DNA of 39,726 nucleotides, taken from a virus. The stretch covers positions 1 to 39,726 of IMG/VR virus record IMGVR_UViG_3300045947_000104; one strand, written 5' to 3'. The first letter of the stretch is position 1, and each line of letters opens with the position of its first letter. The notes beneath the pieces are model-generated. The model was given only the letters and a program-made list of their open reading frames with translations, was not told where the DNA came from and searched no databases. Below are positions 1 through 39,726 of this stretch, one piece after another. Both the position numbers and the translations under genes were made by a program.

Positions 1-35
1 GTCGTTTACCTATCGCCCCGAAATTGGAGGGTTTC

Positions 36-479
36 ATGAAGGGTCGGAAGCCGTCGGCGACACGACACGTTACCAGGACTGGGCACGCGCCGATCGTCGA
101 GCCGCCGCCGGTCGTGAACGCGGACATCGGGCGGCCGCCGCGGGACCTGAAGGGGCTCGGTCGCTGGTTCTGGGACGCGTACGTCGAAGAGCGGGCCGCG
201 CACAAGGCGTTGAACAAGCTCGATCGGGTCTCGCTCGTCCTGGCGGCGCGCTGCGTCCAGGCGGCCGGCGAGGGCGAGAAGAGTCAGATGGAGGCCGCGC
301 GCCGCTGGCTCTGCGAGCTATGCGCGACGCCGGCGACGAGAATCAAGATCGCCTATGCACTCAAGCGACAGCAGCCCGCGGGGACGCCGACGCCAACCGC
401 GCCAGCCGTCCAGCCGGCCGCGGTCGGGATCCGGGAGAAGCTCCGGGCTCTCGCGGGCGGGCGCGCAGCGGGCGGCTGA
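36..479 (+). CDS. terS: terminase small subunit, P27-like
   Basis: 147 aa, DNA-recognition subunit of the packaging motor. The N-terminus MKGRKPSATR matches the opening typical of P27-family small terminases. A helical middle (about residues 40-115) is followed by a Pro/Ala-rich linker and a short basic C-terminus. ATG 36 is chosen because a good ribosome binding site (TTGGAGG, 24-30) lies 5 nt upstream. It is the first gene of the window and is followed by the large subunit. The family call rests on the N-terminal pattern and on position, so it is good but not proven. Confidence 0.8.
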   Translation: MKGRKPSATRHVTRTGHAPIVEPPPVVNADIGRPPRDLKGLGRWFWDAYVEERAAHKALNKLDRVSLVLAARCVQAAGEGEKSQMEAARRWLCELCATPATRIKIAYALKRQQPAGTPTPTAPAVQPAAVGIREKLRALAGGRAAGG

Positions 480-2004
480 GGTCGTCTCGTTCTTCGAGTA
501 CTTCCTCTGTCACTCGAAAGGGCAGTGGGCGGGTCGACCGTTTCGGCTCGAGCGGTTCCAGCGCGAGGACATCATCCGGCCGATCTTCGGGTCGCTCCTC
601 CCCGACGGCCGGCGCGCGGTCCGGACGGCGCTCGTCGAGACGCCGCGAAAGAACGGGAAGACGGAGATCGCCGCGGGGATTGCGTTGTATCTGCTCTGCG
701 CGGATGGGGAGCAGGGCGCGGAGGTCTACAGCGGGGCCGCGGATAAGGACCAGGCGCGCCTCGTCTTCGAGGAAGCCAAACGCATGGTACTCAGCTCGCC
801 CGAGCTCGCGCCGCCGCGGCTCCAGGTCTACAAGGACGTGATTTTCGACCCGGAGACGTGGAGCCTGTATCGCGTGCTGTCGGCGGACGCGCTGACGAAA
901 CACGGGCTCAATCCGCACGGGGTCATCTTCGACGAGGTCCACACCCAGAAGACGCGCGAGCTCTGGGACGTGCTGACGACCGCCCAGGGCACGCGGACGC
1001 AGCCGCTCACATTCGCGATTACCACGGCCGGGTATGACCGGACGAGCCTCTGCTTCGAGCTCCATACCTACGGGCAGCGCGTCCGCGCGAACCCGAGCGC
1101 CGACCCGTCCTTCTACTCCGTGCACTACGGGGCGGCCGACGACGCCGACTGGGAAGACCGGCGCGAATGGCGGCGCGCGAACCCGGCCCTCGGGTCGTTC
1201 CTGTCGATGGAGTTCCTCGAGAACGAATACCGGCAGGCGAAGGAGCTCCCGTCGCGTCAGAACGCCTTCCGTCAGCTCTACCTCAATCAATGGGTCCAGC
1301 AGCATACGCGCTGGATCGATATGAAACGGTGGGCGGCGAACGCCGGCGTCCACGGGCGGATCGCCGAGGCGGCCCTGAAGGGGCGGCGGGTCTGGGGCGG
1401 GCTCGACCTGGGATCGGTCTCCGACCTCACGGCGTTGATCTGGGTCGCCGAGTGCGCGGACGGCGCGGTCGATGTCTTCCTGCGCTGCTGGGCGCCGGAG
1501 GCCGTCCTCGAGCGCGACCGGAACCCGCGCAACTATGCGCTCTATCAGCGCTGGCGGGAGGCGGGCTACCTGACGACGACGCCGGGCGACGCGACCGATT
1601 ACGGCGCGGTCCGCGCGCAGGTCCTCCGCGATCGCGAGGTCTTCGACGTCCAGAGCCTCGCGTACGACAAGGCCTTTCAGGCGCAGCAAATCTCGATGGA
1701 GCTCGCGGACGCCGGCGTCGATGTCCTGCCGCTCGGGCAGTCGGCGTATTACCAGGACCCGCAGATCCGCACGTTCGAGCGGCTGCTGCTCGAGGACGGC
1801 GTCCATCACGGCGAGAACCCGATCCTCACCTTCGCCGCGGAGAACGCGGTCGTCCGGAAGGACGGCGAGGGCCGGATGAAACTCGACAAGCAGCGCAGTC
1901 AGGAGAAGGTCGATCCCCTGAGCGCGCTCCTGTTGGCGCTCGACGCCTTCGAGCGGCGCGAGCAGCCGTCGGTCTATGAGACCCGCGGGGTCGAAGTCTT
2001 CTAA
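355..2004 (+). CDS. terL: terminase large subunit
   Basis: 549 aa ATPase/nuclease that pumps and cuts phage DNA. The Walker A-type loop TPRKNGKTE is at about residues 96-104 and Walker B IFDE at 191-194. The coupling motif FAITTAG is near 220-226. A nuclease-type GLDLGS...DLT strand lies near 349-359, and the C-terminus carries KVDPLSALLLALDA, usual in this family. The only standard start upstream of the conserved N-terminal block (EVVSFFEYF, residue 42 on) is ATG 355. It overlaps terS by 125 nt, so the first about 40 residues are less certain than the rest. Confidence 0.95.
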   Translation: MHSSDSSPRGRRRQPRQPSSRPRSGSGRSSGLSRAGAQRAAEVVSFFEYFLCHSKGQWAGRPFRLERFQREDIIRPIFGSLLPDGRRAVRTALVETPRKNGKTEIAAGIALYLLCADGEQGAEVYSGAADKDQARLVFEEAKRMVLSSPELAPPRLQVYKDVIFDPETWSLYRVLSADALTKHGLNPHGVIFDEVHTQKTRELWDVLTTAQGTRTQPLTFAITTAGYDRTSLCFELHTYGQRVRANPSADPSFYSVHYGAADDADWEDRREWRRANPALGSFLSMEFLENEYRQAKELPSRQNAFRQLYLNQWVQQHTRWIDMKRWAANAGVHGRIAEAALKGRRVWGGLDLGSVSDLTALIWVAECADGAVDVFLRCWAPEAVLERDRNPRNYALYQRWREAGYLTTTPGDATDYGAVRAQVLRDREVFDVQSLAYDKAFQAQQISMELADAGVDVLPLGQSAYYQDPQIRTFERLLLEDGVHHGENPILTFAAENAVVRKDGEGRMKLDKQRSQEKVDPLSALLLALDAFERREQPSVYETRGVEVF

Positions 2005-2053
2005 CGTGGCTCGAAAACGCGCGAACCCGCCGCCATCTGACACGAGGGACGCT

Positions 2054-2245
2054 ATGCCCCTATCCGATCGCCTCCTAACGGTCGCCGAAGTCTCAGAGCG
2101 ACTCGCCGTCACGACGAAGACGGTCCGCCGCTGGATCGACGAAGGCCGGCTCGAGGCGCTCAGCGTCGGGCCGACGGAGCGGGTCCGGATCCGTGAGTCG
2201 GACATCGCGCCACGCCGGCGCGGCGATCCGTCCGTCGAATCGTAG
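2054..2245 (+). CDS. small MerR/excisionase-type HTH protein
   Basis: 63 aa. The sequence LLTVAEVSERLAVTTKTVRRWIDEG followed by RLEALSVGPTERVRIRESDI is the helix-turn-helix plus wing pattern of the helix-turn-helix_17/excisionase family. Start ATG 2054 is preceded by GAGGGAC. An in-frame GTG at 2006 just after the terL stop would give a longer form. A DNA-binding protein between terL and portal is not part of the minimal head set. It may take part in packaging or regulation, but its target is unknown. Confidence 0.75.
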   Translation: MPLSDRLLTVAEVSERLAVTTKTVRRWIDEGRLEALSVGPTERVRIRESDIAPRRRGDPSVES

Positions 2246-2280
2246 ACGACCGCGGACAATCGGGCATAGTCGCGGGCCTC

Positions 2281-2305
2281 GCCGCTCTTTACACTGAAGA
2301 GCGGC
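2281..2305 (+). promoter_or_regulatory. hairpin directly before portal start
   Basis: A perfect 9-bp inverted repeat GCCGCTCTT / AAGAGCGGC encloses a 7-nt loop (TACACTG) and ends 3 nt before the portal ATG at 2309. In RNA it would cover the only purine-rich stretch (GAAGAG) that could serve as ribosome binding site. It therefore looks like a translational control hairpin or a processing site. There is no U tract, so a terminator is less likely. Confidence 0.6.
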
Positions 2306-2308
2306 TCC

Positions 2309-4522
2309 ATGGGCGCGTCGCTCACGCTCCGGAAACGCCTCGCCGTCACGGCCGCCGCCGTCCGCGCCATCTGGCGCGGCCCGTGGAGTTCCAGCGACTC
2401 CGAGCTCGCCCGGTATTTCGGCGGCGGGCCCGTGACGGCCGGCGTCTCGGTCTCTCAAGAGACCGCCCTCACGTATGCGGCCGTGTGGCAGGCCGTGACC
2501 CTCATCTCCGGCCAGGTCGCCTCGCTCCCGCTCATCCTCTATAAGCGATTGGACGGAGGCGGGAAGGAACGATTCACCGGTCATCCGCTGTACCGGCTGT
2601 TGCACGACGAGCCAAACCCGGAGATGAGCTCGTTCATCTTCCGGGAGACCTTGCAAGCGCACGTCCTGACCTGGGGGAACGCGTACGCGGAGATCCAGCG
2701 CAACGCCGGCAACGCGCCGGTCGCTCTGTGGCCGATCCCGCCCGACCGCGTCACGCCCGACCGGGACCCGCGGACGAACGCGCTCCTCTATCGCGTCTTC
2801 AATCCAAAGAGCGGCCGCGAGGTCACCATCCCGGCGGCCGACATGCTCCATATCCCGGGGCTCGGGTTCGACGGCGCGGTCGGGTACTCCGTGATTCAGA
2901 AGGCGCGCGAGTCGATCGGCCTCGGGATTGCGGCGGAGCGGTTCGGGGCGGCGTTCTTCGGGAACGGCTCGACCTTCGGCGGGATCCTCACGCATCCGAA
3001 GGCGCTGCAGCCGGACGCCCGCAAGCGTATCAGGGAGTCCGTCGAGCAGCAGCACGCGGGACCCGCGCGCGCGCATAAATTCATGCTCTTAGAAGAGGGC
3101 CTGAGTTATACGAAGATCGGGGTCCCGCCGCAGGACGCGCAATTTCTGCAGACGCGGCAGTTTCAAGTCGAAGAGATCGCCCGCTGGTTCAACCTGCCGC
3201 CGCACAAGTTGAAGCATCTCGAGCGGTCCACAAACAACAACATTGAGCATCAAAATTTGGAGTACTACATCGACTGTCTCCGGACGTGGCTCGTCCGATG
3301 GGAGCAGGAGATCCGGCGGAAGCTCATCGCGCCGGCCGAGCGGAAGATCCAATTCGCGGAGTTCCTCGTCGATGCGCTGCTGCGCGGCGACACGGCAAGC
3401 CGGTATGCGGCCTATGCGGTCGGGCGTCAATGGGGCTGGCTGTCGCCGGATGACGTGCGCGAGCGCGAGAACATGAACCCGCTCCCCGGCGGCGCCGGGG
3501 AGATCTATCTCGTGCCATCGAACATGATGGACGCCTCCCGCGTGAAGGATCTCCCCGTGCCAGGGACGGCGCCGGCTCCCGCGCCCGCGGCGGAGCCGGC
3601 GCCCGAGCCTGACGACCCGGCCGACGAGGACGAGCGCGCGCGGCTGCGCGCCGAACGGGACATGGCGGTCGAGACCGCCTTCGGGTTCCAGGCGCGCGTC
3701 GCCGAGCTCCACGAAGCGACGGAGGCCGCGACCGCGCAGGCGGCCGCGAGCGAGGTCCGCGCCGCCGAGGCGGAGGGCCGCGCGACCGCGGCGGGCGCCC
3801 GCGCCGAGGACGAGACGCGCCGATGGGCGGACGCCTCGAGCGAACGGGACGCGCTCCGCGCGACCCTCGAGCGGCTCGTCGCCGAGGCGGAGGCGAGCGG
3901 GGCCGCGCAGCGCGCCGAGCTCGCGCAGCAGCTCGCCGAGGCGGAGCGCCGCGCGACGACCCTTGAGGCCGACCACGCAGCCGCCCAGGAGGCCGCCGCG
4001 CAGGCGACCGCGCAGCGCGAGGCGCTCGCGCAGGCGGCCGACCAGGCGCGAACCCGCGCGCAGGAGCTCGAGCAGGCGCTCGCCGCGGCGCGCGGGGCGT
4101 TGCAGACGACCGCGGCGAGCCAAGTGCACGCCCGACACGCGCTGTATCTCGACGTCATGCGGCGCGCCATCGAGCGCGAGGCGGACCGGCTCACGTCCGC
4201 CCAGGCGAGCCGGGAGAAGGTCCGGGCCGCGGCGGAGTCGCTCTATGCCCGGCACGGCGCCTTGGTTCGGGATCATCTCCTGCCGGCCGTCCGGGTCCAT
4301 CTCGCGGCGATCCGGTCGGACGCTGACCCGCTCCGGCTCGCGGAAGAGGTCGCCGCGCAGCACGTCGAGGCGTCCCGTCAGGACGTGGCGACCGTCCTCG
4401 AGGAGGAAGACTTCCATCCGGAGCTCGCGCGCATGCTTCGACGCTGGCGCGAGGAGCGCGTCGCGGACGTGCCGAACCGGTTCACGCAAGCGGAGCTCGA
4501 CTATGCCACTCGCGCAGCCTGA
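2309..4522 (+). CDS. HK97-type portal protein with long coiled-coil C-terminal extension
   Basis: 737 aa. Residues about 30-400 show the phage portal family pattern, including VSVSQETALTYAAVWQAVTL, HPLYRLLHDEPN, LQAHVLTWGNAYAEI and ARWFNLPPHKL. Residues about 410-440 are a Pro/Ala/Asp linker. Residues about 440-620 are an Ala/Glu/Arg-rich heptad-like coiled coil, followed by a helical domain to the end. HK97-type portals usually stop near 400-450 residues, so about 300 residues are extra. The portal forms the dodecameric ring at the head vertex. The extension could act in scaffolding, internal core formation or ejection, which is inference. The gene overlaps the protease by 20 nt. Confidence 0.93.
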   Translation: MGASLTLRKRLAVTAAAVRAIWRGPWSSSDSELARYFGGGPVTAGVSVSQETALTYAAVWQAVTLISGQVASLPLILYKRLDGGGKERFTGHPLYRLLHDEPNPEMSSFIFRETLQAHVLTWGNAYAEIQRNAGNAPVALWPIPPDRVTPDRDPRTNALLYRVFNPKSGREVTIPAADMLHIPGLGFDGAVGYSVIQKARESIGLGIAAERFGAAFFGNGSTFGGILTHPKALQPDARKRIRESVEQQHAGPARAHKFMLLEEGLSYTKIGVPPQDAQFLQTRQFQVEEIARWFNLPPHKLKHLERSTNNNIEHQNLEYYIDCLRTWLVRWEQEIRRKLIAPAERKIQFAEFLVDALLRGDTASRYAAYAVGRQWGWLSPDDVRERENMNPLPGGAGEIYLVPSNMMDASRVKDLPVPGTAPAPAPAAEPAPEPDDPADEDERARLRAERDMAVETAFGFQARVAELHEATEAATAQAAASEVRAAEAEGRATAAGARAEDETRRWADASSERDALRATLERLVAEAEASGAAQRAELAQQLAEAERRATTLEADHAAAQEAAAQATAQREALAQAADQARTRAQELEQALAAARGALQTTAASQVHARHALYLDVMRRAIEREADRLTSAQASREKVRAAAESLYARHGALVRDHLLPAVRVHLAAIRSDADPLRLAEEVAAQHVEASRQDVATVLEEEDFHPELARMLRRWREERVADVPNRFTQAELDYATRAA

Positions 4523-5087
4523 CGCCTTCGAGCGTCGCATGTCCGGCGAGGTCCGGGTCGATCTCTCGGCCGACAGGAAGATCCGCGGGACGGCGATCGT
4601 CTTCAATCGCCTGTCCGCGGACCTCGGCGGGTTCCGTGAGATCATCAAACCGGCCGCGGTCGATCGGACGCTCGACGAGAACGGCGACGTCCGGGCGCTC
4701 TGGAACCACGACACCGGGATCGTCCTTGGACGCACGCGCGCGGGGACGCTGACGCTCCGGCGCCGGCGCGACGGGCTCGAGGCGACGATCGACCCGCCCT
4801 CGTGGGCCGCGGACAAGCTCGAAAGCATCCAGCGGGGCGACGTGAGCGGAATGTCGTTCCGGTTCCGGGTTCTGAAGGACGCCTGGGACTTCTCCGATGA
4901 GGAGAACATCATTCGGGAGGTTCACGACATGACCTTCGATGAGGTCTCGATCGTGACCTTCCCGGCGTATCCGCAGACGGACGTCACGGTCGCGCAGCGC
5001 GCGCTCGCCGCGCATCGCGAGGAGCGGCGCGCGTTGCGGGTCGCCTTCCTCGAGAAGCTGCACCGGACGCGGGTTGCCACGTTCTAA
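4503..5087 (+). CDS. HK97-family prohead protease
   Basis: 194 aa serine protease that matures the capsid. The fold signature runs from IRGTAIVFNRLS through LWNHD (His69), then GDVSGMSF (Ser118 likely catalytic, Ser115 the alternative), then EVSIVTFPAYPQTDV near the C-terminus. The start ATG 4503 lies inside the end of the portal gene, a common coupling. It is placed between portal and capsid as in HK97-like genomes. The capsid protein carries a coiled N-terminal delta-like domain that this enzyme should remove. Confidence 0.92.
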   Translation: MPLAQPDAFERRMSGEVRVDLSADRKIRGTAIVFNRLSADLGGFREIIKPAAVDRTLDENGDVRALWNHDTGIVLGRTRAGTLTLRRRRDGLEATIDPPSWAADKLESIQRGDVSGMSFRFRVLKDAWDFSDEENIIREVHDMTFDEVSIVTFPAYPQTDVTVAQRALAAHREERRALRVAFLEKLHRTRVATF

Positions 5088-5102
5088 AACACAAGAGGGA
5101 CC

Positions 5103-5276
5103 ATGACCCCCGAGGCACTGCAGACCATCGAAAATCGCCGGAACAAGTTCGACGTCCCGGAGCTCGTCGCCGAGATCCGCCGGCTCTGGGCCGAGCGCGA
5201 CGCGAAGGCGACGGCGGGGCCGAAACCGGCGAAGAAGGGCGCGGCGGCGCCGGCCGCTGGCGGCGACGCCGATTGA
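5103..5276 (+). CDS. small hypothetical head-region protein
   Basis: 57 aa with a clear ribosome binding site (AAGAGGG) before ATG 5103. The first about 33 residues are helical and acidic/basic. The C-terminus is Lys/Ala/Gly-rich and low in complexity (KPAKKGAAAPAAGG). No family is recognised. The stop codon overlaps the -35 element of the capsid promoter candidate. Codon choice is strongly GC-ended like its neighbours, which supports a real gene. Confidence 0.65.
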   Translation: MTPEALQTIENRRNKFDVPELVAEIRRLWAERDAKATAGPKPAKKGAAAPAAGGDAD

Positions 5277-5302
5277 CGGCGACTGGCGGACTCTGCTAGG
5301 GT
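5273..5302 (+). promoter_or_regulatory. sigma70-like promoter upstream of the capsid gene
   Basis: TTGACG (5273-5278), an 18-nt spacer and TAGGGT (5297-5302). The -35 matches 5 of 6 consensus bases, and the -10 keeps the key T, A and final T. Predicted transcription start is near 5309, giving a leader of about 178 nt before the capsid ATG. The same TTGACG -35 is used by the early promoter at 31097. Support is by consensus only. Confidence 0.5.
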
Positions 5303-5308
5303 CTGAAT

Positions 5309-5452
5309 CAACGACAGACGCCGGCGACGCGCGACGGGGGAGCCCGGGCGCCCGCGCGGCGACATCAAGCGAGCCAGCCTCAGAGGGGGCGAGGCCCGCT
5401 GGCGAAACAGGACATCTGATTTCGCCGGTGGACCTCGCCCCCGTTGTGTTTT
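5309..5452 (+). ncRNA. structured leader / small RNA before capsid gene
   Basis: The capsid leader holds a very long hairpin at 5385-5442. GGGGGCGAGG pairs with CCTCGCCCCC, then after one C-A mismatch CCGCTGGCGAAA pairs with TTTCGCCGGTGG. That is 22 pairs including two G-U, and CAG/CTG can pair at the tip. The stem is followed by a T-rich stretch GTTGTGTTTT (5443-5452), as in an intrinsic terminator. A GC-rich upstream part (5318-5362) can also fold. This could be a small RNA of about 140 nt, an attenuator, or a stabilising 5' leader for capsid mRNA. No known RNA family is recognised. Confidence 0.55.
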
Positions 5453-5486
5453 CGGCGCCATCCCCCGGCGAGCCGAGGACACACCC

Positions 5487-6872
5487 ATGACCCTCCAGGA
5501 ATTGCGCGACGAACGCCGGCGGCTCGCCGAGCAGGCAAACGAAGTGCTTCGGACGGCGCGCGCGGAAAACCGCGACGTCACGGCCGAGGAGGACGCCCGA
5601 TTCGAGGCGATCCACGCGGACATCGAGAAGTTGCGCAGGCGGATCGAGCGCGAGGAGCGTCAGGAAGCGGTCGATTCCAGCCTCGCCGAGACGACCCGCC
5701 GCACGGAGCCGAACCAGCCGGGCGAGACCCGCGCCGGCGGCGAGACGCGCGTCACGCGCCCGGACATCGACCCAAACCTCGACGGCCTGCGCTCGTGGCT
5801 CATGGCCGGGTGTGGGGGCAGCCAGGGCCCGTCGCCCGAGCTGCGGGGCAACGCCGAGCGGTCCGGGGTCAATCTCGACTCGAAGTACTTCACGCTGAGG
5901 CTCCCGCGGTCGCCCCTCCGCAAGCTGGGCGAAGAGGGGATCGCCGAGTGGCGCGCCGCGAACGGGATCGCGCCGCCGCAGACCCGCGCCGCGCTCGGCG
6001 TCGGCTCGGGCTCGATCGGCGGGTTCACCGTCAAGGACGAGATGATGCGCTCGCTCGAGGTCTCGCTCCTAGCCTTCGGCGGGATGCGCCAGGCCGCGAC
6101 CGTCATCCGGACGGAGAGCGGCGCCGACCTGCCCTGGCCGACCATGAACGACACCGGCAACAAGGGTCGGATCATCGGTGAGAATTCGGCGCACACGAAC
6201 ACGGACATCGCGTTCGGGCAGGTCGTCTATCAGGCCTTCAAGTACTCCAGCGACTACGTCCTCGTGTCGTGGGAGTTCCTGCAGGACTCGACGATTAACG
6301 CCGCCGAGACCATCGGGAAGGCGCTCGGCGAACGCATCGGCCGGATCACGAACGACCATTTTACGACGGGCGACGCCTCCTCGAAGCCGAACGGGATCGT
6401 CACCGCAGCCGGCGCCGGCGTGACGGCGACCTCGCTCACGACGACGACGACCTACTCGTTCCTGATGGACCTGGTTCACTCCGTGGACCCGAGGTATCGG
6501 GTGAGCGGGCGGTTCATGCTGTCGGATGCCGCGCTCAAGATGGTCCGGAAGATCCTCATCCCGCAGTACTCCGGCGACACGGCCGGCGCGCCGCTCTGGC
6601 AGCCGTCGCTCGTGGCCGGCGTGCCGGACCAGCTCCTCGGCTACGGGTACGTCGTGAATCAGTCGATGACGGCGCCGGCGACGGCGGTCCGCTCGATCAT
6701 CTTCGGCGACCTGTCGAAGTACATGATCCGCGACGTCCGCGACGTGACGCTCGTCCGCGCCGAGGAGCGGTTCGTCGAGCTCGGACAGGTCGCGTTTCTC
6801 GCGTGGAGCCGCCACGACGGCGACCTCCTCGACGCGGGGACGGACCCGGTCAAGGCGCACATCCAGGGCTAA
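5487..6872 (+). CDS. HK97-fold major capsid protein
   Basis: 461 aa. Residues 1-70 form a charged coiled coil (MTLQELRDERRRLAEQANEV...) like the HK97 delta domain, which acts as internal scaffold and is removed by the protease. From about residue 165 the shell domain begins: GSIGGFTVKDEMMRSLEV, ADLPWPTMNDTGNKGRIIGE, VSWEFLQDS, NDHFTTGDASSKPNGI and FMLSDAALKMVRKI. These are phage_capsid family motifs in the right order. The start follows GAGCCGAGGACACACCC. Its own promoter candidate and leader RNA fit a protein needed in hundreds of copies. Confidence 0.95.
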   Translation: MTLQELRDERRRLAEQANEVLRTARAENRDVTAEEDARFEAIHADIEKLRRRIEREERQEAVDSSLAETTRRTEPNQPGETRAGGETRVTRPDIDPNLDGLRSWLMAGCGGSQGPSPELRGNAERSGVNLDSKYFTLRLPRSPLRKLGEEGIAEWRAANGIAPPQTRAALGVGSGSIGGFTVKDEMMRSLEVSLLAFGGMRQAATVIRTESGADLPWPTMNDTGNKGRIIGENSAHTNTDIAFGQVVYQAFKYSSDYVLVSWEFLQDSTINAAETIGKALGERIGRITNDHFTTGDASSKPNGIVTAAGAGVTATSLTTTTTYSFLMDLVHSVDPRYRVSGRFMLSDAALKMVRKILIPQYSGDTAGAPLWQPSLVAGVPDQLLGYGYVVNQSMTAPATAVRSIIFGDLSKYMIRDVRDVTLVRAEERFVELGQVAFLAWSRHDGDLLDAGTDPVKAHIQG

Positions 6873-6894
6873 GCCGCACTGACGCAGCAGGGCA

Positions 6895-6921
6895 GACGCG
6901 CGGGCTCATAACCCACGCGTC
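6895..6921 (+). promoter_or_regulatory. hairpin with tRNA-Met-like anticodon loop after capsid gene
   Basis: GACGCG (6895-6900) pairs with CGCGTC (6916-6921). Inside, GGG pairs with CCC around the 7-nt loop CTCATAA, with one C-A mismatch. It lies in the 70-nt gap between the capsid gene and the next structural gene. The core CGGGCTCATAACCC is identical to the anticodon arm of initiator tRNA. No T-arm or acceptor follows, so it is not a tRNA. It may be a processing or stability hairpin. Confidence 0.5.
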
Positions 6922-6942
6922 AGACCCGCCGGGAGCATTACT

Positions 6943-7359
6943 ATGGATTTCCTGATCGAAAGCTGCAAGGTTACGACCGTGGCGGCCGTGGCGGCGGGCA
7001 CGTCCACGATCACCGGGACCGCCCTCGACATGGCGGGGTTCGATGGCGCCCTTTTCATCGTGCGACTCGGCACGCCCGCCGTAAACAACAACCTCAAGAT
7101 CACGCAGTGCGACACGTCGGGCGGGTCGTACGCGGACCTCGAGGGGACGCTCGTCGGCAATCACGCGACCGATACGCCGCTCATCGTGGACATCAAGCGG
7201 CCGCGCGAGCAGTTCCTCAAGTACGTCGTGACACGCGCGACATCGAGCTCGATCGATATCGTGGCGATCGTGCAGTACCGCGCGCGGACGCGCCCGACGA
7301 CGCAGCCGTCCGGGACGCAGGCCGAGAAGTACAGCTGGCCGCCGGAGGGCACGGCGTAA
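6943..7359 (+). CDS. putative head decoration/stabilisation protein
   Basis: 138 aa. It is beta-rich, with many Thr/Val strands (VTTVAAVAAGTSTITGTALDMAGFDGALFIVRLG...), and has no signal peptide or membrane segment. The start ATG 6943 follows CCGGGAG. The position directly after the capsid gene is where decoration or head-stabilising proteins usually lie, and that is the main basis for the call. It shares composition with small phage proteins of unknown function. It is followed 12 nt later by a 70-aa gene. Confidence 0.5.
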   Translation: MDFLIESCKVTTVAAVAAGTSTITGTALDMAGFDGALFIVRLGTPAVNNNLKITQCDTSGGSYADLEGTLVGNHATDTPLIVDIKRPREQFLKYVVTRATSSSIDIVAIVQYRARTRPTTQPSGTQAEKYSWPPEGTA

Positions 7360-7371
7360 ACGGGGGAGCCG

Positions 7372-7584
7372 ATGCGGATCCGGATCCTGCAGGTCATCGA
7401 GGCGACGCCGGGGTTCCCGCTCCGGCCGGGCCGGGTCATCGAGGCGGAGCGGCTCTCCGCGGAGATGAAGGCCTGGGTCAAGGACGGCCGCGCCGAGCTC
7501 GTTCGCGAGGAGGGCGGCGGCGAGCTCGCCGTCGCCGCCGGCGGCGAGCGGGCCGTCACGCAGCGCGGCGGCGCGAAGGACTGA
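7372..7584 (+). CDS. small hypothetical structural-region protein
   Basis: 70 aa with ribosome binding site GGGGGAG before ATG 7372. The N-terminus (MRIRILQVIEATPGFPLRPGRVIEAERLSAEMKAWVKDGRAEL) has the compact beta/helix pattern of small phage proteins in which a short beta element is followed by a helix ending in an 'AWVKDGRAEL' segment. A Gly/Ala-rich tail follows. It may be a head-tail adaptor accessory. No function can be assigned with confidence. Confidence 0.6.
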   Translation: MRIRILQVIEATPGFPLRPGRVIEAERLSAEMKAWVKDGRAELVREEGGGELAVAAGGERAVTQRGGAKD

Positions 7585-7590
7585 GCGGTC

Positions 7591-8181
7591 GTGGCATCGG
7601 AGACCAAAACGACGACCCTCGTCTCGCTAGCGACGCTCAAGACGTGGCTGGGCGTGACGACGAACGACGCCGACGAGAAGCTCGCGCTCCTGGCCGACGC
7701 GGCGACGGAGCTCATCGAGCGGGACACCGGGGTTCAGTTCGTGACGCGGGCCTATACCGAGGTGCACGACGGAGCGGGGCAGCAAGTCCTCTTACTGAAG
7801 TACTGGCCGATTACGACCGTGACGAGCCTCTCGATTACCGCCGCGCCCGGCGAGACGCCGGAAGCGATCGACAGTGCGGACCGGACCACGGACGCCGCGA
7901 ACGGGCGGATCTATCTGCACGATCGCGTCGTGCCGTGCGGGTTTCAAAACGTGGAGGTCGTCTACAGCGCGGGCTATGGCGCGAAGGACGCGGCGACGCT
8001 GCCGCCGGACGTCGTCCATACCGCGGTCGATCTCGTGAAGCTGCTCCGCCAGGAGACCGAAGCGAACGCGCTCCTCGCGGGCTCGCAGACGTTCGGCGCC
8101 GGGCTCACGTTCACCGTCCGCCCGACCTGGCCGATTCACATTACCAATACGCTGAAGGCCTGGAGGCGGCCTCTCCGATGA
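7591..8181 (+). CDS. head-tail connector protein, gp6-like
   Basis: 196 aa, GTG start. The N-terminal pattern LVSLATLKTWLGVTTNDADEKLALLADAATELIERDTG is the helical motif of the phage gp6-like connector family. The later segments LKYWPITTVTSLSI and VEVVYSAGYGAKDAATLPPDVVHTAVDLVKLLRQE match the beta part and closing helix of that family. It would form the ring below the portal. It overlaps the next gene by 4 nt (ATGA). Confidence 0.82.
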   Translation: MASETKTTTLVSLATLKTWLGVTTNDADEKLALLADAATELIERDTGVQFVTRAYTEVHDGAGQQVLLLKYWPITTVTSLSITAAPGETPEAIDSADRTTDAANGRIYLHDRVVPCGFQNVEVVYSAGYGAKDAATLPPDVVHTAVDLVKLLRQETEANALLAGSQTFGAGLTFTVRPTWPIHITNTLKAWRRPLR

Positions 8182-8807
8182 GCGCCGGCCTCAGCGTCAC
8201 GACGAACGCGCGCAGCCTCGCGACCAGCTATCAACAGGCTCCGCAGCTCCTGGCGAGCAACGTGCGGAAGACCCTCCAGCGCATCGGCGCCCGGCTGGTG
8301 CGAGCTGCGCGCGCGCGCATCCGGGGCGAGGTCACGGGCCGGCTCCGCCGGAGCATTCAGTCGCGCATCGAGCTCGACGCGCCCGGAAAGGCGGCCTCGG
8401 TCCGGGTGTTCACCGGTCTGTACTACGGGGGCGTGCAGGAGGCCGGCCGCGTGCTCCGGCCGCGGCGGGCGGCCAACCTGACGATCCCGCTCGAGGCGGC
8501 GCGCGAGGCCGGGATTCGCCGGGCGCGGACGTTTCTCCAGGCGCCTGAGGCGTTCGGGTTCCGGACGGGGTTCATCGCGGGCCGCGCCGTGCTCGGGAAG
8601 CGCGGCGACGACGACGCGATCGTCCCGCTCTTCGCGCTCCGGCCGGCCGTCAACATCCGGCCGAAACACTTCCTGAAGGGGGCGTTCGAGGCGCAGCAGG
8701 CGCAGATCCTCGAGGACCTGCGCGGCGACATCGCGGACACGCTCGGGACGATCGCGGCGACGCCGGCGCCGGTGAGCGCGGGGCCGGGTGGCGGCGGGCT
8801 GCTGTAA
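8178..8807 (+). CDS. HK97 gp10-like neck/tail protein
   Basis: 209 aa. An N-terminal amphipathic helix (LASNVRKTLQRIGARLVRAARARIRGEVTGRLRRSI) leads to a beta domain with LYYGGVQEAGRVLRPRRA. The region near RPKHFLKGAFEAQQAQILEDLRGDI matches the usual C-terminal helix of HK97 gp10-like proteins. These act at the head-tail interface or in tail completion. ATG 8178 overlaps the stop of the previous gene. The length is slightly above the family norm, with a Gly-rich end. Confidence 0.7.
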   Translation: MSAGLSVTTNARSLATSYQQAPQLLASNVRKTLQRIGARLVRAARARIRGEVTGRLRRSIQSRIELDAPGKAASVRVFTGLYYGGVQEAGRVLRPRRAANLTIPLEAAREAGIRRARTFLQAPEAFGFRTGFIAGRAVLGKRGDDDAIVPLFALRPAVNIRPKHFLKGAFEAQQAQILEDLRGDIADTLGTIAATPAPVSAGPGGGGLL

Positions 8808-9287
8808 ATGGCGGCGACGAACCCGGCGCGGCTGCGGGTGATTCAGTCCGTGGCCGAGGCGCTACGCGGGATCAACGGACAGGGGGCGTACCACTACCGG
8901 ATCGCCCCCGGGTCCGTGGTCACCGAGCCGATTAACCTCCTCAGCGTGCCGGAGACCGAAGTCCCGGCGTTGGTCGTGGCCGAGGATACGCGGGGCGTGC
9001 GGGACTGGCTCCACGCGCGGCACGTTCGGGAGACGGTCGCGCTGTTGATTACGGTCCGGGTCGATGCGCGCGACGAAGACGGGCCGGATCGGAAGGTCAT
9101 CGCGGCGAGCCGGATCGAGGCGGACATCGAGCGGGCGGTCATGGCGGACCTCACGCGCGGCGGCGTCGCGTTCCTGACGCTGGTGCAGCCGCCGGAGCCG
9201 ATGCTTACCGGCGTCGGACCTATGAATGTGGTCCTCCTGAACATCCCCGTCGATGTTCAGCTATTGCGAAGGGTAGGCGAATCATGA
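8808..9287 (+). CDS. putative tail terminator/completion protein
   Basis: 159 aa, with ATG directly after the previous stop. The mixed alpha/beta pattern includes an N-terminal helix (RLRVIQSVAEALRGI), a central set of strands (ETVALLITVRVDARD) and a helix (SRIEADIERAVMADL). It ends in a strand-rich region (MNVVLLNIPVDVQLLRR). This order and place fit tail terminator-type proteins that cap the tail tube. The call depends on synteny more than on motifs. Confidence 0.5.
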   Translation: MAATNPARLRVIQSVAEALRGINGQGAYHYRIAPGSVVTEPINLLSVPETEVPALVVAEDTRGVRDWLHARHVRETVALLITVRVDARDEDGPDRKVIAASRIEADIERAVMADLTRGGVAFLTLVQPPEPMLTGVGPMNVVLLNIPVDVQLLRRVGES

Positions 9288-9520
9288 GCGAGCAGGTCCG
9301 CGTCACGCGATCGGGTCAGGGCGCCGGCGTCGTGCGCGTGTGCGTCGGCGGGGTCGGGGAGTTCACCTTCGCCCCTGGCGAGACGCAGGCGGTCCCGCGG
9401 GCGGTCGCCGCGGCGATCGCCGCCGATCCGGAGTTCAGCGTCGAGGCGGCGAACGAGCCGGCCGTCGAGCGCGCCGGGCGACGCAGCCGCACACCGGAGA
9501 CCGCCTCGGAGACGGACTGA
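9284..9520 (+). CDS. small hypothetical tail-region protein
   Basis: 78 aa, ATG 9284 overlapping the previous stop by 4 nt. It has a short beta-strand region (VRVTRSGQGAGVVRVCVGGVGEFTFAPGE) and a helix (AVPRAVAAAIAADPEF), then a charged tail. The pattern resembles small phage proteins that precede the tail tube gene and sit at tail or connector joints. No exact family is recognised. Confidence 0.6.
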   Translation: MSEQVRVTRSGQGAGVVRVCVGGVGEFTFAPGETQAVPRAVAAAIAADPEFSVEAANEPAVERAGRRSRTPETASETD

Positions 9521-9526
9521 CAACAC

Positions 9527-9541
9527 GGCCCACCGTGGGCC
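9527..9541 (+). promoter_or_regulatory. palindromic hairpin before tail tube gene
   Basis: GGCCCAC (9527-9533), one C, then GTGGGCC (9535-9541). It lies 17 nt before the tail tube ATG, just upstream of the ribosome binding site (GAGGAGC). In RNA a 5-bp stem with a 5-nt loop is realistic. It could be a processing or translation-tuning element. There is no U tract. Confidence 0.4.
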
Positions 9542-9558
9542 GCGAGGAGCATTGAGCC

Positions 9559-10695
9559 ATGGCGATCGAAACCGGACTTCTAGAGCAGGCCTTCGCCCGC
9601 GCGGAGAGCACGTATTCCGATAACACGTACGTCAGCTCGATCGTGGCGGCCGATGCGTTCCTCCATCGTCGGCTCGCGGTCCGCGGGAAGCATAACCGGG
9701 TCCCGTCGCCCGAGAAGCGGGGCACGCCGGGCCGGGCCGTCAGCCTCCCGCGGCGAAAGACGGCCGAGTGGACCTGCGAGGCCGCCTGGCAGCCGTCCGG
9801 GGTCCTGGGGACGCCGTCCGATATCGGGATGCTCCTCAAGGCGACGTTTGGGACGCAGACCTCGCCGGCGCTCTCGACGACGATCGCGTCCGGTCCGACC
9901 ACGACGGGCGCGACGCTGACCTCCGGCGCCGGCCTGGCGGTCGGGGATTGCGTCGTCGTCACCATGCCAGCGGGTCACCGCGAGGCGACGCGCCTCAAGA
10001 CCGTGGCCGGCGCGGTCGTCACCTGGGACGCCCTGAGCATCGCGCCGGCCGTGAGCGCGGCGGTCGTCTCCGGCAATAACTACAAGCTCACGACGGCCCT
10101 CCCGGACTCGCTCGCGATCCTGAAGGCGTACACGGCCGGCACGAAGCAGGAAGTCGTCCAAGGGGCGGTCGTCAACGAGCTGACGCTCAACTTCCCGGGC
10201 TCGGAGGAGGTCGTCGCGACATTCTCCGGGCCGGCGGCGCGGTATCGCCGGACCGGCGCGTCCGTCCCGGGCTCGCAGACGCTCGCCGGGGAGCCCGTCG
10301 CCTCGTTCAACGGCAACGAGTACCTCGACGCGAACGCCTTCCTCATGACCAACCTCAAGGTCATGCTCAACAACAATCAAGGATTGCGGAACCTCGAGAT
10401 CGGGACGGAGTACGCAACCGGGCGCTATCGGAACACGTTCCGGGAGTGCCGGGTCGAGGCAACCTTCTATTTCGAGGACGCCCGCATTCAGGACGCGGCC
10501 GAGGCGATCACGCGACACGTCCTCCGGCACGTCACGAACAACGTCAACGGGTCAATGGTCGGCGTCGTCTGCCCGAAGGTCGAATGGGAGATCCCGGACG
10601 TGCCGGACAGCGGCGACGGGCCGCTCATCATCACGGCGACCGGGACGGCGTACGAGACCAGCGGGAACGACGAGATCTTCGTCTTCGAGGCCTGA
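9559..10695 (+). CDS. major tail (tube) protein
   Basis: 378 aa, ribosome binding site GAGGAGC before ATG 9559. The N-terminal and C-terminal parts are beta-rich. The middle (about residues 100-175) is an inserted Thr/Ala/Gly-rich domain (TTIASGPTTTGATLTSGAGLAVGDCVVVTMP). The place just before the frameshifted chaperone pair and tape measure is diagnostic of the siphovirus tube protein. The length suggests a tube domain with an extra surface domain. Motif support alone is modest. Confidence 0.78.
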   Translation: MAIETGLLEQAFARAESTYSDNTYVSSIVAADAFLHRRLAVRGKHNRVPSPEKRGTPGRAVSLPRRKTAEWTCEAAWQPSGVLGTPSDIGMLLKATFGTQTSPALSTTIASGPTTTGATLTSGAGLAVGDCVVVTMPAGHREATRLKTVAGAVVTWDALSIAPAVSAAVVSGNNYKLTTALPDSLAILKAYTAGTKQEVVQGAVVNELTLNFPGSEEVVATFSGPAARYRRTGASVPGSQTLAGEPVASFNGNEYLDANAFLMTNLKVMLNNNQGLRNLEIGTEYATGRYRNTFRECRVEATFYFEDARIQDAAEAITRHVLRHVTNNVNGSMVGVVCPKVEWEIPDVPDSGDGPLIITATGTAYETSGNDEIFVFEA

Positions 10696-11348
10696 TGTCG
10701 ATCACCGTCACGCGCGCGCGCGGCGCCTGGTTCGAGGCGACCGAGGTCCCGTTCCAGCGGCAGCCGCTCCGCGTGCAGTTCAAGCGGCTGACGATCGCGG
10801 AGAAGGTCGAGTTCCGCGTGGACTTCCAAGCGTATCAACGGGCGTCGCAGCGGGGCGTCCCCGTCCGACAGCCCGGCGAGGAACAGATGAGCGACGGCGA
10901 GGTCTGGACGCGCCGCCTCCTCGAGTCCGCCGACGCGCGGCAGAAGGACCGCGAACGGGCGCTCGAGCTGAATCGCGAGAGCCTCGCCTTCGTCCAGCGG
11001 ACCTTCGCGCAGTACGTCCGGATCTGCCCGGGCGGGCTCGTCGATGAGGCGGGCGACGCCGTCCTCGAGGGCGCGGACCTCTTCGAGGTCGGGCAGGACG
11101 ACGAGGAGCTCCTCGGCGCGGTCGTGGTCGGCGTGTTCGTCGCGAACGAGCTCGCCGACGATCTCAAAAAAAAATTGCCGTCGCCGTACGTTTTGATGCG
11201 TTCCTCGCGCGCCAACGGGGCAGCCGTACCGAGTGGGGACGAACCGGACGCGACTGTCGAAAATGCCGCGCCCTCGACCTCTGCCGAAAGCGAGGCTGCG
11301 ACGGCGTTGAACGGAAGCGTCCCGTCTGGGTCGATGTCGATCTCGTAA
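10695..11348 (+). CDS. tail assembly chaperone, short (G-type) form
   Basis: 217 aa. The start overlaps the tail tube stop (TGATG). The helical N-terminal domain binds the rim of unassembled tape measure in the G family by analogy. The coding frame crosses nine A residues at 11166-11174. After this point the zero frame becomes Ser/Ala/Glu-rich and low in complexity (SSRANGAAVPSGDEPD...), as expected for a tail that is not the functional long form. It must be read together with the frameshift product. Confidence 0.8.
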   Translation: MSITVTRARGAWFEATEVPFQRQPLRVQFKRLTIAEKVEFRVDFQAYQRASQRGVPVRQPGEEQMSDGEVWTRRLLESADARQKDRERALELNRESLAFVQRTFAQYVRICPGGLVDEAGDAVLEGADLFEVGQDDEELLGAVVVGVFVANELADDLKKKLPSPYVLMRSSRANGAAVPSGDEPDATVENAAPSTSAESEAATALNGSVPSGSMSIS

Positions 11349-11593
11349 CGAAGACCTGCCCAGTCCTGGCGTATACGCCGGAGGTCGAGCGGGTCCGTGA
11401 ATGGTTCGCCTGGTGTTATGAGCTCCAGGTTGTGGGCATGGCCGGGGCGACGATGCGCCTCGTCCGGCTGCCGGGCCCGGGCAGCGTCGGGGAGCAGGAA
11501 GCGTACCTCCTCGAAGCGCTGGCGGAGATGGCCGCCGCGCATAACGCGCTGATTCAGCGCGCCGCTGAGCGCCGTGCCGGACCAAAACCTTGA
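10695..11593 (+). CDS. tail assembly chaperone, frameshifted G-T fusion
   Basis: Predicted join of 10695-11174 and 11174-11593 through a -1 slip, giving 299 aa (160 + 139). The downstream T-type part starts IAVAVRFDAFLARQRG, carries a four-Cys cluster (CRKC then CRKRGC spacing) and ends with helices (WFAWCYELQVVGMAGATMRL..., LLEALAEMAAAHNALIQRAAERR). It overlaps the tape measure start by 20 nt. T-domain proteins recruit tail tube subunits to the tape measure. The T part has no upstream start of its own that would give a long product. Confidence 0.8.
11166..11174 (+). promoter_or_regulatory. slippery site for -1 ribosomal frameshift
   Basis: CTC followed by nine A residues and TTG, in a genome where such A runs are exceptional. 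The zero frame reads CTC AAA AAA AAA TTG. Slipping back one base leads into a frame that stays open to 11593 and fills the otherwise empty space before the tape measure gene. G/GT frameshifts of this kind are conserved in siphovirus tail chaperones. Confidence 0.85.
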
Positions 11594-14500
11594 CATCGTC
11601 GTACGCGTCCAGCAGCTCACCGAGAAGGCGTTCGAGCAGATCGCCGGCGAGCTGAAGAAGATCGAGACGCAGGCCGCGGCCACAAGCACGAACACGGCCT
11701 CGATGTCGTCGGAGTTCGCGAAGTTCGGGCAGACCCTCAAAGGCACGATCGCCGAGACCTTCTCCCTCAAGAACGTGCTCGCAACCGTCGGGACCGCGGT
11801 CGCCGGCGCGTTCACCCTCCAGGCCGTCACCGGATTTGCGAAGGAGATCCTCGCGCTCGGCGGGCAGATCTCCGATCTCTCCGCGAAGACGGGCCTCAGC
11901 ACGACCGCCGTACAGGAGCTCAAGTTCGCGGCCGAGCAGACGGGGGCCTCGATCGGGACCGTCACGGCCGGCGTGACGCAGCTCTCGAAGAAGCTTGTCG
12001 AGGGCGGTAGCGGCACGGTCGAGGCCCTCGGGTCCTTGAACCTCCGCCTCGAAGAACTACAAGCCATGGCGCCGGAGGACGCCTTTACCGCGATTGCCGA
12101 CGCGATCGCGCGCGTCCCCGATCCGATGCGGCAGTCCCAGCTCGCCATGGAGCTCTTCGGGCGGTCCGGCGCGGAGATGCTCCCGCTGATTAAGGGCGGC
12201 CTCGCCGAGCTCCGCGAGGAGGCCCACAAGCTCGGGCTCGTCCTGAGCGCGGAGGACGTCGCCGCGCTCGACGAGTTCGGCGACCTCTGGGACTCGACCC
12301 TCTCCTCGGCAAAGGTGAGCGGCGCGAAGTTCGTCCTCGACACGAAGAAGGATTTCTCGTCGCTCGGCGAAACCTTCCGGAGCGTCAGCGTCGCGCTCGT
12401 CAACATGCTGGCCGGCCCGCAGGCCGGCGCCGCGCTGAAGAAGGTTCAGCGCGACATGCAGGAGCTCGAGGCCGCCGCGGAGCGCTGGCCGAAGGTCGCC
12501 GGGCCGGCGACGGAGAACCTGACGGCCCAGACGAAGGCCCTTAACGCGCAGGTCGCGAGCGCGCGCGACAACTACAACCGGACGACCCAGGAAGCGAGCC
12601 GCTACGCGCGCGAGGTCGTGAAGGCGCACGAGGACGCGACGAAGAAAGCCGAGGAATTCAAGAAGGCGCAGGACGCCCTCTTCGGCCGGGACCTCCTCGC
12701 GAAAGCGCACGAATACGTCCGCCTGCTCGGCGATACCGACAACCTCTCGAAGCTGACGACGGAAAAAACGGAGGAACTGCACAAGGCGATCGACGCGGCC
12801 CTGACGGTCGCCGTCCTCGACGGCCGGAAGATCCCGCCGATCTGGACGGAGATCTGGCTCAAGACGATGGACTGGAACAAGGCCGCGGGGCAGACGGTCG
12901 TCGAGATAGAACGGCTCCTGAAGGTCATCCCCCAGGTCCAAGTCAATCACGAGCAGTGGTACGTCCATGGAATCAAGCCGACGCAGAAAGGCCTCGAAGA
13001 CATTCTGAAGTTCAGCGGTCAGCTCGTCTCGCTCGAGAAACCGTCGCCGCCCACCGAGCAGCGCGACGTCACGGTCGAGTGGGCGCAGGCGCTCGGCAAC
13101 GTGAACCATGCCTTTACCAACCTGACCGGGGTCGGCGTGCCGGCCCTTGATCTCGTCCTCCAAAAGTTTCAGGACATCCTCGCGCTGATCGACTCGATCT
13201 CGCGGCTGGTCAGCCAGGTCGCCGCGGGGTTCAGCCAATGGAACATCCCGACCGGCGGCGGAGGCGGCGGGACCGGAGGGGGCGGGTTCGGGGGCATCCC
13301 GATCAACGCGACGACGCTCGGCATCGCGGGCGGCGCGGCGGCTGGTGGGTTGGCCGGCTGGTACACCGGCCGGGCGACGGGCAACACGGCGGCCGGTGTT
13401 GCGGCTGGGGCGGGGACGGGCGCTGCCGTGGGCTCCATTGCGGGCCCGGTCGGGATGGGCATCGGCGCCGGCGTCGGGGCGCTCTTCGGTTGGCTGGGCG
13501 CACGCAAGGCCAACAAGGAAGCGACCAAGGAGATGGACGAGATCCGCGAGCGTCTCGTCGAGACGTTCGGCGGGATGGAGAAGCTCCGCCGCTCCGCCGC
13601 CCTGGTGAACGTGGACATCGAGCGGCTCTTCGCGCTGAAGGACGTCAAGGGGGTTGAGGAATTCAACCGGATGCTCGAGCGGTTCGAGACCCAGTTCGGC
13701 GCGCTCGACAGCGCGGCGAAGCGCTACGGCGTCTCCCTCGAAGAGCTCGAGGGGAAGGAGCCGCTCGGCCCGATTGCGGCGGCGACGACCCAGCTCCTCG
13801 AGGATTACAAGACGCTGACCAGCGCGGGCCTCGAGCATACGACGACGATTCAGAAGATGGCGCCGGCCTTTAATGAGGTCGTGGTCGCCGCGGCCGCCGC
13901 CGGCGAGGAGATCCCCGCGGCGCTCGCGCCGTTCCTCCGGCAGATGGCGGACCTCGGCCTGCTGACGGAGTCCGCGCAGCGCGCGATCCTTGGAATGAGC
14001 GAGGACGTGACGGTGGACTTCGCCGCCATGCAGGAGGCCGCCCAGAAGTACGGGATCGACCTCGGTTCACTGGGCGACAAGTTCCATTCCTCGCGCCTCT
14101 CGGACGCCGCGCATCAGATCTTCCGGGACTTCGAGATGCTCCGAAAGTCCGGGGCCGACGTCGGCGGCGTGCTCTTCGGGATGCGCGAGGAGATCTCCGA
14201 CCTCGTCCAGCAGTCGATCGCCTTCGGGACCGCGATCCCGGCGAACATGCGGCCGCTCGTCGAGGAGCTCGCGCGCTCCGGGAACCTGCTCGACGAGCAC
14301 GGCAACAAGATCGAAGACCTGTCGAAGGTGCAATTTGCGCAGCCGATGGAGGCGCAATTCGACCGCCTCATCGACAAGCTCGACGAGATGATCGACACGC
14401 TCGGCCGCGGGATCCCCGGCGCGGCCCGCCAGGGCGCGCAGGGCGTCGAGGACGCCTTCCGCGATACGCAGGTCACCGTCCCCGTCAACTTCGACTATCC

Positions 14501-14813
14501 GAACGATTTCCCGGGCTCCGGCCTGCCCGGCGCCGCGCGCGGGATCTACGCCCGCGGCCCGCGGCCGGTCCTCTTCGGCGAGGGCGGCGAGCCTGAGCTC
14601 GGCGGCCCGGTCGATTTCATGGCGCGGGTTCTGAAGGAGGCGCAGCAACTCGGCGGCGCGCAGGTCGGCGGCGGCGTGCAGATCAACATTAACGCGGCGG
14701 GCGCCTACTTCCAGACGCCGGCCGACATGCGGCGGCTCGCGAACACGGTGGGCGAGGCGGTCATGATGCAACTCCGCGAGAAGAAGCGGTTCAGCGTCGT
14801 GACGGCGGCGTAG
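11574..14813 (+). CDS. tail tape measure protein
   Basis: 1079 aa, GTG start overlapping the chaperone fusion. The N-terminus is helical (QQLTEKAFEQIAGELKKIETQ). Residues about 60-260 match the conserved tape-measure core with AVTGFAKEILALGGQISDLSAKTGLST. Residues about 580-642 are a Gly/Ala-rich hydrophobic stretch able to cross membranes. It is the longest gene of the window, consistent with a siphovirus tail. The C-terminal part has a GEGGEPELGGP motif common to TP901-type tape measures. It sets tail length and is ejected with the DNA. Confidence 0.92.
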   Translation: MPDQNLDIVVRVQQLTEKAFEQIAGELKKIETQAAATSTNTASMSSEFAKFGQTLKGTIAETFSLKNVLATVGTAVAGAFTLQAVTGFAKEILALGGQISDLSAKTGLSTTAVQELKFAAEQTGASIGTVTAGVTQLSKKLVEGGSGTVEALGSLNLRLEELQAMAPEDAFTAIADAIARVPDPMRQSQLAMELFGRSGAEMLPLIKGGLAELREEAHKLGLVLSAEDVAALDEFGDLWDSTLSSAKVSGAKFVLDTKKDFSSLGETFRSVSVALVNMLAGPQAGAALKKVQRDMQELEAAAERWPKVAGPATENLTAQTKALNAQVASARDNYNRTTQEASRYAREVVKAHEDATKKAEEFKKAQDALFGRDLLAKAHEYVRLLGDTDNLSKLTTEKTEELHKAIDAALTVAVLDGRKIPPIWTEIWLKTMDWNKAAGQTVVEIERLLKVIPQVQVNHEQWYVHGIKPTQKGLEDILKFSGQLVSLEKPSPPTEQRDVTVEWAQALGNVNHAFTNLTGVGVPALDLVLQKFQDILALIDSISRLVSQVAAGFSQWNIPTGGGGGGTGGGGFGGIPINATTLGIAGGAAAGGLAGWYTGRATGNTAAGVAAGAGTGAAVGSIAGPVGMGIGAGVGALFGWLGARKANKEATKEMDEIRERLVETFGGMEKLRRSAALVNVDIERLFALKDVKGVEEFNRMLERFETQFGALDSAAKRYGVSLEELEGKEPLGPIAAATTQLLEDYKTLTSAGLEHTTTIQKMAPAFNEVVVAAAAAGEEIPAALAPFLRQMADLGLLTESAQRAILGMSEDVTVDFAAMQEAAQKYGIDLGSLGDKFHSSRLSDAAHQIFRDFEMLRKSGADVGGVLFGMREEISDLVQQSIAFGTAIPANMRPLVEELARSGNLLDEHGNKIEDLSKVQFAQPMEAQFDRLIDKLDEMIDTLGRGIPGAARQGAQGVEDAFRDTQVTVPVNFDYPNDFPGSGLPGAARGIYARGPRPVLFGEGGEPELGGPVDFMARVLKEAQQLGGAQVGGGVQININAAGAYFQTPADMRRLANTVGEAVMMQLREKKRFSVVTAA

Positions 14814-14821
14814 GGCGACCG

Positions 14822-16150
14822 ATGGCGTACTCCCAGGCGCGGTCGAACGTCTGCCATAGCAACGCGGTCCTCGCGGGGCTCTTCGCGCATTCGCTCGTCG
14901 TTCAGGTGAACGGCACGAGCCGACCGCCGGCGTTCGATTCGCTCACGATTACGGAGTCGCTCGGGAGTGAGCCGAACGCCTGCGATTTCACGCTCGACGG
15001 CCAGGCCTCGGCGCCGCCGTCCTTCGCCGACATCAAAATCGGGTACGGCCACATCGGGAACCTGCTCTTTGCTGGGAACATCCTCCCCGTCGAGCGGTCG
15101 TGGCTCGGGTTCGAGGGGATCGGCGGCGTCAATTTCAACGCGACGGCGACCGACTACGGCGGGTGGCTCGCCAACCTCAAAGGGCCCATTACGCGCCGGT
15201 TCGACAATCGCGGCGTCAATTCGATCGTCGCGACGCTGATCGCTGACCATACCGAGGGCGGGTTCAAGCCCGGGAACATTCCCTCGACGCTCGGCAATCT
15301 GACGATCCAGTTCACGGCGGAGACCTTCACGGGCGCGCTCGATCGCATCGCGGCGGCGATCGGGGGCTATCGGCTCATCGATTACGACCGCTATGTACAT
15401 CTCTTCCTCGACCGGACCGACGGGAACGCGCTCACCGCGACCGACGCCTCGCTCGGGCTGTCCGATTTCCGGTACCGCGAGGACGGGTCGCCGATCCGGA
15501 CGCGGGTCCGCGTGCAAGGCGGCGGGGGGCAGACGGCCGCGGACACGGGCGGCGGCGCGGCGACGATCGCCGTCACCGAGTGCGGCTGGTACAACCAGGC
15601 CGGCGGGACGTGCCTCATCGAGCAGAGCGAGGTCACGTATACCGGCGTGTCGGCGGCGAGCGGTCCCGGGGCCCTCACGGGCTGCTCAGGGCTCGCGCAT
15701 GACGTCGCGGCCGGCGTCGATGTCGATCTCCTGGTGACGGCCGACAGCGGGGGCGGGCAGACCGCGCTCGCGGCCGCCCTGGCGACCACGCACGCGGGCC
15801 ACAGCGGGATCGCGACGCATTACGTCGTGGACCGGCGCCTCTCGCTCTCCGAGGCGACGGCGCGCGCCTCCGCCGAGCTGACCTTCTACAGTCAGAGCGA
15901 GAAGAGCCTCTCGTACGCGATCGAGCAGTCGCGGAACGGGCAAGCGCTGCACACCCTGCCCGGAAAGAGCGTCTCCGTCAACTTCTCGAGCTCGCCGGAG
16001 ACGGTCGTCGCGACCTTCCGGATCCAGCAGGTCACGTTTACGCTCTCCGCCCCGTTCGTCACCGGCGCCGGGGCCGTCGAGTTCAATCGCGCTGTGTCGA
16101 TGCAGGTGCATCGGCGCTCGCTCGTCGATCTCTTGTCGCAGCTCCGCTGA
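14822..16150 (+). CDS. tail tip / baseplate hub-like protein
   Basis: 442 aa, first gene after the tape measure. It is beta-rich with few charged helices and no signal peptide. It reads as a distal-tail/hub fold: a domain around residues 30-100 (VVQVNGTSRPPAFDSLTITESLGSEP), a middle with TATDYGGWLANLKGPIT, a Gly/Ala segment near residues 230-250, and a closing region SLSYAIEQSRNGQALHTLPGKSVSVNFSS. The domain order resembles late-control/hub proteins of other siphoviruses. The call is from position and fold-like pattern, not from exact motifs. Confidence 0.6.
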   Translation: MAYSQARSNVCHSNAVLAGLFAHSLVVQVNGTSRPPAFDSLTITESLGSEPNACDFTLDGQASAPPSFADIKIGYGHIGNLLFAGNILPVERSWLGFEGIGGVNFNATATDYGGWLANLKGPITRRFDNRGVNSIVATLIADHTEGGFKPGNIPSTLGNLTIQFTAETFTGALDRIAAAIGGYRLIDYDRYVHLFLDRTDGNALTATDASLGLSDFRYREDGSPIRTRVRVQGGGGQTAADTGGGAATIAVTECGWYNQAGGTCLIEQSEVTYTGVSAASGPGALTGCSGLAHDVAAGVDVDLLVTADSGGGQTALAAALATTHAGHSGIATHYVVDRRLSLSEATARASAELTFYSQSEKSLSYAIEQSRNGQALHTLPGKSVSVNFSSSPETVVATFRIQQVTFTLSAPFVTGAGAVEFNRAVSMQVHRRSLVDLLSQLR

Positions 16151-16156
16151 CCTCTC

Positions 16157-17065
16157 ATGGCCGCCTCGACGATTACCCGAACGACCTGGACGAACGACAC
16201 GGGGACCGTGTCGTCGCCGAACAACGACGGGACCATCATCAACAACGCGCGCCTGCAGGACATCTATGCAGCGATCGACCAGCTCTTCTCGGGCGCCGGG
16301 TCGTATACGACGCTGACGTTCGGCGGGCTGGTCGCGGCCGAGGGGTTCGGGACGCATAACTTCTCCGGCGGCGGGACGGGCGCCCACACCCTGAAGATCC
16401 GCAACACGACGGCGGGCACGGGGAATTACGGCAAATTGTCCGTCGGATCGAACACGGACGATCTCGCGCAAGTCCTCGCGCTGTCCTCGAGTTTCACGAG
16501 CGCCGGGATGGATTTCCAGTCGGGCGTCTCGTTCAAGAGCATTGGTTCCGGCGGGCTGCACATCGGCGCGACGCATGCCTCGGGCGCGATCTCGTTCTAT
16601 ACCGGCGGGACGACGTCGCGGGGGTTTTTTACCGCGGCCGGCACGCTGATCCTCAACCATCAATTGCAAGTCGCCGACGGGGGCACGCCGGGCGCGCCGG
16701 GGATCTGCTTTCAGAGCGACCCCGACACGGGACTCTTTCGCGCGACGACGGACCAGATCAACATCGCGCTCGGCGGGAATACCGAGATCGTCCTCCAGCC
16801 CCGCAGCGCGTCGGCTGGACCGAATGTCTCTGTGATGGGTGCGGCCTTCGGGACGGGCAGCGTCGCCGGGGCGGGTCTCATCATCGGGAAGAACACGTCA
16901 GGAGGCGGGGCCGCCTCGTGGATTCGTCTATCGATGCGCTCCAGCGGCGACCGCTATCTGTGGGTCGATGACACGGGCGACCTGCGCATCGGCACGGCGC
17001 CGCCCACCGAGAACAACTCGACCGTCAGCGATACGTCTGGGACGGTCATCGGCACGCAGACGTAA
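16157..17065 (+). CDS. tail fibre-like protein
   Basis: 302 aa. The N-terminus TRTTWTNDTGTVSSPNNDGTIINNARLQDIYAAIDQLF is a pattern seen at the start of many phage fibre genes. The rest is Gly/Ser/Thr-rich beta structure with short repeats (GGLHIGATHASGAISFYTGGTTSRGFFTAAGTLIL, FQSDPDTGLFRATTDQINIALGG). The 'DTGLFR' element is common in phage tail fibres and phage-like particles. It probably forms a trimeric fibre or attachment tip. Confidence 0.75.
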   Translation: MAASTITRTTWTNDTGTVSSPNNDGTIINNARLQDIYAAIDQLFSGAGSYTTLTFGGLVAAEGFGTHNFSGGGTGAHTLKIRNTTAGTGNYGKLSVGSNTDDLAQVLALSSSFTSAGMDFQSGVSFKSIGSGGLHIGATHASGAISFYTGGTTSRGFFTAAGTLILNHQLQVADGGTPGAPGICFQSDPDTGLFRATTDQINIALGGNTEIVLQPRSASAGPNVSVMGAAFGTGSVAGAGLIIGKNTSGGGAASWIRLSMRSSGDRYLWVDDTGDLRIGTAPPTENNSTVSDTSGTVIGTQT

Positions 17066-17076
17066 TGAGGGAGTCC

Positions 17077-17403
17077 ATGGGACGCGCCGCACGACTGAAG
17101 CAGGCCCGGAAGGCCGACGAGCCCGTCGCCGCGCCGATCGTCCTCCATCCCGGGGACCGCCGGATCGACCTCGCGGAGGCCGAGCACGTCGCGCTGAAGG
17201 CCGCCGCGGACCGCGCGCGGCCGCTCGAGCAGGCGGCGATCGCGGCGACGCTCCGGGCGCGGGCGGCCCAGGCCGAGGTCGATGCGCAGCTCGTCGAGCT
17301 CGCGCAGCGGTACGGGTTCTCACCGAAGGGTGTGTTCGAGATGCGTCATCGGGAGCCCGTGCTCATCGTGCGGGCGGTCCCCGCCGGAGGGGGCTCGTCA
17401 TGA
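17077..17403 (+). CDS. small helical hypothetical protein
   Basis: 108 aa. ATG 17077 is favoured because AGGGAG stands just upstream. An earlier ATG at 17065 overlaps the previous stop (TAATG) and would add four residues. The middle is a long Ala-rich helix (AEHVALKAAADRARPLEQAAIAATLRARAAQAEVDAQLVELAQRYG). It overlaps the next membrane protein by ATGA. The function is unknown, and its location at the start of the lysis cluster suggests a lysis or tail accessory role. Confidence 0.65.
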   Translation: MGRAARLKQARKADEPVAAPIVLHPGDRRIDLAEAEHVALKAAADRARPLEQAAIAATLRARAAQAEVDAQLVELAQRYGFSPKGVFEMRHREPVLIVRAVPAGGGSS

Positions 17404-17723
17404 CCTCACTCGACCTGACGCCGGAGCAACGACCGCCCGACCCGCTCGAGACCGCCGCGGCGCGCACACTGCGGCGCCTGCCGTGGACCGCGCTCCTCGG
17501 CTGGATCGCGGCGGCATGGCTCCTGTCCGCCCAGCTCTATCACCGGGCCGTCACGGTCGAAGACAGCACGAAGGGCCAGGCGGAGACGGTCGCGCGCGTC
17601 GAGCGCGCCCTCCTGCAGCAGGCCGAGCAGATCCAGCAACTGAAGACCGAGGTCCGCGTCCTCACCGAGATCGTTCTTCGGGTCGAGCAGCGCGAGCAGC
17701 GGCAGCGGGAGCGGCAGCCGTGA
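17400..17723 (+). CDS. single-pass membrane coiled-coil protein, i-spanin-like
   Basis: 107 aa. A basic N-terminal cytoplasmic part (RTLRRLPW) precedes one transmembrane helix at about residues 28-46. A long coiled coil rich in Gln/Glu/Arg follows at about 58-103. The N-in/C-out topology with a periplasmic coiled coil is that of Rz-type inner-membrane spanins, and the endolysin gene follows directly. No matching outer-membrane lipoprotein with a clear lipobox was found, so a holin-like or other membrane role stays possible. Confidence 0.55.
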   Translation: MTSLDLTPEQRPPDPLETAAARTLRRLPWTALLGWIAAAWLLSAQLYHRAVTVEDSTKGQAETVARVERALLQQAEQIQQLKTEVRVLTEIVLRVEQREQRQRERQP

Positions 17724-18193
17724 CGATGACGATCACCGCGTACGACCTGGCCGAACGGTTCCTCGGGCTGCAAGAGGCCGATGGGACCGCCTCGAACCCC
17801 GCCATCCTCGCGATGCTCCGGCTCGACGCGGCCTGGGTCGAGGACGACGAGACGCCCTGGTGCTCGGCGTTCGTGAATCAGATCGCGTGGCTGCTGCGGC
17901 TGCCGCGGTCGCGGTCGCTCGCGGCGCGCTCGTGGCTCGCGGTCGGGCGCGCGATCCCGCTCGAGGCGGCGCGGCCGGGATGGGACGTCGTCATCCTACA
18001 GCGCGGGACCGGCCGGCAACCAGGGCCGGAGGTCCTCGACGCGCCGGGGCATGTGGGGTTCTTCGCCGGGCAGGACCATAGCGCGAGCCTCCGTGTCCTC
18101 GGCGGGAACCAAGGGAACGCCGTCACGATCGACGCCTTCCCGGTCGCCCGCGTGCTCGGCGTGCGGCGTCTCTTCGGAGGGCTGTCGGGATGA
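17720..18193 (+). CDS. endolysin, TIGR02594/CHAP-like cysteine peptidase or amidase
   Basis: 157 aa, GTG start overlapping the previous stop. An ATG six bases later is an alternative. Catalytic-type residues are Cys48 in ETPWCSAFVN, His111 in APGHVGFFAG and Asn130 in GGNQGNAV. The DDETPWCSAFVN...ARSWL pattern is that of the TIGR02594 family of cell-wall hydrolases (NlpC/P60-CHAP superfamily). There is no signal peptide, so export needs a holin. A holin candidate lies 5.5 kb downstream rather than adjacent. Confidence 0.85.
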   Translation: MTMTITAYDLAERFLGLQEADGTASNPAILAMLRLDAAWVEDDETPWCSAFVNQIAWLLRLPRSRSLAARSWLAVGRAIPLEAARPGWDVVILQRGTGRQPGPEVLDAPGHVGFFAGQDHSASLRVLGGNQGNAVTIDAFPVARVLGVRRLFGGLSG

Positions 18194-18441
18194 CGCGGGC
18201 CGCGGCGCTCGGCGAGGTGCAGCGATGCCTCGACGCGCTCCGCGGCGTGGTGACACGACTCGAGCGCCAGGCGGGCCCGCTCGCCGAGGCGCAGAGCCTC
18301 GAGGACCTCGAGCGGCGGGTCGCGTGGCTCATCGACCGGGAACAATTGCGGGCGCTTCAGAGCGATGAGGAACGACGTTATGCGGAACATTTGCTCTCGG
18401 CTGCTGCTGTCCCTGTGCCTCCTCGTCGGCGTCGCGGCTGA
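18190..18441 (+). CDS. small helical hypothetical protein
   Basis: 83 aa, ATG 18190 in ATGA overlap with the endolysin stop. It is almost all helical (GEVQRCLDALRGVVTRLERQAGPLAEAQSLEDLERRVAWLIDREQLRALQSDEERRYAEHLL) with an Arg-rich end. The last 62 nt overlap the start of the next secreted protein gene. No membrane segment is present. The function is unknown. Confidence 0.6.
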   Translation: MTRAAALGEVQRCLDALRGVVTRLERQAGPLAEAQSLEDLERRVAWLIDREQLRALQSDEERRYAEHLLSAAAVPVPPRRRRG

Positions 18442-18790
18442 CGCATGGGCGCAGACGATCGTCGTCAATCCGCGGGCCGTCCGCTGGGAGCAGAGCGATC
18501 ACGCCTCGCCGCTCTCGCAGGCGGCAGAGTACGAGGTCGGGTTCTTCGCCCCCGGGGCGAGCGCGCCCGTCCAGGCCTCGGCGAGCATCGCGCGCACGGT
18601 CCCGACGGTCGCGGGGACGACCCTCGAGCTCCCGTTTACGGCGCTGCCGTCCTATCCGATTGCAACGGTGCTCGAGGTCAAGGTCCGCGCGCGGAATACC
18701 GGCGGCGTGAGCGCGTGGTCGGGAGCGTCGGGCCCTTTCGGGCGTCCCGGTCCCCCGGCTGCTCCGACGGCAGTCCAAGCCGTCCCGTGA
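18380..18790 (+). CDS. secreted protein with fibronectin-III-like strands
   Basis: 136 aa. Residues 1-24 form a clear signal peptide: Arg near the start, a Leu/Val core and an AWA-Q cleavage site. The mature part has strands VRWEQSDHAS, AEYEVGFF and VLEVKVRARNTGGVSAWSG, the last being the typical end of a fibronectin type III domain. ATG 18365 is an alternative start. An exported FN3-like protein encoded by a phage is unusual within tail genes. It might coat the host surface or help in adhesion. Confidence 0.65.
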   Translation: MRNICSRLLLSLCLLVGVAADAWAQTIVVNPRAVRWEQSDHASPLSQAAEYEVGFFAPGASAPVQASASIARTVPTVAGTTLELPFTALPSYPIATVLEVKVRARNTGGVSAWSGASGPFGRPGPPAAPTAVQAVP

Positions 18791-18846
18791 CGCTCATCAC
18801 GGAGATCGGGCTGCGGGTCCGGGTGTACGTCTGCGAGGGCTGGTGA
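18787..18846 (+). CDS. 19-codon micro-ORF, possible
   Basis: It starts with GTG in GTGA overlap with the preceding stop and ends where the next GTG begins (GTGA again). It encodes MTLITEIGLRVRVYVCEGW. The two exact coupling overlaps suggest translation between its neighbours. It is too short for a homology judgement and may only bridge ribosomes to the next gene. Confidence 0.3.
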   Translation: MTLITEIGLRVRVYVCEGW

Positions 18847-19064
18847 GCGGGGCGGGGAGGGCGGCGACGGTGGACCCCGAGCCCTCGCCGGAGCGACCGG
18901 CCCTCTTCCCGTGGGACGAAGCGGAGAACGACGAGATCGCCTGGCGGCTGACGCTCTGGATCTCGACCGGCGCCATCCCGCCGGACGATGCGTACTGGTG
19001 GACGCGGTATCTCGTCGAGGCGTGGCTGCGGCCGGCTCGACGACCGGAGGACGACGATGGATAA
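18843..19064 (+). CDS. small acidic hypothetical protein
   Basis: 73 aa, GTG start at 18843 in overlap with the micro-ORF stop. It is acidic and Trp-rich (ALFPWDEAENDEIAWRLTLWISTGAIPPDDAYWWTRYLVEAWLRPA). This looks like a compact helical domain. It overlaps the next gene start by 8 nt. No family is recognised. Strongly GC-ended codons support coding. Confidence 0.55.
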   Translation: MSGAGRAATVDPEPSPERPALFPWDEAENDEIAWRLTLWISTGAIPPDDAYWWTRYLVEAWLRPARRPEDDDG

Positions 19065-20832
19065 GACACCGGCCTTCGACGCCCGCGGCGAGACGGAACC
19101 CCCGTTGCGCTGTCCGACCTGTGGGGCGAGCGACCCCGAGCACGATCGGATCAGATGCTCCCTCGAGCTCGAGCTCCAAGAGGGACATCGGCACCTCAAC
19201 CGGGTGCGCCAGGCGCTCGCGGGGCTCTGTCTCGTGCTGACCTTCGGCGCGCTGCTCCCAGCGCAGCCGGTCTATACCCACTTCATCACCCCGACCGGCG
19301 TGAGCACGGGCGCCTGCCCGCAGAGCAATCCGTGTAACTCGTGGTGGCTCACGCAGCTCACCGCCGCGCAGCTCCCGCCAGGTTCGCATGTTCACATCGC
19401 GGACGGCTACTACAGCAACGGCGGGGCGCTGGACATGGCCCGGAACGGCACGGCCACGCAGCCGATTCGCGTCACGGTCGATCCTGGCGCGCTGTTCAGC
19501 GGGGGTCGCATCAAGCCGAGCGTCTGGACGAAGACGGCCGGCTACACCTACATCTACGAGACGGTGTGGGACGAGGCGGCGGGCGGCTCGCCGGGCGGAT
19601 TCGCGGCCGGGACGCTCATCCAGCGCACGCCCACCACCTGGCAGCCCATCTTCGTGGACGACCGCAAGGCGCCCTACACACCCGCCGACAGCCGCGGGCG
19701 GCCGTTCTGGCTGCTCGAGCCCCCGCCGTACAAGCTGGCGGGCTCGCTGGCGCTCGTGGACGCGCAGTCGGGGACGTGGCTGGCGAGCCATGTCGCCAAC
19801 CGGATCTACGTCCACATGTACCACGACGGGCCGCCGACCGACGGCGATGACCTGCACGTCGGGTATGCCAACGGCGGCGCGTGGCACATCACGGGCGACT
19901 ATTGGGAGATCGACGGGCTACGCATCCACAAGACGAGCGGCACGGGCCTCTGGGTCAAGCCCAGCGCCCACGGCACGGTCATCCGCAACCTCGTTGCCGT
20001 CGCCGCGCAGGTGTGGCTCGAAGGCACGAACACGCTCGCGGAGGATCTCGACATCAGCCACGTCATCAAGCAGGGACCGCCGACTGAGTCGGAATGCGCG
20101 TATGACGTCAACCCCGCATTTGGGGTGGGCGAGTGCTGGCACGCCGCCGCCTCCGGGCAGGCCCTGATCATCGGCCGCGACGACAGCACCATCTCCGTTG
20201 GGCAGGTGGTGCGGCGGGCGAGAATCCATCGGAGCTGGAACGGCATCTATCTTCATGCGGCGAACACGCTGGAGGGCTCGTCGGTCTGGGGCCTGCCGAA
20301 TCACGCGATGCTGCTCGACGGCACCGGGGCCGTCGTGAGGGGGAACATTCTGCTCAACGCCCAGGACTCACTATACATGGCGCGCGAGCCCTACGGGGAC
20401 ATCACGATCGAGCACAACGTGTTTCATAACGCCGTCCTGTTCTGGGTGAACAACAACGGCTACGGCGGTACCGTGCCCGCGCCGTGGAGGTTCCGGTACA
20501 ACATCCTGAGCACGGTCAGCTACGACGACAAGACGATCGCGAGCGTTACCGCCGACTGTAACGTCTACATCCCACGCTCAGCCGGAGACGGCGACCTGAT
20601 CTCGGTGACGCCCACAGACGCCAATCAGGGCCCAGATGTGGAGTACGACACGCTGGCCGCGGCGCAGGCGGCGCTCCCGCAGGAGGCGCAATCGCGGGAG
20701 CTGGCCGCGTCGGCGTGGACGGCGGGGCCGCTGTTCCTCAACTTCGTCAACCAGATGGAGCCCGTGTTCGACTTCGCCAACCCGCTGCGCGTCTGCGGCA
20801 CGGTCGCGGGGCCGGATGGAGTACAGCCATGA
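19057..20832 (+). CDS. parallel beta-helix surface protein (pectate-lyase-like fold)
   Basis: 591 aa. The N-terminus has a CPTC motif (residues 19-22) plus Cys34, then a hydrophobic segment at about 52-68 ending in AQP like a signal anchor. From residue 71 the pattern changes to a right-handed beta-helix: THFITPTGVSTGACPQSNPC, NGTATQPIRVTVDPGALFSG, WEIDGLRIHKTSGTGLWV, TVIRNLVAVAAQVWLEG, AVVRGNILLNAQDSLYM. A GTG at 19204 could start a separate secreted form without the Cys part. Beta-helix phage proteins often bind or cut surface glycans. No catalytic residues can be assigned. Confidence 0.7.
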   Translation: MDKTPAFDARGETEPPLRCPTCGASDPEHDRIRCSLELELQEGHRHLNRVRQALAGLCLVLTFGALLPAQPVYTHFITPTGVSTGACPQSNPCNSWWLTQLTAAQLPPGSHVHIADGYYSNGGALDMARNGTATQPIRVTVDPGALFSGGRIKPSVWTKTAGYTYIYETVWDEAAGGSPGGFAAGTLIQRTPTTWQPIFVDDRKAPYTPADSRGRPFWLLEPPPYKLAGSLALVDAQSGTWLASHVANRIYVHMYHDGPPTDGDDLHVGYANGGAWHITGDYWEIDGLRIHKTSGTGLWVKPSAHGTVIRNLVAVAAQVWLEGTNTLAEDLDISHVIKQGPPTESECAYDVNPAFGVGECWHAAASGQALIIGRDDSTISVGQVVRRARIHRSWNGIYLHAANTLEGSSVWGLPNHAMLLDGTGAVVRGNILLNAQDSLYMAREPYGDITIEHNVFHNAVLFWVNNNGYGGTVPAPWRFRYNILSTVSYDDKTIASVTADCNVYIPRSAGDGDLISVTPTDANQGPDVEYDTLAAAQAALPQEAQSRELAASAWTAGPLFLNFVNQMEPVFDFANPLRVCGTVAGPDGVQP

Positions 20833-20999
20833 GCGAGAAAGAGATCGTCGGCCGCCTGATCGTCGGCCGCCTGACCGTGTCGGAGTGGCGCTGCATCCGA
20901 AACATCGCGCGGGCCGTCACCGACCCCGCGGCGGTCAAGGCGCCCATCATCGCCGCGAAAGCGGAGCGCATCCTCAAGGCGGCCGGGTGCGAGAGCTAG
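20829..20999 (+). CDS. small hypothetical protein
   Basis: 56 aa, ATGA overlap with the beta-helix gene. The N-terminus MSEKEIVGRLIVGRLTVSEW holds a short internal repeat (GRLIVGRLTV). The rest is helical and basic. A related string IVGRLTVDERGF ends the next large protein at about 22.6 kb, so the motif is reused. It overlaps the next start by 13 nt. The function is unknown. Confidence 0.55.
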   Translation: MSEKEIVGRLIVGRLTVSEWRCIRNIARAVTDPAAVKAPIIAAKAERILKAAGCES

Positions 21000-22678
21000 T
21001 CATCGGCCCGCCCACGGGCAAACTCGCCGACATCGCCGCCGACCCGCTCGGCTGGATCGTCGTCTACCAGGATGAAGCCGACGGCGCGATCGTGCTCGTG
21101 CAGCTCGCCCCCGACGGCGCGCGGCGCGTCGGCGACGTCCGCATCCCGAATCGAAACGGCGATAACGCCTTCCCGGTCGTCGATGTCGTCCAGGGCGCGA
21201 CGTGGCTCGCCTATCGCCGGAACCCCGACGGCGCCGGCGTGCTGCATAACCTGACGACCGGCGAGGTCCTCGACCATTTCGGCACGGTGGACGGCAATAA
21301 CCCGCTCGCCTTCGGGAACGGCTGGTTTGCCTATCAGAGCGGCCGCGGCTACTTCGTGACGGTCGTAAGCCTCATCCTCAACACGTCGAGCGGCTACGGG
21401 CACGGGCTCCCCGATGGGCTCGCCTGGGTGGACCTAGCCGGCGTGCCGATCTTCGTGGCGGACACGCTCGGCGACCAACCCGGCATGGCGCGCTGGAGCG
21501 AGGCCGGCGGCTGCGTCGTGGGCGAGAACGCCGACGCGGGGCCCGACCGGAACATCGCGCGGCTCTCGGCCGATGGCCGCGAGTGCCTGCTGTGGGTGGG
21601 GCTCCCGAGCTTCACGCCGCAGATCGCCTACCGCGGGGCCGAGCGCCGCCATGCCGTCGTGACCTACGGCGGGCCCGGGGTCCGCCTCGCACTGCTCGAG
21701 GACGCGGACTTCGTCGCGCCGAGGCCGCCGGACCCGCCCGTCGATCGATTCGCGATCGCCCCGGACGGGACGGTCGTGGAGGACTGCTCCGTCGCGCTCT
21801 TCGGCCATCATCCCTCGCTGAAGCCGGACTCGACGCCGGACGACCTGACGATCTGCCTTCATAAGAACGTCAACGAGCAGGAATGGCGCCAGGTCCTCGG
21901 ACGCCAGGATGTCTTCAACATCTTCGATCGCTCGCGCGAGGTCGGCGATACGGGCTGGTACCTCGAGCCGTTCGAGGCGTGTCGCTGGGCGAAGCTCTCG
22001 TTCGTCTCCGGCGAGTCCTTCTCCGTCGTCGGGGAGCGCGTCGAGTACCCGAGCGGCCGGCGCGTCCCGTGGCAGCACACGATCACGCTCTACGCCCTCG
22101 TGCACGGGGGCGTCTGCGTGAAGTTTGATCCGCGATTCCCGAGCGACTACGGCCGGGCGAAGAAGTACGAGTTCCATTACAACGCGGCCGACGGCTCGAT
22201 CCGGTTCGAGGAGTGGTTCACGCCGGCGCCCGGCGAGCCGGACGTCCGCCTGCGTCAGATCAACGGCTGGAAAGACCCGCACGCGCCGGCCGCCCCCTAC
22301 ATCGAATGTCCGCGGCCGGAGCCCTCCGAGCCGCCCGATCCTCCGGAGCCTCCGCCGATGTTCAAGAGTCGCGAGCAATTCTTCGCCGAGTTCAAAGAGC
22401 TCAACGCGTACTACGCCGCGCCCGAGGGCCTGCAGCGTCCGGGCGGGATGGTCATCGACACGGCCGACCCCGTCCCCGCCGACGTCGAAGCGATGGCGTC
22501 ATGGGGATATGACCTCATGGCCGGCGCGACGGTCGAGTCCTGCAAGGCGCGCATCCGACAGTCCGAGGAGTGGAAGTCGAAGCATCCCGGCGAGTCGCCG
22601 GGCGCGCATCCCTCGCCGATCGTCGGACGGCTCACGGTAGACGAGCGCGGGTTCCTCGACGAGGGGACGCCCGTATGA
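20987..22678 (+). CDS. large beta-rich tail appendage / receptor-interaction protein
   Basis: 563 aa, GTG start overlapping the previous gene. Residues about 1-250 read like repeated four-strand blades with WIVVYQDEADGAIVLVQLAPDG, ATWLAYRRNPDG and LAWVDLAGVPIFVADTLG, suggestive of a beta-propeller. A second domain near residues 290-430 contains FNIFDRSREVGDTGWYLEPFEACRWAKLSF and KKYEFHYNAADGSIRFEEWFTP. A Pro-rich linker (PEPSEPPDPPEPPP) precedes a short helical end. There is no signal peptide. It probably forms part of the tail tip or spike. Confidence 0.5.
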   Translation: MRELVIGPPTGKLADIAADPLGWIVVYQDEADGAIVLVQLAPDGARRVGDVRIPNRNGDNAFPVVDVVQGATWLAYRRNPDGAGVLHNLTTGEVLDHFGTVDGNNPLAFGNGWFAYQSGRGYFVTVVSLILNTSSGYGHGLPDGLAWVDLAGVPIFVADTLGDQPGMARWSEAGGCVVGENADAGPDRNIARLSADGRECLLWVGLPSFTPQIAYRGAERRHAVVTYGGPGVRLALLEDADFVAPRPPDPPVDRFAIAPDGTVVEDCSVALFGHHPSLKPDSTPDDLTICLHKNVNEQEWRQVLGRQDVFNIFDRSREVGDTGWYLEPFEACRWAKLSFVSGESFSVVGERVEYPSGRRVPWQHTITLYALVHGGVCVKFDPRFPSDYGRAKKYEFHYNAADGSIRFEEWFTPAPGEPDVRLRQINGWKDPHAPAAPYIECPRPEPSEPPDPPEPPPMFKSREQFFAEFKELNAYYAAPEGLQRPGGMVIDTADPVPADVEAMASWGYDLMAGATVESCKARIRQSEEWKSKHPGESPGAHPSPIVGRLTVDERGFLDEGTPV

Positions 22679-23748
22679 GCCGGTCGCTGAACCCGCTCTT
22701 CGTGCACGCCGGCGACCTGCTCTCGCGGGTCGTCCGCGGCGAGCTCGCCGAGGTCGAGGCGATCCTCGACCTCTTCGTCCGGGCCGGCTATCACGGCCCG
22801 CGAACGTGGACCTGTCTCCTCGGCGCCTTCTGGCGCGGGCGGGACGTGGGCCCGTGGCAGGGTGATGCCTACGTCGCCGGCGTGCGCTGGTACCAAGAGG
22901 CGCTGCGCGCGCGGGGGCTGAAATGGATGGTCAGTCAGGGCGACCTCTGGCTGCTCGACACGCCCGGCCGCGAGGCGGTCCGCCGCGTGCTCCTCGACAC
23001 GCTCGACCGCGAGATCATCGGGACGCTCGACGCCGCCAACGAGCCCGAGAACAACGGCGGCGCGAGCCCCGAGCAACTCGTGGACTGGCTCAAGCCGTTC
23101 GCGGGCCGCTGGCCGGACGTCGTCTATACCCTCGGCTCTCCGGTGAGCGAGGAGCGCGACGACCTCGACGCCTACACGGCGCCGCCGGCCGACTGTTACG
23201 ACGTGCACTCGTGGCGCGCCGGCGACGACGACGACAAGGTCCGCCACATCTACAACACCGGATACGAGTCCGCGCCGGTCCGCCTCGGCGTGCAGAGCGA
23301 GCCCTGCGGGCCGGGCTCGCGGGTCTCGGTCGGGCGCGAGGACACGCCCGAGACGCTCGCGCTGATGGCGCTCGCCGCCATCATCTCGCGGCAGGCCTAT
23401 TGCTACTTCTGCGGGCCCGGCATCATCTCGAACGAGAGCGAATCCTTCGCGGGGATGCCGGGGTTCTGGGAAGTCCCGCGCGCCGTCGCGCTCCTGCCGG
23501 CGGACGTCATGCGCTGGTCGAAGCTGGTACACGGCGGCGCCCGCGACGGGTCGCTCCGGGTCTTCGCGGTCCCCGGCACGGACGACACGCGCGCCGACCA
23601 CGCGATCGAGCACGCCGACGGGTCGGGCCGGTTCGTCTGCCTGCTCTACGGCCCGCGCTGGCGCGAGTGTCGCCAGGTCCGGCCCGCGGAGCTCCATCTC
23701 GAGCAGGACTTCGGCGACGTGGGGCGGCTCGTTATAGGGAGGGTCTAA
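22675..23748 (+). CDS. TIM-barrel glycoside hydrolase-like protein, clan GH-A pattern
   Basis: 357 aa, ATGA overlap. IIGTLDAANEPENNGG puts a Glu at about residue 123 in the Asn-Glu-Pro motif used as acid/base by clan GH-A enzymes. LGVQSEPCG gives Glu209 as candidate nucleophile at the end of a later strand. GDLWLLD and YDVHSW fit other barrel strand ends. There is no secretion signal. Encoded among tail genes, it may be a virion-associated depolymerase of capsule or cell-wall glycans. The substrate cannot be named. Confidence 0.65.
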   Translation: MSRSLNPLFVHAGDLLSRVVRGELAEVEAILDLFVRAGYHGPRTWTCLLGAFWRGRDVGPWQGDAYVAGVRWYQEALRARGLKWMVSQGDLWLLDTPGREAVRRVLLDTLDREIIGTLDAANEPENNGGASPEQLVDWLKPFAGRWPDVVYTLGSPVSEERDDLDAYTAPPADCYDVHSWRAGDDDDKVRHIYNTGYESAPVRLGVQSEPCGPGSRVSVGREDTPETLALMALAAIISRQAYCYFCGPGIISNESESFAGMPGFWEVPRAVALLPADVMRWSKLVHGGARDGSLRVFAVPGTDDTRADHAIEHADGSGRFVCLLYGPRWRECRQVRPAELHLEQDFGDVGRLVIGRV

Positions 23749-23751
23749 ACC

Positions 23752-23925
23752 ATGAAACTAGCACTCGTGCTGACCGGGGTCCTCACGGCGATCGGGACGA
23801 TGATGGGCGCCCTGCACTCCTGGGACGAGGTGCTGAACCCTCGTTTCATCGGCGGCGCGTTCGTCGCGATCGGCACGACGATCGCGGCGCTCTACGTGGA
23901 GAAACCAACCAACCGGGACTTGTAA
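23752..23925 (+). CDS. small two-helix membrane protein, probable holin
   Basis: 57 aa, ribosome binding site AGGGAGG before ATG 23752. There are two hydrophobic segments, at about residues 3-21 and 32-49. They are joined by a short polar turn (HSWDEVLNPRF), and the C-terminus is charged (EKPTNRDL). Size and topology fit class II-type holins that open the membrane for endolysin. It lies far from the endolysin gene, which is unusual. Confidence 0.6.
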   Translation: MKLALVLTGVLTAIGTMMGALHSWDEVLNPRFIGGAFVAIGTTIAALYVEKPTNRDL

Positions 23926-23959
23926 GGTCCCTCTTCTCACTCGCCGGGAGTCATCGACA

Positions 23960-24610
23960 ATGCAGACACAGAGCCAGCTCTCCATCTCCGGGTCGCTCGG
24001 GCTGACGGTCTTTCCGCGGGTCCGGCCCGCGCCGGTCGCCTGGCGGCTCACGAATTTCCTCCGGTACCGGCTGCGCGACCTGCCGCGGCTCTGGGCCGGG
24101 CGCCTCGCGAACCTGCTCCTCGGCGTGCCGATCCTCGAGAGCCGGCTCTATCTGCGGAAGATCGACCGCCGGACCGGGCTCGTCGTGGACTACGGGCTCG
24201 TGAGTACGCGCCTCGTGACGACGGCCGGCGTCAACTTCATCGTGGACGCCTTCCAGGGCTCGACGGAGCTCGAGAACCTCAGGTATCACGGGTTCGGGAC
24301 CGGAACGAACGCCGAGGCGACCGGGGACACGGCCCTGCAGACGGAGGAGACGACGCAGTACGCGAGCGACAACACGCGGCCGACCGGGTCCCTCGCCGAG
24401 GGCGCGAGCGCGAACATCTTCCGTACCGTCGCGACGTACTCCCCGGACAGCGGGGGCACGCGGGCGATTACCGAGCACGGCGTCCTGAGCCAGGCGGGGA
24501 CCGGCGGCGGGACGCTGCTCGATCGCTCCGTCTTCTCGGCCGTCAACCTCGCCGCCGGCGCCGACTCACTGCAGGCGACGTACGAGATCACCGTCAGCGC
24601 GGGCGGGTAA
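23960..24610 (+). CDS. tail appendage protein with beta-rich C-terminal domain
   Basis: 216 aa. The first about 60 residues are basic and hydrophobic. From about residue 70 a domain follows with DYGLVSTRLVTTAGVNFIVDAFQGSTELENLRYHGFGTGTNAEATGDTALQTEE, continuing to FSAVNLAAGADSLQATYEITVSAGG at the end. This domain order recurs in phage tail proteins of GC-rich phages, where 'GTGTTAEAVGDTAL' blocks are common. It probably belongs to the adsorption apparatus. Confidence 0.55.
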   Translation: MQTQSQLSISGSLGLTVFPRVRPAPVAWRLTNFLRYRLRDLPRLWAGRLANLLLGVPILESRLYLRKIDRRTGLVVDYGLVSTRLVTTAGVNFIVDAFQGSTELENLRYHGFGTGTNAEATGDTALQTEETTQYASDNTRPTGSLAEGASANIFRTVATYSPDSGGTRAITEHGVLSQAGTGGGTLLDRSVFSAVNLAAGADSLQATYEITVSAGG

Positions 24611-24612
24611 CG

Positions 24613-24840
24613 GTGGCCGCGGTCTCTCTCGATGACTTCCTCGCGCAGCGCGTCACGACGCCCGACCCGGCCTTCGAGGCGTTCGTGACGGGCTGGGCCG
24701 CGCGCGTCCGGCAGCAGGAGCCGGCGCGGCTCGCGCGGGCCGCGGCGCGCGGGCCGCTCCCGCCGGGCGTCGTCGAGGGCCCCGAGCTCGCGGACTGGAC
24801 GCTCGCGCTCGCGCTCGCCTGGGCGACGCAGCCACGGTAA
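24613..24840 (+). CDS. small hypothetical protein
   Basis: 75 aa, GTG start 3 nt after the previous stop. It is Ala/Arg/Pro-rich and helical (VSLDDFLAQRVTTPDPAFEAFVTGWAARVRQQEPARLARAAARG) with a short hydrophobic C-terminus (LADWTLALALAWATQPR). It could be a fibre chaperone, because it sits between two tail appendage genes. That is inference from position. Confidence 0.5.
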   Translation: MAAVSLDDFLAQRVTTPDPAFEAFVTGWAARVRQQEPARLARAAARGPLPPGVVEGPELADWTLALALAWATQPR

Positions 24841-24844
24841 CCCG

Positions 24845-26239
24845 ATGTCCTACAAACCTGGGAGCGGCTCCGGCGCCGGCGGCGACAGTACGGACTATTT
24901 CAAGCGGGATACAGACGTCGTCGGCCGCGAGGGCAGCGTCGCCTTTTGGTTCCGGAAGGACGGCAACGCGGGCGCGAGTGCCTTCCCTGGGATCTATACG
25001 TGCGGCGAGGCGGACTTCTCGCCGCACTTTTCGATTCAGCTCACGGACACGGGCCGGATCCGGCTGACGCAATTCAATTCGAACATCATCTCGACCCTCG
25101 GCGTCGGCACGGCGGCGAGCTGGCATCGGATCCTGTACGTCTGCGACACGGGCGTCGGCACGCAAACGCAGTGGGTGTACTGCGACGGGGTCCAATTCGC
25201 GACGCTGACCGGGAATACGGAGTTTACGAGCGCGTTCGACTATTGGGGGATCGGCACGCCGAACACGGTCAACGGGGCCTATCGGATGCTCATCGGCGAT
25301 ACCGACGTCCAGGCGCTCGTCGATTACGACGACCAATGGTCGAGCCTCGACGAGGCGATTTCCGGACTCGGTAATTTCTACGAATGCCCGCTCGACGCCG
25401 ACCTGAACGACGACAGCGGCGGGAGTAATGACCTCTCGGCGGTCGGGACGGTGACCCAGATCGCAGATCTCCCGGATCTCACCTTCCCGCGCGTCATGGC
25501 GTCCGCGAACACGAACGGGACGACGCTCTCGAGCTCGCTCAACATGCCTGCCGGGATCGTCGCCGGCGAGCTCCTCATCGCGATCGCCGTCAACGATGGG
25601 ACCGGCGGGACGAATATGGCGATCTCGGGCTGGACGCAGCTCTTTCATACCCAGTTCACGTCGAATGTGATCTCGCACGGCGCGTGGGCGAAGATCGCGG
25701 CGGGCAGCGACACGGCGACGCTCACGGGGGCCGCCCAGGACTTCGCGGCCGTCGTCCTCCGGATCGAGAATCACGGCGTCTCGAACATCGCGAGCGATGT
25801 CAAGGTCGGGACCGCGGCGACCGGGACGAGCGCGACGCCGAACCCGCCGAGCCTCGACGCCGGCGCCTCGCGCAAGCATCTCTGGATCGCGAGCAACGGC
25901 TCCGACGACGACGACGAGGCGGTCTCGTTCCCGCTCGAGCCGTCCGGATTTACCGGCGTCTGTCAGATCGAATCCGCGCAATCAACCTCGTCGTGCATGC
26001 TGCAAGTCGCGCAGCTCGCCGAGGAGACCCAGACGAAGGACCCGGGGACGTTCAACCTCGGCGCGAGCGAAGAATGGATCGCGCAGACGATCGCGGTCCC
26101 GCCCGCGGTCTCCGCCGCCATCCCCCCGTTTCGATCGCGCATGCATAGTGCTCTCCTCGCCCGCCGGCAGCGGTTCGGCCGCGACCGTGAGACCGGGCTC
26201 TTTCTCCCGACCGGCCTGCTCGGCCGGCGGGCCGCCTGA
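24845..26239 (+). CDS. LamG/concanavalin-like tail appendage protein
   Basis: 464 aa. The N-terminal half (about residues 15-200) shows the LamG-like jelly-roll pattern: GSVAFWFRKDGNAG, FSIQLTDTGRIRLTQF, SWHRILYVCD, VYCDGVQFATLTG and WGIGTPNTVNGAYRMLIGD. A second domain (about 205-440) has PRVMASANTNGTTLSSSLNMPAGIVAGELLIAIAVNDG and ISGWTQLF, a block frequent in phage structural proteins. The C-terminus is Arg-rich. Such carbohydrate-binding folds suit receptor recognition. Confidence 0.7.
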   Translation: MSYKPGSGSGAGGDSTDYFKRDTDVVGREGSVAFWFRKDGNAGASAFPGIYTCGEADFSPHFSIQLTDTGRIRLTQFNSNIISTLGVGTAASWHRILYVCDTGVGTQTQWVYCDGVQFATLTGNTEFTSAFDYWGIGTPNTVNGAYRMLIGDTDVQALVDYDDQWSSLDEAISGLGNFYECPLDADLNDDSGGSNDLSAVGTVTQIADLPDLTFPRVMASANTNGTTLSSSLNMPAGIVAGELLIAIAVNDGTGGTNMAISGWTQLFHTQFTSNVISHGAWAKIAAGSDTATLTGAAQDFAAVVLRIENHGVSNIASDVKVGTAATGTSATPNPPSLDAGASRKHLWIASNGSDDDDEAVSFPLEPSGFTGVCQIESAQSTSSCMLQVAQLAEETQTKDPGTFNLGASEEWIAQTIAVPPAVSAAIPPFRSRMHSALLARRQRFGRDRETGLFLPTGLLGRRAA

Positions 26240-26252
26240 AAGGACGCCGACG

Positions 26253-26723
26253 ATGGGACGAATCTATGCGCTGCCGCTCGCGAAGACGGCCGTGACCGCG
26301 GCCGTGGACCTGGCCGAGATCCTGACGGCCGCGACGCACATCTGCGTCATTCACGCGATCGAGCTCTCGCAACATACCGACGTGAAGGACGCCGAGGAGG
26401 AGATGCTTCAGCTCGCCTTCAAGTCCGGGCAGACGACCAGCGGCTCGGGCGGGAATACGAGCGTCACCCCGATCCCGCGGCTCATCGGCGACTCGGCCCA
26501 TGGGATGACGGTCGAGACCTTCAACACGACGAAAGCCTCGGCCGGGACGATCGTCACGCATGGGATTTGGGATTGGAACGTTCGCGTCCCGTTCGAGAAG
26601 ATCTTCACGCCGGAGACGCGGCTCATCATCCCGCCCTCGACGCGCGCGACCCTCGAGCTCGTCGCCGCGCCGGGTGACTCCACTTCGATCGGCGGGCAGA
26701 TCGTCCTCGAGCTGATCGGCTGA
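26253..26723 (+). CDS. hypothetical tail appendage protein
   Basis: 156 aa, ATG 26253 after GACGCCGACG, without a strong ribosome binding site. It is beta-rich with MGRIYALPLAKTAVTAAVDLAEIL and a central VIHAIELSQHTDVKDAEEEMLQLAFKSGQTT. The C-terminal half (IPPSTRATLELVAAPGDSTSIGGQIVLELIG) resembles a small jelly-roll. It may be a virion-surface subunit working with the LamG protein before it. No family is assigned. Confidence 0.5.
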   Translation: MGRIYALPLAKTAVTAAVDLAEILTAATHICVIHAIELSQHTDVKDAEEEMLQLAFKSGQTTSGSGGNTSVTPIPRLIGDSAHGMTVETFNTTKASAGTIVTHGIWDWNVRVPFEKIFTPETRLIIPPSTRATLELVAAPGDSTSIGGQIVLELIG

Positions 26724-26725
26724 CG

Positions 26726-27844
26726 ATGTCCGTCTTTCGGCGTCCTCACCGTTACGCCCGGCGCGCGCCGGCGCTCGCGACGCTCACCGCGGCGCCGAGC
26801 GGGACGCTCTTCACGATCGAGCCGGTCGGGACGCTCGCGAGCGCGGGCGCCCTGGTGCGCGACACGAGCAAGGCCCTGGCCGGCGCCTCGACGCCCGCGG
26901 GCGTCCTCGCGAAGGCCGTCAGCGCGGCGTACGCGGGCGTCCTGAGCTCGGCCGGCGCGCTCCGCAAAGAGGCGCAGCTCCTCGTCGCCGGGGCGATCGC
27001 CTCCGCGGGCTCGCTGGCGGTCGTCCGCGTCATCCTGCGGACGTTCGAGGGGACGCTGACCTCGGCGGGGGCGCTCGTGAAGGCCGTCAGCACGGCGTAC
27101 GCGGGGGCGACGACGCCCGCGGGCGCGCTCGTGAAGGCGACCGACAAGGGGCTGACCGGCGCGACGACCCCGGCCGGCGCGCTCGTGAAGGCCGTCAGCC
27201 AGGCGCTCAGCGGGACGCTCAGCTCGAGCGGGCTCCTCGACCTGACGAAGGTCCTCCTCCGCACGTTCACCGGCGCCCTCGCCTCCGCGGGCGCCCTCGT
27301 GCGCGACACGCAGAAGACCACGAGCGGCGCGCTGACGTCCGCCGGCGCCCTGGCGCGCGCGACGTCGCAGACGCTCACGGGGACGCTCAGCGGGGCCGGG
27401 TCAGTCTCGAAGGCCGTCTCGACGCGGCTCACGGGGACGCTCGCGAGCGCCGGCGCCTTCTCGTCAATGAAGGTCCTCCTCCGGATGTTCACGGGCGCGA
27501 TCGCCTCCGCGGGCGCGCTCGTCCGCCTGACGGAGAAGCAGACGGCCGGCAGCGCGGCGCCGGCGGGCGCCCTGACGCGCGCCGTGAGCCTCTCCCTCTC
27601 GGGGACCCTCCCATCGGCGGGGGCGCTCAGAAAGGCCGTGAGCCGCCTTCTCGCGGGCGTCGTCAGCGCGGCCGGCGCGCTGCTCACCATCCTGAACCCG
27701 GCGACCTACGTGCACGCGATCCTGACCCGGTTCGGCGGCGAGGGGCAGATCGCCGGGTCGGCGATCGCGCAGCGTCAGATCGGCGGGTCGGCGAGCGCCG
27801 GCCGCCCGCTCGGCGGGCGCGCGGAGGACATATCCGATGAGTGA
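26726..27844 (+). CDS. protein of 16 tandem 18/20-residue repeats
   Basis: 372 aa. Residues 35-328 consist of 16 head-to-tail repeats with consensus G-T-L-x-S-A-G-A-L-V-K-A-V-S-x-x-L-x. Repeats 4, 8 and 12 are 20 residues long and share a VLLRTF-type ending, giving a higher-order period of four. A short basic N-terminus and a 44-residue tail with QIAGSAIAQRQIGG repeats flank the array. It probably forms a regular solenoid or fibre shaft. It sits at the end of the tail cassette and overlaps the next gene by 8 nt. No function is known to me. Confidence 0.75.
   Translation: MSVFRRPHRYARRAPALATLTAAPSGTLFTIEPVGTLASAGALVRDTSKALAGASTPAGVLAKAVSAAYAGVLSSAGALRKEAQLLVAGAIASAGSLAVVRVILRTFEGTLTSAGALVKAVSTAYAGATTPAGALVKATDKGLTGATTPAGALVKAVSQALSGTLSSSGLLDLTKVLLRTFTGALASAGALVRDTQKTTSGALTSAGALARATSQTLTGTLSGAGSVSKAVSTRLTGTLASAGAFSSMKVLLRMFTGAIASAGALVRLTEKQTAGSAAPAGALTRAVSLSLSGTLPSAGALRKAVSRLLAGVVSAAGALLTILNPATYVHAILTRFGGEGQIAGSAIAQRQIGGSASAGRPLGGRAEDISDE
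26828..27709 (+). repeat. 16-unit coding repeat array, 54/60-bp units
   Basis: The array covers 882 nt, made of 13 units of 54 bp and 3 of 60 bp (every fourth of the first 12). Units differ at many third positions, so they are old or under protein-level selection, not a recent DNA slippage product. A core such as GCGGGCGCGCTCGTGAAGG recurs. Confidence 0.8.
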
Positions 27845-28202
27845 TCTCTCCCTGCTGCCGCTCCCGTTGCGGATTAAGGTCGTCCGCGCCGTCACGCGCG
27901 TGATTCGCCTAGACTTCGCGCTCGCCGATGGGACCGTCGTGGACATCACGGGGGCGACGGTGACGCTCACGGTCAAGGCGACGCCGAGCGCCGCCGCGGC
28001 CGTCGTCTACACCGTCAACGCGACGCTCACGAATCCCGCGCAGGGCGTCGCGACGCTCACGATCCCGGACTCGGCGACGTTCGGGACCGACGGCACGGTC
28101 ACGCGGTATTACCACGAAATTCGGCTCATCGAATCGAACGGCAACAAGACGCCCTGGTGGGCCGGCTCGTTCGAGGTCTGGCCGACGCCGGCGCCGCTGT
28201 AA
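27837..28202 (+). CDS. small beta-rich protein, BppU-like N-terminal pattern
   Basis: 121 aa, ATG 27837 overlapping the previous gene by 8 nt. The pattern IRLDFALADGTVVDITGATVTLTVKATPSAAAAVVYTVNATLTNPAQGVATLTIP is a single Ig-like or baseplate upper-protein-like beta domain. It ends with GSFEVWPTPAPL. Such domains begin many phage baseplate or fibre-holding proteins. It is the last rightward gene before the attachment region. Confidence 0.6.
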   Translation: MSDLSLLPLPLRIKVVRAVTRVIRLDFALADGTVVDITGATVTLTVKATPSAAAAVVYTVNATLTNPAQGVATLTIPDSATFGTDGTVTRYYHEIRLIESNGNKTPWWAGSFEVWPTPAPL

Positions 28203-28203
28203 C

Positions 28204-28225
28204 GCGCTCCGAGCGCCCGGAGCGC
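28204..28225 (+). terminator. hairpin ending the tail operon
   Basis: GCGCTCCG and CGGAGCGC form a perfect 8-bp stem with a 6-nt loop, starting one base after the last tail gene's stop. A competing longer pairing exists between 28216-28229 and 28261-28275 (14 bp with one bulged G). No U tract follows, so Rho-independent termination would be weak. It separates rightward tail genes from the leftward integrase gene. Confidence 0.4.
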
Positions 28226-28289
28226 GCCCGCTGGGAACGCCGCCCGCCCCCGGACGGCGAGGGCGCGGCTCCGGGCCTCCGAGGTTTGC

Positions 28290-28307
28290 GGGGACTTCTG
28301 TGGGGAC
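28290..28307 (+). repeat. direct repeat, left integrase arm-type site
   Basis: GGGGACTTCTGTGGGGAC is found here and again exactly at 28527-28544. Each copy itself contains GGGGAC twice. The two copies flank the tRNA-like core, which is the arrangement of arm-type integrase binding sites around an attP core. Confidence 0.65.
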
Positions 28308-28423
28308 CCCGCGGCCGACGCCTCGAGAAACGTCAATCAATCCCGAGAGACTTCGAGAGACCGCGCGAGCGACGGACCGGCCCGTAAGTCCTTGACCGGA
28401 CAGCGCGAAGGGCCTCTCGTCGG

Positions 28424-28483
28424 TCAGCTTGAGGGGCTGGCGCTCGCAAGAGCGTGGGGGTTCGAGTCCCCCCTTTCGCACCA
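28424..28483 (+). other. attP: attP core: 3' part of tRNA-Leu (anticodon GAG)
   Basis: These 60 bases fold as the tRNA 3' part. The anticodon stem-loop has loop TTGAGGG, with GAG at 28431-28433. A long variable arm follows with GCTC/GAGC and tetraloop GCAA. Next come a T arm GGGGG-TTCGAGT-CCCCC, acceptor strand CTTTCGC, discriminator A and CCA. The long variable arm and GAG anticodon identify tRNA-Leu. Only this part is tRNA-like, as expected for a phage that integrates in a tRNA gene and restores its 3' end. The integrase gene ends 5 nt away and exact 18-bp repeats flank it. The crossover point is not visible. Confidence 0.85.
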
Positions 28484-28488
28484 TCAAC

Positions 28489-29730
28489 TTACAGCGAATC
28501 GACGGGACGGTCTCCGCGGCGAGTGTGGGGACTTCTGTGGGGACTGCTCGGCCGGTCAGGGTCGGCCGCCTTCCGGCTCGCACGCATCCGCGGGGCCGTG
28601 ACCAGGTCCGCGATCGGCCAGGCCTCCGACAGCGTCTCGACGACCGGGCGCTCCGCCTCCGGGCGGAGATGGGTATACAAGGCCGTCGTCTCGAGCGACG
28701 TGTGTCCGAGGGTCGCCTGACGTTTCTCCGGCGCGACCTCGAGCTCGGCGAGGAGCGTCGCCGCCGAGTGGCGGAGCGTATGAAAGGTCACGCCGCGCGG
28801 GTCCTTTCGCCCGTAGACGAGCCCGGCCTGCCGGCAGGCAGCCGCGAGCCCGCCGCGGATATCCTTCACGGCCCGGCCCCGGTAGGTGACGACGTGCGAC
28901 GCCCGCGGCGCTCGGCGCCGGGCGTCCTCGAGAATGCGGCGGAGCTGCGCGGAGACGGGGACGACGAGCGGGCGACGGGTCTCCCCGACCGTCTTATGGT
29001 CGGCGACCGTCAGATAACGTAAACCGGGATCCACGTCACGCGCCCACTCGAGGCCGAGGATATTCCCGCGGCGCAGCTTCGGCGCGAGCGCGGCGATCGC
29101 GAGCGCGAGGCGGACATGATAGGAGCAGGCCTCGAGGATCGGCCGCATCTGGGCGAGCCCGACGACGACCGTCCGCCGACCGGGCGTGTCGCGGCCGACG
29201 TCGCGGAACGGGTTCATCGTGACCCCGGTCCGGGCTCGGTACTTGTGATGCAGGGCGAGCCGGTACAGGCCGGACATCTGCGAGCGGTAGTGGTTCCGCG
29301 TGTCGCCGCTCACGCCGCGCGCGCGCATCCAATCCTCGAAGCGCGAGACCCAGCTCGGATCGCGAATCGGGTCCGCGAGGGTCAGGTCGTGGAAGGGCGC
29401 GGACTCGCCTGGGCGCGGCCAGGCCTTACGCGCCGCGGGGCGGGCGCCGAAGAACCGGAGGACGACGCGGAGCTGGTGCTCGACCTCGTCCGGCCGGCGG
29501 AGGCGCTGCCGCGCGTCGGCGAGGTAGACCTCGGCCCAGTCCTGGATGCGAGGCGAGGCCTCGACGGTCGGCGGCGTAATCCCGGCGGCGGCCGCCTCGA
29601 CCCGCTCCCGCGCCTTCTGCTCGGCCTTGAGCGCCTGCTTTCGCGTGCGCTGCTTCGTCGTCCCACGGTACCGATGGCCGAGGAGCTCGAATTCGTAATG
29701 GTAGAACCGGCCGCGTTTCGTGACGCTCAT
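28489..29730 (-). CDS. int: tyrosine-family site-specific integrase
   Basis: 413 aa. An N-terminal arm-binding type region (residues 1-40, RFYHYEFELLGHRYRGTT) comes first, then a core-binding helical domain (about 60-170). The catalytic domain has Arg220 (LAPKLRRGNILGLEW), Lys246, His317 and Arg320 (FHTLRHSA), His343 (LGHTS) and the Tyr352 nucleophile (TALYTH). Start ATG 29730 overlaps the previous gene by ATGA. The last 20 or so codons run through a direct repeat next to attP. It should recombine attP with the tRNA-Leu gene of the host. Confidence 0.95.
   Translation of the reverse strand: MSVTKRGRFYHYEFELLGHRYRGTTKQRTRKQALKAEQKARERVEAAAAGITPPTVEASPRIQDWAEVYLADARQRLRRPDEVEHQLRVVLRFFGARPAARKAWPRPGESAPFHDLTLADPIRDPSWVSRFEDWMRARGVSGDTRNHYRSQMSGLYRLALHHKYRARTGVTMNPFRDVGRDTPGRRTVVVGLAQMRPILEACSYHVRLALAIAALAPKLRRGNILGLEWARDVDPGLRYLTVADHKTVGETRRPLVVPVSAQLRRILEDARRRAPRASHVVTYRGRAVKDIRGGLAAACRQAGLVYGRKDPRGVTFHTLRHSAATLLAELEVAPEKRQATLGHTSLETTALYTHLRPEAERPVVETLSEAWPIADLVTAPRMRASRKAADPDRPSSPHRSPHTRRGDRPVDSL
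28527..28544 (+). repeat. direct repeat, right integrase arm-type site
   Basis: This is the exact second copy of the 18-bp sequence at 28290-28307. It lies within the last codons of the integrase gene, so the C-terminal tail of the enzyme is shaped by an attachment-site element. Confidence 0.65.
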
Positions 29731-30116
29731 GTCGCCGGGACCGAGACGCACTGCCCGGCGAGCGTCTGCGCCGCGGCGCGGCCCGCCGCCGTCCAGGTCA
29801 CGGCCCGGCCGGACGCCTTCGGCGCGGCCCACGAGAAGCCGTTCATCCCGTGGCCGGCCTTCGCCTCGACGACGGCCTCCGCCCGGTACTTCGCGGCCTC
29901 GAGCGCGAGCTGCTCGAACGCGCCGGCCGTCCCGCCGTACCAGCGTTTCGACCATTTCACGGCCTTGACTGGGGTCACCCAGGAGGCGTCAACCTTCGCG
30001 GCGGTGACAAAGACGCGCCGGACGCCGGCCGGGTCGGAGACGCACGACGCGAGCGGGACGAGGGTCGGCTCCTGCAGGCTGCCGGCGGCCAGGGCGATGG
30101 CGAGGACGAGGGTCAT
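29727..30116 (-). CDS. secreted RcsF/YbjQ-like protein of the lysogeny operon
   Basis: 129 aa. The N-terminus MTLVLAIALAAGSLQEP is a short signal-peptide-like segment. Cys30 and Cys126 could form a disulfide. The central part GGTAGAFEQLALEAAKYRAEAVVEAKAGHG resembles the helix-strand core of RcsF and heavy-metal-binding YbjQ proteins, where 'A..LGANAVVG' is typical. It is coupled to the integrase (ATGA) and to the 64-aa gene. A surface protein made in the lysogen could alter the envelope or exclude other phages. The family link is by pattern only. Confidence 0.55.
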   Translation of the reverse strand: MTLVLAIALAAGSLQEPTLVPLASCVSDPAGVRRVFVTAAKVDASWVTPVKAVKWSKRWYGGTAGAFEQLALEAAKYRAEAVVEAKAGHGMNGFSWAAPKASGRAVTWTAAGRAAAQTLAGQCVSVPAT

Positions 30117-30307
30117 CGGGTCTTCCTTCTCCGGCGCTTCGCCTCCGCGGCCATGCGCGCGCCCATGCCGAAACTCCAGCGCGTTGCCCAATCCTGATCG
30201 GGCTCCTGCGCTTGCGAGGATAGCAGTCCGATTGCGACGGCTGCGGTGTAGTACTCCTCGAGGTTAATGTCCAGCGTGGCGGGCACGGCCGGCGCGCGCG
30301 GGTTCAC
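30113..30307 (-). CDS. small hypothetical protein of the lysogeny operon
   Basis: 64 aa, GTG start overlapping the stop of the preceding gene (GTGA) and ending in ATGA overlap with the next. The first half is PRAPAVPATLDINLEEYYTAAVAIGLLSSQ. The second half has WATRWSFGMGARM and a basic end AEAKRRRRKTR. A helical domain with a basic tail is likely. The function is unknown. Confidence 0.55.
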   Translation of the reverse strand: MNPRAPAVPATLDINLEEYYTAAVAIGLLSSQAQEPDQDWATRWSFGMGARMAAEAKRRRRKTR

Positions 30308-30564
30308 GAGACCGCCTCCTCCGAGATGTCCCCATCCTTGCCAGCCTCGACGCTTGGTCCTGGGTCGCTCTGCCATCTCGCCCGCCCTCCGCGTGCCTGC
30401 CAGCCGGGCCGCCGCGCAGACATGCGCGTTCCATTGCACGGCTCCGACGAGCCGCAGCGGACGCAGGCGCCCGACGGTCCTCGAAAACTGACGACCTTGC
30501 ACTCGGACGCCCGGCCCTCTGTGGGCCGACCCGGACATCCGCCTTCGGTTTGGACCGGGGTCAA
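30304..30564 (-). CDS. small Cys-motif protein of the lysogeny operon
   Basis: 86 aa. A TTG start overlaps the repressor stop (TTGA) and the end overlaps the next GTG (GTGA). It has ACVRCGSSEPCNGTR, a CxxC plus Cys pattern suited to metal binding, and an acidic C-terminal end. The TTG start is inferred from coupling because no better start exists. A shorter product from an internal start cannot be ruled out. The function is unknown. Confidence 0.4.
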   Translation of the reverse strand: MTPVQTEGGCPGRPTEGRASECKVVSFRGPSGACVRCGSSEPCNGTRMSARRPGWQARGGRARWQSDPGPSVEAGKDGDISEEAVS

Positions 30565-30998
30565 CGGTCCTGCGTTTTTCGTGATGGGCGCGGTGCCAGC
30601 GCGTGCAGCACCATCTCGTCCGCAAACAGCCGGACGGCTTCCTCGGTCTTCAAGTGCTTGCACACCAGGTGAACGGCGGCGATGAGTGTGAGATACCCCG
30701 GCAAATTCCTCAGCAAGTCCCGTGCATCCTCCGGAAGGGTTGGCCCATTCTGGGTATCGGCAACGGACACAGCGGACTTGAGCGTCGCCCCCTCCGCCTG
30801 GAACATCTCCCACGGCTCAACCCTAAAGAACCCTCGAATCAGCTCGGCGTGCTCGAGCGACAGCCCGCGGCGCCCGTGCAGGACGTTGCTCAGGTGTGAC
30901 GGGTGAATCCCGGTCTCCGCGGCGAGCGTGACCTGCGTCACCTGGCGCTCAGTCAGCAGGCGCCGGATCCCGCCGCGAAGCGCCTCGCTCACGTTCAC
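30561..30998 (-). CDS. CI-type phage repressor, XRE HTH without peptidase domain
   Basis: 145 aa from a GTG start at 30998. Residues about 7-60 form an XRE helix-turn-helix (ALRGGIRRLLTERQVTQVTLAAETGIHPSHLSNVLHGRRGLSLEHAELIRGFF). The remaining about 80 residues are helical (PEDARDLLRNLPGYLTLIAAVHLVCKHLKTEEAVRLFADEMVLHAL). No Ser/Lys LexA-type autocleavage region is visible, so induction by RecA-stimulated self-cleavage is not expected. It faces a Cro-like gene across the operator region. It should hold early genes silent in the lysogen. Confidence 0.82.
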   Translation of the reverse strand: MNVSEALRGGIRRLLTERQVTQVTLAAETGIHPSHLSNVLHGRRGLSLEHAELIRGFFRVEPWEMFQAEGATLKSAVSVADTQNGPTLPEDARDLLRNLPGYLTLIAAVHLVCKHLKTEEAVRLFADEMVLHALAPRPSRKTQDR

Positions 30999-31007
30999 AT
31001 CGAGAAA

Positions 31008-31035
31008 ACTACAACCGTCGCCCCGCGCCTCACAA
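31008..31035 (-). promoter_or_regulatory. possible leftward repressor promoter
   Basis: On the minus strand TTGTGA (31035-31030), 16 nt and TGTAGT (31013-31008). Transcription would start near 31001, two or three bases before the repressor GTG, so this mRNA would be nearly leaderless too. Both boxes are imperfect, so confidence is low. Confidence 0.3.
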
Positions 31036-31071
31036 GCGCAAACTCCTACGCAGTCAGCCACTAACAGACTA

Positions 31072-31140
31072 TTTTCCATAGGGCGCGGATTTCAGGTTGA
31101 CGACCGCGCCTTAGGGGCGTAGTATGCGCCTTATGGAAAT
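31072..31140 (+). promoter_or_regulatory. operator region with three related half-sites
   Basis: TTTCCATAGGGCGC (about 31073-31086) and GCGCCTTATGGAAA (31126-31139) are inverted copies with one mismatch. Between them GCGCCTTAGGGGCG (31106-31119) shares GCGCCTTA with the second site and is itself partly palindromic. The central copy lies in the spacer of the rightward promoter and the right copy covers its transcription start. Repressor and Cro binding would switch both directions. Confidence 0.65.
31097..31125 (+). promoter_or_regulatory. PR: rightward early promoter
   Basis: TTGACG (31097-31102), 17-nt spacer and TAGTAT (31120-31125), a near-consensus sigma70 promoter. Predicted transcription start is at 31132-31133. 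The ATG at 31133 would therefore be at or next to the 5' end of the mRNA, so the Cro-like gene is probably leaderless. A central operator copy sits in the spacer. Confidence 0.65.
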
Positions 31141-31354
31141 GTTACCCGCCAGCGCGCAACTACGCGCCTGGATCCGGCGGGCCGGCCTGAAGCAGCGCGA
31201 AGTTGCCGGGCGTCTCGGTATCTCGCCGGCGCATCTCGTCAACATCCTCACCGGGCGCCGGATCCCGTCGCTCCATCTCGCCGTCCGCATCTCGTCGATG
31301 TCGGGGATCCCGGTGACGGCGTGGACGGAGACGACGACGGGGGTCCCAGCATGA
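31133..31354 (+). CDS. Cro-like XRE regulator
   Basis: 73 aa. The HTH pattern is QLRAWIRRAGLKQREVAGRLGISPAHLVNILTGRRIPSLHLAVRIS. Start ATG 31133 is preferred over ATG 31124 because the promoter -10 box covers 31120-31125 and transcription should begin at about 31133. It lies opposite the repressor and overlaps the next gene by 4 nt. It should repress the repressor gene early in lytic growth. Confidence 0.75.
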   Translation: MEMLPASAQLRAWIRRAGLKQREVAGRLGISPAHLVNILTGRRIPSLHLAVRISSMSGIPVTAWTETTTGVPA

Positions 31355-31785
31355 CCCGCGCGCAGCAGCAGCGCTTGACCCCGTTCACCAACGGGGAGGA
31401 GCGCGGCGAGAAGCGTCATGTCGTCAGCGTCGCCGAGCTCCCGGGGTCCATGGAAGTCCAACCCGCCGAAATTGCGGCGTCCAACGGGGTCCAATCGTTA
31501 GACCTCGAGGGCCTGATCCTCGACTCGCTCGTCGCCGCGCGCCTCGACCACGGGCAGGCCTGCGCGTGCATGGCCGACGAGGACGGGAAGCCGCTCGACC
31601 AATCGCAATGGAAGCGCATGCGGGCCTCGGGCAACCTCCCGCTCGGCCGTATGCGGCAGCTCCCGCTCGCGTTCTGGCAATGCTTCATTCCGGTCCTCGC
31701 GCGCGCCGCGGGGCTCTGCGTCGTCCGCGCCGAGGACGTCGCGCAATTCGTCATCCGCGTGAACGTCGAGCGGAGGGTCGGCTAA
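31351..31785 (+). CDS. putative phage regulatory protein
   Basis: 144 aa, ATGA overlap with the Cro-like gene. The N-terminal about 45 residues are polar and variable. Residues about 50-125 (LDLEGLILDSLVAARLDHGQACACMADEDGKPLDQSQWKRMRASGNLPLGRMRQLPLAFWQCFIPVLARAAGL) contain a helix-turn-helix-like core. They resemble small phage regulators with the 'QWKRM...GNLPLARLDRLPxxFW' block. Position second in the early operon fits a CII-like or early regulator. The link is by pattern only. Confidence 0.5.
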   Translation: MTRAQQQRLTPFTNGEERGEKRHVVSVAELPGSMEVQPAEIAASNGVQSLDLEGLILDSLVAARLDHGQACACMADEDGKPLDQSQWKRMRASGNLPLGRMRQLPLAFWQCFIPVLARAAGLCVVRAEDVAQFVIRVNVERRVG

Positions 31786-31787
31786 CG

Positions 31788-32081
31788 ATGGGCCTCGGCC
31801 GGTTCTACACCCCGCGCGAGGTCGCCGAGCGGACCGGGATCAAGGTCGCGCACATCTACGCGGCGATCGCCCGACACGAGCTCCGCGTCGTGCGGCTCAC
31901 GCCGCGCGGCGGGATTTACATCGGGGAGGCGGCGGCGGCCGAGTGGCTCGCGGCGCGCGAGCAGGCGCCGACCGCGGCCATCCCCTCACCCCGTATGGTC
32001 GTCGCGCGCGTCGCCGGACGCCAGCGCGGCGGCGACATCTCCGATCTGCTGCCGCCTCCGGCGCGGCGGCGCCTGCAGTGA
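31788..32081 (+). CDS. excisionase-family HTH protein
   Basis: 97 aa. RFYTPREVAERTGIKVAHIYAAIARHELRVVRLTPRGGIYIGEAAAAEWLAAREQ is the winged helix-turn-helix of the excisionase/HTH_17 family. The remaining tail is Ala/Arg-rich. It starts 3 nt after the previous stop. It could be the Xis that, with the integrase, drives excision, although the integrase is in the opposite operon. A regulator role is the alternative. Confidence 0.7.
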   Translation: MGLGRFYTPREVAERTGIKVAHIYAAIARHELRVVRLTPRGGIYIGEAAAAEWLAAREQAPTAAIPSPRMVVARVAGRQRGGDISDLLPPPARRRLQ

Positions 32082-32099
32082 AAGGGGGCCCGACCGCTC

Positions 32100-32279
32100 A
32101 TGGCGACCATCCCGCATCCCGTCCGCGTCCAGGCCTCGCGCATCTGCCGGGACATCACCCTTCATGTGTCCGTGACCGGCCTCCGCGTGTTCCGCGCGCG
32201 CTGGTGGTTGGCGCTGCGGCTGCTGCGGCTCGCGACGTGGGTCGGCGGCTGCGGGCTGAAGGTGGACGTCGAGCGATGA
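32100..32279 (+). CDS. small basic hypothetical protein
   Basis: 59 aa, ATG 32100. Basic and hydrophobic: RVQASRICRDITLHVSVTGLRVFRARWWLALRLLRLATWVGGCGLKVDVER. It may associate with membrane through the segment at about residues 32-50, though Arg residues break it. It overlaps the next gene by 4 nt. A similar 'R.R.W.ALRL..LA..V.GC...V' pattern is seen in short proteins of other phages. Confidence 0.55.
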   Translation: MATIPHPVRVQASRICRDITLHVSVTGLRVFRARWWLALRLLRLATWVGGCGLKVDVER

Positions 32280-32530
32280 GAGCGATGAGGGAAACGCTCG
32301 CCCGGTGGTCTCGGGTCGTAAGGCTCTGGCTCGCGTTCGCGCTGGCCGGGGACGTCATCGGCGAGCTCTGCGAGTCCTTCGCCGCGGTCGGGCGCGAGCG
32401 CGGGCAGGCGGAGACGAAGCGCGTCGAGCAGGCGCACTGCCGGGAGCTCGTCGCGATCGCCTTCCAGGCCGGGAAAGAAAGCGTTCTCGCGCGTCAGGCC
32501 GTGGACCTGCGCGCGAAGAGGGACTCGTGA
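32276..32530 (+). CDS. small membrane-anchored helical protein
   Basis: 84 aa, ATGA overlap. Residues about 14-30 (VVRLWLAFALAGDVIGEL) are a hydrophobic N-terminal segment. The rest is a charged helix (RERGQAETKRVEQAHCRELVAIAFQAGKESVLARQ). It resembles short phage proteins with one membrane helix and a coiled coil. The function is unknown. It ends in GTGA overlap with the zinc-motif gene. Confidence 0.55.
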   Translation: MRAMRETLARWSRVVRLWLAFALAGDVIGELCESFAAVGRERGQAETKRVEQAHCRELVAIAFQAGKESVLARQAVDLRAKRDS

Positions 32531-32766
32531 CGACCGTCTGCGCGTGGTGCGGGGGCGTCATCACGCGCGGCGACGACCGCGCCGCGCTCGTGAGTCACGG
32601 CGTGTGCGCAGCCTGCCGCGAACGCCTCCTCGAGGAGTACCGCCGTGAATCTCTTAACGATCGTCGAGGGCCTGGTGATAGGGGCGGGGATCGGGATCGT
32701 CGGCTGGGCGTGCCTGCGCCTGGCGGCGTTCGTTTGGTGTGCGCTGATCGGGGTTCCGATCGATGA
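32527..32766 (+). CDS. small zinc-ribbon protein
   Basis: 79 aa, GTG start overlapping the previous stop. VCAWCGGVITRGDD...HGVCAACRERLLEEYRRE shows two Cys pairs 24 residues apart, a small zinc ribbon. GC-ended codons run only to about codon 40. After 32645 the codon bias moves to another frame, where a new gene with its own ribosome binding site begins. The C-terminal half may therefore be a run-on past an eroded stop. Confidence 0.55.
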   Translation: MTTVCAWCGGVITRGDDRAALVSHGVCAACRERLLEEYRRESLNDRRGPGDRGGDRDRRLGVPAPGGVRLVCADRGSDR

Positions 32767-33037
32767 GGACGCGGGCGAAACGCCGCGAGCCCCTGACGCG
32801 CTGGGGCTGGGCGCCGGCGGCGGACGGGACCCGCGAGTACTTCCGCATTCAGACGCGGCCCCCCGGCCCGTTCCTCGAGCGGCCCACGGTCGGGAGCCGG
32901 TTCGTCCGTTTGCTATCGATGCCCCTGCGCTGGCTCGCGACGAAACGATCGGCGTAGACCAGGCGGACGAGCGCCGGCGGGCGTGGCTGCGACTCATGCA
33001 GCGGACCGCGCGCGCACGCCTGACGCGCGGGTTCTAA
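32645..33037 (+). CDS. membrane protein overlapping two neighbours
   Basis: 130 aa, GTG start 7 nt after GAGGAG. Residues 1-36 (NLLTIVEGLVIGAGIGIVGWACLRLAAFVWCALIGVP) form one or two membrane helices with strongly GC-ended codons. Codons from about 40 to 105 lose this bias while the nested gene 32763-32957 shows it. The last about 27 codons regain it. This is either a real long overlap or a short membrane protein whose stop was lost. Confidence 0.5.
   Translation: MNLLTIVEGLVIGAGIGIVGWACLRLAAFVWCALIGVPIDEDAGETPRAPDALGLGAGGGRDPRVLPHSDAAPRPVPRAAHGREPVRPFAIDAPALARDETIGVDQADERRRAWLRLMQRTARARLTRGF
32763..32957 (+). CDS. small basic protein nested in another frame
   Basis: 64 aa, ATGA overlap with the zinc-ribbon stop. 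KRREPLTRWGWAPAADGTREYFRIQTRPPGPFLERPTVGSRFVRLLSMPLRW has almost only GC-ended codons, unlike the same DNA read in the membrane protein frame. This supports it as the coding frame in this stretch. The function is unknown. Confidence 0.55.
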   Translation: MRTRAKRREPLTRWGWAPAADGTREYFRIQTRPPGPFLERPTVGSRFVRLLSMPLRWLATKRSA

Positions 33038-33062
33038 CCCGCAACCAAACAAGCGAGGTGAC

Positions 33063-33665
33063 ATGCAGCTCGAACGAGTCCCGATGTATCTCGCCGACCT
33101 GCGCTTCGGCACGGAGCGCGTACAGGACGGCGACGACCAGACCGCGCGACGGATCGTGATTCCGGTCTTCCGGATCGAGCCGTTCACGCGCGAGCTCGCC
33201 GGGAAGATCACGCCCGGCAGCGTCTCGAAACTCTTCGACCTGCACGGGGGCGAGCCCGCCGCCGAGTTCGAGCGGGTCGAGGTCAACATCGCGTCGCCCC
33301 TGGTGACGCTGCAGCTCCGGCAGGCGGACGATACGACCCCGTCCGCGACGATCGCCGATGTCCGGCTCGGGAAGCGGGTCGCGATCCGGCGCGACAAGGA
33401 AACGCCGACGTACGCGGCGACGTTGCGGCTCAACTTCGCCTATCCGAGCGCGAAGGACCTCCTCTTCCTCGCGCACGCGCTGAATCAGCAGCTCCTCGTC
33501 TCCCTCGTCGAGCAGCAAATCAAATTGAACCTCGAGGCCGAGGACGCAACGACCGACGACGACCAGGAGCCGGTCTCGGAGTTCCGGCGGCCGCCGACGG
33601 GCGACCTCGAGCCCGCGCGGCAGCCGCGACGCCGCGCCGGGAATGGACGCGCCGAGGCGCACTAA
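33063..33665 (+). CDS. hypothetical protein of the recombination module
   Basis: 200 aa, good ribosome binding site GCGAGGTG before ATG 33063. The N-terminal two thirds are beta-rich (VPMYLADLRFGTERVQDGDDQTARRIVIPVFRIEPFTRELAGKITPG, FERVEVNIASPLVTLQLRQAD, TYAATLRLNFAYPSAKDLLFLAHALNQQLLVSLVEQQIKL). The C-terminal about 45 residues are acidic, then basic and disordered. It lies before the RecT-type gene, so a single-strand DNA or recombination accessory role is possible. That is unproven. Confidence 0.6.
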   Translation: MQLERVPMYLADLRFGTERVQDGDDQTARRIVIPVFRIEPFTRELAGKITPGSVSKLFDLHGGEPAAEFERVEVNIASPLVTLQLRQADDTTPSATIADVRLGKRVAIRRDKETPTYAATLRLNFAYPSAKDLLFLAHALNQQLLVSLVEQQIKLNLEAEDATTDDDQEPVSEFRRPPTGDLEPARQPRRRAGNGRAEAH

Positions 33666-33692
33666 CGCACACGCAGAACGGAGGGCGGGACG

Positions 33693-33875
33693 ATGGGCGT
33701 CGAGAACCGGTTCACGCAACTCAACGGGGGCTACGACCCCGAGCTCGCCGCGGTCGTCCTCGCCTTCGCCAATGCCCGGGGATGGTCGCTCTCGCGCGCG
33801 GTCCGCGAGCTCGTCCGCCTCGGCCTGACGGCCGCGACCCACGACAGGAGGACTGATGTCACAGACAACCGGTGA
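33693..33875 (+). CDS. small ribbon-helix-helix-like protein
   Basis: 60 aa, ribosome binding site GGAGGGCGGG before ATG 33693. NRFTQLNGGYDPELAAVVLAFANARGWSLSRAVRELVRLGL has the 'strand-helix-LSRAVRELVRLGL' end typical of CopG/Arc-like small DNA binders. It overlaps the RecT-type gene by 20 nt. It may regulate the recombination operon. The fold call is tentative. Confidence 0.5.
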   Translation: MGVENRFTQLNGGYDPELAAVVLAFANARGWSLSRAVRELVRLGLTAATHDRRTDVTDNR

Positions 33876-34905
33876 GGCTTCGACGGCGCTCGCCCCCCGT
33901 GAGGCCCCCTCGACGGCGCTCGCCCCGTCGCCGGGATTCGTGCACCTTAGGACGCTCCGCGAGGCTCGCGAATTCGCGGAGATCCTCTGCGCCTCCGACA
34001 TGGTCCCGAAGGACTTCAGAGGGAAGGACAAGATCGGGAACGCGATCGTCGCGATGCAGATGGGCTACGAGCTCGGGCTCCCGCCCCTGCAGGCCCTCCA
34101 AAACATCGCGGTCGTCAACGGGCGCCCGGCGCTCTGGGGCGACGCGATTCCCGCCCTGGTCCGCAGCGCGCCGGACTTCGAGGACATGATCGAAACCTCG
34201 ACGCCGACCGAAGCGACCTGCGAGATCCGCCGCCGCGGGCTGACGCCCGTGAAGGTGACGTTCACCGAGGCCGACGCGAAGCGCGCCGGGCTCTGGGGTA
34301 AGAACGTCTGGGCGCAGTTTCCGCAGCGCATGCTCCTCATGCGGGCCCGGGGGTTCGCGGCCCGCGACGCCTACGCCGACCGCCTGAAGGGCCTTGCGAT
34401 CGCCGAGGAGCAGGGCGACGTCCACAACGACCGCCCGACGCCCAGCGAGCCGCGGCGCGTCGGTCACGGGTCCACGGTTCCCGCCGCCGACCCTGCTGCC
34501 ACCACGCCCGCCACGTCCGAGACGCCCACCCAAGACTCGCCGGCCGCGACGTCGGCCGCGCCGGCGAGTCCGACGAACGGCGGCGCGCAGCTCCACCACG
34601 CGCGCGGCGTGCAGATTTTGGACGTCACCTACATCGGCGCCGACACGTCGAAGAAGCAGCCGGGGCACTGGTGCATCCGCACCAGCGCCGACGGCGACGC
34701 CGGCCCGTTCATCACGAGCGAAGACGCCATCGGCCGCGAGGCGGAGACGTGCGCCGGCAGCGATCACCTGTTCGCGGTCGCCTACACCGTCGGGCGCCGC
34801 AAGAACAACGACGTCGCGCGCGTGCTGAAGACGCTGACGCTCGACGAGGGCGCCGGCGAGCCCACACAGGCCACGCTCGACGGGGGAGAGGAGGCGCAGC
34901 CGTGA
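33856..34905 (+). CDS. RecT-family single-strand annealing protein
   Basis: 349 aa. Residues about 27-185 carry the family pattern: AREFAEILCASDMVPKDFRGKDKIGNAIVAMQMGYELGLPPLQALQNIAVVNGRPALWGDAIPALVRSAPDF, CEIRRRG and FTEADAKRAGLWGKNVWAQFPQRMLLMRARGFAARDAYADRL. A disordered Ala/Thr/Pro linker (about 195-240) leads to a C-terminal domain with GVQILDVTYIGADTSKKQPGHWCIRTSADGD. Annealing proteins pair with an exonuclease, and a PD-(D/E)XK nuclease gene lies 1.4 kb downstream. Confidence 0.85.
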   Translation: MSQTTGEASTALAPREAPSTALAPSPGFVHLRTLREAREFAEILCASDMVPKDFRGKDKIGNAIVAMQMGYELGLPPLQALQNIAVVNGRPALWGDAIPALVRSAPDFEDMIETSTPTEATCEIRRRGLTPVKVTFTEADAKRAGLWGKNVWAQFPQRMLLMRARGFAARDAYADRLKGLAIAEEQGDVHNDRPTPSEPRRVGHGSTVPAADPAATTPATSETPTQDSPAATSAAPASPTNGGAQLHHARGVQILDVTYIGADTSKKQPGHWCIRTSADGDAGPFITSEDAIGREAETCAGSDHLFAVAYTVGRRKNNDVARVLKTLTLDEGAGEPTQATLDGGEEAQP

Positions 34906-35621
34906 GCCCACTGGTTGAAGACCGCCTCGAAGCATTGGCCCGCGTTCCGTTGACATACGGGAGTCACGACTCATTCGAGGCCGGCGTCTGCGCGATGGAA
35001 ATGGTGTCCTATCTCGCCGGGGAGCCGCACAGCGATGCGCCGGAGTGCGCGTGTCCGGTGCTCACCGCGTTCGTCGTCGCCTGGAACGACGGCCTACCGA
35101 CCGACGCGGATCGCGATCGACTCTTGAAGCCATTCCTCCCGCGGCTCATCGGCACGCGCGCGAACGCCGATGTCGAAGAGCGGCGCGCGTTCCTTGCGAT
35201 GGACTGGGTCATTCGGACGTTCACGCCGACGTGGCTCGATCACGTCGAGGCTCTCAAGCCGCACGCCGCGGCGGTGCGCGCGCTCAACGCGATCCACGAC
35301 CTCGCCACACTCAAGGCCGCGACGCCCTCGCTGCGCTCGGCTGCGGACGCGGCAGCGCAGAGCGAAGCCGCCGCCTGGGCCGCCGCCAGGGACGCCGCCT
35401 GGGACGCCGCCAGGGCCGCCGCCTGGGCCGCCGCCTGGGCCGCCGCCAGGGACGCCGCCTGGGACGCCGCCAGGGACGCCGCCAGGGACGCCGCCTGGGC
35501 CGCCGCCTGGGCCGCCGCCAGGGACGCGCTCGCACCTACTACGCTCGCGTTGCAGGCGAGTGCCGCCGATCTGCTTGACCGGATGATCGCCATCCAATCG
35601 GCGGACGGAGCCACAGCATGA
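34902..35621 (+). CDS. hypothetical protein with tetrapeptide Ala-Trp/Arg repeat
   Basis: 239 aa, GTG start overlapping the previous stop. Residues about 1-130 hold LTYGSHDSFEAGVCAMEMVSYLAGEPHSDAPECACPVLTAFVVAWNDGLPTDADRDRLLKPFLPRLIGTRANADVEERRAFLAMDWVIRTFTP, a pattern I know from uncharacterised actinobacterial and phage proteins. Residues about 156-207 are 13 tandem AA(W/R)(A/D) tetrapeptides, predicted as one long helix with Trp and Arg faces. A helical end follows. The function is unknown. Confidence 0.75.
   Translation: MSPLVEDRLEALARVPLTYGSHDSFEAGVCAMEMVSYLAGEPHSDAPECACPVLTAFVVAWNDGLPTDADRDRLLKPFLPRLIGTRANADVEERRAFLAMDWVIRTFTPTWLDHVEALKPHAAAVRALNAIHDLATLKAATPSLRSAADAAAQSEAAAWAAARDAAWDAARAAAWAAAWAAARDAAWDAARDAARDAAWAAAWAAARDALAPTTLALQASAADLLDRMIAIQSADGATA
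35367..35522 (+). repeat. 12-bp coding minisatellite, 13 units
   Basis: Thirteen tandem 12-bp units vary only at two positions per unit (TGG/AGG and GCC/GAC). They are nearly identical in synonymous positions, unlike the older 54-bp array at 26.8 kb. This indicates recent expansion by slippage or unequal exchange, and copy number may vary between isolates. Confidence 0.85.
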
Positions 35622-35863
35622 CGCCGGACCGCACGTTCTACGCGACCGTGAACGACGGGCTCACGGCCCGCGGCTTCCGCGCGCGCGACCTCGAGGAAGC
35701 CTGGAGCCTCGCCCGCGGCCGCCTGCTCGACCTGCACGACTTCGACGGGCTCCGCCATCTCGTCGTGCTCTCCGCGTTCGACTGGACGCGCGCCCCGAAC
35801 ACGGCGCGCGCCTTCCGCGCCTACGTGCGGGCGATGGCCGGGGAGGTCGCCTGTGCCTCGTAA
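35618..35863 (+). CDS. small hypothetical protein
   Basis: 81 aa, ATGA overlap. FYATVNDGLTARGFRARDLEEAWSLARGRLLDLHDFDGLRHLVVLSAFDWTRAPNTARAFRAYVRAM is a compact alpha/beta pattern. No known family is recognised. Strong codon bias and exact coupling to both neighbours support a real gene. Confidence 0.55.
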   Translation: MTPDRTFYATVNDGLTARGFRARDLEEAWSLARGRLLDLHDFDGLRHLVVLSAFDWTRAPNTARAFRAYVRAMAGEVACAS

Positions 35864-36086
35864 GCGCCAACCCTCCCGGGCCGACCTGTGGCAGAGCGTC
35901 GAGCTCGGGCGGGCCGTCGCCAACCTGCTCGAGGTCGTCGCCGCGCGCCATCCCGAGGACCCCGAGCTCAAGGTCGCGGCTGACATGGTCTGGCGCAGTC
36001 ACGAGCGCCTGTCGAAGCGCCTCGTCGCGCTCGAGGAAGGCAACGCCCGCGCCCTCCTGGCGAAGTCCGCGGAGGTCGAGGCGTGA
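35853..36086 (+). CDS. small helical hypothetical protein
   Basis: 77 aa, GTG start 11 nt before the end of the previous gene. It is nearly all helical: LWQSVELGRAVANLLEVVAARHPEDPELKVAADMVWRSHERLSKRLVALEEGNARALLAKS. It overlaps the next gene by GTGA. The function is unknown. Confidence 0.55.
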   Translation: MPRKRQPSRADLWQSVELGRAVANLLEVVAARHPEDPELKVAADMVWRSHERLSKRLVALEEGNARALLAKSAEVEA

Positions 36087-36310
36087 CGCGAGAGCAGGAA
36101 CGCGCCGCCGCTCGCGCGTTCCGCGCCCGCGGCGATCTCCGTGTCCGCTGGGAACGCCTTCAATCGTCGATGGACCGCGTCGCTCTGCAAGGCTGGCGTA
36201 TGTCTACGGGGGAGTTCGATCGCAGCGTCGCCGGCGTTCGCGCTGCTTTAGTGGTCCTCGAGGCGGCGCTCGATGAGGCGCGGTCCCGTTGTCGCGCGGA
36301 GCATGCGTGA
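36083..36310 (+). CDS. small helical hypothetical protein
   Basis: 75 aa, GTG start in GTGA overlap and TGATG overlap with the nuclease gene. It is helical and charged (REQERAAARAFRARGDLRVRWERLQSSMDRVALQGWRMSTGEFDRSVAGVRAALVVLEAALDEARSRC). It may be a nuclease partner by position, but no motif supports a specific function. Confidence 0.5.
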   Translation: MTREQERAAARAFRARGDLRVRWERLQSSMDRVALQGWRMSTGEFDRSVAGVRAALVVLEAALDEARSRCRAEHA

Positions 36311-36957
36311 TGAGCGCGCGCCTGACGTTCGACGCCGACGCCCACGTCTACACCCTCGACGGCGAGGTCGTGCCGAGCGTCACCCAAGTCCTCGAGGCCG
36401 TCCGCCTCATCGACCTCTACCATCTCCCCCGCGAGACGCGCGAGCGCGCGCTCGAACGCGGGCGCCGGGTCCACGCGGCGATTCACTACCTGATCGAGGG
36501 CTCGCTCGAGATTATGAGCGTCGATGACGAGGACCGCGGCTATCTCGACGCCGCCGAGGCGTTCCTCAAGGACGCGGCGCTCATTCCCGTCCTCTTCGAG
36601 CACCGGGTGTGCCATCCACCCCTCCGCTACGCCGGCACGACGGACCTCGTCGCCTGGTGGAACGGGGAGCTCGCCGTCGTCGATTGGAAGTCGAGTCTCA
36701 ATCCGACGTCGCTCTGTGCTGACCTACAGCTCGCCGCCTACGTCGAGGCGCTCCGGCTCGCCATGCCGGCCGAGGTCCTCGACTACGACCCGGCCGAGCC
36801 GATCCGCCGCGTCGGCGTGTCGCTGCGGAAGGACGGGAGCTACAAGGCGACGGTCTACGGCGGGCCGGTGGAGCAAATCCGGGACTTCGGGATTTTTCGC
36901 GCGGCGCTGACGGTGTGCCACGAGCAACGGCGCCGCCGCGGGAAAGGACACGCGTGA
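36310..36957 (+). CDS. PD-(D/E)XK (RecB/Cas4-like) exonuclease
   Basis: 215 aa. GRRVHAAIHYLIEG (His55) is the N-terminal motif. Glu97 follows in LFEHRV, Asp112 in GTTDLVAW, and AVVDWKSS gives Asp125-x-Lys127. LQLAAYVEAL is the closing Q-x-x-x-Y motif. This order is the RecB-type nuclease signature. It likely resects DNA 5' ends to make strands for the RecT-type annealing protein upstream. A short length favours the phage exonuclease type. Confidence 0.85.
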   Translation: MSARLTFDADAHVYTLDGEVVPSVTQVLEAVRLIDLYHLPRETRERALERGRRVHAAIHYLIEGSLEIMSVDDEDRGYLDAAEAFLKDAALIPVLFEHRVCHPPLRYAGTTDLVAWWNGELAVVDWKSSLNPTSLCADLQLAAYVEALRLAMPAEVLDYDPAEPIRRVGVSLRKDGSYKATVYGGPVEQIRDFGIFRAALTVCHEQRRRRGKGHA

Positions 36958-37172
36958 CGCCCGGCTATCTGTCCGATGCGGCGATCGCCGTGGTGGAGGC
37001 GCTCGCCGCGCGTCCGTGCGGGCCCGGTCGTCTCGCCGAAACCTCGACGCGCTGGCGCCAGGCGTTAGGCGTGCTGATGGCGCGCGGGCTCGTGAAGCAC
37101 GCGGCGCGCGGCTGGGCGCTCACGAGTGACGGTCGCGCGCTTGCTTCATTCCTCTCAGAACAAGGAGCCTGA
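36954..37172 (+). CDS. small winged-helix protein
   Basis: 72 aa, GTGA overlap with the nuclease gene. LSDAAIAVVEALAARPCGPGRLAETSTRWRQALGVLMARGLVKHAARGWALTSDGRALASFL reads as a winged helix with a MarR/DprA-like 'MARGLVKHAARGWALTSDG' wing. It is likely DNA-binding. The target is unknown. Confidence 0.55.
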   Translation: MTPGYLSDAAIAVVEALAARPCGPGRLAETSTRWRQALGVLMARGLVKHAARGWALTSDGRALASFLSEQGA

Positions 37173-37173
37173 C

Positions 37174-37866
37174 ATGGAAGCTGTCGCCGAGCTCGCCAAA
37201 GCCCTCGTTCCCTTCCGGTCGCAGGACGACCGCGCCCTGACCGACACGATCGGCGTGAACGTCTCCCGCTCGAAGGCCCTCGTCGTCACCGACGACGCCA
37301 GCCTCGCCCAGGCCGGCGAGTATCTGCGCGGCTACGCCGACCTCACCAAGCAGATCGAGGACTGGTTCCGTGACGATGTGCGACGCGCGCACGAATTGCA
37401 CAAGTCGCTGACGACGAAGCGGAAGCACGCCCTCGACGCCATCCAAGGCGAGGTCGACCGCCTGAAGCGGTCCCTCGGGGCCTACGTCGAGCGCCGGGAC
37501 GCCGCTCAGCGGCGCCGCGAGCGTGAGGCCGAGGCCGCCGCGAAACGCGAGGCGGACGCCCGTGCGGCCGCGGAGGCGGCGGCCCTCGAGAAGGCCGGAC
37601 AGCCCGAGCTCGCCGCCGCCGTCCTCGAGGAGGCGATCGCCGCGCCGGCGCCGGTCATCGTCCTCCCGCCCGCAACGCCGAAGGTCGCCGGCGTCTCGAC
37701 GGTCGAGTCCTACAGCTTCGAGATCGTCGCCGAGGGGCTCGTCCCGCGCGACCTGTGCTCGCCGGACCCGAAGAAGATCCGCGCGCGCGTCGAGTCGCTG
37801 AAGCTGGCGGCCAAGATTCCCGGCGTGCGCGTGTTCCGCGCCGACCAGGTCCGGGTGCGAGCGTGA
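37174..37866 (+). CDS. coiled-coil protein of the recombination module
   Basis: 230 aa, ribosome binding site AAGGAGC before ATG 37174. LVVTDDASLAQAGEYLRGYADLTKQIEDWFRDDVRRAHELHKSLTTKRKHALDAIQGEVDRLKRSL is a long coiled coil common in phage proteins encoded next to RecT/Erf genes. Basic/Ala-rich helices follow, then an SFEIVAEGLVPRDLCSPDPKKIRARVESLKLAAKIPGVRVF end domain. It is probably an accessory to annealing or single-strand DNA handling. Confidence 0.65.
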   Translation: MEAVAELAKALVPFRSQDDRALTDTIGVNVSRSKALVVTDDASLAQAGEYLRGYADLTKQIEDWFRDDVRRAHELHKSLTTKRKHALDAIQGEVDRLKRSLGAYVERRDAAQRRREREAEAAAKREADARAAAEAAALEKAGQPELAAAVLEEAIAAPAPVIVLPPATPKVAGVSTVESYSFEIVAEGLVPRDLCSPDPKKIRARVESLKLAAKIPGVRVFRADQVRVRA

Positions 37867-38138
37867 GCGCGGCCGCGCTGCCGTTGTTTGCAGGGTTGAT
37901 GTCGACGCACTCAATATCGACCGACGGCGAGCGCCTCTCCGCTCAGCTCGTCCGCGTGCGCGCGCTCATGGCCGACCATCGCTGGCGGACGCTCGCCGAG
38001 ATCGCGGACGCCGTCGCCGGCTCCGAGGCCGGCGTCTCAGCCCGCCTGCGCGAGCTGCGGAAACTCAAGTTCGGCGGGTTCACCGTCGAGCGCCGGCGTG
38101 TCAGTCTCGGGCTCTACGAGTACCGGGTTCTCCCGTAA
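37863..38138 (+). CDS. winged-helix DNA-binding protein
   Basis: 91 aa from GTG 37863 (GTGA overlap). An internal ATG at 37899 is an alternative. LVRVRALMADHRWRTLAEIADAVAGSEAGVSARLRELRKLKFGGFTVERRRVSLGLYEYRVLP is a full winged helix with a clear wing and final strand. Proteins of this type occur before phage replication genes. It may act at the origin or as a regulator. Confidence 0.7.
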   Translation: MSAAALPLFAGLMSTHSISTDGERLSAQLVRVRALMADHRWRTLAEIADAVAGSEAGVSARLRELRKLKFGGFTVERRRVSLGLYEYRVLP

Positions 38139-38173
38139 ACCGACTAACCCACTCCCCAACGGATCCCCTGACG

Positions 38174-38836
38174 ATGTGGAGCAAGATCGACGACGGTATC
38201 ATCGACCACGACAAAATCGAGGCGGCGGCCGAGCGGCTCGGAAAAACAGACCCCCTCGCCCGGGTCATCGGCGCGCACGTCTGGGCGATCGTCTACGGCA
38301 ACCGGAAGCTCACCGACGGGTTCATCCCCGCGCGCGCGGTCGAGCGGGCCCGGCTGTGCAAAGAGACGATCGACGCGCTCGTCACCGAGGGCCTCTGGTC
38401 TGCCGTGACCGGCGGGTACCAGGTCCATCATTTTCTCGAGTGGAACCCATCCGCGGACGAGGTCAAAATCCGCCGGGCCCGCGACCGGGAACGCAAGCGG
38501 AGCCGCGAGGGATTCACAGCGGACAGGGCGGCGGAGTCCGTTAGTATTCCGCGCGGAGTTCCGAATGGAACCATAGCGGATTCTCTCGGGAGTAGCAGTC
38601 GCGCGGATCCCGTCCCGTCCCGTCCTACAGATCAAGACACCCCCCCTAGCCCCCCTCACGAGGGGGGCCGACTAACGCGCGCCGAGCGGAAGGCGCAAAG
38701 CCGAGCCCTCGGCCCGGCGCCTGGGCCCTGGCGCGACATCTGCCGCACCCTCGGCCACAAACCCGCCTGTCAAACGCCGATGGCGTGCGCGATGCTCGAG
38801 GCGAAACGCCACACGGCCGCGGAGGCGCAGTCGTGA
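38174..38836 (+). CDS. phage replication initiation-type protein
   Basis: 220 aa. WSKIDDGIIDHDKIEAAAERLGKTDPLARVIGAHVWAIVYGNRKLTDGFIPARAVERA and ALVTEGLWSAVTGGYQVHHFLEWNPSADEV are typical of the N-terminal winged helix of phage replication proteins (DnaD/DnaA-like region). A Ser/Pro/Arg-rich linker (about residues 125-165) contains a hairpin in the DNA. A short Cys-containing end has RDICRTLGHKPACQTPMAC. No helicase domain is present, so it would recruit host helicase. The linker DNA could hold the origin. Confidence 0.7.
   Translation: MWSKIDDGIIDHDKIEAAAERLGKTDPLARVIGAHVWAIVYGNRKLTDGFIPARAVERARLCKETIDALVTEGLWSAVTGGYQVHHFLEWNPSADEVKIRRARDRERKRSREGFTADRAAESVSIPRGVPNGTIADSLGSSSRADPVPSRPTDQDTPPSPPHEGGRLTRAERKAQSRALGPAPGPWRDICRTLGHKPACQTPMACAMLEAKRHTAAEAQS
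38650..38667 (+). other. hairpin within the replication gene
   Basis: CCCCCCT (38650-38656), loop CACG and AGGGGGG form a perfect 7-bp hairpin inside the linker-coding part. The nearby stretch 38510-38600 has lower GC and inverted GGAGTTCC/GGAAC pieces. The whole could be an origin-like element or simple sequence. The evidence is structural only. Confidence 0.4.
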
Positions 38837-39336
38837 CCCTCGAGTTCTTCCTGCCCTGCGTCCCGCCCACGACGACGCACCACGCGAAGCACGTCATCCG
38901 CTACGGGGCCCGCAAGGACCCCGCGACCGGCCTCCGCGTCGGCGGGTTCATGCGCCTAGCCGACACGCCCGAGCTCGAGCGCGCGAAGCATTCCCTCGAC
39001 GCCCTCCTCGTCCCGTTCCGCCCCGCCGCCCCGATTCCCGGCGGGTTCGGGGGCGGGCTCGTGCTGACGCTCGAGTTCACCTGGCCGTGGCGCGCCGGCG
39101 ACACGAAGCGCGTCCGCGAGCTCGGCAAATACCCGCGGACCACGAAGCCCGATTGTTCCAACCTGGCGAAAACCATCGAGGACCGCCTCGCGCGCCTCCG
39201 GTTTATGGACGACGACGCCCTCGTCGCCGAGCTGCACGTCCGCAAGTTCTTCGGCGATGAGGCCGGGATCCTCGTGCGGCTGGAGCCCCTGGATGTGCCA
39301 TCCCGCTACGCGCGCGAGCTCGCGCTGGAGTTCTGA
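38833..39336 (+). CDS. rusA: RusA-family Holliday junction resolvase
   Basis: 167 aa, GTG start overlapping the previous stop. LEFFLPCVPPTTTHHAKHVIRYG is the family's opening strand. KPDCSNLAKTIEDRLARLRFMDDDALVAELHVRKFFGDEAGILVRLEPLD holds the conserved Asp cluster that binds metal. It would resolve branched recombination or replication intermediates before packaging. Position after replication genes is typical. Confidence 0.9.
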   Translation: MTLEFFLPCVPPTTTHHAKHVIRYGARKDPATGLRVGGFMRLADTPELERAKHSLDALLVPFRPAAPIPGGFGGGLVLTLEFTWPWRAGDTKRVRELGKYPRTTKPDCSNLAKTIEDRLARLRFMDDDALVAELHVRKFFGDEAGILVRLEPLDVPSRYARELALEF

Positions 39337-39338
39337 AG

Positions 39339-39716
39339 TTGCCGTTTTCGCCGAAACCGCCATGCCTCACCCCGGGCTGTCCCCGGAAAGCGCACTATCG
39401 GGGGCGCTGCCTCCCCTGCGCCCAGGCGCACGCGCAGCGACGCCTCGAGGAGGAGCCCGGCCGGGTGTGGTACTTCACGGTCCGGTGGGCGAGGCTCCGG
39501 GCCGAGGTCCTCGCCGAGGCGCCGTGCTGTCGGGAGTGCTGGGCGCTAGGTCAACTCGTGTCCAGTGCGGAGGTAGACCACATCACGCCCCATCGGGGCG
39601 ACCCCGCAAAGTTCTGGGATCGGGGCAATCTCCAGGCGCTCTGTAAAGCGCACCATAGTCGCAAGACCGCGCGCGAGCGGCGGCGGGGAGGGGGGCTCAA
39701 TTCTTCTGCGCCCTGA
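39339..39716 (+). CDS. HNH endonuclease, cos-packaging type
   Basis: 125 aa from TTG 39339. It has an N-terminal zinc-binding region with Cys9, Cys14, Cys24 and Cys27. The HNH motif runs SSAEVDHITPHRGDPAKFWDRGNLQALCKAHHSRKT, with His81, His85, Asn97 and His105/106. HNH proteins encoded beside terminase genes are needed for cos cleavage in HK97-type phages. Here the gene ends the window, 45 nt from terS if the ends are joined. The start is a TTG because no ATG/GTG fits the conserved N-terminus. Confidence 0.88.
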   Translation: MPFSPKPPCLTPGCPRKAHYRGRCLPCAQAHAQRRLEEEPGRVWYFTVRWARLRAEVLAEAPCCRECWALGQLVSSAEVDHITPHRGDPAKFWDRGNLQALCKAHHSRKTARERRRGGGLNSSAP

Positions 39717-39726
39717 GTGCATGTAC

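Follow-up and report, generated by a model that had tools for sequence, protein, structure and literature searches.

A gap of 210 nt, holding promoter-like boxes and a long inverted repeat, stands directly before the major capsid gene of an uncultivated phage, and raises the question of what such an element does there. We addressed this in a window of 39,726 nt (39.7 kb), meaning the whole stretch of DNA analysed, which comprises positions 1–39,726 of IMG/VR virus record IMGVR_UViG_3300045947_000104. On the + strand, the genes for the terminase large subunit, portal, prohead protease and HK97-fold major capsid protein occur in that order, and the gap, whose length agrees with that given in an earlier note on this DNA, extends from the stop codon of a 57-aa ORF (5276) to the capsid ATG (5487). 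The ORF matched no family; some relatives (L039, L046, L069, L005, L102) encode a different product at the same place between protease and leader, a small ribbon-helix-helix protein that often begins with a GRPR/AT-hook-like stretch and scored above the Pfam RHH_1 cut-off in L005 only. Further upstream in the window, the portal protein (PF04860; 2309–4522, 737 aa) carries a long Ala/Glu-rich C-terminal extension, probably a coiled coil, and a small helix-turn-helix ORF, excisionase-like by eye, lies between terminase and portal (1976–2245). To our knowledge, few structured leaders have been catalogued for the structural genes of phages, and head operons are mostly presented as plain polycistronic units. 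The features of the locus are collected in Table 1.

Table 1. Features in and around the leader of the major capsid gene (window coordinates).
Feature	Position	Strand	Remarks
Prohead serine protease gene (PF04586)	4503–5087	+	Upstream of leader; start codon approximate
57-aa ORF	5103–5276	+	Between protease and leader; stop codon 5274–5276
–35-like box, TTGACG	5273–5278	+	From sequence; overlaps stop codon of 57-aa ORF
–10-like box, TAGGGT	5297–5302	+	18-nt spacer after TTGACG; TGC precedes box
Hairpin 0 (upstream stem)	5320–5361	+	Ends in GGCGACA; weak; from fold, with motif in alignment
Hairpin I (segments 1:2)	5385–5442	+	22 pairs, 12-nt loop
Segment 2 core, TTCGCCGG	5421–5428	+	Complementary to 5465–5472
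U-rich tract after hairpin I, GTTGTGTTTTC	5443–5453	+	Resembles a terminator in many relatives; missing from others
Hairpin II (segments 3:4)	5445–5483	+	Minimum-energy fold; 3′ arm holds Shine–Dalgarno sequence
Segment 3 core, CCGGCGAG	5465–5472	+	Mainly hairpin II loop; covarying partner of segment 2
Shine–Dalgarno sequence, GAGGA	5475–5479	+	Paired in hairpin II
Major capsid protein gene (HK97 fold, PF05065)	5487–6872	+	461 aa

The capsid protein and an alignment of it, used as queries, yielded ~80 viral loci with capsids 41–65% identical, plus identical copies. From these loci we drew 55 non-redundant leaders, 54 of which place two hairpins before the capsid ATG (the exception is L067). 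Linkage was evaluated in the opposite direction by scanning 2.9 million viral contigs with three DNA patterns of the RNA that were blind to the capsid. This gave 41 matches, and a capsid gene of this family followed in all 40 that had enough downstream sequence, within about 75 nt in 38 of them; among the scanned viral contigs, the leader RNA was seen only before the gene of this capsid lineage. The earlier note had held that few head operons show such an element, which is not borne out as stated: within this lineage the leader is the rule. Because distant capsid relatives have neither the leader (Nitrospira, L104, and Rhizobium phage 16-3, both with short gaps before the capsid gene) nor, for other relatives on genome contigs, a convincing covariance model match before the capsid gene, we regard the leader as lineage-specific. 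In some relatives (L166 and L169, also L054 and L085), a small extra ORF separates leader and capsid gene and owns the leader's start codon.

The two boxes at the upstream end of the gap are of the sigma-70 type, one TTGACA-like and one TANNNT-like, spaced within 16–19 nt and kept in position in relatives. Specifically, TTGACG-18-TAGGGT was found as the earlier note had read it, at 5273–5278 and 5297–5302, and TTGACN-16/19-YANNNT begins 100–128 nt before hairpin I in 14 of 54 relatives, where the rate of the same pattern in the same loci predicts 0.14 (~100-fold enrichment); a clear TTGAC box is missing in most other relatives. This comparison supports the proposal that the capsid gene has a promoter of its own, from which RNA would start near 5309 to give a leader of ~180 nt. 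A consensus scan of the window returned a single sigma-70-like promoter match, TTGACG-17-TAGTAT at 31097–31125, with a –35 box identical to that of the capsid leader.

Hairpin I itself was recovered exactly as first described (22 pairs, two of them G–U, and a single mismatch). Its arms, 5385–5407 and 5420–5442, pair at 22 of 23 positions, the remaining one being a C–A mismatch, and form the longest well-paired hairpin in an inverted-repeat scan (23-nt arms, 87% complementary, 12-nt loop). The fold of 5273–5486 has an energy of –119 kcal/mol, compared to –92.9 ± 5.0 kcal/mol for dinucleotide shuffles (z = –5.2), none of 200 being as stable. Across 54 leaders, the fold z of hairpin I averages –6.3 and is below –2 in every one; capsid-coding control segments give 0.1. 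A terminator-like hairpin at 25000–25037 of the window (GTGCGGCGAG...CTCGCCGCAC, then TTTTCGATTC) has 11 pairs. Upstream of hairpin I, a further stem, hairpin 0, is weak (mean fold z = –0.97 in 54 leaders); relatives carry GAGCC...GGCGAYAA at its site, and a GGCGAYAA/GACATAG motif follows this weak stem in many leaders (5350–5365 in the window).

Covariation was assessed on trimmed alignments and with a covariance model, and hairpin I arms were curated for the comparison of segments; a global MAFFT alignment of the 55 leaders showed conserved columns, but was unsuited to RNAalifold because stem lengths vary. In an alignment of 12 leaders from which the window was left out, eight pairs of hairpin I are changed on both sides, a count reached by none of 500 shuffles, and the pairing is destroyed when one partner is slid by one to three columns. 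Among 50 rows aligned with the covariance model, 92.6% of hairpin I cells are standard pairs, a figure that leans towards the structure because this alignment was fitted to it, and several positions use CG, AT, GC and TA. Compensatory changes are therefore present in relatives within 5385–5442, where the earlier note had proposed looking for them. The covariance model (R1), trained without the window, matches it at 5386–5489 (E = 4e-14) and finds dozens of loci immediately before a capsid ATG. It also matches L106, a contig assigned by binning to a Hydrogenedentota genome (MAG; E = 7e-7), which shows promoter, hairpin I, U-tract, hairpin II and cross-pairing. A second match to the hairpin I model in the window (16902–16970, E = 0.004) was dismissed as chance, as it falls inside a gene and leaves the loop section of the model unmatched.

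The T-rich stretch reported after hairpin I is indeed present and may form a U-tract; what had been missed is that it is also the 5′ arm of hairpin II. In the minimum-energy fold, 5445–5456 pairs with the Shine–Dalgarno region (5472–5483), and the resulting 3′ arm, GCCGAGGACACA, includes GAGGA seven bases before the ATG. Hairpin II is weaker than hairpin I by fold (mean z = –2.1 in 54 leaders); for its 3:4 pairing, a test of matched against mismatched partners gave z = 11.5 in 54 leaders and 4.7 in 14 divergent leaders. Mean pairing of the Shine–Dalgarno sequence is 0.73, whereas 177 control ORFs from these loci average 0.54 (p = 2.5e-6); the distance of the sequence from hairpin I ranges over 21–62 nt among relatives. 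One subgroup (L005, L043, L059, L065 and others) has a conserved CCATGTGTC between the two hairpins, an extended hairpin I base that replaces the U-tract, and a conserved ACACAG upstream.

A third pairing joins the two hairpins. In the window, the hairpin II loop can base-pair with the 3′ arm of hairpin I (TTCGCCGG/CCGGCGAG), and relatives have other versions of the same 2:3 complementarity, namely TCGCCTG/CAGGCGA, TCGTGCG/CGCACGA, TCGCCAG/CTGGCGA, TCGCCGATG/CATCGGCGA and GCTTGGGG/CCCCAAGC. Segments taken from the same leader were compared with segments shuffled between leaders over 3000 permutations, none of which reached the observed complementarity, either in 54 leaders (z = 8.2) or in the 14 leaders with capsids <55% identical (z = 5.0); among only five leaders at <50% identity, the signal is z = 2.9. 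Control combinations 1:3 and 1:4, with the same relatedness, gave z values from –0.2 to –1.5 in the 54- and 14-leader sets. The 2:4 combination gave about 2.5; a clade whose segment 2 is similar to segment 4 may account for this value. Among members of the L064/L099 clade, segment 2 copies the start-codon region, and segments 2 and 4 therefore compete for segment 3. New loci fetched by DNA pattern carry the same 2:3 pairing. Against this stands a five-pair 2:3 helix on a small alignment (A4), in which only two pairs are doubly changed and 47 of 500 shuffles were as good. With these results, the window has, immediately ahead of a capsid gene of this family, the combination by which we define a new leader family: hairpin I, hairpin II with its Shine–Dalgarno sequence, and complementarity of segments 2 and 3. 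That this leader RNA is real, is conserved within its lineage and not beyond it, and has a promoter of its own seems to us very nearly certain.

The same motif is repeated within the segments, inviting a reading at the level of DNA, in which inverted copies of GGCGA/TCGCC would bind a DNA-binding protein and the RNA folds would be by-products. Segments 1, 2 and 3 do hold inverted and direct copies of this one motif, and small ribbon-helix-helix proteins are encoded just upstream in some relatives. However, on the + strand G–U combinations exceed A–C by 100:21 in hairpin I and 28:9 in segments 2:3 (25:17 in hairpin II, not significant), counts whose p-values serve as a guide only, related sequences not being independent. 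Neither DNA palindromes nor a – strand RNA would give such an excess, which therefore indicates a + strand RNA and, together with the compensatory changes, strongly supports the long structured leader RNA that had been claimed from the window. The variable spacing between hairpin I and the Shine–Dalgarno sequence (21–62 nt), and the way in which hairpin II tracks that sequence, also run against a DNA operator, which we regard as highly improbable.

As an RNA, hairpin I might act mainly as an intrinsic terminator or attenuator, at which transcripts from the leader promoter and read-through transcripts from the protease gene would stop after the U-tract unless something let the polymerase pass, with hairpin II being secondary. 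The strong GC hairpin is followed by U-rich tracts in many relatives, such as CCCTTTTTCTTTGG (L042) and CCCTTTTTCTTTTGC (L106), and by GTTGTGTTTTC in the window, where the first 12 nt after hairpin I contain seven T (the first base being G), compared to one to eight in relatives. However, the subgroup with L005, L043, L059 and others keeps hairpin I, hairpin II and 2:3 pairing although a U-tract is absent after hairpin I, so that attenuation would be an added rather than a shared function, and termination leaves the strict linkage to Shine–Dalgarno masking unexplained. Furthermore, because the promoter lies upstream of hairpin I, the hairpin cannot be stopping all capsid transcripts constitutively, and termination there must be partial or regulated; nor can 2:3 be an antiterminator, since the polymerase reaches segment 3 only beyond the termination point. 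We thus consider termination unlikely as the main role; as an addition to the translational control proposed below, some of the transcripts could end at hairpin I and its U-tract in many relatives. Promoter and terminator-like end together would yield an RNA of about 140 nt, and a separate small RNA that starts at the leader promoter, stops where hairpin I ends and acts in trans was accordingly weighed. Its U-tract is not conserved, and a capsid start with hairpin II is strictly linked in 40 of 40 testable pattern matches; conserved pairing with the Shine–Dalgarno region, and a capsid gene that strictly accompanies the element, favour a leader acting in cis, and make a trans-acting RNA very unlikely. 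A leader with its own promoter, strong 5′ hairpins and an abundant product would also suit stabilisation or insulation of the kind provided by the T7 gene 10 leader, whereby the hairpins shield the capsid mRNA from decay and make its translation independent of upstream RNA. We find this distinctly unlikely as the whole account, given that it explains neither the buried Shine–Dalgarno sequence nor the covarying 2:3 pairing.

A buried ribosome-binding site on a highly needed gene, together with a covarying alternative contact, reads as a translational control element, and we hold with roughly even confidence that 5273–5486 is a promoter plus a conserved structured 5′ leader that controls translation of the capsid mRNA. 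Transcription would start near 5309, hairpin I would fold first and hairpin II after it, and the latter, which by calculation and comparison buries the Shine–Dalgarno sequence, would be expected to keep capsid translation low. Alternatively, segment 2 may pair with segment 3 in the hairpin II loop, a contact for which complementarity and covariation speak, and which would exclude the upper half of hairpin I; where 2:3 pairing extends into the hairpin II 5′ arm or the start codon, of which the L064/L099 clade is an example, it would also exclude the hairpin that masks the Shine–Dalgarno sequence and AUG. The leader might then shift between masked and open or pseudoknotted states when a trigger acts on hairpin I; the capsid protein, to which a scaffold domain is fused, is one possible trigger, and some other late factor is another. 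With segment 1 blocked in a nested folding model, the probability of 2:3 pairing exceeds 0.5 in only 15 of 52 leaders and mean Shine–Dalgarno pairing is barely lowered (from 0.73 to 0.70), and in the window alone the 2:3 probability climbs only to 0.19 with segment 1 hidden. Simple refolding of the ermC kind gains little from these values, because 2:3 is probable in just those 15 leaders and the Shine–Dalgarno sequence is hardly freed; a kissing or pseudoknotted form, which nested-folding tools do not score, or a protein that opens hairpin I would be needed for a switch. It is possible, if doubtful, that the leader is an RNA switch in which kissing or alternative pairing between the two hairpins times capsid synthesis, with the capsid protein or its fused scaffold domain as the sensor, and free capsid subunits shut off their own mRNA.

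Several known systems resemble parts of this arrangement. In Escherichia coli, rpsO mRNA carries an autogenous translational operator for S15, in which a two-hairpin form and a pseudoknot are in equilibrium. The capsid leader is likewise short, with two hairpins and alternative or pseudoknot pairing, possibly of one hairpin with the loop of the other, beside a masked or trapped ribosome-binding site; this is a likeness of form and not of homology. The gene here is a phage capsid gene, hairpin I is longer, and neither sequence comparison nor Rfam gave a match. Translational attenuators such as that of ermC are organised alike, in segments that pair as 1:2, 2:3 and 3:4, segment 4 being the one that hides the Shine–Dalgarno sequence, but here nested refolding is weak and no leader peptide is conserved, which makes ribosome stalling of that kind unlikely. 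A leader-peptide reading was rejected, as no Shine–Dalgarno sequence with a start codon was found upstream of hairpin I in the window, and only sporadic ones in relatives. T7 gene 10 is expressed from a promoter for the phage RNA polymerase, and its short leader hairpin leaves the Shine–Dalgarno sequence open. Like the present locus, it encodes the major capsid protein and has a promoter and a leader hairpin of its own; it differs in its polymerase, in the length of its hairpin and in the Shine–Dalgarno sequence, which is masked here. The GC-rich hairpin and U-tract of many members are those of intrinsic terminators and attenuators, from which the leader departs in the subgroup lacking a U-tract and in its second, Shine–Dalgarno-masking hairpin. 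The P22 scaffolding protein is autoregulated post-transcriptionally; the likeness, an assembly protein gene controlled at the mRNA level, is an analogy only. The nearest systems overall are the two-hairpin/pseudoknot operators of ribosomal protein mRNAs in form, and the T7 gene 10 leader in position.

Searches of Rfam 15 gave no family at the gathering cut-off for window positions 4700–5700, where only miRNA models appeared, far below it, and no match in 20 relatives (148 kb). The phage riboregulator literature that we examined makes no mention of capsid leaders, and a literature search of limited coverage returned no description of this one. The leader thus adds an RNA family missing from Rfam: within one capsid lineage, dozens of uncultivated phages share a promoter and a ~180-nt leader with three covarying pairings. 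If the proposed control is true, these phages would tune the supply of capsid subunits independently of portal and protease, and the leader would offer a direct genetic handle on the capsid supply of a tailed phage.
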